Made by a program: the position numbers and the translations under genes. A stretch of 64,000 nt of DNA, from NCBI RefSeq assembly GCF_033880585.1, contig NZ_CP137624.1, forward strand, positions 2,887,501-2,951,500, read 5' to 3'. The stretch is from Lysinibacillus louembei. GTDB lineage: Bacteria; Bacillota; Bacilli; Bacillales_A; Planococcaceae. Positions 1 to 64,000 of this stretch are shown here, piece by piece. The first letter of the stretch is position 1. Each line of letters starts with the position of its first letter. The notes under the pieces are model-generated. The model worked only from the letters and a program-made list of their open reading frames with translations, was not told the origin of the DNA and did not search any database.

Positions 1-270
1 GGAAAGCTGTGGGCAAACTCTCAAGATATTTCACACCATTTAGTTAGTCCACTGCACGGCCCTTTGCAGGATATTGGACGCATTACATTGTTTGTTGGTA
101 CAGGAGAAATGCTGATTGTTGATGCTCATATGCTACTTGAAAAAGCAAAGAAGGAAGACGTTGATCTACTCTATTTTGAATATCCAAAAATGAATCACGT
201 ATTTCCTGTTTTTCCAATTCCAGAGGCTAAAAAAGTATGGAAGCAGCTACTGCCAATTTTACTTAGATAA
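1..270 (+). CDS. alpha/beta hydrolase (esterase-like), 3' end only
   Basis: The window opens inside this gene: frame 1 is open from base 1 and ends with TAA at 268-270, giving the last 89 residues. The segment fits the C-terminal third of alpha/beta-hydrolase fold-3 esterases. It has an 'LFVGTGEMLIVDA' strand-loop, where the family carries the catalytic acid, and a 'YPKMNHVFPVFP' loop, where it carries the catalytic His. The nucleophile elbow lies upstream of the window, so substrate and subclass cannot be judged. A strong terminator follows about 65 bp downstream. Confidence 0.7.
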   Translation, partial: GKLWANSQDISHHLVSPLHGPLQDIGRITLFVGTGEMLIVDAHMLLEKAKKEDVDLLYFEYPKMNHVFPVFPIPEAKKVWKQLLPILLR

Positions 271-335
271 TTATTGTTTAGTTTTTGTATAGGCTTATTA
301 TGTTATTCTACAAAAGAACGCGCATAAAGTTTCAT

Positions 336-372
336 AAAAAACGAGTCTTCATTCCTGGAGGCTCGTTTTTTG
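336..372 (+). terminator. Rho-independent terminator after the esterase gene
   Basis: AAAAAACGAG (336-345) pairs perfectly with CTCGTTTTTT (362-371), so the T-tract forms part of the 3' arm. It lies between the esterase stop and the next ribosome binding site. Confidence 0.85.
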
Positions 373-436
373 TGTTAGATAACATATAACAACATGCTTG
401 ATGAACATAAAATACAAAGAAAGTAGGTGATAATAG

Positions 437-1096
437 ATGAGTGTAGAAGCGACTATTCGAGATATAGCGGAGCTTTTACCGACAGCACAAACAGCTTGTA
501 AATTACTATTTCAAGAATGTTATAAGGCAGGAATTCGCAATGTTTTTATTACCGAGACGTACCGCAGTCAAGAGCGCCAAAATTACTTGTATGCACAGGG
601 ACGTACAAGATCGGGGGCAATTGTCACATGGACGCTTAGTAGCAAGCACAAATCACGTTTAGCATGGGACATCGCTGTTGGACCACCAAACACCTTGTAT
701 GATGCTTCCATATTAAATAAAGTCGGGGCAATTGCCCGCAAATTAAATATTACATGGGGCGGTGATTGGGCAGGCAGCATTGATAGAGTACATTTTGAAA
801 TCAATTCAACATGGAAGATGCCGTCTGGCTATAAACTAGAAGGGAATATCGTTGTTCCAACAAGCAGTACTGTACCTGTTCAATTTGATCCAAAGGAGGA
901 AGTGCCAATGTCACAAATATGGAATCCAGGAAGTCCTGCTATGCAAACAGCAGCAGAAGCCTTTATAGCGCAAGCCGTACAAGAGGGCATCATTCAAGCA
1001 TCACATTTGACAGATTTGCAAAATAAGCAAATGACTACTGACCGTTTGTTAGGCTTGTACATTACGATTGATCAAAGACGAAATGTTACGAAATAA
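437..1096 (+). CDS. M15-family D-Ala-D-Ala carboxypeptidase / phage-like L-Ala-D-Glu endopeptidase
   Basis: This 219-residue protein is a predicted zinc peptidase that cuts peptidoglycan stem peptides (M15 family: VanY, CwlK and phage endolysins). The zinc ligands fit H71 and D78 in 'SKHKSRLAWDIA' and H119 in 'RVHFEI'; 'YRSQERQ' near residue 42 matches the conserved substrate-side segment. The usual Gly in the S-x-H-x-x-G-x-A-x-D motif is Arg here. There is no signal peptide, as in phage endolysins, which need a holin or lysis for release. The C-terminal 60 residues (from about 160) form a separate small helical region, perhaps for wall binding. No phage genes are adjacent, so it may be a domesticated endolysin. 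GTAGGTGA lies before the ATG. Confidence 0.8.
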   Translation: MSVEATIRDIAELLPTAQTACKLLFQECYKAGIRNVFITETYRSQERQNYLYAQGRTRSGAIVTWTLSSKHKSRLAWDIAVGPPNTLYDASILNKVGAIARKLNITWGGDWAGSIDRVHFEINSTWKMPSGYKLEGNIVVPTSSTVPVQFDPKEEVPMSQIWNPGSPAMQTAAEAFIAQAVQEGIIQASHLTDLQNKQMTTDRLLGLYITIDQRRNVTK

Positions 1097-1106
1097 AGTG
1101 ACTCTG

Positions 1107-1130
1107 AAGCCTGCCATAAAAGCGGGCTTT
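1107..1130 (+). terminator. weak hairpin after the peptidase gene
   Basis: AAGCCTGC (1107-1114) pairs with GCGGGCTT (1122-1129) with one G-U pair. No real T-run follows, so it may be a weak terminator or only an mRNA-stabilising hairpin. Confidence 0.45.
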
Positions 1131-1213
1131 AAAGCATATATCCCCTTTTTTCTACATAATTAGTAGTAGTATGTCTCCAAATTATGTATAGTAATAGATA
1201 AGGAGGAGAATTT

Positions 1214-1732
1214 ATGAAAAAACTACTACCATTTTTATTCGCATTATCTCTTATTTTAGTAGCCTGTAATCAAAATGTTGAAATCAAGCTACCTGCATCT
1301 TTCCTAGAAGGTCAAGATGTAGATGAGGTAATTGCACAAGCAAAAGAAGAAGGCATTGGCGAAATCAAGCAAAACGATGATGGTTCTTTGACATATACAA
1401 TGTCGAAGGAAAAGCATAAAGAAATGATGAAGGAATTGGAGGACGGAATACTGGAATCAGTTGAAGAAATTAAAAGCACTGATAATTTCCCGTCCATCAA
1501 AGATGTCGCTTATAATAAAGATTATACTGAGTTTACATTAACAGTTGAAAAAGAGAGCTTTGAAGGTAGCTTTGATTCAATTGCTTCATTTGGGCTAGCT
1601 ATCGCTGGCATGTATTATCAAGTGTTTAATGGCGTTGATGCAGACGCATACAAAGTAACGATTCATTATAAAGATGAGGCGAACGGCGAAATTTTCGATA
1701 CAACCGTTTACCCAGATGATTTGAATAATTAA
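1214..1732 (+). CDS. lipoprotein of unknown function
   Basis: This 172-residue protein has a clear type II signal peptide: MKK, a hydrophobic core and a lipobox LVAC near residue 18, so it should be lipid-anchored on the outer face of the membrane. The mature part is acidic and Lys/Glu-rich with no recognised domain; the second half (from about residue 95) is the better ordered part. The ribosome binding site is AAGGAGGAG. It is a single-gene unit ending in a strong terminator. A decayed copy of its 3' half lies at 4238-4395, showing a local duplication. Confidence 0.85.
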   Translation: MKKLLPFLFALSLILVACNQNVEIKLPASFLEGQDVDEVIAQAKEEGIGEIKQNDDGSLTYTMSKEKHKEMMKELEDGILESVEEIKSTDNFPSIKDVAYNKDYTEFTLTVEKESFEGSFDSIASFGLAIAGMYYQVFNGVDADAYKVTIHYKDEANGEIFDTTVYPDDLNN

Positions 1733-1734
1733 CA

Positions 1735-1783
1735 AGCAGGTAGCTGTAGGAAATGTATATTTTTATAGCTACCTGCTTTTTTA
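1735..1783 (+). terminator. terminator of the lipoprotein gene
   Basis: AGCAGGTAGCT (1735-1745) and AGCTACCTGCT (1767-1777) are perfect complements, followed by a T-run. Confidence 0.9.
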
Positions 1784-2024
1784 TGAACATAAATGCTAAA
1801 GCAACGCACAAAATAGAAAACCTACTTTCTTTTTCTTTTCATAGAAGCAGAAATTGCTGCAAAAAGTGCATCATCTCCTAATTTGTCTAATAGTAGTTAC
1901 GTTTAGAATAGTAAGAAGTTCCGAAATGATATTGTCCAGTTGAAAAGGTTTTATAATATGCCTTTACAGGAATATTCTTGTTGAGGTATATTTATGATAA
2001 TCAGCATTTTATGAGGTGAGGAAC

Positions 2025-2369
2025 ATGTTAGGGAATAATTCGGGCATAAACATATTGACATTGAGCGCTTTAGCCGAATCAAATCGTATGCATATTGTCG
2101 AACTCCTACGCCAAGGCCCTCAAACTGTTGGGGAAATTGCTGACCGATTAGGATTAAAGCAGCCCCAAACTTCAAAGCATTTAAAAGTACTGAGTGACAG
2201 CGGAATTGTAGAAGTGCAAGCACAAGCGAATCGACGAATCTACAAGCTTCGACCAGAACCGTTCCAAGCACTGGACTCTTGGATACAATCCTTCCAGTGT
2301 GTCATGCAAGAAAGATTTGATAATTTAGATGCGTATTTGAAGGAATTGCAGGAAAAAGAACAATCATAA
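2025..2369 (+). CDS. ArsR-family winged-helix transcriptional regulator
   Basis: About 114 residues with the ArsR/HTH_5 layout: helices 1-2 'ALAESNRMHIVELLRQGP', then 'TVGEIADRLGLKQPQTSKHLKVLSDSGIV' as the DNA-binding helix-turn-helix, then the wing 'VQAQANRRIYKLRP'. No metal-binding CxC motif is present, so it is unlikely to sense arsenic or cadmium. I place the start at the ATG at 2025, preceded by GGTGAGG, rather than the GTG at 2016. It is followed after 18 bp by an SRPBCC/AHSA1 gene. This regulator-SRPBCC pair is common in Bacillales and probably forms an autoregulated operon. Confidence 0.9.
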   Translation: MLGNNSGINILTLSALAESNRMHIVELLRQGPQTVGEIADRLGLKQPQTSKHLKVLSDSGIVEVQAQANRRIYKLRPEPFQALDSWIQSFQCVMQERFDNLDAYLKELQEKEQS

Positions 2370-2387
2370 AACTAAGGAGGATTTACA

Positions 2388-2894
2388 ATGTCAATGGTAT
2401 CAAGAGTAGAAAACGATCGTGTACTTATACTGGAGCGCATTTTTGATGCACCACGTGATTTATTATTCAACATGTTTAAGGAGCCAGAGCATTTAAAAAA
2501 TTGGTGGGGACCTAAAGGGTGGGACGTGCCTGTATGTCATATCGACTTCCGTCCAGAAGGCATTTGGCACTACTGTATGAAATGTGTTGACCAAAGCCAA
2601 GGGGAATTCTTTGGTATGGAATCTTGGGTGAAGGTGGTTTATAAAGAAATTATCGAGCCAGAAAAAATTTGCTATACGGATTATTTTTCAGATGCAGAAG
2701 GCAATCTAAATGACGAACTGCCTTCAACTGAAGTCACATTAGAATTTGTTGATTTAGGTGGAAAGACGAAGTTAATTAACCGTGCTGAATACGTATCCGC
2801 AGAAAGTCTTCAGACCGTGTTAGATATGGGCATGTTAGAAGGCATAGGAGAAACTTGGGATCGCCTAGCGGAGCTTGTGCAAACGAAGAAATAG
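2388..2894 (+). CDS. SRPBCC/AHSA1-domain protein (Aha1-like START fold)
   Basis: This 168-residue protein matches the activator-of-Hsp90-ATPase homologue 1-like family: an N-terminal 'LILERIFDAPRDLLFNMFKEPEHLKNWWGPKGW' typical of its first strand and helices, and a C-terminal 'LDMGMLEGIGETWDRLAELV' long helix. The fold makes a deep hydrophobic pocket for a small ligand; no enzyme activity can be assigned. AGGAGG precedes the ATG. It is the second gene of the ArsR operon, so its level is probably set by that repressor. The terminator at 2971-3010 closes the unit. Confidence 0.9.
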   Translation: MSMVSRVENDRVLILERIFDAPRDLLFNMFKEPEHLKNWWGPKGWDVPVCHIDFRPEGIWHYCMKCVDQSQGEFFGMESWVKVVYKEIIEPEKICYTDYFSDAEGNLNDELPSTEVTLEFVDLGGKTKLINRAEYVSAESLQTVLDMGMLEGIGETWDRLAELVQTKK

Positions 2895-2970
2895 ATTGAA
2901 TTGTGAGCTTTTCGAATAAATAGATAAATTTTGGACACAATACTAATGATGGTTGGTTAGCCATCATGTT

Positions 2971-3010
2971 AAAAGGCGCTAAAGATTCTAAGGAATCTGG
3001 CGCCTTTTGG
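2971..3010 (+). terminator. terminator of the ArsR-SRPBCC operon (copy 1 of a repeated cassette)
   Basis: AAAAGGCG (2971-2978) pairs with CGCCTTTT (3001-3008), with an inner AGATTC/GAATCT pairing. A smaller hairpin, ATGATGG/CCATCAT, lies just upstream near 2946-2967. A closely related two-hairpin block follows the gene ending at 5499. Confidence 0.75.
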
Positions 3011-3078
3011 TTATGTGCAACAATAAAGATAAAGAAAGCCCACCATACTCAAATTTATGCGTATATTGGGCATTTTCT

Positions 3079-3250
3079 TTATTTTTGAATCTGGATATCA
3101 TTAAAATGATAATCCTCAAAATATGCATTTAACACAAGATTGATTTTATCAGCGCTTACAGGTTTAAATTTTTCAGTTATGTCAGGTTCAATAAACTCGG
3201 CCACATGTTTATCAATTCGAATAGTAACTTCATTAATTGTTTTAATGTAC
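3079..3250 (-). pseudogene. eroded 3' end of a second copy of the stalk-domain protein gene
   Basis: On the minus strand this stretch aligns base by base, with many substitutions, to the 3' end of the intact gene at 6932-7546. Shared blocks include the TTTATTTTTGAAT end, the TTGATTTTATC segment and the ATTCGAAT...TTAATTGTTTT segment. About 170 bp of the middle is missing and the frame is lost. It lies immediately downstream of the secreted-protein gene at 3288-4079, whose promoter also matches that of the intact stalk gene. Confidence 0.75.
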
Positions 3251-3287
3251 TCTTTAAAATATATTAACTACAAGAAACGTCTTGATA

Positions 3288-4079
3288 TCAATATCTTGAA
3301 TAAGAACCCCCATCTAAATAATCTCGCCAGCCAAATTCAGTAATTTTAAACTCATCGTATTTTAGCAAGCTATACGCCACTCTAAAACGAAATCGAGTAT
3401 CTTCATCCTTGGCATATTGGAGGGCCAAAGCATGATTGTCGTATCGTTTATTTATAAAGTCATAGTGTGTTTGTGTTACCTTCCAGTAATCGTCTGGCTG
3501 AGGACCCGGCCATTCAATCCCTAGATCAATAGGCTCATAATTAGTCCAACTTAAAGATTTTGATGTGTTATGACCTCGCTGTATATATTTATAGGTATAC
3601 CAAGAATCATAGTCCTGCCCCAATATTTTTTTGTTAGGCAATTTTTTCATTAAATCTTCTGCCATAGTTTTGAAAAAATCATTTAGTTGTTTCCTTGCTT
3701 TTGCGACATCTTCTTGAGCTGTATCTCGATGCTTAATTGATTCCAAATGCCCGTTCATCGAAGCTTCAAATGTCATTGCATATGGTGAAAGCGATAAATC
3801 ATAGTTAATAAAATAATCATATGGATTATATATACTATCATTTTCAGTTACAGTATAATCAAACTTTACTGTAACAATATCAGTTATTAACTTTGGATAT
3901 TTTTCCATCAAATAAGTTTGTAGCTCACTAGCTGAATTAATTGTAGGCTCAACGCCATCTTTAGAAGCACTCGCCTTGTTTGTAGTAATGGCTGCTTGTA
4001 CTTTTTCATCATTAGTTGAAATGAACAACGCTGATACAAGGATACTACTAAAAATGAATCCTAAAAAAATTTTTCTCAT
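3288..4079 (-). CDS. secreted protein of unknown function
   Basis: This 263-residue protein has an N-terminal signal peptide (MRKIF, hydrophobic core, likely cleavage after 'KVQA' near residue 29), so it is exported. The mature chain is polar and rich in Tyr/Asp/Lys ('YDSWYTYKYIQRG', 'EWPGPQPDDYWKV'), with a helical middle around residues 120-150. I recognise no family. The ribosome binding site is AGAAGGA. Its promoter at 4108-4136 matches that of the stalk-domain gene at 6932-7546, and an eroded 3' end of a stalk paralogue follows it. It therefore seems to sit inside the shell of a duplicated stalk gene. Confidence 0.75.
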   Translation of the reverse strand: MRKIFLGFIFSSILVSALFISTNDEKVQAAITTNKASASKDGVEPTINSASELQTYLMEKYPKLITDIVTVKFDYTVTENDSIYNPYDYFINYDLSLSPYAMTFEASMNGHLESIKHRDTAQEDVAKARKQLNDFFKTMAEDLMKKLPNKKILGQDYDSWYTYKYIQRGHNTSKSLSWTNYEPIDLGIEWPGPQPDDYWKVTQTHYDFINKRYDNHALALQYAKDEDTRFRFRVAYSLLKYDEFKITEFGWRDYLDGGSYSRY

Positions 4080-4107
4080 GATATTCCTTCTATTCTTATA
4101 TAAAATT

Positions 4108-4136
4108 ATTTTAGGTAATTTGACATGATTTGTATA
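4108..4136 (-). promoter_or_regulatory. sigma-A-type promoter of the secreted-protein gene
   Basis: Read on the minus strand, -35 TATACA and -10 TAAAAT are separated by 17 bp, about 30 bp before the start codon. The block and about 12 bp beyond it are nearly identical to 7568-7608 upstream of the stalk-domain gene. Confidence 0.55.
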
Positions 4137-4237
4137 TAGGGAAAATGGAATGAAGCATGATGATTAGACAAAAGATGCTAGGGAATATGATTTCACCAGT
4201 GCAAATAAAGTATTTTAGCGAGTGAAATGAGAAGAAA

Positions 4238-4395
4238 TGTATTGAATTTACACTAACAGTTGAAAAAGAGAGCTTTGAAGGAAGCCTTGAGGTGATTGCC
4301 TCATTTGGACTCGCATATATTATCAAGTCTTTCATGGTGCTGACGCTGACGTATACAAAGCAACCATCTGAAGGCAAACGGTGAAAAATACTGCC
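4238..4395 (+). pseudogene. decayed 3' half of the lipoprotein gene (copy of 1214-1732)
   Basis: The sequence follows about 1530-1695 of the lipoprotein gene: it encodes FTLTVEKESFEG and IASFGLA in frame, then has a short deletion and frameshift before a run matching the 'YYQVFNGVDADAYK' region. The 5' half, with signal peptide and lipobox, is absent, so it cannot make a lipoprotein. It is a relic of local duplication. Confidence 0.85.
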
Positions 4396-4533
4396 TAAAA
4401 GCGTGCTGCTTTGCGGTTTTGACTAGTTTTTTATTTGGGTTTAGTACTATTGAACCGAGAGCATTGTGAGACTCAGCATAGAAATTTCCTCATTATCCAT
4501 GTATATTAGTAGTATCAATAGGGAGGTGTGATA

Positions 4534-5499
4534 GTGAAAATTCTGTGGCGCAGTGCGGCACTATTTTTATGGTTTTGGATGTTGATTTTCGTGATTGGAG
4601 GGGTTACAGTTATCTTCCGAAGCACATTCAATCTAGTTGCCTGTTTAACCATTTTAGCTACTAGTGCAATTGTTATTTTATTGTGGCATACTGGTGTATT
4701 CTTCTGGAGAAAAGGGGGCTCGTTTAGTACTCCTGTGAAAATACAAACACCCGATAATCGCTCAGCCAAAGAAAATAGTGCAATGAAACAAATAATATTG
4801 TTAATCGGAATCTTTCTAGTAGGTTCTTATTTTATGTATGGGTTAATCACCGTCATATCTAAATTAAAAAGCTATCGGATGATCGATTTATTGATTGTGA
4901 TGACCGTGTTGCTATTCATTTTTTTCCTTGAACTATTTTTAATCAAGGAAATAACGAAAGGAATTCGAAAAAAATTCAACATCAAAATACCACTAAAATT
5001 CAAGTGGAAATTACCACTAAAATTTCATATAAAAAGTACATATAAGAAGTTAACTATACCGCGCATAAAAAAGACACTGGTACCTGATGAAACAGAAATA
5101 CAATTGCAAAAGAATTTAACGATTTTACAACAATCCGTCGATTTGATGAAGTCGACAAAAAATATTGAGACCTTTATTAATCAATATGCTGTCGCAAGTA
5201 ACACAGCACTCCAGATTGAACAGGCCAAAGCACCTGATATAACAATCAAACAAAAATTCCTGTCTGGCAAGGAAGTCCATGAATTAGCAGGTAAATTACT
5301 GCCAACGGTCTTAAATGATTCGTATTTAAGAATGAAAATGGATGCCTTCCAATTTAAAACAAAAACAGAGCGGCGAGAAAAGTTCGAAGAATATTTGAAA
5401 TTGCTCCAAAAGCGCAAAGATGATTTATATTTGGCTAATAACTATGAGCTGGTTATTTCCAAAGTAGAAGATGACATAAGCGGTTTCAAGGAAGAATAA
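4534..5499 (+). CDS. multi-pass membrane protein with a C-terminal cytoplasmic domain, unknown
   Basis: About 321 residues. Four hydrophobic segments lie in the first half (roughly residues 5-25, 30-50, 85-107 and 118-140). A strongly basic stretch follows, with repeats of the type 'KIPLKFKWKLPLKFHIKS' (about 150-170), then a helical, charged C-terminal domain of about 140 residues. The basic stretch just inside the membrane should anchor the tail in the cytoplasm. I recognise no family. The GTG at 4534 is preferred because GGGAGG lies 7 bases before it; the GTG at 4528 overlaps the ribosome binding site. Confidence 0.7.
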   Translation: MKILWRSAALFLWFWMLIFVIGGVTVIFRSTFNLVACLTILATSAIVILLWHTGVFFWRKGGSFSTPVKIQTPDNRSAKENSAMKQIILLIGIFLVGSYFMYGLITVISKLKSYRMIDLLIVMTVLLFIFFLELFLIKEITKGIRKKFNIKIPLKFKWKLPLKFHIKSTYKKLTIPRIKKTLVPDETEIQLQKNLTILQQSVDLMKSTKNIETFINQYAVASNTALQIEQAKAPDITIKQKFLSGKEVHELAGKLLPTVLNDSYLRMKMDAFQFKTKTERREKFEEYLKLLQKRKDDLYLANNYELVISKVEDDISGFKEE

Positions 5500-5556
5500 G
5501 CAGCAAATGCGCCTTTCTATATCATGGTGAAGAATTATGAGTTTGGCTAATAATTA

Positions 5557-5625
5557 AACAGGATGGCTAGATAGCTATCCTGTTTAAAGGCGTAAAAGAT
5601 TCTAAGGAATCTGGCATCTTTTGGT
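5557..5625 (+). terminator. double-hairpin terminator (copy 2 of the repeated cassette)
   Basis: AAACAGGATGGCTA (5557-5570) pairs with TAGCTATCCTGTTT (5572-5585). A second imperfect hairpin with AGATTCTAAGGAATCT at its core follows. The downstream half matches the cassette at 2971-3013 over about 40 bp, although the genes upstream are unrelated. Confidence 0.7.
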
Positions 5626-5640
5626 TACTCGTATAAAATT

Positions 5641-5970
5641 TTAGGATATAAGCTTCTTCACAAGCTTCATATCCATTTCCAGCTCAGCAATTTTAGCGAC
5701 AGCGTTATCTAACGAAGGCTGAAGCCTAGCATTGTGAGCTGTTTGTGCAACTACAGTATCCAATGTTACCTGTAATACAGCAATATCCTCACTATTTCGA
5801 GCAACCTGCTGTGTGACTACATCTAGCTTTGTATCCATCGATGACACTCTTTCATCAAGTTGTACTAGCTTTGTATCCATTGATGTTACTCTTTCATCAA
5901 GTTTCATCAATTTCGTATCAATGTTGTCCATCTTTTTTAAGATGCCCTCAAGTAATTCACGATCCGTCAT
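5641..5970 (-). CDS. small coiled-coil protein with a 14-residue tandem repeat
   Basis: This 109-residue protein is predicted to be almost wholly alpha-helical coiled coil. Residues about 23-51 carry two 14-residue repeats (LDERVTSMDTKLVQ, then LDERVSSMDTKLDV), two heptads each, encoded by near-identical 42-bp DNA repeats. There is no membrane segment and no signal peptide. Such proteins in Bacillales are usually annotated only as hypothetical; oligomerisation is the one property the sequence supports. AAAGGAGGAGG precedes the ATG. Confidence 0.7.
   Translation of the reverse strand: MTDRELLEGILKKMDNIDTKLMKLDERVTSMDTKLVQLDERVSSMDTKLDVVTQQVARNSEDIAVLQVTLDTVVAQTAHNARLQPSLDNAVAKIAELEMDMKLVKKLIS
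5825..5908. repeat. two tandem 42-bp units inside the coiled-coil gene
   Basis: Unit 1 (5825-5866) and unit 2 (5867-5908) both start AGCTTTGTATCCAT and keep ACTCTTTCATCAAGTT; a diverged partial third unit begins at 5909. Each unit is 14 codons, so copy-number change would keep the frame. Confidence 0.85.
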
Positions 5971-6200
5971 GAATGCCTCCTCCTTTCCTTCAATGATTTG
6001 TTCCTTTTTTATTCAAGTAGCTCGCCATTCTGATTATCTCGTAACGAAATTTGGAACACTCCGCTCACACTTTAATATATTTTATGATGCTACCGACCGA
6101 AATAGATAATTTTATTTTATCATCTGGGCTTGGTGGAGAACAATAGATTGATTTTATTTATGGTATATTTGAAGAAAACAATGCAAAGGGGTAAAAATTT

Positions 6201-6473
6201 ATGGATTACTTATTCATTTCTAATATTTATGATCAAAATGGAAATCCTTTAACACAAATTATAAGTTCTGTACCATCTATTACAATAGCAGTCATTGCCT
6301 CATCTAGTGTACTCGATAAGCACAATACTACTCATGGCACCTATGTAATTGATTCTATTTTAAACCAATCTACAGTAGAAAATGAAATTGATAGCTATCT
6401 ATTATCTAATGCAGGTACAAATCATTTTCAAAAAGATATTTGTTCTAATGGAACGATAATGTACAAGTGGTGA
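6201..6473 (+). CDS. small protein of unknown function (90 aa)
   Basis: The ATG follows AAGGGG at a good distance. The protein has no signal peptide or clear membrane segment, although residues 20-38 are moderately hydrophobic (IISSVPSITIAVIASSSVL). The C-terminal part contains two Cys/His positions without a recognisable metal motif. I do not recognise a family. It stands alone between a divergent coiled-coil gene and the gene at 6562, with no strong terminator after it. Confidence 0.5.
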   Translation: MDYLFISNIYDQNGNPLTQIISSVPSITIAVIASSSVLDKHNTTHGTYVIDSILNQSTVENEIDSYLLSNAGTNHFQKDICSNGTIMYKW

Positions 6474-6561
6474 TTTTAGTTTAATTGCATTTGCACAACA
6501 GCATTTGGGGAAGGGATATCATCTTAGTTAGACAACAGCCTACTAAAGGAGGATTATTTGA

Positions 6562-6813
6562 ATGAGTGAAATAGATAAAAGAAATAAATTAAATGAAGAA
6601 CCGTTTGATTACCAAGTAACGAAAAAAGGAACAATTTTAATCTCTTATAAAGGGGAACAAATTAAAATTGTAAAGGATAAGGAGGCGGAGCGTCTTCTGA
6701 CAAAAATTAAAGCTGAGGAAAATAATAGCGCCGCAGTCCAGTTATTATTAGCTAAAATTACTGGTAATTTTAAACGGGGTAACGAGAAAGTTGGGAAAAA
6801 TATTAGAAAGTAG
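6562..6813 (+). CDS. small charged protein of unknown function (83 aa)
   Basis: A strong AAAGGAGG ribosome binding site precedes the ATG. The sequence is Lys/Glu-rich with a short beta-type segment 'FDYQVTKKGTILISYKGEQIKIV' (residues 15-37), then helix 'DKEAERLLTKIKAE'. It resembles conserved hypothetical Bacillales proteins, but I cannot name the family. The terminator at 6889-6927 closes it and also serves the convergent stalk-domain gene. Confidence 0.65.
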   Translation: MSEIDKRNKLNEEPFDYQVTKKGTILISYKGEQIKIVKDKEAERLLTKIKAEENNSAAVQLLLAKITGNFKRGNEKVGKNIRK

Positions 6814-6888
6814 AGCAGGGCATTATTTGTTTCTTTATATATGCAAGTGAAAAATAGGATGACATGCAGCTGCTAAGCAACTCTATGT

Positions 6889-6927
6889 AAAACTGCCCAG
6901 GTGTTCAAAAGAAACCTGAGCAGTTTT
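6889..6927. terminator. bidirectional terminator
   Basis: AAAACTGCCCAGGT (6889-6902) pairs with ACCTGAGCAGTTTT (6914-6927) with one mismatch; A/T runs on both sides suit either strand. It lies between convergent genes ending at 6813 and 6932. Confidence 0.85.
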
Positions 6928-6931
6928 GCAT

Positions 6932-7546
6932 TTATTTTTGAATTTTCACGTCGTTGAAACGGTAATCTTCAAAATTTGCATTTAATACGATATTGATTTT
7001 ATCGCCTGTTACAGGCTTAAAGAAAATAACTGACTTTTCGGTTACGCCAGCTTCAATAAAATCAGCCGCATGAGGTACATCTTTATCGTAATACCTGCTA
7101 AAATTAAAATCGAAATCAAAGCCGTGTTGTTTTCCATTCACTACGATTTTTGTTAAGCTATCACCAGTCATTGCTTCCTTCTTAGATTTATTAATATATG
7201 ATACATAAATCTTTAAAGAATCAGCATCTTGAACAACTTTATCGATTCGAATTGTTACATCTTTAATTGTTTTTGTCATACTACTCTGTGATGCAGGGGC
7301 ATCCTTAGTTGGAGCTTTGGATGTAACAGCATAAGTTTTAGTTTTGTTATCATATGCGACTTTACCTCCATATAAACCTACAATGCTATCTAGCGGTACA
7401 TATGCTTTCTTATTGATAATTTGCACATCAACCTCTTTGTTCTTGCCATCAAAAGTGAATTTATACTTTGTTGCAGCGTATGTCCCCATACTAAATGCTA
7501 GGAACAATGCAAATACACTAATAATGAATATTATTGATTTTTTCAT
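6932..7546 (-). CDS. secreted stalk-domain (copper amine oxidase N-terminal-like) protein
   Basis: This 204-residue protein has a signal peptide ending near 'SMGTYA' (residue 24). Residues 25-70 look like a stalk / Cu-amine-oxidase N-terminal domain: 'FTFDGKNKEVDVQIINKKAYVPLDSIVGLYGGKVAYDNKTKTYAV'. After a Ser/Pro linker, residues 90-204 form a beta-rich domain ('KDVTIRIDKVVQDADSLKIYVSYINKS') like the extracellular modules often paired with it. It is probably a wall- or surface-associated binding protein, not an enzyme. AGGAGG precedes the ATG. Degraded pieces of a second copy lie at 3079-3250, and its promoter is duplicated at 4108-4136. Confidence 0.8.
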   Translation of the reverse strand: MKKSIIFIISVFALFLAFSMGTYAATKYKFTFDGKNKEVDVQIINKKAYVPLDSIVGLYGGKVAYDNKTKTYAVTSKAPTKDAPASQSSMTKTIKDVTIRIDKVVQDADSLKIYVSYINKSKKEAMTGDSLTKIVVNGKQHGFDFDFNFSRYYDKDVPHAADFIEAGVTEKSVIFFKPVTGDKINIVLNANFEDYRFNDVKIQK

Positions 7547-7567
7547 TAAAATTCCTCCTTTTGTTCC

Positions 7568-7596
7568 ATTTTAGGTAATTTGGCATGAATTGTACA
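7568..7596 (-). promoter_or_regulatory. sigma-A-type promoter of the stalk-domain gene
   Basis: On the minus strand, -35 TGTACA and -10 TAAAAT are separated by 17 bp, ending 22 bp before the start codon. The block is conserved at 4108-4136. Confidence 0.6.
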
Positions 7597-7696
7597 TAGT
7601 AAAAATGGATAGCTTAAAAAATAAAATTTGGATACTTATAAGTAAATTTGAATATGCCAATTAAGTCAGGAAAATATCTTAACTTTTTACACCTTT

Positions 7697-7738
7697 AAAA
7701 GCCCAAACTACTCAACGAATGAGTACTTGGGCTTTTTT
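7697..7738. terminator. terminator downstream of the HsdR-N-like gene
   Basis: AAAAGCCCAAACTACTCA (7697-7714) pairs imperfectly with TGAGTACTTGGGCTTTT (7720-7736), with a T-run on the plus strand and a shorter one on the minus strand. The only gene that can use it is the minus-strand gene ending at 7850. Confidence 0.75.
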
Positions 7739-7849
7739 ATTAAGCAAATAAATTTGTAACCGAAATTTAAAAAACAAGCTACAATCGAAGAAGTAATGCA
7801 TGTATATCTACAAGGGTGTTGCATTTAAAGGACGTATGTTACTAAGCTT

Positions 7850-8950
7850 CTAACTGTTAGCGTATGCAGCAACCAAAGGAATAATTTTCTCTCCATAATT
7901 GATCAAGTCCATTGGTTGGTTAAATTCAATAATAGTACGCTCTTTATCAGTAGCTGCATCATTCAACATAATGTAGTTTCTATTTTTATCAAAGAACACA
8001 CGGATAATCCATTTGCGAATGTTATCATCAACAACAATGTTGAAATAACTGCGGTTATCACGATAGAAAATACGGTCTGGAGCGATTACATCTTTCAAAA
8101 GTACTTTGATGATTGAATATGACTCTAATTCTTCAGGTGTTGTCACAATACCTTCGCCTTCTATTTTTTCATTGACAGGTGCTGGTTGTACTTCTTCAGT
8201 AGGATCGGGTAGAGTCACACGTACTTTACTGTCACCAGTTGATTTAAGAGCGGCATTTAATTTATCATTTACTTTTTCATTAATCAACTGTTTTATGCCT
8301 TTTGATATAATCGGTGTAAATTTTTCAAGTGCGCTCTTCGTCTTTACTCCATCATATATTTGGTTTACTAAAAACTTAACAAACTCTTCATCAGGTGTTT
8401 CAAATTGTACAGATAAATAATTCTTAAGTGCGTTTAGATATTTTAAATCCGAAGCTGTACTTGAAATATTTTCAAGGTCAAACGTTTCTTTACGGAATTT
8501 AGCAACTTCTTGAATATGGATATCACGTAATTCTAAAATATTAAATGTGAAAAATGGGGTAGTGTCCATTTTATTTGGCTCTTCTAAATCAGTAAAAAGC
8601 TTATACTCAATGCCATTTGTTAAAATACCAAATTTTGCTGAAGTAGTACCAAAATATCGGAATAATTGTGAATCATGTTTTGTTAGGTTTTCAGTAATAC
8701 TTTTACACTCTATTAATATGACAGGTGCACCATCATTTAAAATAGCATAATCAACTTTTTCTCCTTTTTTAATGCCAACATCAGCAGTGAATTCAGGACT
8801 AAACTCTAAAGGATTAAATACATCATACCCGAGAATTTGGAAAAATGGCATAACAATTGCAGTTTTTGTTGCCTCTTCTGTTGTAATAGAGCCTCGCAAA
8901 GAATCAATACGTGTTGCTAAGTTTTTTAATTGATCTATGAATTTTTCCAT
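7850..8950 (-). CDS. orphan HsdR N-terminal-type (PD-(D/E)XK) nuclease-like protein
   Basis: This 366-residue protein begins with the type I restriction R-subunit N-terminal fold. The PD-(D/E)xK triad fits D67, E81 and K83 in 'KVDYAILNDGAPVILIECKS', with an upstream acidic 'TTEEATKT' near residue 25. The motor helicase of true HsdR is missing. Instead there is a helical middle (residues 150-250) and a C-terminal beta-rich domain (from about 275) of the kind found in stand-alone 'restriction endonuclease or methylase' family proteins. No HsdM or HsdS gene is nearby, so a classical type I system is excluded. A nuclease acting in defence or repair is possible; function is unknown. AGGGGG precedes the ATG. 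Confidence 0.8.
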   Translation of the reverse strand: MEKFIDQLKNLATRIDSLRGSITTEEATKTAIVMPFFQILGYDVFNPLEFSPEFTADVGIKKGEKVDYAILNDGAPVILIECKSITENLTKHDSQLFRYFGTTSAKFGILTNGIEYKLFTDLEEPNKMDTTPFFTFNILELRDIHIQEVAKFRKETFDLENISSTASDLKYLNALKNYLSVQFETPDEEFVKFLVNQIYDGVKTKSALEKFTPIISKGIKQLINEKVNDKLNAALKSTGDSKVRVTLPDPTEEVQPAPVNEKIEGEGIVTTPEELESYSIIKVLLKDVIAPDRIFYRDNRSYFNIVVDDNIRKWIIRVFFDKNRNYIMLNDAATDKERTIIEFNQPMDLINYGEKIIPLVAAYANS

Positions 8951-9226
8951 GTTTATCCCCCTAATAATAGATTGAGCGTATATACTGGACTACATATTTT
9001 AATTCTATTTTTCTAGTATAGTTGCAAGTATATTGCAATTTATTCTTACTTTTGTATGTCTAATGATTTATTAAATCATATTACTATTTTATCATCTCTT
9101 ATTATGGTAAAACAACCAATTATAAAATATAGTAAGATTTTTTAGTTTATTTAAGATATGAAAACCTTAAAGTTTTAATTTCTTTATAGATATAAGTTTT
9201 TTACTTTCTAAAATAACACCTCAAAC
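8951..9226. other. AT-rich intergenic region
   Basis: No credible coding frame, hairpin or repeat was seen. It separates the divergent HsdR-N-like gene and the thioesterase gene and must hold the promoter of the former, which I could not place with confidence. Confidence 0.5.
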
Positions 9227-9256
9227 CTGACAAACTCCCACCCAAAGCGGTATGAT
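9227..9256 (+). promoter_or_regulatory. candidate promoter of the thioesterase gene
   Basis: -35 CTGACA and -10 TATGAT with an 18-bp spacer; each box differs from consensus at one position. The start of transcription would fall just before the GAGGTGA ribosome binding site, so the leader is very short. Confidence 0.45.
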
Positions 9257-9275
9257 AGACCATGAGGTGACCAAA

Positions 9276-9701
9276 ATGCATATATCAGAAAAACAAATTG
9301 AAATCCGCTATGCGGAGACGGACCAGATGGGTGTGGTATACCACGCAAATTACATCATTTGGCTAGAAATCGGGCGTGCACAGCTTATCCATGATTTAGG
9401 GTTTGCTTATACGAAATTAGAGGATGAAGGCTATTTATCACCTGTCATCGATGTGTCGATTCAATATAAGGCGGCGCTTCGCTATGGACAGATTGCAACG
9501 GTTCGTACGTGGATTGAGTCACATTCGCGTTTGCGTACAACATATGGCTATGAGGTATTGCATGAGGATGGGACTGTAGCGGCAACTGCGAAAACAGTAC
9601 ATACATTAGTGCGAAAAGATAATTTCCGTCCGATTTCCTTAAGTAAGGTTGATCCAGCGTGGGATGCGGCATATATTGAAAATATGCGCGTGCAGGAGTA
9701 G
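9276..9701 (+). CDS. acyl-CoA thioesterase, YbgC/4HBT hotdog family
   Basis: About 141 residues forming a single hotdog domain. The signature 'RYAETDQMGVVYHANYIIWLE' carries the conserved Asp in the 'TDQMGVVYHANY' helix entry, the catalytic Asp of 4-hydroxybenzoyl-CoA-type thioesterases. It should hydrolyse acyl-CoA or acyl-carrier thioesters in the cytoplasm; the natural substrate cannot be read from sequence. The start is set at the ATG at 9276 because GAGGTGA lies 5 bases upstream; the ATG at 9252 has no ribosome binding site. It ends in its own terminator, so it is probably not part of the helicase operon. Confidence 0.9.
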   Translation: MHISEKQIEIRYAETDQMGVVYHANYIIWLEIGRAQLIHDLGFAYTKLEDEGYLSPVIDVSIQYKAALRYGQIATVRTWIESHSRLRTTYGYEVLHEDGTVAATAKTVHTLVRKDNFRPISLSKVDPAWDAAYIENMRVQE

Positions 9702-9729
9702 ATGTGCTAGTTTTAGCGCATCTTTTTTT
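9701..9729 (+). terminator. terminator of the thioesterase gene
   Basis: GATGTGCTA (9701-9709) pairs with TAGCGCATC (9714-9722), followed by seven Ts. The hairpin starts at the last base of the stop codon. Confidence 0.8.
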
Positions 9730-9794
9730 ATTTAATAACATAGAGTTTCTTGATATAATGATGTTTGTGTCAAATTTGCAAGGGAGGGTTGTTC

Positions 9795-12700
9795 ATGGTA
9801 CAGAAGGTTGCCGTTGAAACGGTGCGATGTCATATATTGTTGACGAATACGGCACGTGAAGCCATTCAGCAGCATGTTCAAGATGAACAGGCCTTTTTTC
9901 GTTTGCAAAAAAACTTTATTGTTTATATTGAAAAATTAGCGATTGAGCAAACACAGCTCGCGTTAACACTATATTTTGATAATGAAAAAAACCGCGTTTT
10001 AAAGGAAAAATTTCAAGAGCGTGTCGTGATTATGGATTGCGTATTTGATTTGAAAAATGGGCTTGTTGCGAAAAGCTTCCGTACAAGGGGGAAGGGAACA
10101 CCCGTTGCAACAAATCGCCGTGAAAGGCTGTTAATTCATTTTGTACCATCACGCATTAGTGGACATACATATCCGGATAAATTTATTGAAACGCTTGCTG
10201 CGCTTCCTGTTGCCCAGGAGCGCTTTGATTATGTCAATAAACGCATCACCTCATGGGAAGGCTATTTAAAGGTGCTGAATCAAAATGCGGATATAGAGGA
10301 TATCGAAGCGAAATTTACGACACATACACTGAATGCTGATTTCACACATATTACATTCATTTGTAGTGAGATGAATGATAAAGAGTGGAAGCAATTGAAA
10401 GGGTTAAGTGCTCGTGTACGTGGCTTAAAGCTTGATTTAGGTGAGGTTGTTAAAGTCAACCGTGGGGCACGTGCTGTTGAAATTGCATTAAAGCCTGATG
10501 CGGTGCGTCTTGCGAGGAAAAATGAGCTGCATTTTGAGATGAATACAATCGATTTCAGCAATGCCTCGACAAAATCGCAGCTCAATCGTCTGTTAAAAGG
10601 CTTTGATCGTTTAAAAGAAGGGCTTGCAGAAAATGCCAATTTAGAAAATATTTTATTTGAGGATAAGCCTGTAATTGCCGCACACAATGCAGATGTTACA
10701 CTTGATTTTCATAACCAATTAAATGAATTCCAACGTAAAGCGGTAACAGGGGCAATGAGTGCGGAAGATTTATATGTGATTCAAGGGCCTCCTGGAACCG
10801 GGAAAACAACCGTTATTTCAGAAATTTGTTATCAAAATGCCAAGGCAGGCTTGAAAACGCTAGTGGCCTCACAGTCGAATTTAGCGGTTGATAATGCACT
10901 AAGCCGCTTGCTTTCCAACAAAGATATCCGCATTTTGCGATACGGACGTACGGAAAGCATCGAAGAGGAAGGCAAAAAGTTTATTGAGGAAAATGTTGCG
11001 ACCTATTGGCAGCAGCAAACGTATGAGGCGATTAGCCTTGAAGTGTCGCAGCAGCAGGACAAAAAGCAGCTATTAGAGCAGGAAATTATTGATTATGAAG
11101 CACAGCTCACACAGCTACAGGAAGAAAAAATTAAGCTTCAGCAGGACATTGAACGAAAACAACAGGCAGAGGAACAGCTTAAAGCACTGACAGAAAAAAT
11201 CATCGCGCTGAAAAAACAGCTTGTCCCATTAAAAAAAGAGCGTGAGCAAGCAGAGGAGCAGCTCGAAAGGCTAGAAGCATCAAAGGCGGAGCTAACAGCA
11301 AGCATCACTACCTATCAAGAGCAGCTTGTTGAGCTTCCAACAGTGCAAGAGCTAGAAGCGTTAGAACAATCGAATACGGAGCAGCTCACACAGCTTAGCG
11401 AGGCGATTCAAGCTGCCGAAATAAGCTCAGCAAAGCAACAGCTTGAGCAGCAGCTCGCAAGCGTAACCGGTCAGCTACAACACTTGTCACCAGATGACGG
11501 GGCAATGGAGCGATTAACAACGCAAATTACGGAGCTAAAAAAGGTGCAGGATGTAGAGGATTTCATTGTGGCGCATCAAATACGTCGCAGCTTTGTTATT
11601 GATCGTCTCCTTGCCTCTTTATCCAAGCTGCAGCCTGAAATAGCGGCATATAAGCCGATTAAAGATTTAAGTGAACGGCTGGAAAAAGCCTTAGCTTACA
11701 GTGAAAAAGCATTACAAATTCATGTTACAGCACCACCATTGCCACCGAATCATACGTACTCAATTAATGAGGTGCAGGAATTTTTAACGAAGCTCAGCCA
11801 TGCCTTTGCAGAGCGAAAAATTAATGCTCAAAATGGCGCACGTTCAATTCAAGGTGTGCTATTGCGTAAAGCATATGTAGAGCAGCTACAGGTGAAATAT
11901 CAGGATTTATTACGTGAAGTTATGCTTATTTTTACGAAGCTGAAAGAGGAGCTTGTTGATTTATATAAAGAGCAGCTTGGTCAGAGTGAAACACAAGTAC
12001 AGCAGCTGCGTAGCACAGAGCAGCAATTGCAGCAAAAGCTCCAACAATTGAAAGACGTACCAGCAATAGATGTAACTGTTGAAGAGCTACAGCAGCAGCG
12101 CAACGACTTAGAGCACAGCAAGCAGCAGCTTGCACACCAAAAAATGAAGCAGGCAACGCTGACGGTGACTTACGAAGCAAAAACAGCGGAGCTACAGCAA
12201 GTCAACGAGCAGCTTACACATGGCAATGAGCTTATCCAATCATTAAAGGAACAGCTTAAAGAAATCAATAGCACGGGTCTTGCATTAGAAAAAGAACGGG
12301 AAGAGCTTGAGCAGCTAACAAAGCAAAATCCGGAGGCAGCATTATCCGGAGTCGAACAACGCATAACAGCGACGCAAGCAGAAATCGCAAAAACTGAGCA
12401 AAGGCTTGAGCTATTACCTGTCACACAGCAGCTTCAAAGTGAATGGAAAATAATGCTAGAAAATGCAAGTGAGCATGACTTAGAGGAAATTCGCAAGCTG
12501 TATGTGAAGCATGCCAACGTTATTGGGACAACTTGTGTTGCATCAGCGAACAAAGAATTTATGGACAATTATCCAACATTTGATGTGGTTATTATCGATG
12601 AAGTATCGAAGGCAACGCCGCCAGAGCTATTGCTACCGATGCTAAAGGGCAAGAAAATCATTTTAGTTGGGGACCACCATCAGCTACCACCATTGATTGG

Positions 12701-13517
12701 GGACGAAACTTTCGAGGAAACGCTAGAGCAAGTCATTAAAAATAGCGATACATTTGAGGAAAAGCGTGAGCTTGAAAAAATGTTAGAGGAATCATTGTTT
12801 GAGCGCTTGTATAAAAATTTGCCACAGTCGAATAAAACGATGCTAGCAATTCAATACCGCATGCATGAAAAGATTATGAAGACAATTGTGCCATTTTATA
12901 AAAATGAGCATGATGCCCTGCAATGTGGCTTACCTGATTCAGACAAAGCGCGTGACCATTTGCTTGAAACACCTTTATTTAACCGCCAAAATCATTTGCT
13001 ATGGCTTGATATCCCGCATGACCAAGCCCATTTTGAAGAACGTATGAAGGAAGGGGCAAGCTTATTTAACCGAGCAGAGCTAGAAAAGGTAAAAGAATTG
13101 TTAACATCCATTAATGAGGCAACAAAGCAGGCAAAGGAGCAAGGCTTATTGCCACAGGATGCACAGAAATCTGTTGGTGTCATTAGCTTTTATGCGGAGC
13201 AGGTAAAACGCATTAATGAGATGGTGGAGCAAGGGTATCCTCATCTGCATATTCGTACAGGCTCTGTCGATAAGTTCCAAGGGATGGAGATGGATGTCAT
13301 TATCGTTAGCATGGTGCGAAATCATGATGGGCAAGGCAGCATCGGCTTTGCGCAAGATTACCGCCGCTTAAATGTCGCATTATCACGCGCACGCGAATTA
13401 TTAATTATGGTCGGTAGCACGGAAATGTTTACAAAACGTCCAAAGAAACAAGAAACGCGCCAAATGTATCAGCATGTGCTTGATGTTGTGAAAGCGCAGG
13501 ATGGCTACCGCGCATAG
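9795..13517 (+). CDS. large SF1 (DNA2/UPF1-type) helicase with a coiled-coil insertion
   Basis: About 1240 residues. After an N-terminal region of about 300 residues with no named domain come Walker A GPPGTGKTT (331-339, Lys337), motif Ia 'SQSNLAVDNALSRL', Walker B with D935-E936, 'GDHHQLPP' (about 959-966), 'QYRMHEK', 'KFQGMEMDVIIVSMVRN' and 'RRLNVALSRARELL'. These define an AAA_11/AAA_12 superfamily 1B helicase. Between motifs Ia and II lies about 480 residues of Gln/Glu-rich coiled coil (roughly 400-900), far longer than in most relatives and suggesting an SMC- or Rad50-like arm. The start follows AGGGAGG. The next gene begins 9 bp after its stop. It is probably a nucleic-acid translocase; the substrate is unknown. 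Confidence 0.88.
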   Translation: MVQKVAVETVRCHILLTNTAREAIQQHVQDEQAFFRLQKNFIVYIEKLAIEQTQLALTLYFDNEKNRVLKEKFQERVVIMDCVFDLKNGLVAKSFRTRGKGTPVATNRRERLLIHFVPSRISGHTYPDKFIETLAALPVAQERFDYVNKRITSWEGYLKVLNQNADIEDIEAKFTTHTLNADFTHITFICSEMNDKEWKQLKGLSARVRGLKLDLGEVVKVNRGARAVEIALKPDAVRLARKNELHFEMNTIDFSNASTKSQLNRLLKGFDRLKEGLAENANLENILFEDKPVIAAHNADVTLDFHNQLNEFQRKAVTGAMSAEDLYVIQGPPGTGKTTVISEICYQNAKAGLKTLVASQSNLAVDNALSRLLSNKDIRILRYGRTESIEEEGKKFIEENVATYWQQQTYEAISLEVSQQQDKKQLLEQEIIDYEAQLTQLQEEKIKLQQDIERKQQAEEQLKALTEKIIALKKQLVPLKKEREQAEEQLERLEASKAELTASITTYQEQLVELPTVQELEALEQSNTEQLTQLSEAIQAAEISSAKQQLEQQLASVTGQLQHLSPDDGAMERLTTQITELKKVQDVEDFIVAHQIRRSFVIDRLLASLSKLQPEIAAYKPIKDLSERLEKALAYSEKALQIHVTAPPLPPNHTYSINEVQEFLTKLSHAFAERKINAQNGARSIQGVLLRKAYVEQLQVKYQDLLREVMLIFTKLKEELVDLYKEQLGQSETQVQQLRSTEQQLQQKLQQLKDVPAIDVTVEELQQQRNDLEHSKQQLAHQKMKQATLTVTYEAKTAELQQVNEQLTHGNELIQSLKEQLKEINSTGLALEKEREELEQLTKQNPEAALSGVEQRITATQAEIAKTEQRLELLPVTQQLQSEWKIMLENASEHDLEEIRKLYVKHANVIGTTCVASANKEFMDNYPTFDVVIIDEVSKATPPELLLPMLKGKKIILVGDHHQLPPLIGDETFEETLEQVIKNSDTFEEKRELEKMLEESLFERLYKNLPQSNKTMLAIQYRMHEKIMKTIVPFYKNEHDALQCGLPDSDKARDHLLETPLFNRQNHLLWLDIPHDQAHFEERMKEGASLFNRAELEKVKELLTSINEATKQAKEQGLLPQDAQKSVGVISFYAEQVKRINEMVEQGYPHLHIRTGSVDKFQGMEMDVIIVSMVRNHDGQGSIGFAQDYRRLNVALSRARELLIMVGSTEMFTKRPKKQETRQMYQHVLDVVKAQDGYRA

Positions 13518-13526
13518 GAGTGACTT

Positions 13527-14231
13527 ATGGAATTACAACAGCTGGAACGACAAATTCAAAAGCAATTACCGCGTCCTAATGGTGTGGAAATTGTAAAAAC
13601 AAAGCAATTTTCGATACCCATTCAGACAATTTTAGCGAAATACACGCCGATTCGTCGCATCCCAATGGATATTTTAATGAAAATGATGCTCCTAACCTTT
13701 CAAACAGGGCGTTTCCAAGATGTTGAAATGGTTGCGGATGTGCTCTTAGTAGAGGCTTTATTTATTGAAGATTTACTGCAAAAAATGAAGAAAACAGGGC
13801 TAGTTACAGTGGAAGAAACCATTCAATTGACAGAAAAGGGCAGGTCACAGCTAGCAGCAGGTATCTTCGAGGAACAGCTAGAGGAAATGGAGCAAGAATT
13901 GTATTATAGCCCATTGCACGAAGCGTTTTTACAAGGGGAGCTAGCGGAATTTGATGAGTTTCCTGACGAGCTTTCGCACGAAAAAATGGCTGTATGGACA
14001 GATGAGCAAATTGTTGCTGCCTCGTCAAATGATGATGATGATGAGACATTTATTACATCCATCAATAGCGCAGAGGAATTACAAATCCACGATGTGCCAT
14101 GCTTTCAATATGTTTTACATGATACAAACAAAAATACATTTGATATCCGCGTTTTTAACACATTCACCAATGCATGGGATGTACAGCTAGAGCAATTGAT
14201 AAAGGCGAGTGAGCAAAATGACAAAAACTAG
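13527..14231 (+). CDS. acidic protein of unknown function, partner gene of the helicase
   Basis: A 234-residue cytoplasmic protein. Residues 35-115 are helical and end in 'EDLLQKMKKTGLVTVEETIQLTEKGRSQLAAG', which reads like a winged-helix module (recognition helix plus wing). The middle is strongly acidic ('EEQLEEMEQELYY', a run of Asp near 170), and the C-terminus is beta-rich ('CFQYVLHDTNKNTFDIRVFNTFTNAWDVQ'). I know no named family. It begins 9 bp after the helicase stop (TAGGAGTG serves as ribosome binding site), and its end overlaps the patatin gene by 14 bp. The three are thus almost certainly cotranscribed and coupled in translation. Confidence 0.75.
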   Translation: MELQQLERQIQKQLPRPNGVEIVKTKQFSIPIQTILAKYTPIRRIPMDILMKMMLLTFQTGRFQDVEMVADVLLVEALFIEDLLQKMKKTGLVTVEETIQLTEKGRSQLAAGIFEEQLEEMEQELYYSPLHEAFLQGELAEFDEFPDELSHEKMAVWTDEQIVAASSNDDDDETFITSINSAEELQIHDVPCFQYVLHDTNKNTFDIRVFNTFTNAWDVQLEQLIKASEQNDKN

Positions 14232-15063
14232 TTTAATTTTAGAGGGTGGGACATTTCGCACGATTTATACGAGCGGCGTGTTAGATGCCTTTTTAGAGCA
14301 CAAGCTACATATGCCTTACATAATTGGCATTTCAGCTGGTGCGATTAACGGCTGCTCCTACGTATCGAAGCAAAAGGAGCGTACATTGCGCGTGTTTACC
14401 AACTATCGCCATGATAAACGTTATATCGGCTGGCGCAACTTTTTAAAGGAGCGCAGTTTGTTCGGGCTGAATTTTGCCTATGATACCATTCCAAATGAGC
14501 TAGAGTTGTTTGATTGGGCGACATATGAGCAATTTGAAGGGCAGTTTGAAATTGGTGTGACAAATGCTTATACAGGGGAAGTTGAATATTTAGATGCGCT
14601 GCAAATGGATAGGGCTTGCACGATGCTGCGAGCAACCTGTGCCATTCCGATTTTATTTCCTGAAATCAAATTGGAGAACATTCCATATTATGATGGTGGG
14701 CTAGCGGACCCGATTCCTATTACAAGAGCAGAGGAAAAGGGCTTCGAAAAGCATGTCATTGTCTTGACACGCCCACATGGCTATCAAAAATCATTGGATC
14801 GTCAAACGAAATTTGCCATTAAAATGCTTGGCAAGCGCTATCCCGCATTAGCAAAGCGCATGCTACAGCGTGCCGCGCGCTACAACGAAACACTCGCTTA
14901 TTGCAAGCAGCTTGAGGAAGAAGGCAAAGCGTTTTTATTCCGTCCGAACTATGCGATGAACAGCTTTGAAAAGAATTTAACGCAAATCCATAGCAATTAT
15001 AATATGGGCTATCAGCATGCACAGGAGCAGATGGCAGCATTGCAGCAGTTTTTAATGAAGTAA
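14218..15063 (+). CDS. patatin-like phospholipase, YjjU-type
   Basis: 281 residues. The patatin Ser-Asp dyad is present: Ser39 in G-I-S-A-G and Asp159 in 'YYDGGLADP'. The oxyanion-hole loop near residues 9-15 reads 'EGGTFRTIYTSG', where the family usually has a G-G-G-x-R-G pattern, so two Gly positions are replaced; activity may be altered. It is predicted to hydrolyse acyl-ester bonds of lipids at the membrane surface. The ATG at 14218 lies inside the preceding gene (14-bp overlap); a GTG at 14209 is an alternative. Patatin proteins also act as effectors in some phage-defence systems (for example CapV of CBASS), but YjjU-like proteins are common chromosomal genes. Confidence 0.85.
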   Translation: MTKTSLILEGGTFRTIYTSGVLDAFLEHKLHMPYIIGISAGAINGCSYVSKQKERTLRVFTNYRHDKRYIGWRNFLKERSLFGLNFAYDTIPNELELFDWATYEQFEGQFEIGVTNAYTGEVEYLDALQMDRACTMLRATCAIPILFPEIKLENIPYYDGGLADPIPITRAEEKGFEKHVIVLTRPHGYQKSLDRQTKFAIKMLGKRYPALAKRMLQRAARYNETLAYCKQLEEEGKAFLFRPNYAMNSFEKNLTQIHSNYNMGYQHAQEQMAALQQFLMK

Positions 15064-15174
15064 ACTAGAAAAAGCCAAAAGGTTAATGACCCAACCTTGA
15101 TTTACTTTAGCATATAAGCATATTGCAAGCATCTATTTCCAAATTTCGTTATAGTAATGTGTGAGGTGATCCCA

Positions 15175-16158
15175 TTGTTAAAAAATATTCCCGTGTCTGT
15201 TCTAGATTTAGTAACGATTGCAGAAGGACAGACAACATTTGAGGCGTTTCAACGCTCACGCAACTTAGCGGTCTTAGCAGATGAGTTAGGCTATGAGCGT
15301 TATTGGGTAGCGGAGCACCATAATAGCCGAGCGATTGCTAGCTCTGCAACAGCTGTCGTTATAAGCTATTTAGCGAATGCAACGAAAAAAATTCGTCTTG
15401 GCTCAGGTGGTATTATGCTACCAAACCATGCACCACTCATTGTTGCCGAGCAATTTGGCACACTTGATGCAATGTTTCCAAATCGTATTGATTTAGGCTT
15501 AGGACGTGCACCAGGCACAGACCCGTTCACTGCAAGAGCATTGCGCCGTCGTGACGCTGAGGATTTTGAACATAATATAGAGGAATTAGAACGCTATTTA
15601 ATGCAAGCGAAAGAAACCGACCATATTAAAGCATATCCGGGCTTTGGTGCAAATATTCCGCTATGGCTGTTAGGCTCGAGCTTATTCAGTGCTGAGCTTG
15701 CAGCGCGTCGTGGCATGCCATATGCCTTTGCTAGCCATTTTGCACCAGATTATTTAATGCAGGCGATTGATATTTACCGTACACAATTCCGTTCATCAGA
15801 AGCATTGGAAAAACCAAAAATGCTGGCATGTATCAATGTCATTATTGCAGACACAGATGAGGAAGCACAAAAATTAGCGACAACGCATTATCAGCTTTTC
15901 TTAAGCATTATTCGCCGTACACATGATTTGCTACAGCCACCAGTTGACGATATGGATGAAATTTGGACACCGTTTGAAAAACAGGCGGTGCTACAGCAAC
16001 GCCAATATATGTTTGTCGGCAATCAACAAACGGTTAAAGAACAGCTTGAAAAATTTGTTGCTGATACACAGGTAGATGAATTGATGGTCACTGCTTCAAT
16101 TTATGATGAAGAGGCGAGAGCCAAGTCATTTACGTTATTGAAGGAGCTTTTTGAATAA
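15175..16158 (+). CDS. luciferase-like (LLM class) flavin-dependent oxidoreductase
   Basis: About 328 residues of a bacterial-luciferase-like TIM barrel. Typical segments are 'RSRNLAVLADELGYERYWVAEHHN' (helix 1 and strand 2), 'IRLGSGGIMLPNHAPLIVAEQFGTLDAMFPNRIDLGLGRAPGTDP' and 'PLWLLGSSLFSAELAARRGMPYAFASHFAPD'. These fit the MsnO8-type LLM family that uses FMNH2 from a partner reductase. The substrate is unknown. I prefer the TTG at 15175, six bases after GAGGTG, over the ATG at 15157, which lies upstream of the ribosome binding site. It is a single gene closed by the hairpin at 16158-16185. Confidence 0.9.
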   Translation: MLKNIPVSVLDLVTIAEGQTTFEAFQRSRNLAVLADELGYERYWVAEHHNSRAIASSATAVVISYLANATKKIRLGSGGIMLPNHAPLIVAEQFGTLDAMFPNRIDLGLGRAPGTDPFTARALRRRDAEDFEHNIEELERYLMQAKETDHIKAYPGFGANIPLWLLGSSLFSAELAARRGMPYAFASHFAPDYLMQAIDIYRTQFRSSEALEKPKMLACINVIIADTDEEAQKLATTHYQLFLSIIRRTHDLLQPPVDDMDEIWTPFEKQAVLQQRQYMFVGNQQTVKEQLEKFVADTQVDELMVTASIYDEEARAKSFTLLKELFE

Positions 16159-16185
16159 GACAGGGAAATCACCCCTGTCTTTTTT
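16158..16185. terminator. terminator between convergent genes
   Basis: AGACAGGG (16158-16165) pairs with CCCTGTCT (16173-16180), followed by a T-run on the plus strand. It overlaps the last codons of the convergent GNAT gene. Confidence 0.8.
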
Positions 16186-16705
16186 GTACCTTCGCATATA
16201 TATTGACATCATGTGCGTAACCATCTTGATACATATAATTGCGCAAAGTGCCTTCTTGTTCAAAGCCCTGCTTCAACAACATTTCATTAGACGCTGTATT
16301 TTCAATATAAACAGTCGCTCCAATGCGCGTTAACTCCAGCTCCTGAAAGCCGTATTCTACTATTTTCTCCAGCGCCTCGGATGCAAGGCCCTTACGCCAA
16401 AAATCAGGATGTATTTCGTAGCCTACCTCAGCTCGTCTATGAACAGGTACCCATAAATTAAAGCCAATTGTACCAATTAAACGATTGTTCCCTTTAATTG
16501 TAATACCCCAACGCATACTTCTTTTTCCTTGAAAGCCTTTTGTAAACCCTTCGATTAATTGTTCGGCTTGTTCAATATCCTCCAATGCTTGCATACCATA
16601 ATGCTTTGTTACATCCTCGTTTGAAAAATAGGCAAAAATATCGCCAGCATCTTCGTGTACAATCTCTCGCAAAATTAATCGTTCTGTTGCTAATGTTGGA
16701 AACAT
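16169..16705 (-). CDS. GNAT N-acetyltransferase, RimJ/RimL type
   Basis: 178 residues with the ribosomal-protein-type acetyltransferase layout: 'LATERLILREIVHEDAGDIFAYFSNEDV' at the N-terminus, 'IGTIGFNLWVPVHRRAEVGYEIHPDFWRKGLASEALEKIVEYGF' with the acetyl-CoA pyrophosphate loop (R-x-G-x-A type), and 'NTASNEMLLKQGFEQEGTLRNYMYQDG' near the C-terminus. It probably acetylates an amino group of a protein N-terminus or small molecule; the substrate is unknown. AAAGGGG lies 7 bases before the ATG. Confidence 0.92.
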   Translation of the reverse strand: MFPTLATERLILREIVHEDAGDIFAYFSNEDVTKHYGMQALEDIEQAEQLIEGFTKGFQGKRSMRWGITIKGNNRLIGTIGFNLWVPVHRRAEVGYEIHPDFWRKGLASEALEKIVEYGFQELELTRIGATVYIENTASNEMLLKQGFEQEGTLRNYMYQDGYAHDVNIYAKVQKRQG

Positions 16706-16824
16706 GGCTAAACCCCTTTGTTTTTTTATTAACTAAAAATAATAGTGTAACTTACATTTCAATAATAGGATAGTGTTTCCTCCTATGATACAATTTAACT
16801 AATATTATGAAGGGAGTGCGTTGA

Positions 16825-17565
16825 ATGAAGTTCGTCAAATGGATCATTGCAGTATCGTTATGTTTTATTGCACTAACGGCTATGGATTATGGGGATGCTC
16901 AAGCATCAGCTAGTACCTCTGAAACGAAAGTATCAAAGCAAACTGTGAATCAAACAAAATATGTGAAATCAGAAGGAGGATTAATTGTCAGAAAAGAAGC
17001 ACATTCGAAAGGTGCTAAAGTAACGATGCTGAAAGATGGCTCGAAAGTTTTTGTATACACAACGGACAGCAACGGTTGGTCACACATCAAACAAGGAAAT
17101 GTCAAGGGGTATGTAAAGGATGCTTATTTAGTAGTGCAAGAACAGAGCGCTCAAAATAAAAATCGAAAAATTGATTTTTCTATGAGTATAAATCAAGTTG
17201 AGAAAGCAGAAACAGCAAAGTTACTTAGAAAATCACAAAAGGGAAATGTGTCTACTTTAGTTTACTCAGCAATGAAATATGGTTACTCAACAGAATTGAT
17301 ATATTATTATGAGGATAAAAAGCTTGGTGCGATTGGATTTGATTTCTTCCCTAATAGAGACCGTTATAGTGATTGGTCGGAAATACAACTTATCCATGAC
17401 ACGCTTTATAAAGAAGGTCTTAAGGAGCTAGGACGTAATGTGGAAACACGTTCAGACGGTAGTTATTATATTTCAAGCTTATGGGATAAAGGCTCTTATT
17501 ACGTTATGTTAGATGTTAATCGTATAGACGGCTATACGATGGCGACTTTAATATATTATCAGTAA
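16825..17565 (+). CDS. secreted SH3b-domain protein
   Basis: 246 residues with a signal peptide (MKFVKW, hydrophobic core, likely cut at 'AQASA' near residue 30). Residues about 43-98 form a bacterial SH3 domain: 'KYVKSEGGLIVRKEAHSKGAKVTMLKDGSKVFVYTTDSNGWSHIKQGNVKGYVKDAYL'. These usually bind peptidoglycan peptides. Residues 115-246 form an uncharacterised C-terminal domain. No catalytic hydrolase domain is visible, so it is likely a wall-binding protein rather than a complete autolysin. The ribosome binding site is AAGGGAG. Confidence 0.85.
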   Translation: MKFVKWIIAVSLCFIALTAMDYGDAQASASTSETKVSKQTVNQTKYVKSEGGLIVRKEAHSKGAKVTMLKDGSKVFVYTTDSNGWSHIKQGNVKGYVKDAYLVVQEQSAQNKNRKIDFSMSINQVEKAETAKLLRKSQKGNVSTLVYSAMKYGYSTELIYYYEDKKLGAIGFDFFPNRDRYSDWSEIQLIHDTLYKEGLKELGRNVETRSDGSYYISSLWDKGSYYVMLDVNRIDGYTMATLIYYQ

Positions 17566-17631
17566 AAAACATGATTCATATAAAAGGGATTGTAAAAATT
17601 GTATGGAATTTGATTTAAGAAGTGTAGAGTA

Positions 17632-17662
17632 TTGACAATAGTATTTTAAACCCTATTGTCAA
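17632..17662. promoter_or_regulatory. 10-bp perfect inverted repeat overlapping the metA -35 box
   Basis: TTGACAATAG (17632-17641) and CTATTGTCAA (17653-17662) are exact complements separated by 11 bp. The right arm contains the -35 hexamer of the riboswitch promoter. There is no T-run after it, so it is more like an operator than a terminator for the SH3b gene. Confidence 0.5.
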
Positions 17663-17684
17663 ACGCTTTCAATAATGCTACAAT
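17656..17684 (+). promoter_or_regulatory. promoter of the SAM riboswitch-metA transcript
   Basis: -35 TTGTCA, 17-bp spacer, -10 TACAAT; both boxes differ from consensus at one position. It ends 18 bp before the riboswitch aptamer. Confidence 0.75.
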
Positions 17685-17701
17685 AAACAAAATTAAAAAA
17701 A

Positions 17702-17810
17702 CACTTATCAAGAGAAGCCGAGGGATATGGCCCGTTGACGCTTCAGCAACCTCTAACATTGATTAGAAAGGTGCTAATTCCAGCGGGGGGACTCCCGAGA
17801 GATAAGAGTG
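17702..17810 (+). ncRNA. SAM-I (S-box) riboswitch aptamer
   Basis: The S-box core is plain: CTTATC (17704-17709) pairs with GATAAG (17801-17806) as P1; the AGAG turn, the GGGATATGGCCC block, TTCAGCAACC, the AAGGTGCTAATTCC segment and GAGAGATAAGAG follow in the canonical order. It binds S-adenosylmethionine. High SAM should favour the downstream terminator and shut off metA, matching the role of MetA in methionine synthesis. Confidence 0.95.
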
Positions 17811-17824
17811 AACGGATTGCTTAC

Positions 17825-17865
17825 AAAACCCTCACATTCTCTATGCTGGAATGTGAGGGTTTTTT
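17825..17865 (+). terminator. riboswitch-controlled terminator (expression platform)
   Basis: AAAACCCTCACATTC (17825-17839) pairs perfectly with GAATGTGAGGGTTTT (17849-17863), followed by Ts. It lies between the S-box aptamer and metA. I did not find a convincing long antiterminator pairing by eye. Confidence 0.9.
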
Positions 17866-17902
17866 GTATTGATTTGTTATTTCAAGAAATGGGGGAAAAG
17901 CA

Positions 17903-18841
17903 ATGCCAATTAATATTCCGAAGCAGTTGCCAGCAGGTGAGCTACTAAGAAAAGAGAAAATTTTCGTGATGGAGGAGGACCGTGCGAGAACACAGCAAAT
18001 CCGTCCGTTAAACATTTTAGTTTGTAACCTAATGCCAGAAAAGGAGAAAACAGAGCTGCAATTATTGCGTTTATTAGGGAACACACCTTTACAAGTAAAT
18101 GTCACATTTTTGAATACAGCAACCTATGAATCGAAAAATGTCTCAAAATCACATTTGCAAACGTTCTATACGACATTTGCTGAGATTAAACACCGCCGCT
18201 ATGATGGCATGATTATTACAGGTGCGCCAATTGAACGCATGGAATTTGAGGACGTTATCTATTGGAAGGAAATTACGGATATTATGGATTGGGCAAAGCT
18301 AAATGTCACATCCATCATGAATATTTGTTGGGGTGCGCAAGCGGCTTTATATCATCATTACGGCATTGGTAAATTTGAGCTGCCGAAAAAATGCTCAGGC
18401 GTATACTCACATGTTATTACGGATTTAACGGTAGATTTAGTGCGTGGCTTTAGCGATGAATATGTAGCACCACATTCAAGACATACATCTGTATCAATTG
18501 ATGAGGTGCGTGCGCATCCAGATTTACGCTTGCTGAGCTATTCAGACGATGCGGGTGTCTTTATTGTACAATCGAAGGACAATAAGCAAATTATGATTAC
18601 AGGACATTTAGAGTATGATGCGACAACGCTTGCTGATGAATACGAGCGAGATATCGCCAAGGCAGATAATGTAGAAGTGCCTGTGAACTACTTCCCAAAT
18701 GATGACCCAACGAAAGCACCAAAAAATACATGGCGTGCCCATTCGCATTTATTGTTCTACAACTGGTTGAACTATTACGTATACCAAGAAACGCCATACA
18801 AATGGGATTTTGTTGAAGAGGAGATTGAATATCATATTTAG
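17903..18841 (+). CDS. metA: homoserine O-acetyltransferase MetA
   Basis: 312 residues, cytoplasmic, first committed step of methionine synthesis: acyl transfer to the homoserine hydroxyl. The catalytic Cys is C142 ('[10 protein letters not shown]'), with H235 and E237 in 'TGHLEYD', matching the numbering of the characterised Bacillus enzyme. Residue 111 is Glu ('ERMEFED'); in this family Glu111 goes with acetyl-CoA and Gly111 with succinyl-CoA, so acetyltransferase activity is expected despite the frequent 'succinyltransferase' label. The gene sits directly under an S-box riboswitch. GGGGG before the ATG is the ribosome binding site. The next gene overlaps its end. Confidence 0.96.
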
Positions 18842-19238
18842 CACACCGAAAAAATTTTACATTGCCTCCAGCTTTCAAAATATAGAGGATGTCCGTTATG
18901 TAAGAGACCAATTAACAGCAAAAGGCTTTCAGCATACGTATGACTGGACACAAAACAGCCGTGCAGCCAATTTAGAGGAATTGCAACGTATTGGCAATGC
19001 AGAAAAAGAAGCGGTTCAACTTGCTGATTTTTTAATCATTTTATTACCTGCTGGGAAGGGCGGTCATATTGAGTTCGGACTTGCTTTAGCGAATGATATA
19101 ACCATTTATTTATATTCACCCAATGAGGATATATATGATATGAATTTTACGAGTACATTTTATCATTTGGACAATGTCCGCATCATTGTTGGCACACATC
19201 GGCAGCTTCTTGAAAATATTTTCATAAATGAACAATAA
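18825..19238 (+). CDS. nucleoside 2-deoxyribosyltransferase-like protein
   Basis: About 137 residues with a small Rossmann-like fold: '[33 protein letters not shown]' (strand 1 and helix 1) and '[38 protein letters not shown]', the conserved 'AD...G..E.G.A' block in which Glu is the catalytic residue of nucleoside deoxyribosyltransferases. Many members of this group are uncharacterised. The reading frame begins inside metA. The exact start is unsure: TTG at 18825 lies right after AGAGGAGA, while TTG at 18810 or 18813 is also possible. It is probably translated by coupling to metA and is therefore also under SAM control, an odd pairing for a nucleoside enzyme. Confidence 0.7.
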
Positions 19239-19284
19239 AAAGCGATGCAACGACTCCACAAGAGCCTGTTGCATCGCTTTTTTA
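19238..19284. terminator. bidirectional terminator
   Basis: AAAAGCGATGCAAC (19238-19251) pairs perfectly with GTTGCATCGCTTTT (19268-19281), with A and T runs on the two sides, between convergent genes. Confidence 0.9.
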
Positions 19285-19575
19285 TGCCTGTTTGTACTCA
19301 TAAGCTAATTCATCTAGCTTTTCATTCACACCTACATGCAAATCATGCTCATTGAAAAACCATTCATCATTGCGCTCTATGTAAAAATGAACGCCATCCA
19401 CAATCGTTTCTACGCCAATTTCATGTGGTAATTCGCGATTCATACCAAGTGAAAATCCTTCATGGAATGGCGATGACCCACCGTATCTGGCATAAAAGCG
19501 TACATAATCACCCTGCTGTACTTCCATTTCTGTGTGAAACCAATTTAAAGCTGCATCCGTCAAAATAATTTTCAT
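19282..19575 (-). CDS. HesB/IscA-like fold protein (YneR-type)
   Basis: 97 residues: 'MKIILTDAALNWFHTEMEVQQGDYVRFYARYGGSSPFHEGFSLGM', then 'VETIVDGVHFYIERNDEWFFNEHDLHVGVNEKLDELAYEY'. This matches the YneR/HesB-related subgroup, which shares the A-type carrier fold but lacks the Cys residues that bind Fe-S clusters (no Cys is present), so a scaffold role is not supported. The start is moved to the ATG at 19575, behind GGGAGAGG. Confidence 0.8.
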   Translation of the reverse strand: MKIILTDAALNWFHTEMEVQQGDYVRFYARYGGSSPFHEGFSLGMNRELPHEIGVETIVDGVHFYIERNDEWFFNEHDLHVGVNEKLDELAYEYKQA

Positions 19576-19693
19576 GAAGACCTCTCCCGACATACATTAA
19601 TAATGTTATTTTAGCGGATTTCCTAAATGAGGAACAGCAAATTGCTTAGTTAGATGCCAAAGTGCTGCTAATTCAGACCTTGGCATTTTAAAG

Positions 19694-20296
19694 TTAAATC
19701 CATTTCACTTTCGGTTCTGTGCCAGCTTTAATACGTTTAATATTTTCGCGATGGCGATAAACGATAAACGTAAATAAAATGACAATTAAAATAAATAAGG
19801 CGAAATCACCTGTTAATACAAGATAGATTATGCTATAAATAAGGGCGATGAGTGCAACAATCATCGATGTTAAGCTCACCATTTTTGTTAATTTCAATGT
19901 AATAAAAAAGGCAACAAATAAAAGCAAAAATAATGGCCATGCGTAGCCTAGTACGACACCTGCAGAAGTAGCTACTGCTTTGCCACCTCGGAAGCTGGCG
20001 AAAATAGGGAAGATATGTCCTATGACAGCCACAACACCTAAAATTAATGCATGAATTTGCACATCCGCAAAAAATGGTAATAGCGGTAGCAATACAGCCG
20101 CAGTTCCTTTTAACACATCCATAATTGTGACAATTATCCCTGCCTTTTTGCCAAGGACACGGAAGGTATTGGTTGCACCTAAATTACCGCTGCCTTGCTG
20201 TCTAACATCTGTATGATAAAAAATCTTACCAATCCATAAAGCAGAGGGGATGGAGCCGATTAAATAAGCGCAAATAACAATTATAGCAATTGACAT
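19694..20296 (-). CDS. plsY: glycerol-3-phosphate acyltransferase PlsY
   Basis: 200 residues, polytopic membrane enzyme that moves the acyl group from acyl-phosphate to glycerol-3-phosphate, making lysophosphatidate. The three family motifs are present: 'GSGNLGATNTFRVLG' (about residues 36-50), 'GHIFPIFASFRGGKAVATSAG' and the C-terminal 'RHRENIKRIKAGTEPKV'. The start is set at the ATG at 20296 with GAAAGGAG 7 bases upstream. It is divergent from parE, the order usual in Bacillales, where plsY flanks the topoisomerase IV genes. Confidence 0.95.
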   Translation of the reverse strand: MSIAIIVICAYLIGSIPSALWIGKIFYHTDVRQQGSGNLGATNTFRVLGKKAGIIVTIMDVLKGTAAVLLPLLPFFADVQIHALILGVVAVIGHIFPIFASFRGGKAVATSAGVVLGYAWPLFLLLFVAFFITLKLTKMVSLTSMIVALIALIYSIIYLVLTGDFALFILIVILFTFIVYRHRENIKRIKAGTEPKVKWI

Positions 20297-20494
20297 ATAT
20301 ACGCTCCTTTCAAAATTGATAGTTGGTACTAATAGGTTGTAATAATGATTATACACTGATTACCTATTGATTGAATAGTAGATTGATTATTTTTTGTAAT
20401 GTATGAATAAATACACGGCTCATATGAATAAGAGAAGTAAAGCACTTATTGAAAAATTGTGGTAGAATATCTATTTGTGTAGGGCTTTAGCGTA

Positions 20495-22534
<2,040 letters not shown>

Positions 22535-22537
22535 GGA

Positions 22538-24961
22538 ATGACAACGGAAAAATTTCAAGATTTACCTTTAGAAGAAGTAATGGGTGACCGCTTTGGTCGC
22601 TATTCAAAATATATTATTCAAGACCGCGCGTTGCCAGATGCACGTGACGGATTAAAGCCTGTACAGCGCCGTATTTTATATGCGATGTTTAATGAGGGCA
22701 ATACACATGATAAGCCATTCCGTAAATCGGCAAAAACAGTCGGAAACGTAATCGGTAACTTCCACCCGCACGGCGACTCCTCTGTTTATGAGGCGATGGT
22801 GCGTATGAGTCAGGATTGGAAGGCACGTTATATGCTCATTGAAATGCATGGTAATAATGGCTCAGTTGATGGAGACCCACCAGCTGCAATGCGTTATACA
22901 GAGGCACGTTTATCACAGGTGGCGGCGGAAATGCTGCGTGATATTAACAAACGCACAGTTGATTTTGTGCCAAACTTTGATGATCAGGATATGGAGCCAG
23001 TTGTTTTACCTGCTCGTTTCCCGAACCTGCTTGTGAACGGCTCCACAGGGATTTCGGCAGGCTATGCGACAGATATTCCCCCACATAATTTACAGGAAGC
23101 ATTGGATGCTGTATTAATGCGTTTAGACAAGCCAGGGTGTTCCGTTGATGAATTAATGACGGTCATTAAAGGACCTGATTTCCCGACAGGTGGTATTATT
23201 CAAGGTGTAGATGGTATTAAAAAAGCCTACGAAACGGGTAAAGGGAAAATTATTATTCGCGCGGCTGCAACGATTGAAGAAATTAAAGGCAATAAAGAGC
23301 AAATCGTGATTACAGAGCTGCCATACGATGTCAATAAAGCGAATTTAATTAAAAAGATTGATGAACAACGCGCTGATAAACGCTTAGAAGGTATTGCAGA
23401 TGTAAGAGATGAATCGGATCGCACTGGCTTACGTATCGTTATTGAAATGAAAAAAGATGTGCAGGCACAGGGCATTTTAAATTATTTATTAAAATCTACA
23501 GATTTACAAATTACGTATAGCTTCAATATGATTGCGATTCATAACCGTCGTCCAACATTAATGACGTTGCCGCTTATGCTTGATGCGTATATTGCGCACC
23601 AAAAGGAAGTCGTTAGCAAGCGAACTGCTTATGATTTGACAAAGGCCAAGGATCGTTTACATATTGTAGAAGGCTTAATGAAGGCCTTATCTATTTTAGA
23701 TGAGGTGATTCAAACAATCCGCTCTTCTAGTGATAAGCGCGATGCCAAAAACAATTTACAGGAAAAATTCCATTTCACAGAAATACAATCAGAGGCAATT
23801 GTGAGCTTGCAACTATATCGCTTAACAAATACCGATATTACCGAATTGCGTACAGAGGAAGAGGAGCTTATTCAATTGATTGATAAGCTAACAAATATTT
23901 TAAATGATGAGAAAAAGCTAATCCGTGTTATTAAGCAGGAGCTGCTTGATGTGCGCAAGCGCTTTGCGCAGCCACGTCGCTCTGTTATCCAAGCAGAAAT
24001 CGAGGAAATTAAGCTAACGCTCGATGTGCTTGTACCAAGTGAGGAAGTTGTGGTAACAGTAACGAAGGATGGCTATGTCAAGCGCACAAGCCTGCGCTCT
24101 CACAGTGCATCGAACGGACAAGATTTTGCCATGAAGGAATCAGATTACTTATTATATGAAGCAACGCTCAATACGCAGCACTATGTATTGCTATTTACGA
24201 ATAAAGGCAATTATATTTATCAGCCTGTGCATGAGCTCCCTGATATTCGCTGGAAGGACCTTGGGCAGCATATTTCAAGCATCGTGCCGCTTGATGCAGA
24301 GGAATATATTATTGAAGTGATTGGCATTGAGTCATTTGACAAAGAGGATACTTTTATCTTTACGGCAACGAAGGAAGGGCAAATTAAGCGCTCGCCATTA
24401 GCAGATTATGTGGTCACTCGTTATTCGAAGCCTATTAAAACAATGAATGTCAAAGGTACTGACGAGATGATTTATGCCTCGTTGTTAACACCTACACAGG
24501 AAATTTTATTAACAAGCAATACGAGCTATACAATTCGTTTTACAGCAGAAGAATTACCTGTTACAGGTGTGAAGACAGGTGGTGTTAAGGGCATCGTTTT
24601 AAAAGATGGTGAATACTTAGCTGCTGCTAATTTAATCAGCCCTGAGAGCAATCAGGAGCTTGTCGTTGTGACACAGCGTGGAGCGATCAAGCGAATGCTG
24701 CTATCTGAAATTGAGGTAGGCAATCGTGCAAAACGTGGTGTCGTCATTTTAAAAGAATTAAAATCGAATCCGCATCGTGTGTATGCGGTGTTACTTGCAA
24801 CAGCGCAGAATCATGTGCTGTTAGAAACAGAGCGTGGCGTGCAGGAAACGATTCACGTGTTGAACCTATCAAGAGCGGACCGTTATTCAAATGGCTCGCT
24901 AAAAGTGGATACAGCTGTAGACGGCGCATTAGTAAGGGCCGTGTTACTGCCGAAAGACTAA
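22538..24961 (+). CDS. parC: DNA topoisomerase IV subunit A
   Basis: 807 residues; DNA cleavage and rejoining subunit. The active-site Tyr is Y120 ('[11 protein letters not shown]'). The quinolone-determining region reads '[15 protein letters not shown]' with Ser81 and Glu85, the unmutated residues at the positions matching S80 and E84 of S. aureus GrlA. After a coiled-coil region (about 365-470) come beta-pinwheel repeats with '[13 protein letters not shown]', '[13 protein letters not shown]' and '[13 protein letters not shown]'. The ribosome binding site GAGGAGG overlaps the end of parE. Confidence 0.97.
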
Positions 24962-24971
24962 CAGTAACCCA

Positions 24972-25013
24972 AAAGGCTGTCTGAAAGGAGGATATCTTTT
25001 CAGGCAGTCTTTG
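24972..25013 (+). terminator. terminator of parE-parC
   Basis: AAAGGCTGTCTGAAA (24972-24986) pairs with TTTCAGGCAGTCTTT (24998-25012) with G-U pairs, followed by a short T-rich stretch. Confidence 0.8.
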
Positions 25014-25124
25014 CTTATATACTTATCCTAGGGTGACGTTTTTGCTATATTGACATTTCTCCCATAATACTATATCATTCAATTTATTTCGGAAGTCGTT
25101 ATATCATAGAAGGGAAGCTCATTC

Positions 25125-26312
25125 ATGTGGAAAAATAAAAATGTATGGATTGTATTAATAGGGGAATTTGTCGTCGGCTTAGGCTTGTGGGCAGGCATTA
25201 TCGGTAACTTAGCATTTATGCAGGAAACGGTACCGTCCGATTTTCATAAGTCGCTTATATTAGCACTCGGCATGATTGCAGGTGTTGCGGTCGGTCCATT
25301 AGCAGGTCGTATCATTGATTCATCAAGTAAAAAGAAAGTATTAATTGTAGCGAGCGCAGGGCGAGTTGTCTCGGTGCTCTTTATGTTTGTCGCTTTGGCA
25401 ACGAACTCGGTTATCTGGATGCTCTGCTTTTTAGTAAGCCTGCAATTGGCAGCAGCCTTTTATATGCCTGCATTACAGGCTGTTATTCCAATGATTGTGA
25501 AAGATCGCGATTTAATTACCTTAAATGGCTGGCATATGAATGCCCGTACCATTTCACGTATTATTGGGACTGCAGCGGCAGGTTTAGTACTAAGCTATTT
25601 TGATGTAAAATGGTTATATATTGCCTCGATGGTCATGTATATTGTAATGCTAGGCATTACCTTTACGCTGGATTTACAGGAGCAGACAAAAGAGAAGCAG
25701 ACAAAAGAAAAGAGCAAGGGTAGCTTTAAAGAAGTTTATCCAATGCTAAAAGAGCAGCCAGTTGTGTTAATGACATTGGTGTTAATGGTCATTCCGATTT
25801 TATTTTTAGGCTCATTTAATCTTGTCATTATGAAAATTACCGAAATCCATCAATCACAAAGCTTGTCAGGTATGATTTATGCGGTAGAAGGAACCGCCTT
25901 TATGCTAGGGGCAGTATTTATTAAGCATTTAACGAAAATTGCCAAAACGGGCACGATTTTATTTATGTCAGTCTTTATTATTGGCTTGATGGAGCTAATG
26001 CTCTTTTTATCAGATATTCAATTATTTGCATTATTAACCTTTGCGTTATTTGGCTTTACGGTAGGCTGTTTCTTTCCAACAACCATGACGATCTTCCAGC
26101 GTCAAGTGCCGAAGGAATATCATGGACGCTTCTTCTCCTTCCGCAATATGCTAGACCAAGTGCTGTTCCAAATTGTTTTATTATCGACTGGAGCATTGCT
26201 TGATTTAATTGGTTTACAGTGGATGGGGGTTACGTTCGGTGTGTTTAGCTTGCTATTAAGCTCTTATTTCTTATTCATTATTCGTCGTCGCAAGCTTGAA
26301 ATGGCGATGTAA
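25125..26312 (+). CDS. major facilitator superfamily transporter (efflux type)
   Basis: 395 residues with about 12 hydrophobic segments. 'GPLAGRIIDSSSKKKVLI' between segments 2 and 3 is the MFS motif A region, and 'LMTLVLMVIPILFLGSFNLVIM' begins the second half after a cytoplasmic loop rich in Lys/Glu (about 187-205, with the direct repeat KEKQTKEK). It resembles the MFS_3/macrolide-efflux-like group; the substrate cannot be told. GAAGGGAAG precedes the ATG. The next transporter gene starts 17 bp later. Confidence 0.88.
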   Translation: MWKNKNVWIVLIGEFVVGLGLWAGIIGNLAFMQETVPSDFHKSLILALGMIAGVAVGPLAGRIIDSSSKKKVLIVASAGRVVSVLFMFVALATNSVIWMLCFLVSLQLAAAFYMPALQAVIPMIVKDRDLITLNGWHMNARTISRIIGTAAAGLVLSYFDVKWLYIASMVMYIVMLGITFTLDLQEQTKEKQTKEKSKGSFKEVYPMLKEQPVVLMTLVLMVIPILFLGSFNLVIMKITEIHQSQSLSGMIYAVEGTAFMLGAVFIKHLTKIAKTGTILFMSVFIIGLMELMLFLSDIQLFALLTFALFGFTVGCFFPTTMTIFQRQVPKEYHGRFFSFRNMLDQVLFQIVLLSTGALLDLIGLQWMGVTFGVFSLLLSSYFLFIIRRRKLEMAM

Positions 26313-26328
26313 AGGAGGCACGATAGCA

Positions 26329-27231
26329 ATGGCAGTAGAAAATCGCAGAAAGGGGATTGTGCTTGTTCTCCTTGCTGCACTGTTTTGGGGCATTTCTGGT
26401 ACGGTATCCCAATATTTATTTCAAACGTTACACATGAGCACAGAATGGGTAACGACGATGCGTTTATTAGCTGGCGGGCTCATTTTATTAACCGTTGCTT
26501 ATCGCCAACAGGGCTCACATATTTTTCACATTTGGCGGCAAAAAGTAGATATTTTATCACTGCTTATTTTCGGCATTATTGGGATGATTGGTGTACAATA
26601 TACATATTTAGCTGCAATTAATTATGGCAATGCTGCAACAGCAACAGTATTACAATATTTAGGGCCAGCTATTGTTACAGCTTATTTTATTGCTTTAGCA
26701 AAGCGCCTGCCAACAGTGAAGGAGCTTTTAGCTGTAGGATTCGCCTTGTTCGGCACATTTTTACTTGTTACACATGGTAATGTGAATTCCTTGTCGATTT
26801 CAAAAGAAGCGTTTATTTGGGGAATATTATCTGCATTCGGCTTAGCATTTTATACAATCCAACCTATTTCCTTGTTGCGCCGCTGGGGGGCTATGCTAGT
26901 TGTTGGATGGGGGATGCTCGTAGGTGGAATTGCCTTCAGCTTCGTTCATGCACCGTGGAAATTCGAAGGGGAATGGCATATTTCGGGGCTGTTTGCCTTA
27001 GCCTTTGTCATTTTATTCGGTACAGTCTTTGCTTTTTACAGCTATTTAGAAAGCATCAAGTACTTAACACCAGCTGAGACGAGCTTACTCGCCTGTGCAG
27101 AGCCATTATCTGCTGCAGGCACCTCGGTGCTCTTTTTAGGTGTAGCATTCGGCTGGATTGATTGGTTAGGTACATTTTTCATTTTAGCAACAATCGGCGT
27201 TTTATCGATACAGAAAAAGAAACCTAGTTAG
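26329..27231 (+). CDS. DMT-superfamily (EamA) transporter
   Basis: About 300 residues with ten hydrophobic segments arranged as two EamA repeats: 'LAALFWGISGTVSQYLFQTL' opens the first, and 'WGILSAFGLAFYTIQPISLL' the second; 'TAETS'-like 'LTPAETSLLACAEPL' marks the last part. Relatives export amino acids or small metabolites. The ATG at 26329 is preceded by AAAGGAGG, which directly follows the stop of the MFS gene, so the two transporters are cotranscribed. The upstream in-frame ATG at 26296 lies inside that gene and lacks a ribosome binding site. Confidence 0.9.
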   Translation: MAVENRRKGIVLVLLAALFWGISGTVSQYLFQTLHMSTEWVTTMRLLAGGLILLTVAYRQQGSHIFHIWRQKVDILSLLIFGIIGMIGVQYTYLAAINYGNAATATVLQYLGPAIVTAYFIALAKRLPTVKELLAVGFALFGTFLLVTHGNVNSLSISKEAFIWGILSAFGLAFYTIQPISLLRRWGAMLVVGWGMLVGGIAFSFVHAPWKFEGEWHISGLFALAFVILFGTVFAFYSYLESIKYLTPAETSLLACAEPLSAAGTSVLFLGVAFGWIDWLGTFFILATIGVLSIQKKKPS

Positions 27232-27243
27232 GAGATGCAAAAT

Positions 27244-27666
27244 ATGATTGAACCGAAGATGAAAGAAAACGACACTAGTGTAGTGGAGTTTATTGAAAGT
27301 GTGGAAAGTGATAAAAAAAAGGCAGATGCCTATCAATTACTCGAAATTTTTGAAGAGGTCACAGGCTATCCAGCAAAAATGTGGGGTCCTAGTATAATTG
27401 GTTTTGGTAGCTATCACTATAAATATGCATCCGGACGTGAGGGAGATGCCCCTTTAGTTGCTTTTTCACCAAGAAAGGCAAAAATCAGTCTTTATTTAGT
27501 CTATGAAGGTGAGGAAAGAGATGCGCTATTAGAGGGCTTTGGTAAGCATACGAAAAGTAAAGCCTGCATTTATGTGAATAAGCTAGCTGATATTAATATC
27601 GACGTTTTAAAGAATTTAATTCAACATACAATGGAAACTTATCAAAAGCTTTATCCAAATGAATAA
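27244..27666 (+). CDS. DUF1801 (YdhG/iron-chaperone-like) protein
   Basis: 140 residues: 'FIESVESDKKKADAYQLLEIFEEVTGYPAKMWGPSIIGFGSYHYKYASGREGDAPLVAFSPRKAKISLYL' is the diagnostic DUF1801 sequence, with the YdhG/frataxin-like alpha-beta fold. The biochemical role is not established for this subgroup. It follows the DMT gene by 12 bp; the ATG at 27244, 9 bases after AGGAG, is preferred over the ATG at 27235, which touches the ribosome binding site. Third gene of the transporter operon. Confidence 0.88.
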   Translation: MIEPKMKENDTSVVEFIESVESDKKKADAYQLLEIFEEVTGYPAKMWGPSIIGFGSYHYKYASGREGDAPLVAFSPRKAKISLYLVYEGEERDALLEGFGKHTKSKACIYVNKLADINIDVLKNLIQHTMETYQKLYPNE

Positions 27667-27707
27667 AAATTGTAACCCTATCTTTATTAAGATTGGGGTT
27701 ATTTTTA
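27666..27707 (+). terminator. terminator of the MFS-DMT-DUF1801 operon
   Basis: GTAACCC-TATCTT pairs with AAGAT-TGGGGTTAT around a TATT loop, followed by TTTTTATT. Confidence 0.75.
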
Positions 27708-27731
27708 TTATGATTCATCAGTAGTTGAAGA

Positions 27732-27848
27732 TTATGCCTTGTTATTTTCTAACCATTTGAGCGTATAAGTGTTAGTTGTTTTGGCAAATTCCCTAGAAGT
27801 TGATGTTTTTCCTACTGCACTTGCTCCTTCTAAACAAATCAATGACAT
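27732..27848 (-). pseudogene. N-terminal remnant of a P-loop kinase/ATPase
   Basis: A minus-strand frame of 38 codons begins at an ATG with GAGGTG 6 bases upstream and encodes 'MSLICLEGASAVGKTSTS'. GASAVGKTS is a full Walker A loop at the very N-terminus, as in small nucleotide kinases. The frame then stops after 'TYTLKWLENNKA', far short of any kinase (usually 170-220 residues). It looks like a truncated gene whose translation signals survive. It could instead be a very short real protein, but no such family is known to me. Confidence 0.6.
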
Positions 27849-27889
27849 ATTTTCACCTCTATAAAAATTAATCTAAATTTCATCATAAT

Positions 27890-28063
27890 TTATTCCTGAA
27901 AATGTCTTTTGTATTTTTTATACGTCTGGTCAATCGTTTCCTGCTTCGTCTTTGTTTTACGTTCATGTGTAGAGAAGGAGGCAGTGCCGCGTTGTTTTGT
28001 AACGTCTGTACCACCTGTACGCTGCTTCGCTAAACGTTTTTTCTTTGCCTTCGATTGTGTCAT
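27890..28063 (-). CDS. small basic protein, 57 aa
   Basis: The frame runs from an ATG at 28063 to a TAA at 27890-27892: 'MTQSKAKKKRLAKQRTGG' then 'DVTKQRGTASFSTHERKTKTKQETI', ending 'YKKYKRHFQE'. It is very rich in Lys/Arg/Gln and likely nucleic-acid- or ribosome-associated, though that is only inferred from charge. GAGGTGA lies 4 bases upstream, and its ATG overlaps the stop of the DUF402 gene as ATGA, a sign of translational coupling. I recall similar short proteins in Bacillales annotated as hypothetical. Confidence 0.75.
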   Translation of the reverse strand: MTQSKAKKKRLAKQRTGGTDVTKQRGTASFSTHERKTKTKQETIDQTYKKYKRHFQE

Positions 28064-28599
28064 GTTATCACCTCATTTGCTAGACGATTGCGGTGTACTA
28101 AGCTCATATCAAAATAGGGGAAGCTGCCTTCTTCAATAAGCGCTAGCACCTCATGGAAGGTACGATAAGCAAGCTCATATTGTTGCTGGGTGATGAGCTG
28201 TTTATCAAGTGCCCAAGCTAATTCATCTTTATCCTTTTGAATGACTTCACCTGTTGGCAGTACGACAATATCTAAAAATAAATCGTCCATGTAAGGCCTG
28301 CCGTTTTCCACACCGTTCTCATTGGTAATATCAATATACCATTGAATAACCTCTCCATTTTGATCAAACATAGTTGTCACCGCAAAATGCTCATTGAAAG
28401 GGAGCTGCTGTAACCAAGAATAGTGCGCATCCACGATACAAAGCTCTTTGTCGCCATATTTTTTCTTAAGTGGCTCCGTCACTTCATGCATCTGAAGGAG
28501 TGCGATATAGCCTGTAAAATCATCCTCAATAGGTAATTGTCGATAATTTCTATGAACGATGCGTTGCCAATCACCACGCTGTAAATAACGTCTTTTCAT
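28060..28599 (-). CDS. DUF402-domain protein
   Basis: 179 residues. The segment 'AVTTMFDQNGEVIQWYIDITNENGVENGRPYMDDLFLDIVVLPTGEVIQKDKDELAWALDKQLI' is the DUF402 signature, with conserved acidic residues (D-x-T, D-D-L-x-L-D, D-x-D-E) that bind divalent metal in characterised members such as nucleoside diphosphatases. The exact substrate is unknown. It is the first gene of a two-gene unit with the small basic protein (ATGA overlap). Confidence 0.85.
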   Translation of the reverse strand: MKRRYLQRGDWQRIVHRNYRQLPIEDDFTGYIALLQMHEVTEPLKKKYGDKELCIVDAHYSWLQQLPFNEHFAVTTMFDQNGEVIQWYIDITNENGVENGRPYMDDLFLDIVVLPTGEVIQKDKDELAWALDKQLITQQQYELAYRTFHEVLALIEEGSFPYFDMSLVHRNRLANEVIT

Positions 28600-28733
28600 C
28601 CTACCACCTCTTTAAGAAAAATTTTACATAAAAGAAGATGAAAAAACAACTGCCTTTATAAAAGCAGGAAAAGTACATCTATGAATTGAATAAGTAAAAG
28701 AAGTCTTATTTGTAAAAATAAAGGGGAATGAAC

Positions 28734-29192
28734 ATGCATATTAGAAATTCAGCAAAAGCAGTGATTGTGAAAGATGACAAATTATTAGCTATAAAAATAC
28801 AAGAAAAGGGGCATACATATTATATTTTGCCAGGGGGCGGTCAAGAGCATGGTGAAAATTTGCATCAGGCATTAGTAAGGGAATGTCAAGAAGAGCTAGG
28901 CGTAGCAGTGGATATTGGGGAGCTTATTTTTGTGCGCGAATACATAGGGAAAAATCATGAGCTAGCTGCTTACCATGCGCATGCACATCAGACGGAATTT
29001 ATGTTTTTATGTGATGTCCATCAAGAGACGTTTGATAATGGCACGCAGCTAGACAAAGGGCAAACAGGTACAGAATGGCTGCCATTAGATGATTTACTGC
29101 AATATCAGCTATTTCCACGCGCTTTACGGACGCACTTAATTGCATATTTTAATAACGGTAAAGCAACAACTTATGTAGGGGATATTAATTAA
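28734..29192 (+). CDS. Nudix hydrolase
   Basis: About 152 residues with a complete Nudix box from the Gly two before QEHGE through 'RECQEELGV' (G-x5-E-x7-R-E-U-x-E-E-x-G-U holds at every position). It should cleave a nucleoside diphosphate linked to another group, using Mg2+ held by the box Glu residues. The segment after the box ('HELAAYHAHAHQTEFMFLCDV') is common in unspecified family members. The ATG at 28734 is 7 bases after AAAGGGG; the ATG at 28728 is too close. Confidence 0.93.
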   Translation: MHIRNSAKAVIVKDDKLLAIKIQEKGHTYYILPGGGQEHGENLHQALVRECQEELGVAVDIGELIFVREYIGKNHELAAYHAHAHQTEFMFLCDVHQETFDNGTQLDKGQTGTEWLPLDDLLQYQLFPRALRTHLIAYFNNGKATTYVGDIN

Positions 29193-29244
29193 AAAAGCAA
29201 AGAGGTCATACAGAACGTGCTCTGTATGACCTCTTTTTGCTTTT
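29192..29244. terminator. bidirectional terminator
   Basis: A long stem joins AAAGCAAAGAGGTCATACAG (to 29213) with CTGTATGACCTCTTT (from 29222), with A and T runs at the two ends, between the convergent Nudix and symporter genes. Confidence 0.92.
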
Positions 29245-30796
29245 AGTGAGAAACATCCTGTACAGAAATACCTGTATTTGCTTTTACATCTACTTCGCGG
29301 TATTTTGCTTCGTCTGCTTTTTCTTTTGATAACAATGTACCAATCCAACCGCCAAGGAAGCCAAGTGGAACAGAAACTAATGCAGGGTTTGAAAGCATGA
29401 ATAATGGCTCACCTACAAAAATTGCTTTTCCTTCTGGACCCCAAACGTTTGGAGATACAGCTACAAGAATTAATGCAGATATTAAACCTGTTAACATTGC
29501 TGTTACTGCACCTGCTGTATTAAAGCGTTTCCAATAAATTGTGTAAATAATTACTGGCAAGTTAGCAGAAGCCGCAATACAGAACGCTAACGATACCAAG
29601 AAGGCTACATTCAATGTTTGTGCACCTAAAGCTAAAACGATCGAAATAATTGAAATTGTAATTGAACCGATACGAGCAGCCATAACTTGCTCTTTTTCAG
29701 AAATCTTACCCTTTTTAATAATTTGACCGTAAATATCATGTGATAGGGCAGATGCACCTGAAAGCACTAGACCTGCTACTACCGCTAAAATTGTTGCAAA
29801 TGCTACGGCACAGACGAACGAGAATAAAATGTCGCCACCTAGGGCCTTTGCAAGAAGTGGCGCAGCCATATTACCTGCGGCATTCGCTGTTACGATTTCT
29901 TCTTTACCAACGAATGCTGCTGCACCGAAGCCTAAGAAGATTGTTAAAATATAGAAAATACCTACAATCCAAGTTGCCCAAATAACCGAAGAACGCGCTG
30001 TTTGTGCATCTTTTACTGTGAAGAAACGCATCAAAATATGCGGTAAGCCAGCAGTACCTAATACTAATGCAATCAGCATTGAAATAGTATCAAGACCATC
30101 TGTATAACGTAAACCTGGATTTAAATAATCTTCACCATGCTCTGTAACCGTTGCCATTTGTGTGAACATGTTAGCAATGCTGAAGTCGAACTTTGCTAAA
30201 ACTAAGAATGAAATAATAACAGTACCTAACATTAATAAACAAGCTTTAATAATTTGTACCCAGCTTGTTGCTGTCATACCACCGAATAGTACATAGACCG
30301 TCATCATAACACCTACTAAAAGAACAGCCATCCAATATTCAATACCAAGTAATAACTGAATTAATGCACCTGCACCTACAAGCTGTGCAATCATGTAGAA
30401 TAAAACGATTGTAATTGTACTTAATGCAGCTGTACCACGTACTTTTGCTGTATCAAAGCGCGCTGTAATCATATCTGCTAATGTGAAGCGACCTAAGTTA
30501 CGTAATGGCTCTGCTACGATATAAAGTACCACTAAGTAAGCTACTAAATAACCTAAAGAGAAGAAGAAGCCGTCAAAGCCGAATAGGGCAACTGCACCTG
30601 CAATCCCTAAAAATGATGCTGCTGATAAATAGTCACCAGCAATCGCAAGACCGTTTTGCCAGCCTGTTAAGCCTCCGCCTGCTGTATAGAAATCACTTGC
30701 TGAAGATGTGCGCTTTGATGCCCACCAAGTAATAACTAATGTTAAACCTACGATGGCAACGAAGAAAAACACCGCTGTAAAGCTCATACCATTCAT
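29243..30796 (-). CDS. sodium:solute symporter, acetate permease type (copy 1)
   Basis: 517 residues, about 13 membrane segments, SSS family and closest in layout to the cation/acetate symporter ActP. Typical segments include 'SASDFYTAGGGLTGWQNGLAIAGDYLSAASFLG' at the N-terminus and 'GGMTATSWVQIIKACLL' in the centre. It ends in 'VKANTGISVQDVSH', a tail shared with the copy at 31912-33462. The start ATG overlaps the TAA of the DUF485 gene (TAATG), so the pair is coupled. It likely takes up acetate or a related monocarboxylate with Na+. Confidence 0.93.
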   Translation of the reverse strand: MNGMSFTAVFFFVAIVGLTLVITWWASKRTSSASDFYTAGGGLTGWQNGLAIAGDYLSAASFLGIAGAVALFGFDGFFFSLGYLVAYLVVLYIVAEPLRNLGRFTLADMITARFDTAKVRGTAALSTITIVLFYMIAQLVGAGALIQLLLGIEYWMAVLLVGVMMTVYVLFGGMTATSWVQIIKACLLMLGTVIISFLVLAKFDFSIANMFTQMATVTEHGEDYLNPGLRYTDGLDTISMLIALVLGTAGLPHILMRFFTVKDAQTARSSVIWATWIVGIFYILTIFLGFGAAAFVGKEEIVTANAAGNMAAPLLAKALGGDILFSFVCAVAFATILAVVAGLVLSGASALSHDIYGQIIKKGKISEKEQVMAARIGSITISIISIVLALGAQTLNVAFLVSLAFCIAASANLPVIIYTIYWKRFNTAGAVTAMLTGLISALILVAVSPNVWGPEGKAIFVGEPLFMLSNPALVSVPLGFLGGWIGTLLSKEKADEAKYREVDVKANTGISVQDVSH

Positions 30797-31116
30797 TAAC
30801 GTTGCCCCCTTTCATATTCTGCGATAATGGCTTTTGCTTCTTTGTCATACTTGCCAGCTTTCGCTACATACAGGTGTGCTAAGCTCCAAGTCATAATAAA
30901 CAAGCCCGCTGAATAAATCCAAACCCATGTAATGTCGCCAATTGCCTTGGCATGTAAGATTTTTGTGTAAGAAGTTAGCACAGGTAACAACATGTACGCA
31001 ATTAAGAAAATAGCTGTTAACGTCCATAAGAATGAGTTCTTTTTCTTTACTAGTTGTTTAAAAGAGTCAAGTTGCGCAATTTTGTCATAGTCAATATGCT
31101 TTTGTTGATTTCCCAT
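30796..31116 (-). CDS. DUF485 membrane protein, symporter partner (copy 1)
   Basis: 106 residues with two membrane helices (about 30-52 and 62-85): 'FKQLVKKKNSFLWTLTAIFLIAYMLLPVLTSYTKIL' and 'WVWIYSAGLFIMTWSLAHLYVAKAGKYDKEAKAIIAEY'. This is the DUF485 (YjcH-type) family, nearly always encoded just before an acetate-type SSS permease and probably an accessory subunit. The ribosome binding site GGGGGG lies before the ATG. Confidence 0.92.
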   Translation of the reverse strand: MGNQQKHIDYDKIAQLDSFKQLVKKKNSFLWTLTAIFLIAYMLLPVLTSYTKILHAKAIGDITWVWIYSAGLFIMTWSLAHLYVAKAGKYDKEAKAIIAEYERGQR

Positions 31117-31863
31117 AAATCTTATCCCCCCATTTTTGTCTAAAATTACTGCATTTTGTACGTAAATTGCTCTATCAAGAATTTACAATTTTCATTCTAT
31201 TTGACCGTTCACAAAATTGCAATAGTTTTCAAGAAAATTATGTGAAAAAAATTTTTAGAAAAGTAACTTAAGCGAGAAAAATGATAGGGTAAAAGGGGAG
31301 AAGTAGGTATTTTTGAAGACGAAATTATTTTACTAAATATTGATATATCAATGTATAAAACGATGATGATAAACAATTTTAGTTCCTGAAAGAGAAAATT
31401 TTGTTATTTTCGACAGATTTTTTTGTCTTTTAAAAATGATGTTTTTAAAAGTGTTTCGCAAGAAATTAATATATTATTATAATATTTTTAGGGTATGAAG
31501 AATAGTAATTAGATCTTCACTTCAAATAGTATCCTTGACAAGTTAATATGATATAACAAATACAAAAACTGATATTTTGTGTTATAACAATATTAAAACT
31601 GTAAATAGATAATCAGATAAAGCTATTACCGATTTTTCGTTTGCTATATTTTCTTATTTTAAACAAAATACAAATCATATTTTCGAGTTGTTGTTATAAT
31701 TGCTATATAACAAAGGGGAATTATTGATGTTGATTTAAGTATGCTAGCTGTTAAATACAATAGAAAGAGAAGGTGAATATGTGAAGAAATCAATATATTT
31801 TAAAGGGTTGATTGATGATAAGCAGAATAAGTAATTCGATTAATCAGAATTTCCCTAGATACA
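31117..31863. other. AT-rich intergenic region between the two symporter operons
   Basis: About 750 bp of very AT-rich DNA with no convincing long gene. It should contain the promoter of the copy 1 operon. One 17-codon frame (31781-31834, GTG start behind AAGGTGA) is the only short frame with a ribosome binding site; I do not call it a gene. Confidence 0.6.
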
Positions 31864-31905
31864 AAACATACGCACAAAGCATGGCCATGCTTTGTGCGTA
31901 TGTTT
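31864..31905. terminator. 42-bp perfect palindrome, terminator of symporter operon 2
   Basis: The left arm 31864-31884 (AAACATACGCACAAAGCATGG) is the exact reverse complement of 31885-31905. It starts 7 bp after the minus-strand symporter stop, and on that strand it is followed by TTTTG, so it should act as a terminator or strong mRNA-end hairpin. Confidence 0.85.
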
Positions 31906-31911
31906 GATAAA

Positions 31912-33462
31912 TTAATGTGATACATCAGATACAGATATACCTGTATTTGCCTTTACACGTATTTCTTTGAAAATTTCCTCTGATTGTTTCGTAGTCTGTT
32001 TATTTGATGATAAAACAGTTCCTAAATAACCAGCAAGGAAGCCTAATGGAATTGTAATGATTGCTGGTACCGATAAGTTTACTAAAGGTTTTCCTACAAA
32101 AATGGCTGATCCTGTTTCACTCCAAAGGTTTGGACCTAATGCACCGAGTATTAAGCAAGAAGCCAAACCTGTTACAATTGCTGCCACAACGCCAGTTGAA
32201 TTGAATTTTTTCCAATAAATCGTGTACAAAATAACAGGTAAATTCGCTGAAGCCCCTAAACAAAAGGCAAATGATACTAAAAACGATACATTCAAGCTTT
32301 GAGCAAATAATGCCAAAATAATAGAAACAATTGCAATAGAAATAGAGCCTAAGCGAGCCGCCATTACTTGTTGCTTCTCTGTTAATTTTCCATCCTTTAA
32401 AATTTCACCATAAATATCGTGGGAAATCGCTGAAGCACCTGTTAAAACTAGACCTGAAACAACTGCTAAAATTGTTGCAAACGCGACTGCACTAATAAAC
32501 GATAACAAAATATTACCACCTAAAAACTCGGCTAAAAGTGGAGCAGCTGTGTTACCGGCAGCGCTAGATGCTTTAATTGCATCCAATCCAACAAAATGCA
32601 TCGCGCCAAATCCTAAGAAAATAGTTAAAGCAAAGAAAATCGCTGTAATCCAAGTTGCATATGAAATCGATGTTCGAGCTGTACGCGCATCCTTTACCGT
32701 AAAGAAGCGCATTAAAATATGTGGTAACCCCGATGTTCCTAATACAAGTGCCATCATCATTGAGACAGAATCAATCGTCGATGTATATTTTATTCCTGGC
32801 ACTAAATACTCTTTGCCATGATCTGCCGCGATTGTATCAAACATTTTCACTAAATTAAAATCAAATTTATAGAACACTAAAATCGCAAGAAGGGCAGTAC
32901 CGAATAATAGTAAGCCTGCTTTAATAATTTGTACCCAGCTTGTTGCCGTCATGCCACCAAATAATACGTATGTTGTCATCATCACACCAACAATTAGCAC
33001 GGCAATCCAATACTCAATCCCAAATAATAGTTTAATTAATGCACCTGCACCAACGAGCTGTGCAATCATATAAAAAATAACGATAATAATTGTGCCTGTT
33101 GCTGCCACGCCACGTATCCGCTTTTCATTGAAGCGAGCCGTCAGCATATCTGCTAATGTATAACGTCCTAAATTACGCATTGGCTCTGCAATGACATATA
33201 AAAGAACTAAATTGGCTACAACATAGCCAACAGAGAAGAAGAAGCCATCGAAGCCTGTTAAAGCAATCGCACCAGATACACCTAAAAATGCTGCGGCAGA
33301 TAAATAGTCGCCTGCAATCGCAAAGCCATTTTGCCAGCCTGTCAAACCGCCACCAGCAGTGTAAAAATCACTTGCAGAAGACGTTCGCTTCGCTGCGATA
33401 TATGTCACGATTAATGTTAACCCAACAATCCCAAGGAAAAAACCCGCTGATACTAAATTCAT
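31912..33462 (-). CDS. sodium:solute symporter, acetate permease type (copy 2)
   Basis: 516 residues, colinear with the copy at 29243-30796 and very similar throughout (for example 'SASDFYTAGGGLTGWQNGFAIAGDYLSAAAFLG', 'GGMTATSWVQIIKAGLLL', C-terminal 'VKANTGISVSDVSH'). The main differences lie in the loop after the central helices and the cytoplasmic tail before the shared end. Its ATG overlaps the TGA of the DUF485 gene (ATGA) behind GAAGGAGG. A paralogous operon rather than a recent exact repeat, as the DNA has diverged; it may differ in affinity or regulation. Confidence 0.93.
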   Translation of the reverse strand: MNLVSAGFFLGIVGLTLIVTYIAAKRTSSASDFYTAGGGLTGWQNGFAIAGDYLSAAAFLGVSGAIALTGFDGFFFSVGYVVANLVLLYVIAEPMRNLGRYTLADMLTARFNEKRIRGVAATGTIIIVIFYMIAQLVGAGALIKLLFGIEYWIAVLIVGVMMTTYVLFGGMTATSWVQIIKAGLLLFGTALLAILVFYKFDFNLVKMFDTIAADHGKEYLVPGIKYTSTIDSVSMMMALVLGTSGLPHILMRFFTVKDARTARTSISYATWITAIFFALTIFLGFGAMHFVGLDAIKASSAAGNTAAPLLAEFLGGNILLSFISAVAFATILAVVSGLVLTGASAISHDIYGEILKDGKLTEKQQVMAARLGSISIAIVSIILALFAQSLNVSFLVSFAFCLGASANLPVILYTIYWKKFNSTGVVAAIVTGLASCLILGALGPNLWSETGSAIFVGKPLVNLSVPAIITIPLGFLAGYLGTVLSSNKQTTKQSEEIFKEIRVKANTGISVSDVSH

Positions 33463-33788
33463 AATGATTGACCTCCTTCATATTCTGCTAAAATTGCCTG
33501 TACTTCTTTATCCAGCTTTGCTGCCAATTTGCCATAAACGGTACATAATATAACCGTCATCACAAAGAGAGCAGCAGAGTATACCCATACCCAAGTAATG
33601 GAACCAATTGCACTCTGTTGTAGAACAGTTGTAAACGCTAAAATCGGTAAAAAGATATAAAATGTTAAAAATGCTGCGGTAATTGTGAATAATAGCTTAT
33701 TTTTCTTTTTGACAAACGTATTAAAGGACTCCATTTGATTAATTTTTTCAAAGTTAATTGCATTTTTTTCTAGTGAAGCACTACGCAT
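33459..33788 (-). CDS. DUF485 membrane protein, symporter partner (copy 2)
   Basis: 109 residues with two membrane helices, homologous to the protein at 30796-31116: 'FNTFVKKKNKLLFTITAAFLTFYIFLPILAF' and 'WVWVYSAALFVMTVILCTVYGKLAAKLDKEVQAILAEYEGG'. AGGGGG precedes the ATG. First gene of symporter operon 2; its stop overlaps the next start. Confidence 0.92.
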   Translation of the reverse strand: MRSASLEKNAINFEKINQMESFNTFVKKKNKLLFTITAAFLTFYIFLPILAFTTVLQQSAIGSITWVWVYSAALFVMTVILCTVYGKLAAKLDKEVQAILAEYEGGQSL

Positions 33789-34312
33789 AAATATCCCCCT
33801 AAATTGTTAATTTGGATGAATTAGCGTGAAGCAAATTCATGTTAGATGTCATTTTAGAAGAAAATTATTTTATTTGCAATACCATTTTTATAATATTCAG
33901 AATTTTAAATATCGTAAATAACAATAGAATTACCAAGGCTTATAAGAGATATCCAGAATAAGTAATCACTTTCTTATACTCTATAATGCTATAATAATGA
34001 CAATATTTTTTATGTAAGCGCAGAAAATTTATACATGAAGTACAAAATTATATTTCGGCAGGCTAAATGTTAAAAAAGGGGCTGAAATAGAAATTGTTAT
34101 ATAACACCAATGGAAATGATAAAAATTTGTGGTGAAAATTTTTTTATTTGTTGATTATATTATCCAATTATCAGGAAAATCGACGGAAATCAATCCAATT
34201 TTGGCAGAGTAGATTTTTTTATTCGATTTATTTGCATGACCGTACTAAAATAAAACTATGCGTACAAATAATAAAACAACTAAAAAGTAATATGTCATGT
34301 AGGAGGATGCTG
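33789..34312. other. intergenic region with a possible CcpA site
   Basis: AT-rich, no gene seen. It should hold the promoter of symporter operon 2. TGTAAGCGCAGAAA at 34013-34026 agrees with 12 of 14 positions of the catabolite-responsive element consensus (TGNAARCGNWWWCA); it lies about 225 bp before the start of the operon, so it is only a weak candidate. Confidence 0.4.
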
Positions 34313-34477
34313 ATGTTTTACTACGAGGTAACGTGTTCGAGCTGTAAAAACAAATTTAGGGTATATGAAGATTCACTAAGATTTCGACAAGTAAAAGAAA
34401 GAACCAGTAAAATTTTTCGCTGTGAGGAATGCTATAGCAAAATCCGTATGGACGCCATTAAAAATTTCTTTAGATAG
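34313..34477 (+). CDS. small zinc-ribbon protein, 54 aa
   Basis: The frame begins at an ATG 7 bases after a perfect AGGAGG and encodes 'MFYYEVTCSSCKNKFRVYEDS', then 'KIFRCEECYSKIRMDAI'. Two CxxC knuckles 29 residues apart make a four-Cys zinc ribbon; the C-terminus is basic. Such mini-proteins often bind nucleic acid or partner proteins, but no function can be assigned. The frame is open further upstream, but those codons have no start signal. It stands alone between two minus-strand operons. Confidence 0.7.
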   Translation: MFYYEVTCSSCKNKFRVYEDSLRFRQVKERTSKIFRCEECYSKIRMDAIKNFFR

Positions 34478-34801
<324 letters not shown>

Positions 34802-35569
34802 TTATTCAAATACAACCATTTCTCCAATATCTATAAATCCAAAGCGCTTATAGATATTTTTTCCATCATCTGATGCTTGTAAGACAACGGGTTTTTGTTT
34901 ATCTTTTGTCTGTGTAAGAAGGTATTGAAACATTTCACTGCCATATCCTTTACCTCTAAATGTTTCTTTTGTCATAACATCATAAATACCATAACTTTCT
35001 TTGCTATCTATTAGTAAACCAGTAGATACAGTTATTTCACCAACACGTCCAATAAACATTTGAATTTCAGAACCTAAATTTACTTCAGAAAATTTATTAA
35101 AATATTTTTCTAACGCATCTTTTTCCGTTGTACCTTCAAATAGGCTTAAAAAAACCTCTTTATATTCCTTAAGTTCTTCAAAATTTCTCACAGGAGTAAT
35201 CATAAGCTGATGAGATTTTCTTTGACAGACATTTAGCGTATTTTCAAGTTTCATCATCACATTACGTTCTGCTTCATTTAGGTCGTATTCTTGTATCAAG
35301 TCTTGCCAGCCAGCGTTCAAATACCGAGAGTCAATCCACATACTAAAGGGATATTCTTTAAGAGACATATTTTCGATGCTACTTCTAATATTAGATGCAT
35401 TTTTTATATGTGCAGATTTCGGCAAAAGTATATTGAATGTATCAGTAGGTATTTCTGTATTCGCTAAAACGAAATCTTCTTCTTTGATAAGCTTTCCATT
35501 AACTACATGAGTGAATATTCTTAATTTTTCTTCAAGATTGTTTATAACTAATTGTTGATTTGCAATCAT
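34802..35569 (-). CDS. GNAT-family acetyltransferase with an N-terminal extension
   Basis: 255 residues. The C-terminal half is a GNAT domain: 'MFIGRVGEITVSTGLLIDSKESYGIYDVMTKETFRGKGYGSEMFQYLLTQTK' contains the R-G-K-G-Y-G acetyl-CoA loop, then 'VVLQASDDGKNIYKRFGFIDIGEMVVFE'. The N-terminal 120 residues resemble the degenerate first GNAT-like lobe found in this two-lobe group. The substrate is unknown. GGGGCAAGGA precedes the ATG. A shortened, decayed copy of part of this gene lies at 37318-37415. Confidence 0.85.
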   Translation of the reverse strand: MIANQQLVINNLEEKLRIFTHVVNGKLIKEEDFVLANTEIPTDTFNILLPKSAHIKNASNIRSSIENMSLKEYPFSMWIDSRYLNAGWQDLIQEYDLNEAERNVMMKLENTLNVCQRKSHQLMITPVRNFEELKEYKEVFLSLFEGTTEKDALEKYFNKFSEVNLGSEIQMFIGRVGEITVSTGLLIDSKESYGIYDVMTKETFRGKGYGSEMFQYLLTQTKDKQKPVVLQASDDGKNIYKRFGFIDIGEMVVFE

Positions 35570-35853
35570 TTCCTTGCCCCTTCCAATTACATAGAGCGCG
35601 CTCTCTTTTTATTATAGGGGTATTTCAATAATAATGATACATTGTTCACAGTTTCTATATCCTCCCATAATTTTCAGAAAACTTAAAGTACACTTATTTA
35701 CTCCAAAGTCCCGTCTTGTATTGAACTGCTTCGTTGAAAAAAGTGCCAAAGCGTCGTTTGGAATGTTATTCAATAATCTAGTCTGATTGCTGAATAAAAA
35801 ATTCCTCCAAAACAATAAGTTTTATTTTAAATTATTAGATTCTGTTTTAAACT
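35570..35853. other. intergenic region with no supported gene
   Basis: A minus-strand frame of 67 codons exists at 35612-35815 but has poor composition and no good start. A 12-bp palindrome AGAGCGCGCTCT lies near 35594. Confidence 0.5.
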
Positions 35854-35937
35854 TTATTTTAAAGCCACACCAATACCAGAACCGTGACCTTCTTTTATCC
35901 ATTTTTCGATTTTAGATGTTCTTGCTCGTTTAGACAT
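35854..35937 (-). pseudogene. 27-codon remnant resembling the N-terminus of TnsA (Tn7-type transposition)
   Basis: The minus-strand frame starts at an ATG with AGAGGTG upstream and encodes 'MSKRARTSKIEKWIKEGHGSGIGV', followed by a stop three codons later. Firmicute TnsA endonucleases begin with this kind of sequence (SKR..., then K-W-I-K-E-G-x-G-x-G-x-G just before a Y-K-P-W motif). The remaining roughly 200 residues, including all catalytic residues, are missing. Upstream lies a repeat that recurs at 40304-40360 and could be a transposon end. Confidence 0.6.
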
Positions 35938-35948
35938 AAAAACACCTC

Positions 35949-36081
35949 TTTAGACAACTATAATCTAAAGGGGCATTTCATCGCAACTTTATTTCAAATC
36001 TACAGTAATGGCTATTTCCCCATTTTTGAAAATTTATTTTTTCAGCTCTTTTGCTCATATCCGTGATTAAAGGCTTGTACA
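35949..36081. repeat. repeat A: possible Tn7-like end next to the TnsA remnant
   Basis: The first 40 bp (35949-35988) match 40304-40343 at 33 of 40 positions. The outer boundary TTAAAGGCTTGTACA (to 36081) matches ATAAAGGCTGTACA (to 40360). Repeat A has about 80 bp more in the middle. The similarity seems to end at TGTACA; TGT...ACA is the terminus of Tn7-type elements. Confidence 0.5.
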
Positions 36082-36149
36082 TTTTACTTCACCTCACATA
36101 AATTCGTAATTTTCGGAAAATATAAGGTATAGAAGTTCTTGTCCTCATA

Positions 36150-36204
36150 CAAAAAAGCCTAATTTCTCAAATATAAATGTTAAGAAATTAGGCTTTTTTG
36201 TTTT
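36150..36204. terminator. terminator of the APH-like gene
   Basis: CAAAAAAGCCTAATTTCT (36150-36167) pairs perfectly with AGAAATTAGGCTTTTTTG (36183-36200), with T-runs usable on either strand. Confidence 0.9.
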
Positions 36205-36210
36205 GAAATT

Positions 36211-37281
36211 TTAAGATGAAAAACTATCATTTAACAGTACTTTCTGCTGAAAATCACTTACTTCATTTAGCTTTACCTTGAGTGGCATATTTCTCGAATC
36301 AGCTAGGAGGAAATTTAAAATAAACATACAAAAATAATCCTTTTTTAATTCAGGTTGAAACTCAAGTTGGAAAATATCAAAAGCTTTTTTAAAATGGTTA
36401 TCCAATTCCCCACTTAGATAGCATTTATAATATTCATAGCGATTATTCACATCCAGTTCATTCCACATGAATTTGAAAAAATCATAAAAGAAAATGTAAT
36501 CTCCTGATTCATCCCAGTCAATATACCACAATCTTGAAGGTCCATTTTGTTCTTTTCCTAAAAGAACATTTGCTGTCCATAAATCACCATGAAGTTTGAT
36601 AAATGGAAACTCAGCTTCAAATAATTGAGTATCTATATTGTTAACTATGTGCTTAAAACGTTCTACATGAATTGCATTAGAGCTGGTTTTTAAAAGATCG
36701 TTCAATGTATAATGAGCTGGTTGTGATTCACGGTTAATAGTTGAAAAATAATTAGTATAATCATCATAAATGCTTTTCAATATGAATGGATTATCTTGAT
36801 TACTTTGCCTTTGAAAATTAATATATTTTTCTATCAATTGATATTTATTATCATCTTGATATACCAGTTCTGGAAGCTTGAAAAATCTTGAAAAATACGT
36901 ATAGTTCTCAATCTTATTCAAATAGTTTTCTTTGTTATTACAAATAATCAATGTTTCAGTTTTAGAAAATATTTTAATGTCTCCATTGCTGCAAAACCAG
37001 ATAATATTTCCTTGAAACAATTTATGTTTCTCTTTTTTAACTTTTAAGGGTTTTTGCCAGCTTTTCAACTTTCCCTTTGTCAATGGGAGTGACCATTTTT
37101 GATCAAAGTCATAAATGTCAAATGAGCTATCGAGAATAGGAGAATTACTCTCCTTCGTATTAAACAAAACTCTCAATTCTTTATCAAACTCATAGGTACC
37201 ACAAGCTAGATAACGTTCTAATTGACGTACTTTCTTGGTTTTAGCCTTTTTTTCTTGTATATATTGATTTAGTTTGTCCAC
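36211..37281 (-). CDS. APH/choline-kinase-like phosphotransferase
   Basis: 356 residues. The kinase C-lobe is clear: 'FIKLHGDLWTANVLLGKEQNG' holds the catalytic Asp (HGDLW...N) and 'WYIDWDESGDYIFFYDFFKFMW' the Mg-binding Asp, as in aminoglycoside phosphotransferases and related sugar/choline kinases. The N-terminal 130 residues are atypical, and I see no clear ATP-binding Lys motif. The substrate is unknown; a resistance role should not be assumed. The start is GTG at 37281 with GAAGGAG upstream. Confidence 0.78.
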   Translation of the reverse strand: MDKLNQYIQEKKAKTKKVRQLERYLACGTYEFDKELRVLFNTKESNSPILDSSFDIYDFDQKWSLPLTKGKLKSWQKPLKVKKEKHKLFQGNIIWFCSNGDIKIFSKTETLIICNNKENYLNKIENYTYFSRFFKLPELVYQDDNKYQLIEKYINFQRQSNQDNPFILKSIYDDYTNYFSTINRESQPAHYTLNDLLKTSSNAIHVERFKHIVNNIDTQLFEAEFPFIKLHGDLWTANVLLGKEQNGPSRLWYIDWDESGDYIFFYDFFKFMWNELDVNNRYEYYKCYLSGELDNHFKKAFDIFQLEFQPELKKDYFCMFILNFLLADSRNMPLKVKLNEVSDFQQKVLLNDSFSS

Positions 37282-37317
37282 TGCTTACTCTCCTTCTAAA
37301 ATTTCATATTTATTTCC

Positions 37318-37415
37318 CCACCTTCTGATGCTTGTAAGACAACGAGTTAAGGTATTGAAATATTTCACTGTCATATCCTTTCCCTCTAGATGCTTCTTTT
37401 ATCATAACATCTTAA
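37318..37415 (-). pseudogene. decayed internal fragment of the GNAT gene at 34802-35569
   Basis: The plus-strand text matches 34868-34985 (CTGATGCTTGTAAGACAACG, then AAGGTATTGAAA, TTTCACTG, CATATCCTTT, CATAACATC) with about 33 bp deleted and scattered changes. It corresponds to the acetyl-CoA loop region and is not in an open frame. Confidence 0.85.
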
Positions 37416-37449
37416 GTCCAAGCTAACAGTGGACTTGCTGTAGCATTTT

Positions 37450-37590
37450 TTATTCTTTCTTCACTAATTTTAATTTTTCATAGCCTTTGACAGCTAAAGA
37501 AAGTGTTTGCTGTTCATTCTCAGAGGACTTTAAAGCAGATAGAATAAGGAAGTGGAGACCAATAGAGTTAATTATGCTTACCAGCAAACT
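37450..37590 (-). pseudogene. possible C-terminal fragment of an unknown protein
   Basis: A minus-strand frame of about 47 codons reads 'LSLLVSIINSIGLHFLILSALKSS', then 'LAVKGYEKLKLVKKE' and a stop. It has no start codon with a ribosome binding site and looks like the tail of a membrane-associated protein. It may also be chance. Confidence 0.3.
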
Positions 37591-37603
37591 TAGCTACAAG
37601 TAA

Positions 37604-37648
37604 TAAATAGAAACAGCCATCATGCTAAATGATGGCTGTTTCTATTTA
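37604..37648. terminator. terminator of the anti-sigma-like gene
   Basis: TAAATAGAAACAGCCATCAT (37604-37623) is the exact complement of 37629-37648 around a 5-base loop. It lies about 95 bp after the minus-strand gene ending at 37743. Confidence 0.85.
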
Positions 37649-37742
37649 TTATATTTTAGCAAGCTACTTACTATGTCCTCCCTATCTTCGATTTCTTTTT
37701 GCAATGGGCCCAATCGGTGAATAAAGGCTATGATTATAATGC

Positions 37743-38558
37743 TCATTTGAACACATCAAAGACTTTGCTTTCACCATCTTCATACGGGCAATTAACAATT
37801 TGTAGGTCTTTCATTTCCCATTTTGCGGAGCGAAGATATATAAATGACTTATCAAGTTCTACAATATTGTGACTCGTACCATATTGTAAATCGTCGTATT
37901 GCTCATGATAACCTGGTTGTTCAATAGTTTTAGGACTAAATAAATTTGGTGGCTGTTGTGTAGTTTTTTTGATTATTCTAGTACTAATATCATATTGATG
38001 AGTAAATATATATTGATTAGACGACATAGACATATCATCATTTCCAATAAAGATTGTTGTACCATCTTGCGATACAGATGCCAATATCATTGAAATGCCA
38101 TATGACTTAATTTGCTCATATGAAATCCGATTCGTAACAATTGAATCTTGCATATTATATACGACTACTCCAAATGTACCTTGCATAACTGCTATCTGGT
38201 TATCGGCATATAAAAGTCGAGGCATCTCGGCACCAATATTCATTTGTTCAATGTCAGACAGGTCCACCGCTAATTCTTTACCTTCAGGTAAGGTAATATT
38301 TTCATTACCAGAACCCTGTGCAACATACTCGTTTTCTGGAACTATAATTGGACTTTTTAGAAAGGATAGGCTTAGTATGATAAAAATAATTGCTGCAAAA
38401 GCCAAAACTGTCCAATATAACGGATTCCCACTTCTTGATTTATAAAACTCTTGTTGAATTTTTAGGTGAATTTTCTTACTTTCTTCAGTCGAAAATTCAA
38501 CATTTTCTCCTAAATAACTCTTCACTTTACCTGATATCTTCTTATCAAAGTTATTCAA
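37743..38558 (-). CDS. single-pass membrane protein, anti-sigma-factor-like
   Basis: 271 residues: a cytoplasmic N-terminus of about 47 residues ('SGKVKSYLGENVEFSTEESKKIHLKIQQEF'), one membrane helix (about 48-67), and a large outside domain that is beta-rich ('MPRLLYADNQIAVMQGTFGVVVYNM', 'ASVSQDGTTIFIGNDDM'), probably propeller-like. This is the layout of transmembrane anti-sigma factors. A decayed ECF sigma gene lies directly upstream in the same direction, 13 bp away, where the cognate sigma gene would be expected. The start is TTG with AAAGGAG 8 bases upstream, just after the stop of the sigma remnant. It may now be an orphan. Confidence 0.65.
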   Translation of the reverse strand: MNNFDKKISGKVKSYLGENVEFSTEESKKIHLKIQQEFYKSRSGNPLYWTVLAFAAIIFIILSLSFLKSPIIVPENEYVAQGSGNENITLPEGKELAVDLSDIEQMNIGAEMPRLLYADNQIAVMQGTFGVVVYNMQDSIVTNRISYEQIKSYGISMILASVSQDGTTIFIGNDDMSMSSNQYIFTHQYDISTRIIKKTTQQPPNLFSPKTIEQPGYHEQYDDLQYGTSHNIVELDKSFIYLRSAKWEMKDLQIVNCPYEDGESKVFDVFK

Positions 38559-38571
38559 GTTGACTACTCCT

Positions 38572-38803
38572 TTAAAGACTTATTTCCTTCATGTTCATTT
38601 CCTGATAGTAATAAAGAATGAGAACATCTTTGTATTTTCCTGAAAGACCAGCGATTTGTTTTATTATTTCTTTGGAATGTTGTTGTTGAATATATTCATT
38701 TTCGGATGAATGACTTGTATTCAATAAATAAATTTCTGGTTTATAAATTAGATTCTTAAGGTTAGACGAATGTAAAGCTGCTTTTGATCCGTTTAAATTG
38801 GAA
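38572..38803 (-). pseudogene. truncated ECF sigma factor gene (region 4 remnant)
   Basis: One minus-strand frame reads 'HSKEIIKQIAGLSGKYKDV' and 'LILYYYQEMNMKEISL' then stops. This is sigma-70 region 4 ('L..LP.KYREV..LYYYQELS..EIA') cut off just inside the helix-turn-helix. Before it, 'SENEYIQQQ' resembles the linker; regions 1 and 2 are gone, replaced by the serine hydrolase gene that ends at 38804. No start codon or ribosome binding site serves it. The fragment is placed as the expected sigma partner of the gene at 37743-38558. Confidence 0.75.
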
Positions 38804-39688
38804 TTACACTTCTAATAGGTAGTCCATAAAATATTGTAAGGGTCTTGCTGATCCATCTTTAAAACTACTTGTGAAAACCGTTACTAATTGATAGTCCGGT
38901 GCGACAATAATATACTGACCTTCACGTCCAACAGCCAAAAAAATTCTATCTATTTGATTGTCGGATGTTACATTCCACCAATGATACGCGTATGCATAAT
39001 TATCATCTGTCTTGATCTTTGGACTTGTAGATTCCTCAATCCAGTGATATGGCACAATTTGTTTAGATTTGCATACGCCATTATTTAAATAAAGCGTACC
39101 GATTTTTAACATATCAACTGTTTTCATCGCTAATCCGAATCCGCCAATGGCGATACCTTGAGGGTCACAGTTCCATCTATAATCTGTTATGCCCAGAGGT
39201 GTAAATAAATACTTTTTAGCGAAGGCTTCTGTATGTAGTCCAGTAGTCTTTTGTAAGATGGCACTTAATAATTGTGAAGAACCACAGCTGTAGACCATTT
39301 CATTTCCTGGAGGATGAGCAATGTCCTGCTGCAGCACAAAATTGACCCAATTTTTGCTCGGTATCATCCCATTATTACCTGGCCAGTATAATCCTGATGT
39401 CATTGTTAACAGATGCTTAATTGTAATTTTCTCTTTTTCTTTATCTTGATCAAATTCCGGAAAGTAATGACTGATTGGCATGTTCACATGTTCAATAAAG
39501 CCTTTGTCAATCGCAATGCCAATCAGTGCGGACAAAATGCTTTTTGTAACAGAATATATTTTATGCTGTCTTTCCTTCATTTTGTTGTTTCGATAATATT
39601 CAAAAATCATGGTATTATTTTTCTGTACAAGGACACTATCAATTTTGTCTTTTTTTATTATTTTTTCAAAATCGGTTAAAGATTGCAT
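38804..39688 (-). CDS. serine hydrolase, class C beta-lactamase/PBP-like fold
   Basis: 294 residues. The nucleophile motif S-x-x-K is S46-V-T-K49 ('IYSVTKSILSALIGIAIDKG'); 'YSCGSSQLL' fits the second motif (Tyr conserved, Asn replaced by Cys, as in esterase-type relatives); 'VGREGQYII' lies at the third-motif strand. 'HLLTMTSGL' is typical of the family. There is no signal peptide, so it is probably cytoplasmic and an esterase, amidase or peptidase rather than a secreted beta-lactamase. Upstream AAGGGG is 13 bases away, so the start is not certain. Confidence 0.85.
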   Translation of the reverse strand: MQSLTDFEKIIKKDKIDSVLVQKNNTMIFEYYRNNKMKERQHKIYSVTKSILSALIGIAIDKGFIEHVNMPISHYFPEFDQDKEKEKITIKHLLTMTSGLYWPGNNGMIPSKNWVNFVLQQDIAHPPGNEMVYSCGSSQLLSAILQKTTGLHTEAFAKKYLFTPLGITDYRWNCDPQGIAIGGFGLAMKTVDMLKIGTLYLNNGVCKSKQIVPYHWIEESTSPKIKTDDNYAYAYHWWNVTSDNQIDRIFLAVGREGQYIIVAPDYQLVTVFTSSFKDGSARPLQYFMDYLLEV

Positions 39689-39715
39689 TTTATTGAGAAT
39701 CGCCCCTTAATTAAA

Positions 39716-40273
39716 CTATCGGTAATTATTATGAATAGGTTGAAACACATCTTCATTCGCATTTCTAACCATTGAAAAATTGTCGACATTGTAATGTCCA
39801 TGAAGAATTTTATTATGATGGCCGATAATTTGTTCAGCCGTTAAGCTTTGGGAATCTGTTGTTGAATGACCGTTCTCTATTAAAGTAACATCAAAACCGC
39901 TTACAGTTGCTGTCCTGACTGCTGTATCTATACAATGCTCCGTTTTGCAGCCCATTATGACAAGGTGCTGCACCTTGTTCTCTTGTAAACAGCTCAATAA
40001 TGGCGTACCGTAAAATGAATTCGTTGCCTTTTTATCAAATACTATTGCTTCTTGGGGAATATGGATGGCTTCGTGGACTTCGAAACCTTTACCTACGCCT
40101 TCAGCTACATCCTTATCTCTTATAAAAATAATTAAGCTATTTGCCTCTAATGCTTTTTTTACTACTAAATTAATATTATCCAACAAAGATGCTTTATTAA
40201 AAACGCTTTGTTCTTGCTCATTCCCATCAATCAATTGTTGTTGTGCATCAATAACCACTAAAGCTTGTTTCAA
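39716..40273 (-). CDS. isochorismatase-family cysteine hydrolase (copy 1)
   Basis: 185 residues. The D-K-C triad fits D9 ('VVIDAQQQ'), K82 ('DKKATNSFYGT') and C114 ('GCKTEHCIDTAVRTA'). It should hydrolyse an amide or ether-type substrate such as a nicotinamide- or isochorismate-like compound; the substrate is unknown. I take the TTG at 40273 as the start because AAAAGGGG is 7 bases upstream and the family begins at this residue; an ATG at 40291 overlaps the ribosome binding site. A second family member lies at 46186-46728. Its upstream region is repeat B. Confidence 0.88.
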   Translation of the reverse strand: MKQALVVIDAQQQLIDGNEQEQSVFNKASLLDNINLVVKKALEANSLIIFIRDKDVAEGVGKGFEVHEAIHIPQEAIVFDKKATNSFYGTPLLSCLQENKVQHLVIMGCKTEHCIDTAVRTATVSGFDVTLIENGHSTTDSQSLTAEQIIGHHNKILHGHYNVDNFSMVRNANEDVFQPIHNNYR

Positions 40274-40303
40274 TAGAAAACCCCTTTTCATTTATCATTT
40301 CAC

Positions 40304-40360
40304 TTTAGATAACTATAAGCTAAGGAAGTATTTTATCGCAACTATTATAAAGGCTGTACA
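40304..40360. repeat. repeat B: second copy of the TnsA-flanking repeat
   Basis: 40304-40343 matches 35949-35988 at 33 of 40 positions in the same orientation, and the boundary AAAGGCTGTACA is shared. It lies upstream of the minus-strand cysteine hydrolase gene, as repeat A lies upstream of the TnsA remnant, and may also supply its promoter. Confidence 0.55.
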
Positions 40361-40375
40361 TTAGGAAAACCTTAC

Positions 40376-40807
40376 TTAAAGCTCATCAATAACTAGCGTG
40401 AGCTTTTGAAGTGCAGACAAAAAATTTGTTAATTCTTCAAATGACAAGCTTGCATAATATTTTTCTGATATTTGCTGCATAAATCTTTCCATTTCACTTT
40501 TATAAAGCAATCCTTTTTCGCCTAATTCAACTGAAAATGCACGCTTATCTTCTGGATGCTGCTTTCTATAAATATAACCTTCCGTTTCAAGTCTTACTAG
40601 CTGTTGACTGATAGCGCTTTTCGTAATATTCATTTTTTCTGCTAGCTCTGTAGGTGTGGAGGATGGATGGCGAATAATTAGTGTTAATAACGTATATTGC
40701 TGATTATTTAAGTTGAAATTTGTATAAGCTCGTTCTTTTTTTTCAAGTAAGATCCATAGCTCTTCAAGTGTTTGATTGATTTGCTCAGGTAGGTTTTCAT
40801 TGTCCAT
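40376..40807 (-). CDS. MarR-family transcriptional regulator
   Basis: 143 residues with the winged-helix core 'LLTLIIRHPSSTPTELAEKMNITKSAISQQLVRLETEGYIYRKQHPEDKRAFSVELGEKG'; the wing 'EDKRAFSV' is diagnostic. It probably represses its own two-gene operon through the palindrome at 41108-41130. Its start overlaps the end of the upstream membrane-protein gene by 11 bp. The inducing ligand is unknown. Confidence 0.92.
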   Translation of the reverse strand: MDNENLPEQINQTLEELWILLEKKERAYTNFNLNNQQYTLLTLIIRHPSSTPTELAEKMNITKSAISQQLVRLETEGYIYRKQHPEDKRAFSVELGEKGLLYKSEMERFMQQISEKYYASLSFEELTNFLSALQKLTLVIDEL

Positions 40808-41093
40808 CTTGTTGTTTACCCCCTTTTCTTCTCCAATTTTTAGGGTTTAGCTTACTTTTATATTTGGTCACGACTTCTTTTCCGACAAATGCCACACCTA
40901 TTAAAAACAGGATTTCTCCCACTACTATACATGCTGGAATAATAATCGCCTTTATATGAGTAGGAAACGGGGTAAATGGGACGATAGCAGCAAATCCCCA
41001 TAATATAGGATAAAGGATAAGAAGCCCTATCCCAAGTTTAAAAAGGAATGGTTTCTTTTGTTTATCTGCGTTAGAAATTATATCTTTTTCCAA
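40797..41093 (-). CDS. small two-helix membrane protein
   Basis: 98 residues with two hydrophobic segments ('LFKLGIGLLILYPILWGFAAIVPF' and 'AIIIPACIVVGEILFLIGVAFVG') and a strongly basic tail ('KSKLNPKNWRRKGGKQQDGQ'). Small proteins of this type are often found ahead of MarR genes and transporter genes; no function is known. The start is TTG behind AGGAGG. First gene of the MarR operon. Confidence 0.75.
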   Translation of the reverse strand: MEKDIISNADKQKKPFLFKLGIGLLILYPILWGFAAIVPFTPFPTHIKAIIIPACIVVGEILFLIGVAFVGKEVVTKYKSKLNPKNWRRKGGKQQDGQ

Positions 41094-41107
41094 TTTTAAT
41101 TCCTCCT

Positions 41108-41130
41108 AATTTAGTTAAGTTAACTAAATT
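41108..41130. promoter_or_regulatory. perfect palindrome, likely MarR operator
   Basis: AATTTAGTTAA (41108-41118) and TTAACTAAATT (41120-41130) flank one base. It covers the expected transcription start and the end of the -10 box of the promoter at 41128-41156, and begins 15 bp before the first start codon. Confidence 0.75.
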
Positions 41131-41156
41131 ATATAACGACGCTTTTTTGATTACAA
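41128..41156 (-). promoter_or_regulatory. promoter of the MarR operon
   Basis: On the minus strand, -35 TTGTAA, 17-bp spacer and a perfect -10 TATAAT, directly followed by the operator. Confidence 0.75.
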
Positions 41157-41165
41157 CATTTTGAA

Positions 41166-41207
41166 ATAAAAAAACATTTGGTGTTGTTAGCTAGCAACAC
41201 CAAATGT
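41166..41207 (-). terminator. terminator of the MMPL transporter gene
   Basis: ACATTTGGTGTTG (41174-41186) pairs with CAACACCAAATGT (41195-41207); seven A bases at 41167-41173 give the T-run on the minus strand. Confidence 0.85.
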
Positions 41208-41215
41208 CTATGCAT

Positions 41216-44200
41216 TTATTTCTTTGTAAAGCCTTTCACCTTATTCATCAAGCCAATCAACCCCGGCAATAAAACCGGCATCGCGATAAAGCTCAAGAAT
41301 ACTAGCCCGATTAACACAACTAGTGCTACTTGAATTAATGTTAAGACACCTGAAGGAATCAAGGCTGCAAACGTGCCGCCTAAAATTAAGGCAGCTGATA
41401 GAACGACACCACCGATATGACGCGACGCTTGCACAATTTGCTCTGTTGGATTATCTTCTAGCTCGTTGTAGCGCATCATTAGGAAAATGCTGTAGTCGAC
41501 CCCTAATGCGACAATCATAATAAAGCTAAAGAATGGAACATTCCAGCTTAGCTGATCGATATTTAAAACGTAGGAGCTAATCAATTCACTTGCACCAAGC
41601 GCTGTGAAGTAAGCTAAAAGCAATGAGCCTACGATAAAGATGGAGTGTGCAATTGAACGTGTGATGACCATTAGCACAAGCGCAATGCCAATTAACATAA
41701 TTGTCGCTGTGTGTAGGAAATCCTGCTCTGAGACATTTTTCAAATCGACATTTTCAGAGGATTTGCCACCAATGGCTGCCTTCGTATCCTGTAAGCTAGT
41801 GCCCTCTAAGGCTGTAGCTACTTGTTGCTTGATTTCTTGTACGATTGGCATTGCCTGTTGTGAATATGGGTTAGTCTCTAAAATAATCGTCATTGTTGCG
41901 AATTGGCGATTATCGGACATGTACATATTTAAAGCTTCCTGGAAATCCTCACTCACGAGTATATCCTGTGGTACATAAAACTTCTCTGATGACTTGGCTG
42001 TGCTCAAATCGCTTAAATAGTCTTGTGATTGTTGTAAGCCATCACTTACCTGCGCAAGCCCCTCAGTGCTTTCTGTAAGCCCTGCCTGCAATTGCCCCAT
42101 TTGCTCTTGCAAGTCCTGAAGCCCTGTTAATAGTTGCTGCTGGCCTTGATGAATTTGTGCAACACCTTGCTGTAATTGCCCTGTATTGCTAGCAATTTGC
42201 TGAGAACCATCCGCTCCTTTTTGGAAACCATTTGTTAATTCATTAGCGCCTTGCTGTAGATGAGCAACGCCTGTTTTCATTTGATCTAAGCCTGTATTTA
42301 CTTCACCTAGAGCTCCGTTTGCCTTTTTAAATGAAGTCATCGCCATTTGGTGCTGCCCTGCTAGCTGCTGCACTTGGCTTGCAAGCTCCTGTAATTGCTG
42401 CTGTGCAGATTTGGCAATACCTAATGTTTGTTGAATGTTGGCATCCTCTGTCAATTCAGGCTTTGTTTCTAGTAAACTAGTCATTAATGCTTCGATTTGC
42501 TGATAGCCTGCCGCAGCACCATCAATTGCCTGTGCAATGCTTGTAAAATGCTGATTATACGAAGCTAAGCCGTTTTCTAATTGGTTGTAAGCTGTATGAA
42601 GCTGTGCAGTTGCATTTGAAAGAGCTTGAATATTGTTGTTCAAGCTAGTTAAGCCATTTGCTAGCTGCTGTGCACCAGTAGTGCCGTTTGTCAGCCCTGC
42701 TGTTAAGTCATTTAAGGCATTGTTTAAGGCAGCTACTCCATTTTTCACTTCACTCGTACCATCAATAAGCTGCTGCACATTGGCTAAGTCATTGGTATCA
42801 CCACCTGCCATTTGCTCGTTGGCAGAGGCTAGCCCTTCATGAATTGTACCAATACCGCTATTGGCATCGCCAAGCCCTGCTTTTAATTCGTTTGCCTGAT
42901 CGTTAATATATAATTCTTTAATTTTTTCTCCCGCTGGACGAGTGGGTGCATAAACCTCTGAAACACCGTCAATTTTAGAAATTTTATCAGCTAGCTCATC
43001 TAGTATTTGCAACGAGCTGACATCGTCCAATGGTTGCTCAGCCTGAAGAACTAATGTGGCTGGCGATGAGAAGCCTGGTGAAAAATGCTTTTCAATGACG
43101 TTAATGCCCTGCTTTGATTCATATTTATCGTCCACTTCCCATAAATCATTGAAGTTCAATGTGTTGGAATAGCTCATAATAAATGGAATGGAGATGACCA
43201 ACACTAAAATAACAGCAAAGAATGGTCTAAATGCAGCGCTTTTTGCTAAAAAGCCCCATAAACGGCTATCACCATGCCCTTTAAATGTTTTAACAGGATA
43301 GAACATCTTTTTCCCTAATAGCACCATAAAGAATGGATTCAATGTCATTAAAACAAGCAGCAGCACGGCTACCCCAATGGCTACTGCCGACGTTGCCTGA
43401 TACAGCTTGAAATTTGCTAAAATAAGTGAGGCAAAGCCGATTAATACAGCGATACCACTATATACAACCGTTTTTCCAGCGAACTTAAATGTCGCCTTTG
43501 TTGCTAAAAAAGCATTGTCCTGACTGCTTAATTCCTCTTTAAAGCGCGTATATAGTAAAATATTATAATCTGTTCCGATACCAAACAAGACGACCACTAA
43601 AAATACTTGTGTAAAGTTGGAAAACGGAAAATTAAACTGATCAACAAGTTGTGCGATAACGCCCATTGATACTAAATAAGAAACACCTACTGTTAAAAGA
43701 GAAATAACTGGAACAATCGGTGAACGGAATACTAACACTAAGACAGCAAGGATAAAAATCACAGCAATGATTTCCGTCTTTTGTACCCCTTCTTGTGTTG
43801 AGTTCATAAAATCTGTGCCTACTAGTTCACTACCAGTTAAATAGGTTTGAAGCGCTGAGCTGTCAATGATGCTATGTAGTGCCTCTGCAACCTCTGTAAT
43901 ACTTCCCTGCTCTCGAGTTACAGAGAGCTGCGTTAAAATTGTCGTGCCATCTTCTGCGACTAATTGCTTTTCTATTTCTTCACCATCTAAATGGGAAACC
44001 ATTTCTGTAATGCCTAATTGCTGCTTTTTGCTTTGTAGCTCTTTAACAACGTCTGCAACTTGCTGTCGTTGCTCAGTTGACAAAGCCTCCTCATTACCAC
44101 TGTTAAAAACGGCGATAATGGAATAGGCTTCCCCGCCTTTTGGGTCCATTTCCTGTAGCATCTCGTAAGCAATGGCACTTTGTTCTGTTTCAGGGATAGC

Positions 44201-44320
44201 AATTTGCCCTTTTTCTTTAATCAGCCTATCCATATCTGGCATTGTTATTAAGACAATAGCCGTGACAAGCGTCCATAATGCGAAGGAAAGCGTTCTCCAA
44301 TTTTTTAATTTGCTCATCAT
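41216..44320 (-). CDS. MMPL/RND-superfamily transporter
   Basis: 1034 residues. Two MMPL membrane domains, each of about six helices (residues about 180-370 and 850-1030), with an outside loop after the first helix. 'FGIGTDYNILLYTRFKEEL' and 'VALGVDYSIFLMMRYNEL' are the paired G-x-D-Y motifs holding the proton-relay Asp. Between them, residues about 470-770 form a long outside coiled-coil region of Gly/Gln/Leu/Asn repeats ('NELTNGFQKGADGSQQIASN') as in YhgE-like proteins. It probably exports lipids or amphiphilic drugs. AAAGGTGAT precedes the tandem ATG start. A TetR operator lies 20 bp upstream. Confidence 0.93.
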   Translation of the reverse strand: MMSKLKNWRTLSFALWTLVTAIVLITMPDMDRLIKEKGQIAIPETEQSAIAYEMLQEMDPKGGEAYSIIAVFNSGNEEALSTEQRQQVADVVKELQSKKQQLGITEMVSHLDGEEIEKQLVAEDGTTILTQLSVTREQGSITEVAEALHSIIDSSALQTYLTGSELVGTDFMNSTQEGVQKTEIIAVIFILAVLVLVFRSPIVPVISLLTVGVSYLVSMGVIAQLVDQFNFPFSNFTQVFLVVVLFGIGTDYNILLYTRFKEELSSQDNAFLATKATFKFAGKTVVYSGIAVLIGFASLILANFKLYQATSAVAIGVAVLLLVLMTLNPFFMVLLGKKMFYPVKTFKGHGDSRLWGFLAKSAAFRPFFAVILVLVISIPFIMSYSNTLNFNDLWEVDDKYESKQGINVIEKHFSPGFSSPATLVLQAEQPLDDVSSLQILDELADKISKIDGVSEVYAPTRPAGEKIKELYINDQANELKAGLGDANSGIGTIHEGLASANEQMAGGDTNDLANVQQLIDGTSEVKNGVAALNNALNDLTAGLTNGTTGAQQLANGLTSLNNNIQALSNATAQLHTAYNQLENGLASYNQHFTSIAQAIDGAAAGYQQIEALMTSLLETKPELTEDANIQQTLGIAKSAQQQLQELASQVQQLAGQHQMAMTSFKKANGALGEVNTGLDQMKTGVAHLQQGANELTNGFQKGADGSQQIASNTGQLQQGVAQIHQGQQQLLTGLQDLQEQMGQLQAGLTESTEGLAQVSDGLQQSQDYLSDLSTAKSSEKFYVPQDILVSEDFQEALNMYMSDNRQFATMTIILETNPYSQQAMPIVQEIKQQVATALEGTSLQDTKAAIGGKSSENVDLKNVSEQDFLHTATIMLIGIALVLMVITRSIAHSIFIVGSLLLAYFTALGASELISSYVLNIDQLSWNVPFFSFIMIVALGVDYSIFLMMRYNELEDNPTEQIVQASRHIGGVVLSAALILGGTFAALIPSGVLTLIQVALVVLIGLVFLSFIAMPVLLPGLIGLMNKVKGFTKK

Positions 44321-44340
44321 ATATCACCTTTCTTTAAGTA

Positions 44341-44358
44341 GGAATGAATATTCATTCC
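44341..44358. promoter_or_regulatory. TetR operator upstream of the MMPL gene
   Basis: GGAATGAATATTCATTCC is a perfect 18-bp palindrome. A second copy with one change lies at 44987-45004, upstream of the tetR-type gene, so both are probably bound by that regulator. Confidence 0.8.
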
Positions 44359-44369
44359 GTATATAGCGC

Positions 44370-44400
44370 TTTGACAGATGAATTCGTTTCATTCGTCAAA
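44370..44400. terminator. hairpin after the TetR gene
   Basis: TTTGACAGATGAA (44370-44382) and TTCATTCGTCAAA (44388-44400) are complementary at 11 of 13 positions. No T-run follows on the minus strand, so read-through into the MMPL gene is likely; it might instead be another regulatory site. Confidence 0.4.
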
Positions 44401-44411
44401 GATGTTTCAAG

Positions 44412-44969
44412 TTAAATCATTCGAATAGCGTTCCAACAGCTTTCTCCAAGCTCCTTTAACAATTCTTCCTTGCCCAACTGCTCCATTTTAAATAGCATAA
44501 TAAATGCGCCATAAACAATAGCAATTAATGCGTCGGATGGCAAAAGGCGAATTGCCCCCTCTTGTTGGCCAGCTTCTATCGCACGAATAATAAAGGTAAG
44601 GAAATCATTATACACGTTGATGCTATCCTCATTCAGATAATAGCCATTACAATGCGAATCAATAAAAAGTAAGGCAGATGGATTATGATTTGCGAATTGC
44701 ACCATGCGGTAAAAAATATGTGAAAACTGTGCACGCACATCCCCATTATTTGCTGGAAAATCATTTTTCAATAGCTCTGCAAATTGCGACACACATTTAA
44801 TAAATAAAGAGTTAACAAGCGATTCTTTATTATCAAAATAACGATAAATCGTACCAGCACCAACCTTCGCTTTCTCAGCAATCATTGGAATTGTTGTGCC
44901 ATCATAGCCTCGCTCTGCAAACAGCTGCATGGCTGCCTCGAAAATATCATCCTGTTTATTTGTAGACAT
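44412..44969 (-). CDS. TetR/AcrR-family transcriptional regulator
   Basis: 185 residues. The N-terminal HTH reads 'IFEAAMQLFAERGYDGTTIPMIAEKAKVGAGTIYRYFDNKESLVNSLF', the TetR signature. The C-terminal ligand domain is helical with no recognisable specificity. I place the start at the ATG at 44969 behind GAGGTGAG; the longer frame would run across the operator at 44987-45004. It should repress itself, the MMPL pump downstream, and perhaps the divergent thioesterase gene. Confidence 0.93.
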   Translation of the reverse strand: MSTNKQDDIFEAAMQLFAERGYDGTTIPMIAEKAKVGAGTIYRYFDNKESLVNSLFIKCVSQFAELLKNDFPANNGDVRAQFSHIFYRMVQFANHNPSALLFIDSHCNGYYLNEDSINVYNDFLTFIIRAIEAGQQEGAIRLLPSDALIAIVYGAFIMLFKMEQLGKEELLKELGESCWNAIRMI

Positions 44970-44986
44970 CTTGCTCACCTCATTTC

Positions 44987-45004
44987 GGAATGAATGTTCA
45001 TTCC
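44987..45004. promoter_or_regulatory. TetR operator upstream of the TetR gene
   Basis: GGAATGAATGTTCATTCC, one change from the perfect palindrome at 44341-44358. It lies just downstream of the minus-strand promoter at 45008-45035 and 18 bp before the regulator's start, the usual place for autorepression. Confidence 0.8.
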
Positions 45005-45007
45005 TAT

Positions 45008-45035
45008 ATTTTACCCTCTTTTTCTTGTAAGTCAA
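45008..45035 (-). promoter_or_regulatory. promoter of the TetR gene
   Basis: On the minus strand, -35 TTGACT and -10 TAAAAT with a 16-bp spacer, each one base from consensus. Confidence 0.6.
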
Positions 45036-45121
45036 ACTAAAACACATGAAAGAATATTTTGACTTTTATGGAGAGGACAACAATAATGAAGAAGAAGGTA
45101 TTGATTGAAGGAGGCAGGAAC

Positions 45122-45613
45122 ATGAAAGAATTTGTAGTCGAAAAAGCAATTCAAGATATTTATCCAGACGATTTTGCCTGGTGCTACGGATGTGGTCGAT
45201 TGAATGAGGATGGACACCATTTTCGAACAGGCTGGCAAGGCGATAAAACGATAACGATTTATACACCTGAAGCAAAATATATGGGCATTCCTGGTTTTTT
45301 ATATGGCGGATTAATCGCCTCTTTAATAGATTGTCATGGCTCAGGCTCTGCCGCCCTTGCTTTGCATCGGAAAAATGGACATGAAATTGGTGATGGCGCC
45401 ATACCACCTCGCTTTGTAACAGCTAGCCTCAATGTGGATTTCCTAAAGCCGACACCACAAGATGTTGCTTTAAAAGCGATTGGCACGATTGAAGAAATTC
45501 ATCCGAAAAAATGGAAGGTTGAAACGGAGGTTTACGCTGGGGAGACACTTTGTGCAAAAGGTACAGTTGTACTTGTTGTTATGCCTAGCACGTTTCTGAA
45601 GAAGGAAGATTAA
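45122..45613 (+). CDS. PaaI-type hotdog thioesterase
   Basis: 163 residues: 'WCYGCGRLNEDGHHFRTGW' at the N-terminus, then the hotdog helix entry 'GFLYGGLIASLIDCHGSGSAALAL' and 'VTASLNVDFLKPTPQDVALKAIGTIEEI', as in PaaI/YiiD-type acyl-CoA thioesterases. The Asp in 'IASLIDCH' fits the catalytic acid. The substrate is unknown. The ATG at 45122 is 7 bases after GAAGGAGG. Divergent from the TetR gene and only about 120 bp from its operator, so it may be in the same regulon. Confidence 0.85.
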   Translation: MKEFVVEKAIQDIYPDDFAWCYGCGRLNEDGHHFRTGWQGDKTITIYTPEAKYMGIPGFLYGGLIASLIDCHGSGSAALALHRKNGHEIGDGAIPPRFVTASLNVDFLKPTPQDVALKAIGTIEEIHPKKWKVETEVYAGETLCAKGTVVLVVMPSTFLKKED

Positions 45614-45619
45614 TATTTT

Positions 45620-45664
45620 AAGGCTCAGATATAACCTATGATTCGGTTGTATCCGAGCCTTTTT
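45620..45664. terminator. terminator between convergent thioesterase and Lrp genes
   Basis: AAGGCTCAGATATAACC (45620-45636) pairs, with two mismatches, with GGTTGTATCCGAGCCTT (45645-45661), followed by Ts. Confidence 0.8.
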
Positions 45665-45678
45665 CGGTACAAAGCATA

Positions 45679-46068
45679 TTACTTTTCAGCTATGACTGTG
45701 TCAACCGTATATCTGCCCCATGCGGATATGCTGTTAATAAATGTCACTAAGCGTTGATTCGTAAAATGACCGATGATGATGTAACATGCTTGGCCTGATA
45801 CTTGATAAAGATGTTCTACTTCTTCAAATTGCTTGACCGCTGTTTCAAATTTTGTAAATTGATTTGTGTTCATAAATATGCGAATAAATTGCGTGTTCTC
45901 ATATTGAATATGCACAGAAAAGTTTTTAAAAATGCCTTCTTCCTGCATTTTTAAAATACGGTTTCCCACTGCCTGCCCTGTCATATGTACCACTTCCCCA
46001 ATTTCTTTATTGGTTAATCGTCCATTTTCCTTTAATAATGCAAGAATTTTTTTATCTATATGGTCCAT
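45679..46068 (-). CDS. Lrp/AsnC-family transcriptional regulator
   Basis: 129 residues: N-terminal HTH 'MDHIDKKILALLKENGRLTNKEIGEVVHMTGQAVGNRILKMQEEGI', then a RAM-type ligand domain ('FVHIQYENTQFIRIFMNTNQFTKFETAVKQFEEVEHLYQVSGQACYIIIGHF'). The C-terminal oligomerisation part is slightly short. The start is set at the ATG at 46068, the normal family start, behind AAGAGTG. It is divergent from a cysteine hydrolase gene 117 bp away and probably regulates it, with an amino acid or related effector. Confidence 0.9.
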   Translation of the reverse strand: MDHIDKKILALLKENGRLTNKEIGEVVHMTGQAVGNRILKMQEEGIFKNFSVHIQYENTQFIRIFMNTNQFTKFETAVKQFEEVEHLYQVSGQACYIIIGHFTNQRLVTFINSISAWGRYTVDTVIAEK

Positions 46069-46185
46069 TATTTCACTCTTTTCATAATGAAAGTAATTAC
46101 AAGTTTTGTTTTTCAGGAAGTTATGTACCATTTTTCGAAATCCCGTTAGACTAAGTACAACTAATGAAAGGAAAGAGGGATTCCA

Positions 46186-46728
46186 ATGAAACAAGCACTT
46201 CTTGTTATTGATGTTCAAAATGATTATTTTCAAGGTGGGAAAATGGAGCTTCCCCATTCGAATGAAGCTTTAAGTCAAATTAACGAGTTAGAAAAGCATT
46301 TTCATTCTTCACAATTACCGATTATTTATATTCAGCATATTAAACATCAAAAGCCTGCTGATTTTTTCGAGGTAGATACTTGGGGGGCACAGCTTCACCC
46401 TCATTTGCTGCTTAATGAGCATGCCTATATCCTTGAAAAGCACTATCCAAATGCCTTTCTGCAAACAGATTTACTCAAGGTTCTACAAGCCCTGTCAATC
46501 AGGCAGCTTGTCATTACAGGTATGATGACACATATGTGCATTGACTCCACTGTGAGAGCCAGCAGAGAATTTGGCTTTCAGTCCATTGTTATTGCAGATG
46601 CCACTGCTACAAAAGCATTGAGCATAGAAAATACAATCGTCCATGCTAGCGATGTACAAACAGCTTTTCTTGCTGCCTTATCTAGCTTTGCAGCTATTCA
46701 AACAGCAAAGGAATTTTTAAGTAAATAA
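46186..46728 (+). CDS. isochorismatase-family cysteine hydrolase (copy 2)
   Basis: 180 residues. The D-K-C triad fits D9 ('LLVIDVQNDYF'), K85 ('LEKHYPNAF') and C118 ('GMMTHMCIDSTVRAS'). The family covers nicotinamidase, isochorismatase and N-carbamoylsarcosine amidase; the 'THMCIDSTVR' block is shared by unspecified amidases. GAAAGGAAAGAGGG lies before the ATG. Probably controlled by the divergent Lrp-type regulator. Confidence 0.93.
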   Translation: MKQALLVIDVQNDYFQGGKMELPHSNEALSQINELEKHFHSSQLPIIYIQHIKHQKPADFFEVDTWGAQLHPHLLLNEHAYILEKHYPNAFLQTDLLKVLQALSIRQLVITGMMTHMCIDSTVRASREFGFQSIVIADATATKALSIENTIVHASDVQTAFLAALSSFAAIQTAKEFLSK

Positions 46729-46735
46729 GTGTAAA

Positions 46736-46774
46736 CAAAGAGCTCTTTTCATTTATTTAGCAAAGGGCTCTTTG
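46736..46774. terminator. terminator between convergent genes
   Basis: CAAAGAGCTCTTT (46736-46748) pairs, with one mismatch, with AAAGGGCTCTTTG (46762-46774), between genes ending at 46728 and 46782. Confidence 0.7.
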
Positions 46775-46781
46775 CCGTAGT

Positions 46782-48752
46782 TTATTCTCCAGCCTCTAAT
46801 AAAATAACGCTTTCTAAGCTATTAACAAATCTCCGTAATTCCTTCGCAGACTCACTGCTAATTTCGCCTGCTTGATACCACTCATTAATTAAAGCTCTTT
46901 GCGCCTCAATTGCAGCTAACGCTAAGTATTCCTTTTGCTCCTCTTGTTTTGTGACATCTGCTTTATAGACAGAGTATTGTAATTGACGGTAGTATAGCTC
47001 TATTTTTTGTATGATGTCAGGTGTTAGTTTATTTGTTTCCTGAACATCCTTAATAATAGACTTTGCTATATATTCCGTCAGCTCTCTTTTAATCGTATGA
47101 ATTTGTTCTACCGTATAGGATGGCAAACGCCCCATTTTACGTCCACGTAAGAAATGGCGGAGCTGGCGTTTGATTAGCGTCAATGTGTGCGTGTCGAGCA
47201 TATCTTTTCTTTCTTTCATCATGTATTCTAGCTCTTGCTGTATGGATTCGTCTAAGTTACGCTCAGCAAGAAATTGCTTCGTATAGAATATTTCAAGCTC
47301 AATGCCGATTTTTCTAGCTTCAAGCATTTGTTGGCGATACTGCTGGAATATATCCTCTGACTGCTGACGCTTAATATTTAATAGCATGGCATTATATTGA
47401 TTAATTAAGGTCAATGCAACAGAGCCATTTTCCTCTACCGTTTCGAGTTGAATTCGGCGAATTGCCTGCTTGATCATTTGTCGCTTGCGATCTGTTAAAT
47501 CGTTTTCTTGCACCGTTTCCTGCGGGTTTAGTAAAGGTAGGAACAGCGTTGCAACAATTAAGGTGAATAAAATAACACCTGCTGCTAAAAAGATCAGTAA
47601 TTGGCGACTTGGAAAAGCAGCGCCCTGCTCTGTTAGTAAAGGTAATGATAAAATACCGACCATCGTAATCGTCCCACGTACACCAACAAGCGTCGTAATT
47701 AAATGCTCCTTTAGCGTCACATGGTCATTGTTGCTACTCAATAGCTTACTTGAAAGCATTACCCAGACAAAGCGAATAGATAAAACGACGATACCAATCG
47801 CGAGCACGTATAAAATTAAAATGGCATTATGAATTTCTTGGCTCGCTAAAATCGCCTTCGTTGCGGGTGGTAATAACAAGCCTAATAGAAGGAAAATGAT
47901 GCCGTTCAACGCAAAGGTAATAATGGACCAAACATGCTCTGTTACGACCTGCTCTCGTGCAATAAAGTTCTCTGTTTTTTCCTTAAAAATAGCAGCAATA
48001 ACCCCACCGGTTACAACGGTAATAACCCCGGAGGCATGGAATAGCTCCTCCGCCACTAAAAATAAAATAAACGGTGTTAATACTTGTAGTAATACATAAA
48101 ATGTCGAATCAACAATGCCGATGCGGCGCAAGTGGAGACGAATTAAAAAGATGAAAAATGCACCGAGTACCCCAATCAATACGCCGACTAAAAACATATA
48201 TGTAAAATCAAAGGTTGCTGACTTTAAAGAAAAATAGCCTGTGACAATGGCAGCTACCGCATATTTAAAGCCAATTAATCCCGATGCATCATTAATTAAT
48301 GATTCGCCGCGTACTAAATTCATAATGCGCTCTGGAATATGTACCCGCTTTGCAATTCCATTTACTGCTACAGGGTCAGTAGGTGATAAAATCGCCATTA
48401 ATGCAAAGGCTGCCGCTAATGGAATAGATGGAATGAGCCAATGAACAAACAATCCACCAACAATAGTTGTTAATAATACTAATATGATAGCATTTCCAAG
48501 AATAGGTAAGCGCATTTTCCATAATTGCTCGCGTGGGAAATGGGCTCCATCGTGATAAAGTAAGGGAGCGATAAATAATAATAAAAACCACTCTGCTTCA
48601 ATATCGAGTGTAAAATCCTGTGCAACAAGTGCCACGATAATACCAGAGGCAATTTGGATTAAGGCAATGGGGATAAATGAAATATAATGTGCTAATACGT
48701 TTGTCACTAATAATAAAACAAGTAAAATTAAAATTGATGTTAAAATTTCCAT
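46782..48752 (-). CDS. Na+/H+ antiporter, CPA1 (NhaP-like) family
   Basis: 656 residues. The first 415 residues hold about 12 membrane helices with the CPA1 core 'AILSPTDPVAVNGIAKRVHIPERIMNLVRGESLINDASGLIGFKYA': the Asp in 'SPTDP' and the N-D pair in 'ESLINDASG' are the ion-binding residues. 'VGVRGTITMVGILSLPLL' fits the later conserved Arg helix. Residues 430-656 are a long cytoplasmic helical tail, as in Bacillus YjbQ/NhaG-like antiporters, probably regulatory. It exchanges Na+ or K+ for H+ for pH and salt balance. GAGGAAGAAG precedes the ATG. Confidence 0.93.
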   Translation of the reverse strand: MEILTSILILLVLLLVTNVLAHYISFIPIALIQIASGIIVALVAQDFTLDIEAEWFLLLFIAPLLYHDGAHFPREQLWKMRLPILGNAIILVLLTTIVGGLFVHWLIPSIPLAAAFALMAILSPTDPVAVNGIAKRVHIPERIMNLVRGESLINDASGLIGFKYAVAAIVTGYFSLKSATFDFTYMFLVGVLIGVLGAFFIFLIRLHLRRIGIVDSTFYVLLQVLTPFILFLVAEELFHASGVITVVTGGVIAAIFKEKTENFIAREQVVTEHVWSIITFALNGIIFLLLGLLLPPATKAILASQEIHNAILILYVLAIGIVVLSIRFVWVMLSSKLLSSNNDHVTLKEHLITTLVGVRGTITMVGILSLPLLTEQGAAFPSRQLLIFLAAGVILFTLIVATLFLPLLNPQETVQENDLTDRKRQMIKQAIRRIQLETVEENGSVALTLINQYNAMLLNIKRQQSEDIFQQYRQQMLEARKIGIELEIFYTKQFLAERNLDESIQQELEYMMKERKDMLDTHTLTLIKRQLRHFLRGRKMGRLPSYTVEQIHTIKRELTEYIAKSIIKDVQETNKLTPDIIQKIELYYRQLQYSVYKADVTKQEEQKEYLALAAIEAQRALINEWYQAGEISSESAKELRRFVNSLESVILLEAGE

Positions 48753-48774
48753 AACTTCTTCCTCTCACAAGAAG

Positions 48775-48805
48775 TTATCTGAAAAGGACATGCCTTTTCA
48801 GATAA
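48775..48805. terminator. terminator of the ABC exporter operon
   Basis: TTATCTGAAAAGG (48775-48787) and CCTTTTCAGATAA (48793-48805) are exact complements. It lies 10 bp after the minus-strand ABC gene ends. Confidence 0.75.
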
Positions 48806-48814
48806 TCGACTTTC

Positions 48815-50602
48815 TTACGAAGCATCCTCAAATTGGCTATTATATAAATCCGCATAAAAGCCTTGCTGGGCAATGAGCTGCTCGTGGCTGCCACTTTCGA
48901 TCACATCGCCATCTTTCATCACTAAAATTACATCCGCATTTTTAATCGTTGATAGTCGGTGTGCAATAACAAACGATGTTTTGCCTACCATCAGCTTGTC
49001 CATCGCCTCTTGAATTAACACCTCTGTTCGCGTATCAACAGAGCTCGTTGCTTCATCCAGAATAAGCAAAGGTGCTTTTTTCACAATCGCTCGAGCAATC
49101 GTTAAAAGCTGCTTTTGTCCAACAGAAAGGCTTGCTTTATCATTTAATAGCGTGTTATAGCCCTCTGGCAATGTTTTAATAAAGTGATTTAAGCCAACTG
49201 CCTTACAAGCAGCTTCAACCTCTTCATCTGTCACATCGGCTTTGTTATAAATAATATTTTCCTTAATCGTTCCTTCGAATAGCCATGTATCCTGTAGCAC
49301 CATACAAAATAGCTCGTGGACGTTTTCACGCGTAATTGATTGGATTGGCACACCATCAATGGTAATTTCCCCACGATTTACTTCATAAAAGCGCATTAGC
49401 AAATTGACAAGCGTTGTTTTCCCAGCACCTGTTGGACCGACAATGGCTACCTTTTGCCCTGCCTGAATATTCATTGAAAAATCCTTGATAACAAGATGGT
49501 CTTCCATATAGCCAAACTGCACATTTTTGAACGCTACATGTCCCTCGACATTTTTCGCCACTAAGACCTCAGTTTTATGACGCTCATCCTCTAACTCGTC
49601 TTCCTCTAAAAATTCAAAAACGCGTTTGCTTGCCGCAGCTGTTGCCTGTAAGCTTGTTGCTGCTTGTGCCAATTGTGCTAAAGGCTGTGTAAATAAGCGA
49701 ATATAGACCATAAAGGAAACAATCACCCCGAAGGTAATGGAGCCTTTAACAACGAGTGCTGCCCCTACAACGCAGACAACAACATAGCCTAAATTACCAA
49801 TAAACATCATTAAGGGCATCATCATACCCGACATAAATTGTGACTTCCATGCACTCGTAAAGAGACGTTCATTAATTTCATCAAATGTACGTGTTGCCTC
49901 TTGTCCACCGTTATATACTTTGACAACATTATGCCCAGAGTACATTTCTTCAATATGGCCGTTAATTTTCCCTAAGTCTTCCTGCTGTCGAATAAAGTAT
50001 TTTTGCGATTTTGAAATAATAAGAAACATCAGCACAAAGCCGACAACTGTTGCGGAAACTGCTGATAATGCCAGTGGCACATTAATCCAAAACATCATAA
50101 TGAGCGAGCCAAAAAACATGACACCAGCTGTTACTAATGAGCCGATGCTTTGGTTCAATGTTTGCCCAATCGTATCAACATCATTTGTCACACGGCTTAA
50201 AACATCTCCATGTGTCGTTGAATCAAAATATTTCAACGGCAATTTATCCATTTTATTTGAAATATCGTTGCGCAGCTTTTTCGAAATCCGCTGTGTAATC
50301 GTCGCCATAATAAAGGATTGGATATATGTGAAGACAAAGCTTAAACCGTAAAGCACCGCTAGAAACAGACCGATTTTGCCAATCGCCTCGATATCCATTG
50401 TGCCCATCATGCCCTCTGCGATTAAATCCGTAATATCGCTTAGCTTCTCAGGACCAATAATCGTGAAAACCGTGCCGAAGATTGCTAGAATTAGCGCAAA
50501 AATAATAGCAAATAAATAAGGCTTACAATAAGCAATGAGCTTGCCCCATGCTTGCTTAAAGCTTTGTTGTTGCTTTTCAGAACTTTGAGGGTTATTTGTC
50601 AT
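48815..50602 (-). CDS. heterodimeric ABC exporter, subunit B
   Basis: 595 residues: six membrane helices then one ATPase domain. Walker A is 'VGPTGAGKTTLVNLL', Walker B 'PLLILDEATSSVDTRTE' has the catalytic Glu, and the H-loop is 'VIAHRLS'. The signature motif is LSVGQ instead of LSGGQ, a change typical of one subunit of YfiB/YfiC- and BmrC/BmrD-type heterodimers. The ATG at 50602 has AAAGGAGGAGC upstream and overlaps the preceding gene by 11 bp, so the two are coupled. It probably exports drugs or lipids. Confidence 0.94.
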   Translation of the reverse strand: MTNNPQSSEKQQQSFKQAWGKLIAYCKPYLFAIIFALILAIFGTVFTIIGPEKLSDITDLIAEGMMGTMDIEAIGKIGLFLAVLYGLSFVFTYIQSFIMATITQRISKKLRNDISNKMDKLPLKYFDSTTHGDVLSRVTNDVDTIGQTLNQSIGSLVTAGVMFFGSLIMMFWINVPLALSAVSATVVGFVLMFLIISKSQKYFIRQQEDLGKINGHIEEMYSGHNVVKVYNGGQEATRTFDEINERLFTSAWKSQFMSGMMMPLMMFIGNLGYVVVCVVGAALVVKGSITFGVIVSFMVYIRLFTQPLAQLAQAATSLQATAAASKRVFEFLEEDELEDERHKTEVLVAKNVEGHVAFKNVQFGYMEDHLVIKDFSMNIQAGQKVAIVGPTGAGKTTLVNLLMRFYEVNRGEITIDGVPIQSITRENVHELFCMVLQDTWLFEGTIKENIIYNKADVTDEEVEAACKAVGLNHFIKTLPEGYNTLLNDKASLSVGQKQLLTIARAIVKKAPLLILDEATSSVDTRTEVLIQEAMDKLMVGKTSFVIAHRLSTIKNADVILVMKDGDVIESGSHEQLIAQQGFYADLYNSQFEDAS

Positions 50603-52346
50603 TTTCAAGCTCCTCCTTTGATAGCTGTGAATAAGCAATTTCTTGATATGTTTGGCAATTTTGTAAGAGCTCCTCATGCTTACCTATACCAACGATTTTT
50701 CCTTCATCTAATACGATAATTTTATCGCAATCTTTAATTGTGCCGATACGCTGTGCCACAATTAATGTCGTCACACCTTGTGTTTCTTGCTTTAAAGCCA
50801 TGCGCAATTGGCGGTCTGTTTTGTAATCTAACGCCGAGAAGGAATCATCGAAAATGAAAATTTCAGGCTCACGGTTAATCGCTCTCGCAATGGAAAGACG
50901 CTGTTTTTGCCCACCAGAAAGGTTTGTTCCGCCTTGTGTGATAGTAGCCTCGTAGGAATCCTCCATTTTTTCAACAAAGTCTTGCCCTTGTGCAATCGCA
51001 ATGGCTTTTTCCACTTGCGCCTCTGTTGACGATTTCCCATAAGCAACATTGGATTTCACTGTACCTGAAAATAGTACTGCCTTTTGCGATACATAGCCGA
51101 GCTTGTCATGCAGTGCCTCCTGCGTATATTCCTTTACATTCACACCATCAATTAGCACTTCCCCATCCGTTACATCATAAAAGCGTGGAATTAAGTTGAT
51201 TAATGTACTTTTCCCACTACCTGTCGAGCCGATGAAGGCAACCGTTTCCCCTTGTTGAACAGTGAAGTTAATATTTTGTAAGACATACTCCTCTGCATTT
51301 GGGTATTTAAAGCTCACATTACGCAGCTCAATTTCCCCTTTACGATTCGTTGGTGCAGCTGTTAGCTGACCATCAATAATTACTGCCTCTGTCGACAATA
51401 CCTCATTAATACGCGTTGCAGATACAGATGCTCTCGGCAGTAAAATAAAGGTCATCGCCAGCATCATAAATGCCATCACGACCTGCATTGCATAGGCTGT
51501 GAAAACAATCATATCGCTGAATAAGCCGATTCGCTCTGTGCCTCCTGCATCCATAATTAAATGTGCACCAATCCAATAAATAGACAGCGTTAAACCTGAC
51601 ATAATTAGCGCCATACCAGGCTGCATAATTGCCATTAGGCGATTGACGAGTAGATTCGTATTTGTTAGTTGTGTATTAGCACTATTAAACTTTTCGCCTT
51701 GATACTCCTTGGCATTGTAGGCACGTACTACATGAATGCCCATCAGTCCCTCTCGTGTCACACGATTCAAGTTATCTGTTAATCTTTGCACAATTTTAAA
51801 TTTCGGTAAGACGAAAATAATTAATGTGCTAATCATAATGAGTAGTGCAAGCACTGCGATACCTGTTGCAAACGACCAATGCCAATTTTTATCGGAAATT
51901 TTCCAGATAGCCCAAACGGCTAAAATTGGCGCTTTAATCATTACTTGTAACCCCATTGCAACAGTTTGTTGAATTTGTGCAATGTCATTTGTGGAGCGCG
52001 TAATCAAGCTGGCTGTGGAAAAACGATTAATTTCCTGTAATGAAAAGGATAATGTTTTTTCAAATAATGTTTTGCGCAATGTTTTAGCATGTGATGTCGC
52101 AACCATTGCAGCAAAATAACCAACAATTACTGCTAATAATGCACTCCCCAGTGCGCACAGCAGCATTTTCCCACCAGCGAGCCAAATATCCCTCGTTCCA
52201 CTGCTCTGTGTTTGTACAAGTGTTGTAATTTCGGACATATAGTCAGGCAGCTTTAAATCGAGCCAAACTTGTCCAATAATAAAGATGATACTTGTTAGAA
52301 TAAGCAGCCATTCCTTGCGGCTTAAGTAGGCAAATATTTTCAGCAT
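50592..52346 (-). CDS. heterodimeric ABC exporter, subunit A
   Basis: 584 residues: six membrane helices then one ATPase domain with Walker A 'IGSTGSGKSTLINLI' and canonical signature LSGGQKQR. Walker B reads 'PEIFIFDDSFSALD', in which the catalytic Glu is Asp, and the H-loop His is Gln ('IVAQRIG'). Thus this subunit supplies the degenerate catalytic residues and its partner the degenerate signature, leaving one working and one impaired ATP site, as known for heterodimeric exporters. The ATG at 52346 follows AAGGAGG. First structural gene of the operon; a short leader frame lies upstream. Confidence 0.94.
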   Translation of the reverse strand: MLKIFAYLSRKEWLLILTSIIFIIGQVWLDLKLPDYMSEITTLVQTQSSGTRDIWLAGGKMLLCALGSALLAVIVGYFAAMVATSHAKTLRKTLFEKTLSFSLQEINRFSTASLITRSTNDIAQIQQTVAMGLQVMIKAPILAVWAIWKISDKNWHWSFATGIAVLALLIMISTLIIFVLPKFKIVQRLTDNLNRVTREGLMGIHVVRAYNAKEYQGEKFNSANTQLTNTNLLVNRLMAIMQPGMALIMSGLTLSIYWIGAHLIMDAGGTERIGLFSDMIVFTAYAMQVVMAFMMLAMTFILLPRASVSATRINEVLSTEAVIIDGQLTAAPTNRKGEIELRNVSFKYPNAEEYVLQNINFTVQQGETVAFIGSTGSGKSTLINLIPRFYDVTDGEVLIDGVNVKEYTQEALHDKLGYVSQKAVLFSGTVKSNVAYGKSSTEAQVEKAIAIAQGQDFVEKMEDSYEATITQGGTNLSGGQKQRLSIARAINREPEIFIFDDSFSALDYKTDRQLRMALKQETQGVTTLIVAQRIGTIKDCDKIIVLDEGKIVGIGKHEELLQNCQTYQEIAYSQLSKEELENDK

Positions 52347-52432
52347 ATTTGCATTCCTCCTTGTCTTGTTAGCGCGCAAACTATAATGAGTAAAAGCTTC
52401 GGTGTGATAGATCTCATCCCTATGAATAATCG

Positions 52433-52515
52433 TTACTGACACAAGACGCCCACCTCAAAATATTTGAGATGGGCGATGAACTGTCCAATTTGATGTTTCA
52501 TTTTATTCAATTATA
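52433..52515 (-). promoter_or_regulatory. promoter and possible leader peptide of the ABC exporter
   Basis: On the minus strand, a perfect -10 TATAAT (52510-52515) with weak -35 GTAACA (17-bp spacer, 52533-52538) is followed almost at once by a 22-codon frame starting at 52501 ('MKHQIGQFIAHLKYFEVGVLCQ'). Inside it, CGCCCACCTCAAA (52448-52460) and TTTGAGATGGGCG (52463-52475) form a hairpin with one mismatch or wobble. Translation of the leader could control this hairpin. No ribosome binding site exists, so the peptide would be leaderless. Confidence 0.4.
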
Positions 52516-52538
52516 GTTTTACATTTTATAGATGTTAC

Positions 52539-52801
52539 TATCTTATGCGAGAATTTGTTTTTTTGCAAAAAAGAAGTCCCTTGAAGCATGATTTTATTGT
52601 TTCATATTTAACTAGAAAATCCCTTCTTAACCCGACCTCCTCCGCTGAACACCAATCCTAGTGAAGCTTGATATGACGGGCTATAATTAGAGGGGGCATG
52701 CATTTGCTGTGAAATTTTTATTTTCTCCATCGACTTTTGTTAGGGTGAAAGAAAGTCTGATTAAAAATATCACGCAAAAACTCATTCTAGACAAATAAAA
52801 A
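52539..52801. other. intergenic region with no assigned gene
   Basis: A 29-codon plus-strand frame lies at 52709-52798 (GTG start); its supposed promoter and ribosome binding site conflict in position, so it is not called. AAGAAGTCCC near 52570 and CCCTTCTT near 52621 form a loose inverted pair. Confidence 0.4.
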
Positions 52802-52838
52802 GAATCCATTTTGACAAAAGATTAATCAAAATGGATTC
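52802..52838. terminator. terminator of the MFS gene
   Basis: GAATCCATTTTGA (52802-52814) and TCAAAATGGATTC (52826-52838) are exact complements; the minus-strand side is followed by TTTTTATTT. Confidence 0.88.
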
Positions 52839-52917
52839 CTACCTGTAAATAACCACTTTCAGATTATGTGGCATGATGGTCAAGTATTTATTTTTTGTTA
52901 AAGCATCATGACATTAT

Positions 52918-54108
52918 TCAAATATCGCATCTTTTTTTATAAAGTAAGGGCAAGCTTATGAAAAGCATAACAATCCCTAATGCTAAAAAATATAGTGGCA
53001 TCGCAAGGAGTGTTCCGTTATGAAAAACACTCATCCCATAGATTGTAGCACTGACGAGTAAATAATAACTTAAGCTAAATATCGCACCCGCAGAACCAAT
53101 GACGTCTTGAAAATCAATGAGTGCTAAGCTTAAACAATTTGGTAAAGCGATCCCTGTACCAAATAAAATAATGAACACGCTAACAATCATAATTGTCATT
53201 TGTAATGTAATCGGCAAAAAATGTACCGATGTGGCTAGTGTTGTACCGATGAGCATAATAGCTAACCCACATACGATAATCTTCTCAGGTTTTGTATGGC
53301 TAACGAGTCGTTTAGATAGCATCGCACCTGCGATAGAAGAGAGCGCAACGATAATACCTAAAAAACCATACATTGCACTTGTCAGTGTAAAGTATTTTGT
53401 AAAAATAAACGGTGCTTCGGCATAGTAGCTAAATAATACACCGTTAATACCGCCTATTAATATGCTATAGCGCCATAGACGGGCATTTGTAATCATGCGT
53501 TTTATTATCGGTATGAAAGGCTTCGTATCGATTGTAGTAAGCATTGTTTCAGGTAAGCGTAAAAACGCATAGCAAAATACAATAACACTCATAACGACTA
53601 ACACCCAAAATACGACTTTAAAGCCAAAATAATAATCGGTAAAGCCACCAATTAACGGACCAAGGGCAGGTGTGAAGGCAAGGGCAGCTGAAATTTGAGC
53701 GAACAATTTATGTCGCTCAATGCCAGAAAAACTTTCGCGTAAAATCGTTTGTGTCACAACTGAGCCAGCACTTGCACCAAACGCTTGAATAGAACGTGCT
53801 ATTAATAAAACTACCATTTCATTTGCTACTAAACAAAATATGTTACCAACAAAATATAAAAACAGCCCATAAATCATTGCCTTGCGACGACCGATTTTAT
53901 CGGATAAACGCCCAAAGAAAAATACCCCGAAGGCAAAAGCGATAAAGTACACACTCATCGTAAGCTGTGCATCACTCATAGAAGCTTCAAACGCTTCTGC
54001 GATAGAAGGTAATGATGGGCTAAAAATGGTTTCACTAATTTGTGGGAAGCCTACTAATACAATCAGTAATAATAAGCTAGGTGCTTTGTTTTCGATGTTT
54101 TTCTTCAA
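52918..54108 (-). CDS. MFS drug-resistance transporter, Bcr/CflA type
   Basis: 396 residues with 12 membrane helices. 'MSVYFIAFAFGVFFFGRLSDKIGRRKAMIYGL' contains MFS motif A (G-R-L-S-D-K-x-G-R-R-K), and 'ARSIQAFGASAGSVVTQTILRE' matches the Bcr/CflA helix 4 sequence. It should be a proton-driven multidrug or sulfonamide/bicyclomycin-type efflux pump. The start is TTG with GAGAGGA upstream; that ribosome binding site overlaps the stop of a 27-codon frame at 54121-54204. Confidence 0.92.
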   Translation of the reverse strand: MKKNIENKAPSLLLLIVLVGFPQISETIFSPSLPSIAEAFEASMSDAQLTMSVYFIAFAFGVFFFGRLSDKIGRRKAMIYGLFLYFVGNIFCLVANEMVVLLIARSIQAFGASAGSVVTQTILRESFSGIERHKLFAQISAALAFTPALGPLIGGFTDYYFGFKVVFWVLVVMSVIVFCYAFLRLPETMLTTIDTKPFIPIIKRMITNARLWRYSILIGGINGVLFSYYAEAPFIFTKYFTLTSAMYGFLGIIVALSSIAGAMLSKRLVSHTKPEKIIVCGLAIMLIGTTLATSVHFLPITLQMTIMIVSVFIILFGTGIALPNCLSLALIDFQDVIGSAGAIFSLSYYLLVSATIYGMSVFHNGTLLAMPLYFLALGIVMLFISLPLLYKKRCDI

Positions 54109-54120
54109 AATAATCCTCTC

Positions 54121-54204
54121 CTAGATAATTATAGGTTTGAAAGAAAAACATCGTAGCTTGGGAAATGGTGGCTTCATGAGTTTAATTTTTTCTAAATCAC
54201 TCAT
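54121..54204 (-). CDS. possible 27-aa leader peptide upstream of the MFS gene
   Basis: An ATG at 54204 with GGAAGGAAG 7-8 bases upstream opens a frame 'MSDLEKIKLMKPPFPKLRC' that ends in TAG at 54121, and that stop touches the ribosome binding site of the MFS gene. The position suggests translational coupling or a regulatory upstream frame; the Pro-Pro pair is a possible stall point. It could equally be the relic of a longer gene. Confidence 0.35.
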   Translation of the reverse strand: MSDLEKIKLMKPPFPKLRCFSFKPIII

Positions 54205-54378
54205 GAGTTCACTTCCTTCCATTAAAAATACATAGGAAATCATACTATCTTTTTAGTAAGCATTCAATAAAAAGTTTAATTCTTTCTACTCCATCAATTT
54301 AAATTTCAAGAGGCAAATAAAAAGTAATCACCTAGTAATTTAAGATGATTACTTTTTCCATGAACAATTTAAATAGGT

Positions 54379-54894
<516 letters not shown>

Positions 54895-54906
54895 CTATAT
54901 GCTCCT

Positions 54907-55359
54907 TTAGTAGTTTCTTTTATGACCTTTTTTGACGAGCTCCCAGTCTATCTCTACATTTTCCCGAACTCTTTTTAGCAGCTGGAAAATTTGCTCTGCT
55001 TCCTCAGTTGAGAAGCCTGTTAACGCGATGTTGTTTGAGTGATCATTTTCTCTTTTAATGATCGGAAATATCGTTTTTCCTTTAGTTGTTGGAAACAGCT
55101 TTTTAATTTTTTTATTGTGCTCATCATTTCTTTTTTCAATAAAGCCATTCGTTTCTAGCTTTTGAATCGCACGAGCTGCGGTCGTTCGGTCTACTTTAAT
55201 CATTTCAGCTAGCTTTTCTTGAATAATACCTGGATTTTCACATATTCGTACAAGGTACAAATATTGACCTTTGGTTAAATCATATTCCTTGAATTCAATA
55301 TTACTAATGGAATCTAGTGCTCTAGCAATCATGCCAATTTCACGAAGAATTTCTGTCAT
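54907..55359 (-). CDS. MarR-family transcriptional regulator
   Basis: 150 residues with 'EYDLTKGQYLYLVRICENPGIIQEKLAEMIKVDRTTAARAIQKLETNGFIEKRNDEHNKKIKKLFPTTKG', the MarR winged helix. The ATG at 55359 follows AAAGGAGG by six bases. It is divergent from a YczE-like membrane protein gene; the shared 100-bp region has a 17-bp inverted repeat (55372-55440) flanking two back-to-back -10 boxes, so it probably controls both directions. Confidence 0.93.
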   Translation of the reverse strand: MTEILREIGMIARALDSISNIEFKEYDLTKGQYLYLVRICENPGIIQEKLAEMIKVDRTTAARAIQKLETNGFIEKRNDEHNKKIKKLFPTTKGKTIFPIIKRENDHSNNIALTGFSTEEAEQIFQLLKRVRENVEIDWELVKKGHKRNY

Positions 55360-55371
55360 TGCCAACCTCCT

Positions 55372-55440
55372 TTATGTTGCAAATACAATAAAAAAATTAT
55401 ATAGTTAATATAATTTAATTTTGTTGTATTTGCAACATAA
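55372..55440. promoter_or_regulatory. divergent promoter region with a 17-bp perfect inverted repeat
   Basis: TTATGTTGCAAATACAA (55372-55388) is the exact reverse complement of TTGTATTTGCAACATAA (55424-55440). Between the arms are a minus-strand -10 TATAAT (55396-55401) and a plus-strand -10 TATAAT (55409-55414). Each arm covers the expected transcript start of one gene, a fitting place for MarR dimers. Confidence 0.75.
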
Positions 55441-55459
55441 AAATGAGGGTGCAAACATT

Positions 55460-56056
55460 ATGAAGTATATTTTTTATCTGATAGGTATTATGATGTTAAC
55501 ACTTGGTATTTCTTTAACGATTCAATCCAATTTAGGGACATCCCCCTTTGACGCATTGCTAGTAGGATTATCTATACATGTAGGATTGACGGTTGGCAGC
55601 TGGGAAATTGTTATTGCGATACTACTGATAGGCTGTAACGCGATTTTAGCGAGGCAAAGACCAGAATTTTTAGGTTTAGTAACAGCATTCATTACAGGGG
55701 TTGGTATTGATTTGTGGCTTTTTTTATGGCGTGATACGTTAATGCCAACAGTATGGTATACCCAAGCAATTTGCTTTATCGTTGGCTTAGTTATAATAGG
55801 GTTAGGCACAGCTATTTATTTGTATGTTAATTTTGCCCCGATTCCTATTGATCGGCTTACATTGCTTCTTCAAAAATTAATGAAAACAAATTTGCTAATA
55901 GCCAGAACGTTAATTTATTTTGTATTTCTAGTGCTAGCGATGCTATTTCATGGCCCTATTGGCATTGGAACAGTGTTAACCGTTTGCCTAGGTGGCTTTC
56001 TTCTTCATTTCTTTATGCCCTACACAGAAAAAGCTTTGAGCCGCTTTGTTACATAA
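55460..56056 (+). CDS. YczE/YitT-type membrane protein
   Basis: 198 residues with five or six hydrophobic helices: 'YLIGIMMLTLGISLTIQSNLGTSPFDALLVGLS' is the typical N-terminal motif, and 'NFAPIPIDRLTLLLQKLM' lies in the last loop. This family has no proven transport substrate; B. subtilis YczE influences antibiotic production through a post-translational step. The ATG at 55460 lies behind GAGGG. Divergent from and probably controlled by the MarR-type regulator. Confidence 0.85.
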   Translation: MKYIFYLIGIMMLTLGISLTIQSNLGTSPFDALLVGLSIHVGLTVGSWEIVIAILLIGCNAILARQRPEFLGLVTAFITGVGIDLWLFLWRDTLMPTVWYTQAICFIVGLVIIGLGTAIYLYVNFAPIPIDRLTLLLQKLMKTNLLIARTLIYFVFLVLAMLFHGPIGIGTVLTVCLGGFLLHFFMPYTEKALSRFVT

Positions 56057-56063
56057 CGATAGA

Positions 56064-56097
56064 AGGACTGCTTATAAACATTCGGCAGCCCTTTTTC
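56064..56097. terminator. terminator between convergent genes
   Basis: AAGGACTGC pairs with GCAGCCCTT (one mismatch), followed by T-runs; the MDR gene ends at 56098. Confidence 0.7.
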
Positions 56098-57081
56098 TCA
56101 AACTAAAAAAATTTTACCCATTTTCCTTTTAGCGGCTTCCACATGCTGTACAGCCTCTTTGACATTAGCTAAATCATATGTGGCAACGGCGGGCATAAAG
56201 CTTAATTGCCCCTGTTCAATTAATGTCATTAATTGATTGAACGTGTTTTGCCAGTGAGCGATAGAGATTTTTTTATTCCAATGACGCAAATGGAAGATTG
56301 CAGCGTTTGCTTGTGCGTCCTTTGCAATTTTTGTCCAATCGACTTGTATACCTGATAGCAGACCAATTGTTAAAAATTGACCTTGTGGACGTAAGGAAAA
56401 GGCTAGCTCTGTTCCTGCTGCCCCACCAATTGAATCAATAGCGGCACTTGCCCCTAGTCCATTCGTTAATGTCATTATTTTTTCTCGAACAGCATGCTCT
56501 GAGCAAATGACATGAGCAGCGCCTAGTGCTAATAGCTGCTCCGTATGTATAGCTGCTCGTGTAATGGCAATTAAGCGAAAGCCAAGCACCTTCGATAATT
56601 GCGCGAAAACATGTCCAATCGCAGAGCCACATGCATTGACAACGAGTGTATCTGTTGGCTTTAGCTTTAGCACCTCCGTACAAATGACCCATGCAGTAAT
56701 TGGATTAATATACATTTGCGCAGCTGTAAAGCTATCGATTGTTTTGGGAATAGGAATGGCGAGTGCAGCAGGCGCCTTTACATAGTCCTGCCAAGTGCCC
56801 TCACCTCTTAGTGGTAGTACGCGCTGCCCAATTAAATTTTTATTCACATTTGTCCCAACATCTTCTACAATCCCAACACCTTCATAGCCTGGGATTGTTG
56901 GCAAGGGAATGCGATGAGCATAGGCTCCCTTAATCGGAATTAAATCAGAAGGGTTGATGGGCCTTGCTAGCATGCGTACAAGCACCTCGTCACTTGCTGG
57001 TGGTTCAACAGTTGTTTCTGTTACAGTTAACACACTTGCTGGTTCACCAAACTCATGAAATGCGATATATTTTGCTTTCAT
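56098..57081 (-). CDS. MDR-family NAD(P)H oxidoreductase (quinone reductase-like)
   Basis: 327 residues, medium-chain dehydrogenase fold. GroES-like N-terminal domain: 'VLVRMLARPINPSDLIPIKGAYAHRIPLPTIPGYEGVGIVEDVG'; Rossmann part with 'LVVNACGSAIGHVFAQLSKVLGFRLIAITR' as nucleotide-binding loop. The zinc-binding Cys/His residues of alcohol dehydrogenases are absent, so it is of the zinc-free quinone-oxidoreductase/enoyl-reductase type. The start is set at the ATG at 57081, 9 bases after AAGGAG; the ATG at 57090 touches the ribosome binding site. Confidence 0.92.
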   Translation of the reverse strand: MKAKYIAFHEFGEPASVLTVTETTVEPPASDEVLVRMLARPINPSDLIPIKGAYAHRIPLPTIPGYEGVGIVEDVGTNVNKNLIGQRVLPLRGEGTWQDYVKAPAALAIPIPKTIDSFTAAQMYINPITAWVICTEVLKLKPTDTLVVNACGSAIGHVFAQLSKVLGFRLIAITRAAIHTEQLLALGAAHVICSEHAVREKIMTLTNGLGASAAIDSIGGAAGTELAFSLRPQGQFLTIGLLSGIQVDWTKIAKDAQANAAIFHLRHWNKKISIAHWQNTFNQLMTLIEQGQLSFMPAVATYDLANVKEAVQHVEAAKRKMGKIFLV

Positions 57082-57181
57082 TCTTGTCATCTCCTTCTTT
57101 TTGGTGACTTTTTATGAAAGCCCTATGGACAAGTATATAATTTTTTTAAAATGTATACTACGGTATTCTGTGGCATTATAA

Positions 57182-57208
57182 AAACCGCTCCATCCCTTGA
57201 AGCGGTTT
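57182..57208. terminator. terminator of the two-lobe GNAT gene
   Basis: AAACCGCT (57182-57189) pairs with AGCGGTTT (57201-57208); on the minus strand it is followed by TTTTTATAA-type sequence. It lies just after the gene ending at 57230. Confidence 0.8.
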
Positions 57209-57229
57209 CCTTTTATTCATGAGCTGGCA

Positions 57230-58102
57230 TTACGGTCTTAATATTTTATACGAACTATGAATTTCTATTGTCTGATAAATATAACGTCTAAAAAAACGTT
57301 TAAAAAATTTTAATACCTTGTTATCTTGATTCCTCACATCAAAATGAGTATAAGGTATGTGAAGTTGGAGTTGATTTTTTATTACCTCCCCCAATAATGG
57401 ACGTAAAATATAATGACTTCTACAATCCTCTTTAATAAAGAGAGATGTAACAACTAAATATTCATTATTGATATTTTTACTTAAGATCCACCCAACGATT
57501 TCTCCTTTAAAGTAAACCCAAAAGCTTGTTTGTGGGCTCGTTTCACCAAATTGAAAATCCTCTAAGGGTGATAAATGCTTAGGATACCAATTGGCATTAC
57601 GTAAGGGTTCTAGCTCTGTTTCATGAATTTGATTCAAGCTTTTAATAGAGAAACCTTCAGGAAAAGTGCTCGTTTCAATCCATTTTTCTTGGTTCATATC
57701 CTTCACACTAATAATAAAATGCGTCTTATCTAAAGCTGGTGGCATCCACGACTGCTTTCTTAATGTAAATTTCATATTTGGGCTTGTTTCAGGAAAAATA
57801 TTGGTGTATAAAACTTTAGCTCCTTTTGCCTTCAGTTCCTTTTCGGCAAACTTCAATAGCTTTTCTTCCATGTTTGTATTTTGCGAGTTCTCTCTAACAT
57901 TGACCGAATAAATGATGCCCATCCTATTTAGCTCTTTATATTCCGCTAAGACAAGCCCAAGTATTTTCTCATTTTTATCCGCTGAAATGCCTATAACAAA
58001 GGAGTCGTTGTCTAAATTATTTAATAAAAAATCACCCTTCACATTTTTAAAATGTGCGAATACTTCATTTACTTTTGTTTGCTTTAATTTTTGAATTTGC
58101 AT
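57230..58102 (-). CDS. two-lobe GNAT-fold protein
   Basis: 290 residues. The first half (about 1-130) resembles a GNAT lobe ('SFVIGISADKNEKILGLVLAEY', then 'EKLLKFAEKELKAKGAKVLYTNIF'). The second half (about 145-275) is another ('FWVYFKGEIVGWILSKNINNEYLVVTSLFIKEDCRSHYILRPLLGEVI'). The acetyl-CoA loop R-x-x-G-x-G/A is not clear in either lobe, so acetyltransferase activity is uncertain. The substrate is unknown. GAAGGTAA precedes the ATG. Single-gene unit. Confidence 0.7.
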   Translation of the reverse strand: MQIQKLKQTKVNEVFAHFKNVKGDFLLNNLDNDSFVIGISADKNEKILGLVLAEYKELNRMGIIYSVNVRENSQNTNMEEKLLKFAEKELKAKGAKVLYTNIFPETSPNMKFTLRKQSWMPPALDKTHFIISVKDMNQEKWIETSTFPEGFSIKSLNQIHETELEPLRNANWYPKHLSPLEDFQFGETSPQTSFWVYFKGEIVGWILSKNINNEYLVVTSLFIKEDCRSHYILRPLLGEVIKNQLQLHIPYTHFDVRNQDNKVLKFFKRFFRRYIYQTIEIHSSYKILRP

Positions 58103-58145
58103 GATTTTTACCTTCTATATAAAAATAATTTTAGCTACAAAGATG

Positions 58146-58175
58146 AAAAGGACCACTTAACATAGTGATCCTTTT
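58146..58175. terminator. terminator of the SLH protein gene
   Basis: AAAAGGACCACT (58146-58157) pairs with AGTGATCCTTTT (58164-58175) with one mismatch, between genes at 58102 and 58195. Confidence 0.8.
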
Positions 58176-58194
58176 CGGTTATTAATAGGCTGTA

Positions 58195-61100
58195 TTAAGG
58201 GGGAGTAGCTACCCCTGGAAGACTTTTTATATAAGATGCAGGTTTTTCTGCGGTTGCTTTTATACGGATATGAATATATTGTGGGGAGCTAGCCTGAATT
58301 TCCAGAGAAGGAACCCCCGTTATAGGTGTAGCAGTTGCCCATTCTGGTGCATTATCTGCTGCGCTATTATTATTATCAACAAAATATTCATAGCTCTGAT
58401 TAGAATCAAAATTATATAATTTTGTGAATCCTGCATTAGACGGTAACGATGTATAAATATCAGGTGCTGCAGCAGGCTTAATATCAATTAATTCAATTTG
58501 CCCTATGTCTTGTATAGCATTTGTTGGCTGCCCTGGTGGTGCAGCTACACGAATATGCACATATTGCCCTGCATTGATCTGAATATTGTCAATTTCAGTG
58601 ATTCCTATTAGGGGAGCTGTTACTGCCCCTGCCCAATTTGTACTAGCAGATGTTGTGGCACTGTCATCAACTATATATTCATAAGTAACACTACTTGTTA
58701 AGCCTGTCAGCTTTATTGTTCCTGCATTCGTTCCTTGTGCTTTTATTGCAGTAGGTGCTGGTAAAGTAGATAATGGAATATTCGTTATATCTATTGTTTT
58801 TGAAATAGAATAAGAATTTTCATCTACAAATTCTTTTTGAGGCTTCGCTTTATTAGAGGCAGCGTCTCTTAAAGAAATATTGTTACCATTATCACTTATT
58901 GTAATAGTTGTATTTGGTTCGATTTTTGATACGGTCGTCGCACCTAATGTGACCGTGACCGTATTTCCTGAAAGTGCAAAGATATCATCATTAGCAAAAG
59001 CAAATGTAGGATTTGTTTGATTGCTTAATGTGAAATCATCCACTAATTCAACTAAATTACCAGAATTAACATTTACTTCTTCTGAGAAAGTAACGGTTAG
59101 CTTGTCTCCTGCATTTACATTGTTAGAACCATCATTGTCAACGAAAGCTGAACTAATAATCACTGGTGCAGCTTGATCCACTGCTGTCACATTAATCCCA
59201 GTTATATGCACGCCATTCATATCTACTATAGATACGCTTGGATTTTGAATAACTGTTGGTGTAAAGTGGGTGCCAGTCACTGGTGCAACTCGAATTGTGA
59301 TATATTGATTTTCACCTTGAGTATGCCTAGAATCAGGTGTTACACCATCACTAAGTAGCGGTGTTCTTCCATTTTTATCTGTTACTTTTATAGACTCCAC
59401 AGTATAACCAGGAATAGTAAATGAATTAATATTGACTGTCGCTGGATCAATATTTGCTGAAAACTTCAGGCGAATCGTTTCCATTTGCCCATCTTGAGAG
59501 CTGACGCCATCTTTCCCGTCTATCGTAACTGTTTCTAATAATGGATTATTCGCTACTGTGTTCGCAATAACTTGTCCCATCTTTCTTGCAAGTTTATCTG
59601 TTGTTGTTCTTTCTACTACAACTACGAACTTGCCAGCAGCTGCCGTAATTTTCCCATCTGGTGGAAGTGCATCCCAAGAAGATACATCTGTATTAAATGA
59701 TGGTTTACCTGTCATAACTGCAACCACATCATCAAAAACTTTATAAGCAAACTCATTTCCTGCATCTGCTGATTCAGTGACTGTGATAGTTACTTTGTCA
59801 TTGCTTAATGGATCATCCAGTGAAGTAACAGTTAAAGTTCCTAGCGCCTCAACGCTCATGCGCGTTCTTAAACTCTCCGCATATTGTGTCCCATTATCTG
59901 CTACTTTTACAATCGCTACATCAATTTCAGTTGTTCCGTTGGCAAAACCAGAGAAAATCGAAATTGTTTTTTCATCAATTCCATCAGGTAGTAAACTCCA
60001 TGTTAATTGATTGCCTAACACATCATATACAGTAATTATATAATCGCTTATTGGTGAAGGAAGTTTCACTTTCACTGTATCTGCCCCAAAGGCATTGTCA
60101 GTAACCGTAATATCATTAATCGCTGGCGCATTCGGGAAAGTCGTTGGTACGCCTTTTTCTACCCTTGCACTTTCTGTTTTTCCGCTCTCTGTCACCGTTA
60201 CATACACTTTATCAAGACCTAGAGGAAAACCTCCTAGAATGTTTACCATATTAAATTGAGAGACAGTCGTAACTGTCAAACTTCCAATAATATTGCCATT
60301 TGTACTTGCATCATATACATTAATGATTGAGCCTATTGGCAATGTAGGTACAGCAACAACATCATTGCCTGGTGTTTCATAATTAATCAATTGGATAGAT
60401 GAGGGTGCTTGTGATTGTCCTGCACTTGGAACAGACACTGGTGTTGATAAACTTGCTGGTGTGCTTCCATTTGCTGCAAAACGAACTTCATAGATTCCTG
60501 CACTTAAGCCTGTAATTTCTGTCGCTAATAAAGGTACATCTACCCAGTTTGTATCAATGATTTGTTTATATTGATAAGTCTTACCTGCATCCAGGCCTGT
60601 AATTTTCCCATCATTACCTGCCAGTGTTGGAGATACTCCCTGCAATCCCGTTGGTGCTGCTGGCGCTAATGCAAAGGAATCCGTAACAGTAGTCACCATT
60701 GCCACATTCGAAATAGCTGAGCGATTGTTACTCGTATCTACGGCATAAACTGTATAGTAGTATATTGTTCCTGCAACAACAGACGTATCCGTAAATGTTG
60801 TTACTCCTTTTCCAATATTACTGCTTACTTTTGTTGCGCCAGTAGTGCCATTTGAATTAGTTGATCGAAATACTTCATAATATGAAAGGTCAGATGCTGT
60901 ACTAGCTGTCCAAGAAATGCTGTTTTGCAAGCCACCTAGTGCTAGAGGGTTTGTATCTAGACTTGACCCAGTGACCCCTGACACTGCGGCTGGTGCTGTT
61001 GTGTCTGTTATTCCACTACCACCACCTCCTGAAGGCACTGCAGGTGTAGGCTCTGAATCCTTTCTTCCATTAATTAGTTCGATTCTTTCTTTTATAGCAT

Positions 61101-62517
61101 CATAGTTTTGAATGACATCAGTAGGCTTTAATCCTGACGGAAGGATTAGATTACCGATTCTCATTTCTGCTCCTATCGTTACTTTTGACTCTTTATTCCT
61201 GATTTCAAGAGTGCTCACATTTGAGTTAATCGTAACATCAGTAGCACCTGGAGCAATAACAACCCTAGACAAGCTGTTAGCAGTTAACATGACATTGCTA
61301 TTAACAATGATTTCTCCTACTGTTGTAGATGTTCCAAGGAAAATAACATCTGCATTTTTATCGATTCCCACATCACCCAACTGGAATTCACTGAAAACAA
61401 CTCTGCCTCTCGCATTATTGATAGCTACAGGGACAGGATTTGTTGAAGCAAGCTTTGCTATTTGTAAGGAATCATCAATCGTTGTTTTCCCTTCTACTTT
61501 CAAAAATTCAGAAAAGAAAGAATTTTCAACACCTTGGCCCACATGGAAATCCGCTTTAATTGTGATATTTTTGATGGTGATATAGTCACCATTTACTGTG
61601 ACATTCGCATCAATGCTTGCACCGTTTCCATCAAATACAACGTGATTTGCATAGGGATTAGCTGTATCTGTACTTGATGTACCCTTTGCAATAAGTTCAA
61701 CAGATTGTATTTTTTCGATTTTATTGCCCTTTGATGTTAATGCTAATCTAGCTCCTTCTAGAGCTGCTAAATTACTAGGGTTTATCCATTTCTTTTGTTC
61801 GTCTGAAAGCGTGTATGTTCTTTCAGATGTAACGAGAGTTTCATTTGTAATCGTAGCTATTGTTTCATTTACTTGCACAGGTGTGAGCTGGCTTTCACTA
61901 CGATAAACGAACGCGGCTATTTGCCCACGAGTCACACTTTTATTAGGCGAAAATGTTGTTGGCGTCGTACCAGTTGTGATGTCATTTTCAATCAATGCAC
62001 CAACATAATTTTTAAACCAATCACCTTGCTTCACATCTGTAAATACGAGCTGCTGTGAATCCTTTATGTCGAAACTATAGGCTAAAGAGAGAATTTTCGC
62101 TGCCTGTGCACGAGTGACAGGATGATTTGGTTTGTATTCTCCTTCAAACCCTGTAATAATTCCCTTATTGGCTAAAGCCGCGATATATTTATAGGCACTG
62201 TGCCCCTTCGATACATCTTTAAATTCTGGATCTGTGATGTTTGTTGTATCCAAATTTAATGCAAGTGCAATGATTTTCGCTACCTGTGCTCGCGTTAGCG
62301 TTTCATTTGGACGGAATGTGCCATCCTCATAGCCACTAATAATATGACGTGCATGCAAACTATTCACAGCCTCGTAAAAGTAAGCATCTGACTGCACGTC
62401 CTTGAATGTCGCTTCGGCTGCATTAGCATTTGGTGCGCCTGTCGCTAAAGTACTGACTACAACTGATGCCGTAATTGTAGATGTCATAATTTTATTAAAA
62501 TTTTTCTTCTTTTTCAT
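58195..62517 (-). CDS. large SLH-domain surface protein with Fn3 and bacterial Ig-like repeats
   Basis: 1440 residues, exported: signal peptide to 'PNANAAEA' (about residue 35). Three SLH domains (about 37-80, 97-140 and 157-200) each hold the motif T-R-[AG]-Q, which anchors the protein to pyruvylated wall polysaccharide. Residues about 215-490 form a beta-helix-like region of short repeats ('VTINSNVSTLEIRNKESKVTI'). After a Gly-rich linker (PSGGGGSG) comes a fibronectin III domain (about 505-610). Then follow several Ig-like or cadherin-like modules and two C-terminal repeats built on 'YEYIVDDS' / 'YEYFVDNN' ending in 'YVHIRV' / 'YIHIRI'. It is a surface protein with adhesive or structural roles; no enzyme domain was seen. 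Confidence 0.9.
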   Translation of the reverse strand: MKKKKNFNKIMTSTITASVVVSTLATGAPNANAAEATFKDVQSDAYFYEAVNSLHARHIISGYEDGTFRPNETLTRAQVAKIIALALNLDTTNITDPEFKDVSKGHSAYKYIAALANKGIITGFEGEYKPNHPVTRAQAAKILSLAYSFDIKDSQQLVFTDVKQGDWFKNYVGALIENDITTGTTPTTFSPNKSVTRGQIAAFVYRSESQLTPVQVNETIATITNETLVTSERTYTLSDEQKKWINPSNLAALEGARLALTSKGNKIEKIQSVELIAKGTSSTDTANPYANHVVFDGNGASIDANVTVNGDYITIKNITIKADFHVGQGVENSFFSEFLKVEGKTTIDDSLQIAKLASTNPVPVAINNARGRVVFSEFQLGDVGIDKNADVIFLGTSTTVGEIIVNSNVMLTANSLSRVVIAPGATDVTINSNVSTLEIRNKESKVTIGAEMRIGNLILPSGLKPTDVIQNYDAIKERIELINGRKDSEPTPAVPSGGGGSGITDTTAPAAVSGVTGSSLDTNPLALGGLQNSISWTASTASDLSYYEVFRSTNSNGTTGATKVSSNIGKGVTTFTDTSVVAGTIYYYTVYAVDTSNNRSAISNVAMVTTVTDSFALAPAAPTGLQGVSPTLAGNDGKITGLDAGKTYQYKQIIDTNWVDVPLLATEITGLSAGIYEVRFAANGSTPASLSTPVSVPSAGQSQAPSSIQLINYETPGNDVVAVPTLPIGSIINVYDASTNGNIIGSLTVTTVSQFNMVNILGGFPLGLDKVYVTVTESGKTESARVEKGVPTTFPNAPAINDITVTDNAFGADTVKVKLPSPISDYIITVYDVLGNQLTWSLLPDGIDEKTISIFSGFANGTTEIDVAIVKVADNGTQYAESLRTRMSVEALGTLTVTSLDDPLSNDKVTITVTESADAGNEFAYKVFDDVVAVMTGKPSFNTDVSSWDALPPDGKITAAAGKFVVVVERTTTDKLARKMGQVIANTVANNPLLETVTIDGKDGVSSQDGQMETIRLKFSANIDPATVNINSFTIPGYTVESIKVTDKNGRTPLLSDGVTPDSRHTQGENQYITIRVAPVTGTHFTPTVIQNPSVSIVDMNGVHITGINVTAVDQAAPVIISSAFVDNDGSNNVNAGDKLTVTFSEEVNVNSGNLVELVDDFTLSNQTNPTFAFANDDIFALSGNTVTVTLGATTVSKIEPNTTITISDNGNNISLRDAASNKAKPQKEFVDENSYSISKTIDITNIPLSTLPAPTAIKAQGTNAGTIKLTGLTSSVTYEYIVDDSATTSASTNWAGAVTAPLIGITEIDNIQINAGQYVHIRVAAPPGQPTNAIQDIGQIELIDIKPAAAPDIYTSLPSNAGFTKLYNFDSNQSYEYFVDNNNSAADNAPEWATATPITGVPSLEIQASSPQYIHIRIKATAEKPASYIKSLPGVATPP

Positions 62518-62881
62518 AGTCTCACATTCTTTCTCTTATTATTGAGGGGACTGTTATACAGATACATAGTGTCTACACTTTAGGTTGGAATATCTCCCTT
62601 TCTTTATATTTAGTTCCACCCTTTTTGGATAGTAATAGGTAAAAATTACTATTTAAACTTTCTGTGACGTTCATACTATAAGTGGTATAAGTAGTTTATA
62701 CTAAAAAATAAAATTTTTATATAAATTTTTGCTATTTATAATGTTAAGAAAATTTAACTTCCATTGGAGAAAAACCAATTATGTTGGCACCATTTCTTAA
62801 CTATGGCTTAAAAGCATTGATACGCGGCACTTTCCTACACATTTCTTCCATGAAAGTATATAATAGCTTAGGGGGTTCATT
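62518..62881. other. divergent intergenic region
   Basis: 364 bp between the SLH gene and the unknown gene at 62882. It should contain promoters for both directions. No gene or strong repeat was identified. Confidence 0.5.
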
Positions 62882-64000
62882 ATGCTAAAAATTAAACAAA
62901 TTGATTTTATAAAAACGGTTTATGATGACTCGATGTCACATAATATTTTTTCCATTGCTAATATTACCTTTTCTAATTATGAGCCAATTTATGGTGCATT
63001 GCTTTATTGGTGCCGCAATACAACAAAAAGTGAATATACACCTGAAGGGGATTATAAATTCTTTTACGATATGGCAAATGTTACGTATTTTGCTTCTGTG
63101 AAATTTCCGAAGCATGTACGTTTAACGCGCGATCAAAAGCAGGAGCTTGCTTATATATTGCTAGAGGAACGAGGTTCCATCGGGTCATATAGCTTCCCAA
63201 CACATAGTAATCGTCGAAAATATGATATTCAAAAGGAATTTGAAGCGCTCACTTTCCCGGAAAATTTTAATCCAGAAATGATTGAGCCAACGTTGAAGCA
63301 AATATCCATGAAACAGGTATTGGAAATTCAGCAACAGCATCCTGATTTCAGCAAACGTTTTATTAGACAGTATATTCAGTGGCGTTCACGTGCATCGCAA
63401 ATGCATCCAAATGATTTACAGCCATATTTATCAGTAATTAGCTTTGCACATATATGCTTAACAAATCCATATTTAACGGAGCAATATTTAATTGAGCATT
63501 TAGACCAACTGTCACCATCATTGCAATATAACTATCCTGTATTAAATCGTTTAACAGGCTCCTTTAAGCGCTATTTCATTGATTTTTTACAGACACGTCA
63601 AGTACCATTAAACGAGGACTTTGCTAATTATGTGGAGCAGTTTATTAACGATGATAACTTTTATGCAAGCCAGGAAGTTCATTATATGGAGCTAGACGAG
63701 CTTGAAGAGGAAATGGATTTACAATTTTTTGAATATGATGTTGGCCCAAATAAGTGGAGCGGTAGCGAGCATTTAGTGAAAGGTATCCCATCTTTGGCAT
63801 GCCAAAAATATGATTCACATGGCTTTAAACGAAAAACAAATAAAGAAATGGACGAGATGATCGCTTCATTTAGCGAGGTACAATTAGATTTGCTTTGTGC
63901 TGTTCTGGAGCCGCATTGGCTACATCGTTATCGCAATCAATTAAATTGGACAAAAATTTGCCGATATAATCGCTATTTAGCGGAGGATTTTATTGTTGCA
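62882..64000 (+). CDS. large protein of unknown function, 3' end outside the window
   Basis: An ATG at 62882 behind AGGGGG opens a frame that stays open to the last base (373 codons, no stop). It begins 'MLKIKQIDFIKTVYDDS' and is rich in Tyr, Phe, Gln and His, with no signal peptide, membrane segment or repeat. The part from about residue 100 is helical ('KQISMKQVLEIQQQHPDFSKRFIRQYIQWRSRASQM'). I do not recognise a domain. Base composition fits the neighbours, so foreign origin is not suggested. Confidence 0.8.
   Translation, partial: MLKIKQIDFIKTVYDDSMSHNIFSIANITFSNYEPIYGALLYWCRNTTKSEYTPEGDYKFFYDMANVTYFASVKFPKHVRLTRDQKQELAYILLEERGSIGSYSFPTHSNRRKYDIQKEFEALTFPENFNPEMIEPTLKQISMKQVLEIQQQHPDFSKRFIRQYIQWRSRASQMHPNDLQPYLSVISFAHICLTNPYLTEQYLIEHLDQLSPSLQYNYPVLNRLTGSFKRYFIDFLQTRQVPLNEDFANYVEQFINDDNFYASQEVHYMELDELEEEMDLQFFEYDVGPNKWSGSEHLVKGIPSLACQKYDSHGFKRKTNKEMDEMIASFSEVQLDLLCAVLEPHWLHRYRNQLNWTKICRYNRYLAEDFIVA

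Follow-up and report, generated by a model that had tools for sequence, protein, structure and literature searches.

Tn7-like elements of Bacilli (Kurthia zopfii L086 and L158, Lysinibacillus piscis L079 and L163, and plasmid pLEW6932, L237) carry the same right-end DNA as the segment described below as copy A. The intact element in Kurthia zopfii L086 has its right end beside glmS and comprises, in order, the right end, TnsA, a Mu-type TnsB, a TniB/AAA TnsC, TnsD (Pfam PF15978), TnsE_C (PF18623), and the left end, and plasmid pLEW6932 encodes TnsA, a Mu-type transposase, an ATP-binding protein, TnsD, and TnsE. The L086 element matches Tn7 in its order, A-B-C-(272-codon frame)-D-E, and in having a right end of repeat units beside glmS with tnsA adjoining; TnsA of a likely Tn7 on an Escherichia coli plasmid (H22) is 46.7% identical to Kurthia TnsA over residues 9 to 177. 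Sixteen of the 21 open tnsA frames of this family that were examined lie behind glmS, and some Bacilli of the family carry ladders of ends behind glmS plus stray copies elsewhere. A literature search on tandem glmS remnants in Bacillus returned no paper.

The window, a 64,000-nucleotide stretch of the Lysinibacillus louembei genome, differs from Tn7 in that copy A is a remnant located away from glmS that retains a single repeat unit and 24 tnsA codons. It also differs from the Bacilli elements, which have open tnsA frames and, in L086 and pLEW6932, the other transposition genes; these 24 codons were the only TnsA content of the window, and the other transposition genes were absent from it. We assign a probability of about 0.9 to the account in which copy A is an eroded right end whose transposition genes were deleted, a second segment (copy B) is probably a decayed copy, and positions 52738 to 52845 are a left end.

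The right end and tnsA start of copy A were located at positions 35866 to 36004 (minus strand) by profile match and alignment with relatives. A profile built from 15 right ends of relatives scored 63.1 bits (E = 1.6e-17; 0.68 Mb searched), and one built from eight four-unit ends scored 33.3 bits. The terminus (TGTAG...) was placed at 36004, with the tnsA start 67 bp inside. The terminus and a single repeat unit, the presumed TnsB site TGTAGATTTGAAATAAAGTTGCGATG, occupy 35979 to 36004 (minus strand), versus usually four units of about 20 bp, counted by eye, in the right ends of relatives. A TGT terminus and repeat units beside tnsA were found in copy A and partly in copy B. The frame at 35854 to 35937 (minus strand) translates as MSKRARTSKIEKWIKEGHGSGIGVALK and then stops; by alignment with relatives, it consists of 24 TnsA-like codons followed by foreign codons and a stop. 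The original prediction read these 24 residues as a TnsA N terminus, and 19 to 21 of the 24 positions matched in each of ten TnsA starts compared (ten of 71 loci, L158 and L163 included); a Pfam search with the 27-residue frame gave no match. The prediction further held that tnsA lies beside an end rich in TnsB sites, which agrees with the relatives, where tnsA adjoins an end with repeated units. Its proposed comparisons with related genomes gave positive results: DNA of copy A directly precedes open tnsA frames in Kurthia, Lysinibacillus, and other Bacilli, the repeat is present inside the intact L086 element, and it also occurs on plasmids, overlapping or next to annotated TnsA. The right-end repeat was correctly recognized, but its outer limit at 36081 was not, as 36005 to 36081 are flank outside the terminus. 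At the tnsA breakpoint, a 21-mer (35849 to 35869, plus strand) has some likeness to a left terminus, but the match was not significant (5.2 bits, E = 0.52 with only the window searched). A short frame upstream of copy A had no Pfam match; its KWGNS motif recalls MazE-type antitoxins, a resemblance that is unsupported. Phage records yielded no match.

The glmS gene of the window genome lies at 1.24 Mb, versus 2.89 to 2.95 Mb for the window, so copy A is not behind glmS. Three more right-end relics, separate from the window copies, lie behind this glmS: a related right end begins 15 bp past the stop codon, its tnsA pointing away from the gene, and further ends follow it. A search of the genome with PF08722 (TnsA) gave no match, the same query being positive in 26 of 151 genomes, and a TnsB-like search, whose query had no positive control, gave none either. 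Because neither a TnsA nor a TnsB gene was found in the genome, no end copy is expected to move by itself.

Copy A is very probably what erosion has left of the right end of a cut-and-paste transposon, one belonging to the TnsABCDE branch of Tn7-like elements that targets glmS and is represented here in Bacilli of the Lysinibacillus/Kurthia kind. The element would have come to lie away from glmS, plausibly by the TnsE route, and a deletion would then have removed its transposition genes and left end, leaving one repeat unit, the tnsA promoter block with its hairpin, and 24 tnsA codons. The 5-bp target duplication sought in the original prediction has a candidate adjoining the terminus (36005 to 36009, positioned by alignment with relatives); one flank could be judged, and the partner copy was not found. 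Because that second copy is missing, insertion by transposition at this site is not proved, and the relic could alternatively have arrived by recombination. A genome of the same species (G179) lacks copy A, and its homology resumes at 36007, three bases past the terminus, in a match of only 36 bp.

The deletion junction is shared with another genus. Positions 35733 to 35993 (minus strand), junction included, aligned with a relic that Lysinibacillus piscis (G017) carries in its glmS array, at 237 of 271 identical columns with 17 gaps. In both, tnsA is broken at the same point and about 130 bp past the break are shared, and the L. piscis unit keeps both ends, about 2.8 kb apart. These observations would fit a relic that is a copy of a nonautonomous deletion derivative (right end, 24 tnsA codons, other DNA, and left end) mobilized in trans by complete elements. 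We consider this origin unlikely, although not negligibly so: common descent of one relic, or another form of transfer, explains the sharing equally, no left end accompanies the window copy, and a single match spanned the junction in only 2 of 261 family genomes (the window genome and L. piscis; three candidates scored per genome). In another genome (G038), the two sides of the junction were matched separately, about 220 bp apart.

Copy B (40303 to 40360, minus strand) is probably a second, decayed right-end copy in the same orientation as copy A, as judged from profile scores and shuffled sequences. It scored 18.0 bits with the 15-end profile (E = 0.0014; 0.68 Mb searched), versus at most 9.2 bits in 40 dinucleotide-shuffled windows. 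With the profile of eight four-unit ends it scored 6.6 bits (E = 0.34 with only the window searched) and was not among the matches in 0.68 Mb, and a model that includes tnsA codons (R1) did not find it. It has no tnsA start and no stable hairpin (folding, z = -0.16). The inner blocks of the two copies were identical at 33 of 40 positions when recomputed, as originally reported. Copy B is probably a right-end copy, either older or arisen by duplication, of which only the promoter block survives. A promoter-like pair, TTGCGA-18-TATAGT (40312 to 40341, minus strand; consensus match only), identical to that of copy A, lies upstream of an isochorismatase-domain gene (39716 to 40291, minus strand; Pfam), which this block may now serve.

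The TGTACA motif that had been proposed as a common boundary is present in both copies, at 36076 to 36081 and at 40355 to 40360; the latter is the outer edge of copy B, but the former lies in the flank of copy A and not at its terminus. The outer pieces aligned at 15 of 16 columns with one gap, a score reached by 0.18% of 5,000 shuffled pairs; 5 of 1,090 other window pieces aligned as well, and the resemblance is only suggestive. Together with the promoter-like pair common to both copies, a copy B edge that resembles copy A flank beyond the terminus would be expected if there had been one insertion, with a segment holding copy A and its flank duplicated and the middle of copy B then lost, and never two independent insertions. 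That history appears improbable, if worth keeping in view, since the outer match is short and roughly fits a decayed TGT... terminus as well. Of the interpretations first offered for two end copies, a second copy is probable and two successive insertions are possible, but a composite is unsupported.

The 4.3 kb between the copies had been taken as transposon cargo. This view was not borne out: the left-end profile had no match between copies A and B at E values up to 0.5, and the cargo and composite readings were rejected. Most of the kinase gene and the orphan gene are present in the same region of G179, where end profiles around them found no end. In another genome (G001), the acetyltransferase and beta-lactamase-like genes are found close to these core genes in a different arrangement, with a 19-bp match to the terminus about 2.5 kb from the acetyltransferase gene. 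A left-end relic of the same transposon family was detected by profile at 52738 to 52845 (minus strand, terminus at the low coordinate), with 34.1 bits (E = 7.8e-9; 0.68 Mb searched) versus at most 11.1 bits in 40 shuffles; it lies 12 kb from copy B and is paired with neither copy. That both copies are ordinary promoters, alike by chance or shared regulation and without a transposon link, is very improbable: copy B precedes a gene, keeps a promoter-like pair of a kind about as common in the region as in shuffles (29 versus 24.0 sites), and is weak with the four-unit profile, but its 15-end score exceeds all shuffles, and for copy A the tnsA frame, the terminus, and the relatives with open tnsA frames contradict this explanation.

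Transposase genes of IS10, IS50, and IS200 are protected from read-through. As a new observation, a covarying hairpin precedes the tnsA frames of this Tn7-like family and, by its predicted fold, would sequester the ribosome site in read-through transcripts. The likeness to the IS elements is that the hairpin would form in read-through RNA only and so hide the ribosome site; the differences are that the present case comes from covariation and folding alone and concerns a Tn7-like right end. The family hairpin is 12 to 15 bp long, with the ribosome site as its 3' arm and a run of T next; among 18 distinct family sequences, 98.1% of cells pair, with both-side changes in 4 of 12 pairs. The -35 box of the predicted tnsA promoter falls within the innermost repeat, and the -10 box sits at the hairpin top. 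In copy A, the hairpin (35939 to 35979, minus strand) has a predicted energy of -15.3 kcal/mol and one mismatch, and the sigma-70-like promoter of the former tnsA (TTGCGA-18-TATAGT; 35957 to 35986, minus strand) is a consensus match only. A strict scan of L158 found no promoter before tnsA. Transcripts initiated at the promoter of the element itself would start within the hairpin and could be translated, and those reading in from glmS or a different host gene would fold, either terminating or concealing the tnsA start.

Hairpin energies did not clearly separate open (n = 21, fusion frames included, such as L192 and the 405-codon L177) from truncated (n = 27) tnsA frames (medians, -20.1 versus -18.2; P = 0.075), and these data therefore do not tie maintenance of the hairpin to an open tnsA. 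In one E. coli and one Salmonella plasmid element, and in one divergent Bacilli element, tnsA is preceded by a hairpin that differs in sequence and is as strong or stronger. Among 15 TnsA upstream regions outside the family, only 3 (L239, L241, and L180) carried a hairpin that reached -18 kcal/mol; the other 12 did not, and several of these had no confirmed start codon. In the portions consulted of PMC10293859, PMC11406308, PMC2918618, PMC5006887, PMC8649781, PMC8450116, and PMC12428005, a scope that leaves out older subscription papers, no hairpin before tnsA is described. We tentatively propose, at somewhat less than even odds, that a read-through shield is a feature of right ends in this family and perhaps also in Tn7.

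The relic itself is ordinary, and the hairpin is the point of interest. A 24-codon trace and its upstream repeat suffice to recognize a Tn7-like fossil, and in some Bacilli the insertion history can be read from the end ladders behind glmS and the stray copies. A hairpin that acts in the proposed way would help account for how a transposon inserted behind a transcribed host gene retains its own control over its transposase.

A worn Tn7-like right end, followed by 24 tnsA codons, occupied positions 35866 to 36004 on the minus strand (copy A), with a weaker copy in the same orientation at 40303 to 40360 (copy B). In a search of 0.68 Mb with a profile of 15 relatives' right ends, copy A scored 63.1 bits (E = 1.6e-17) and copy B 18.0 bits (E = 0.0014); after removal of copy A, the window was shuffled 40 times by dinucleotides, and the highest score from the same profile was 9.2. 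With a profile of eight four-unit ends, copy A scored 33.3 bits and copy B 6.6 (E = 0.34, window alone). From the scores of both profiles, copy B is therefore a probable but much decayed right-end copy; it neither folds into a stable hairpin (z = -0.16) nor retains a tnsA start. The original prediction, that both repeats are Tn7-like right ends, was right for copy A and probably so for copy B, and the existence of the tnsA trace and of the two repeats was confirmed with corrected limits. Recomputation again gave 33 of 40 identical bases in the inner block. Both copies kept the promoter-like pair TTGCGA-18-TATAGT. A promoter scan of the region returned 29 sites of this kind where shuffles gave 24.0, and a match by itself is thus no proof; what counts is the identity of the pair between the copies.

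The truncated tnsA frame (35854 to 35937, minus strand) begins MSKRARTSKIEKWIKEGHGSGIG and reaches a stop codon after residue 27. Over residues 1 to 24 it agreed at 19 to 21 of 24 positions with ten TnsA starts, drawn from the 71 loci encoding a TnsA relative in the named-genome collection; a Pfam search of the 27-residue peptide, which is very short, gave no match. Searching DNA with 251 bases around the tnsA start produced matches in at least 40 of 151 genomes (own genome included), a lower bound because five candidates were scored per genome. TnsA (PF08722) was present in 26 of the 151, and several matches lay directly 5' of PF08722 TnsA genes. The same right-end sequence immediately preceded TnsA at 5 of 30 TnsA loci, and at a sixth (L023) with a broken frame. 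By eye, the palindrome of this right end was found just upstream of tnsA at 49 of 55 loci, these being the loci among the 71 with upstream DNA inspected. Sixteen of 21 open tnsA frames were located 84 to 153 bases 3' of a glmS stop codon.

Inspected by eye, relatives with open tnsA start at TGT.G.TTTGAAATAAAG or a near variant, and their right ends run from approximately 20-bp units, usually four, through the palindrome into tnsA. By the sequence standard of these ends, copy A terminates at 36004; of the extent first assigned to repeat A (35949 to 36081), positions 36005 to 36081 are thus flank. Another genome of the same species (G179) lacked copy A and carried 36 bp (94%) homologous to 36007 to 36042, beginning three bases past the terminus; its sole match to R1, a right-end model including tnsA codons, lay elsewhere, behind glmS, in a right end of four units accompanied by an open tnsA frame of 220 codons. 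A 5-bp target duplication is a candidate and not proved, because only one flank of copy A can be judged. A short frame (35978 to 36082, minus strand; MYKPLITDMSKRAEKINFQKWGNSHY...) runs into the transposon end; it gave no Pfam match, and its KWGNS motif may recall MazE antitoxins.

The DNA between the copies had been read as cargo, possibly of a composite element. The left-end profile found no left end there at E ≤ 0.5. G179 contained most of the kinase and orphan gene (36561 to 38759, in pieces) in the region, and the end profiles found no end near them. The genus mate G001 carried the acetyltransferase and beta-lactamase-like genes near the same core genes in changed order, with 19 bp identical to the terminus approximately 2.5 kb from the acetyltransferase and, next to it, a weak match to a left end (12.8 bits, E = 0.027). 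Given the missing left end and this gene content, the intervening genes seem likelier to belong to a variable region than to be cargo of one element, and the composite or cargo reading found no support. Synteny with three genus mates (G001 to G003) and G179 stopped near 34639 to 34673. A left-end relic was detected at 52738 to 52845 (34.1 bits; 40 shuffles, ≤11.1). It lies with a transporter-like gene in approximately 1.65 kb (52646 to 54294) missing from G179, by insertion or deletion. A SAM riboswitch (RF00162) at 17702 to 17808 exceeded its gathering score.

Behind glmS, the own genome carried at least three right and at least three left ends within approximately 13 kb, the first right end starting, by profile, 15 bp 3' of the glmS stop codon. 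These ends alternate in one orientation (L007, 9845 to 14040; L008, 1799 to 2882), as if several Tn7-like elements had inserted successively and then decayed. A further right end was located at 1.636 Mb. At E ≤ 0.5, R1 listed five right ends in this genome (weakest E, 0.046), among them neither one at 1.259 Mb nor copy B; neither PF08722 nor TnsB was found in the genome. Lysinibacillus piscis had a similar ladder behind glmS (L078, 4799 to 19614; L079, 15279 to 15402) with one open TnsA frame of copy A's family, several relics, and a TnsA of a different kind (L044). One ladder unit shared with copy A the tnsA breakpoint and approximately 130 bp beyond it (237 of 271 columns identical). Among 261 family genomes, with three candidates scored per genome, a single match spanning this junction occurred only in the window genome and L. 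piscis; another genome (G038) matched its two sides separately, approximately 220 bp apart. The resemblance of the breakpoint 21-mer to a left terminus was not significant (E = 0.52).

An intact Kurthia zopfii locus (L086) comprised glmS, right end, TnsA (assigned from the Pfam match of this gene in L024), Mu-type TnsB, TniB/AAA TnsC, a 272-codon frame with no Pfam match, TnsD (PF15978), TnsE_C (PF18623), and, at a distance of 12 kb, a left end. Plasmid pLEW6932 has, next to ars genes, annotated TnsA, Mu-type transposase, ATP-binding protein, TnsD, and TnsE. PMC11406308 describes TnsE homologues as almost universal among glmS-targeting elements and TnsE as steering insertion to replicating DNA. 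By such targeting, an element could plausibly have reached a position away from glmS. Same-family right ends also directly followed a gene ending CNTCTNCGAQLKCGL (L088, 3615 to 6361; L192, 1189 to 3001; L202, upstream of 3001), which is not glmS and is a possible second attachment site. We take this gene to be ribonucleotide-reductase-like. In L192 (3001 to 4071), the tnsA frame passes by eye after approximately 100 codons into TnsD-resembling sequence, an apparent deletion fusion. Left termini were fused directly to the tnsA hairpin interior, without the outer right-end part, at L086 5703 to 5735 and L087 17064 to 17097.

Upstream of the 21 open tnsA frames (18 distinct sequences), 98.1% of palindrome cells paired, with both-side changes in 4 of 12 pairs; slid structures paired at ≤63.4%. 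In shuffles that take no account of sequence relatedness, 0 of 500 reached the pairing value, 0 of 500 the both-side-change value, and 5 of 500 the count of further pair types. Six family examples had folding energies between -15.1 and -22.4 kcal/mol, with z between -5.2 and -6.7, and copy A folded at -15.3 kcal/mol. Hairpins before tnsA in one Escherichia coli and one Salmonella plasmid element reached -18.2 and -30.4, respectively, and that of locus L180 reached -20.9; hairpins of such strength were missing in 12 of 15 regions outside copy A's family. The hairpin of locus L158 was terminator-like in a terminator scan, and a promoter scan of L158 listed nothing before tnsA. A less strict script placed the end of the best hexamer pair 19 to 22 bases 5' of the start codon, at the hairpin top, in 18 of 21 open frames (raw count). 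Right ends of this family, perhaps of Tn7 itself, may carry a shield against read-through, for which we give a probability of about 0.45, lowered slightly in view of the promoter scans. Paired changes might also arise in a two-fold symmetric DNA operator. Hairpins of truncated tnsA relics were nearly as good as those of open frames (P = 0.075), which argues that a retained hairpin should not be read as demonstrating selection through tnsA.

A glmS ribozyme (RF00234) lies 5' of glmS in the own genome (L007, 7673 to 7845), and read-through from glmS into the right and left ends would fall under its control. Copy A itself is an unremarkable fossil of known type; what deserves experiment is the hairpin.
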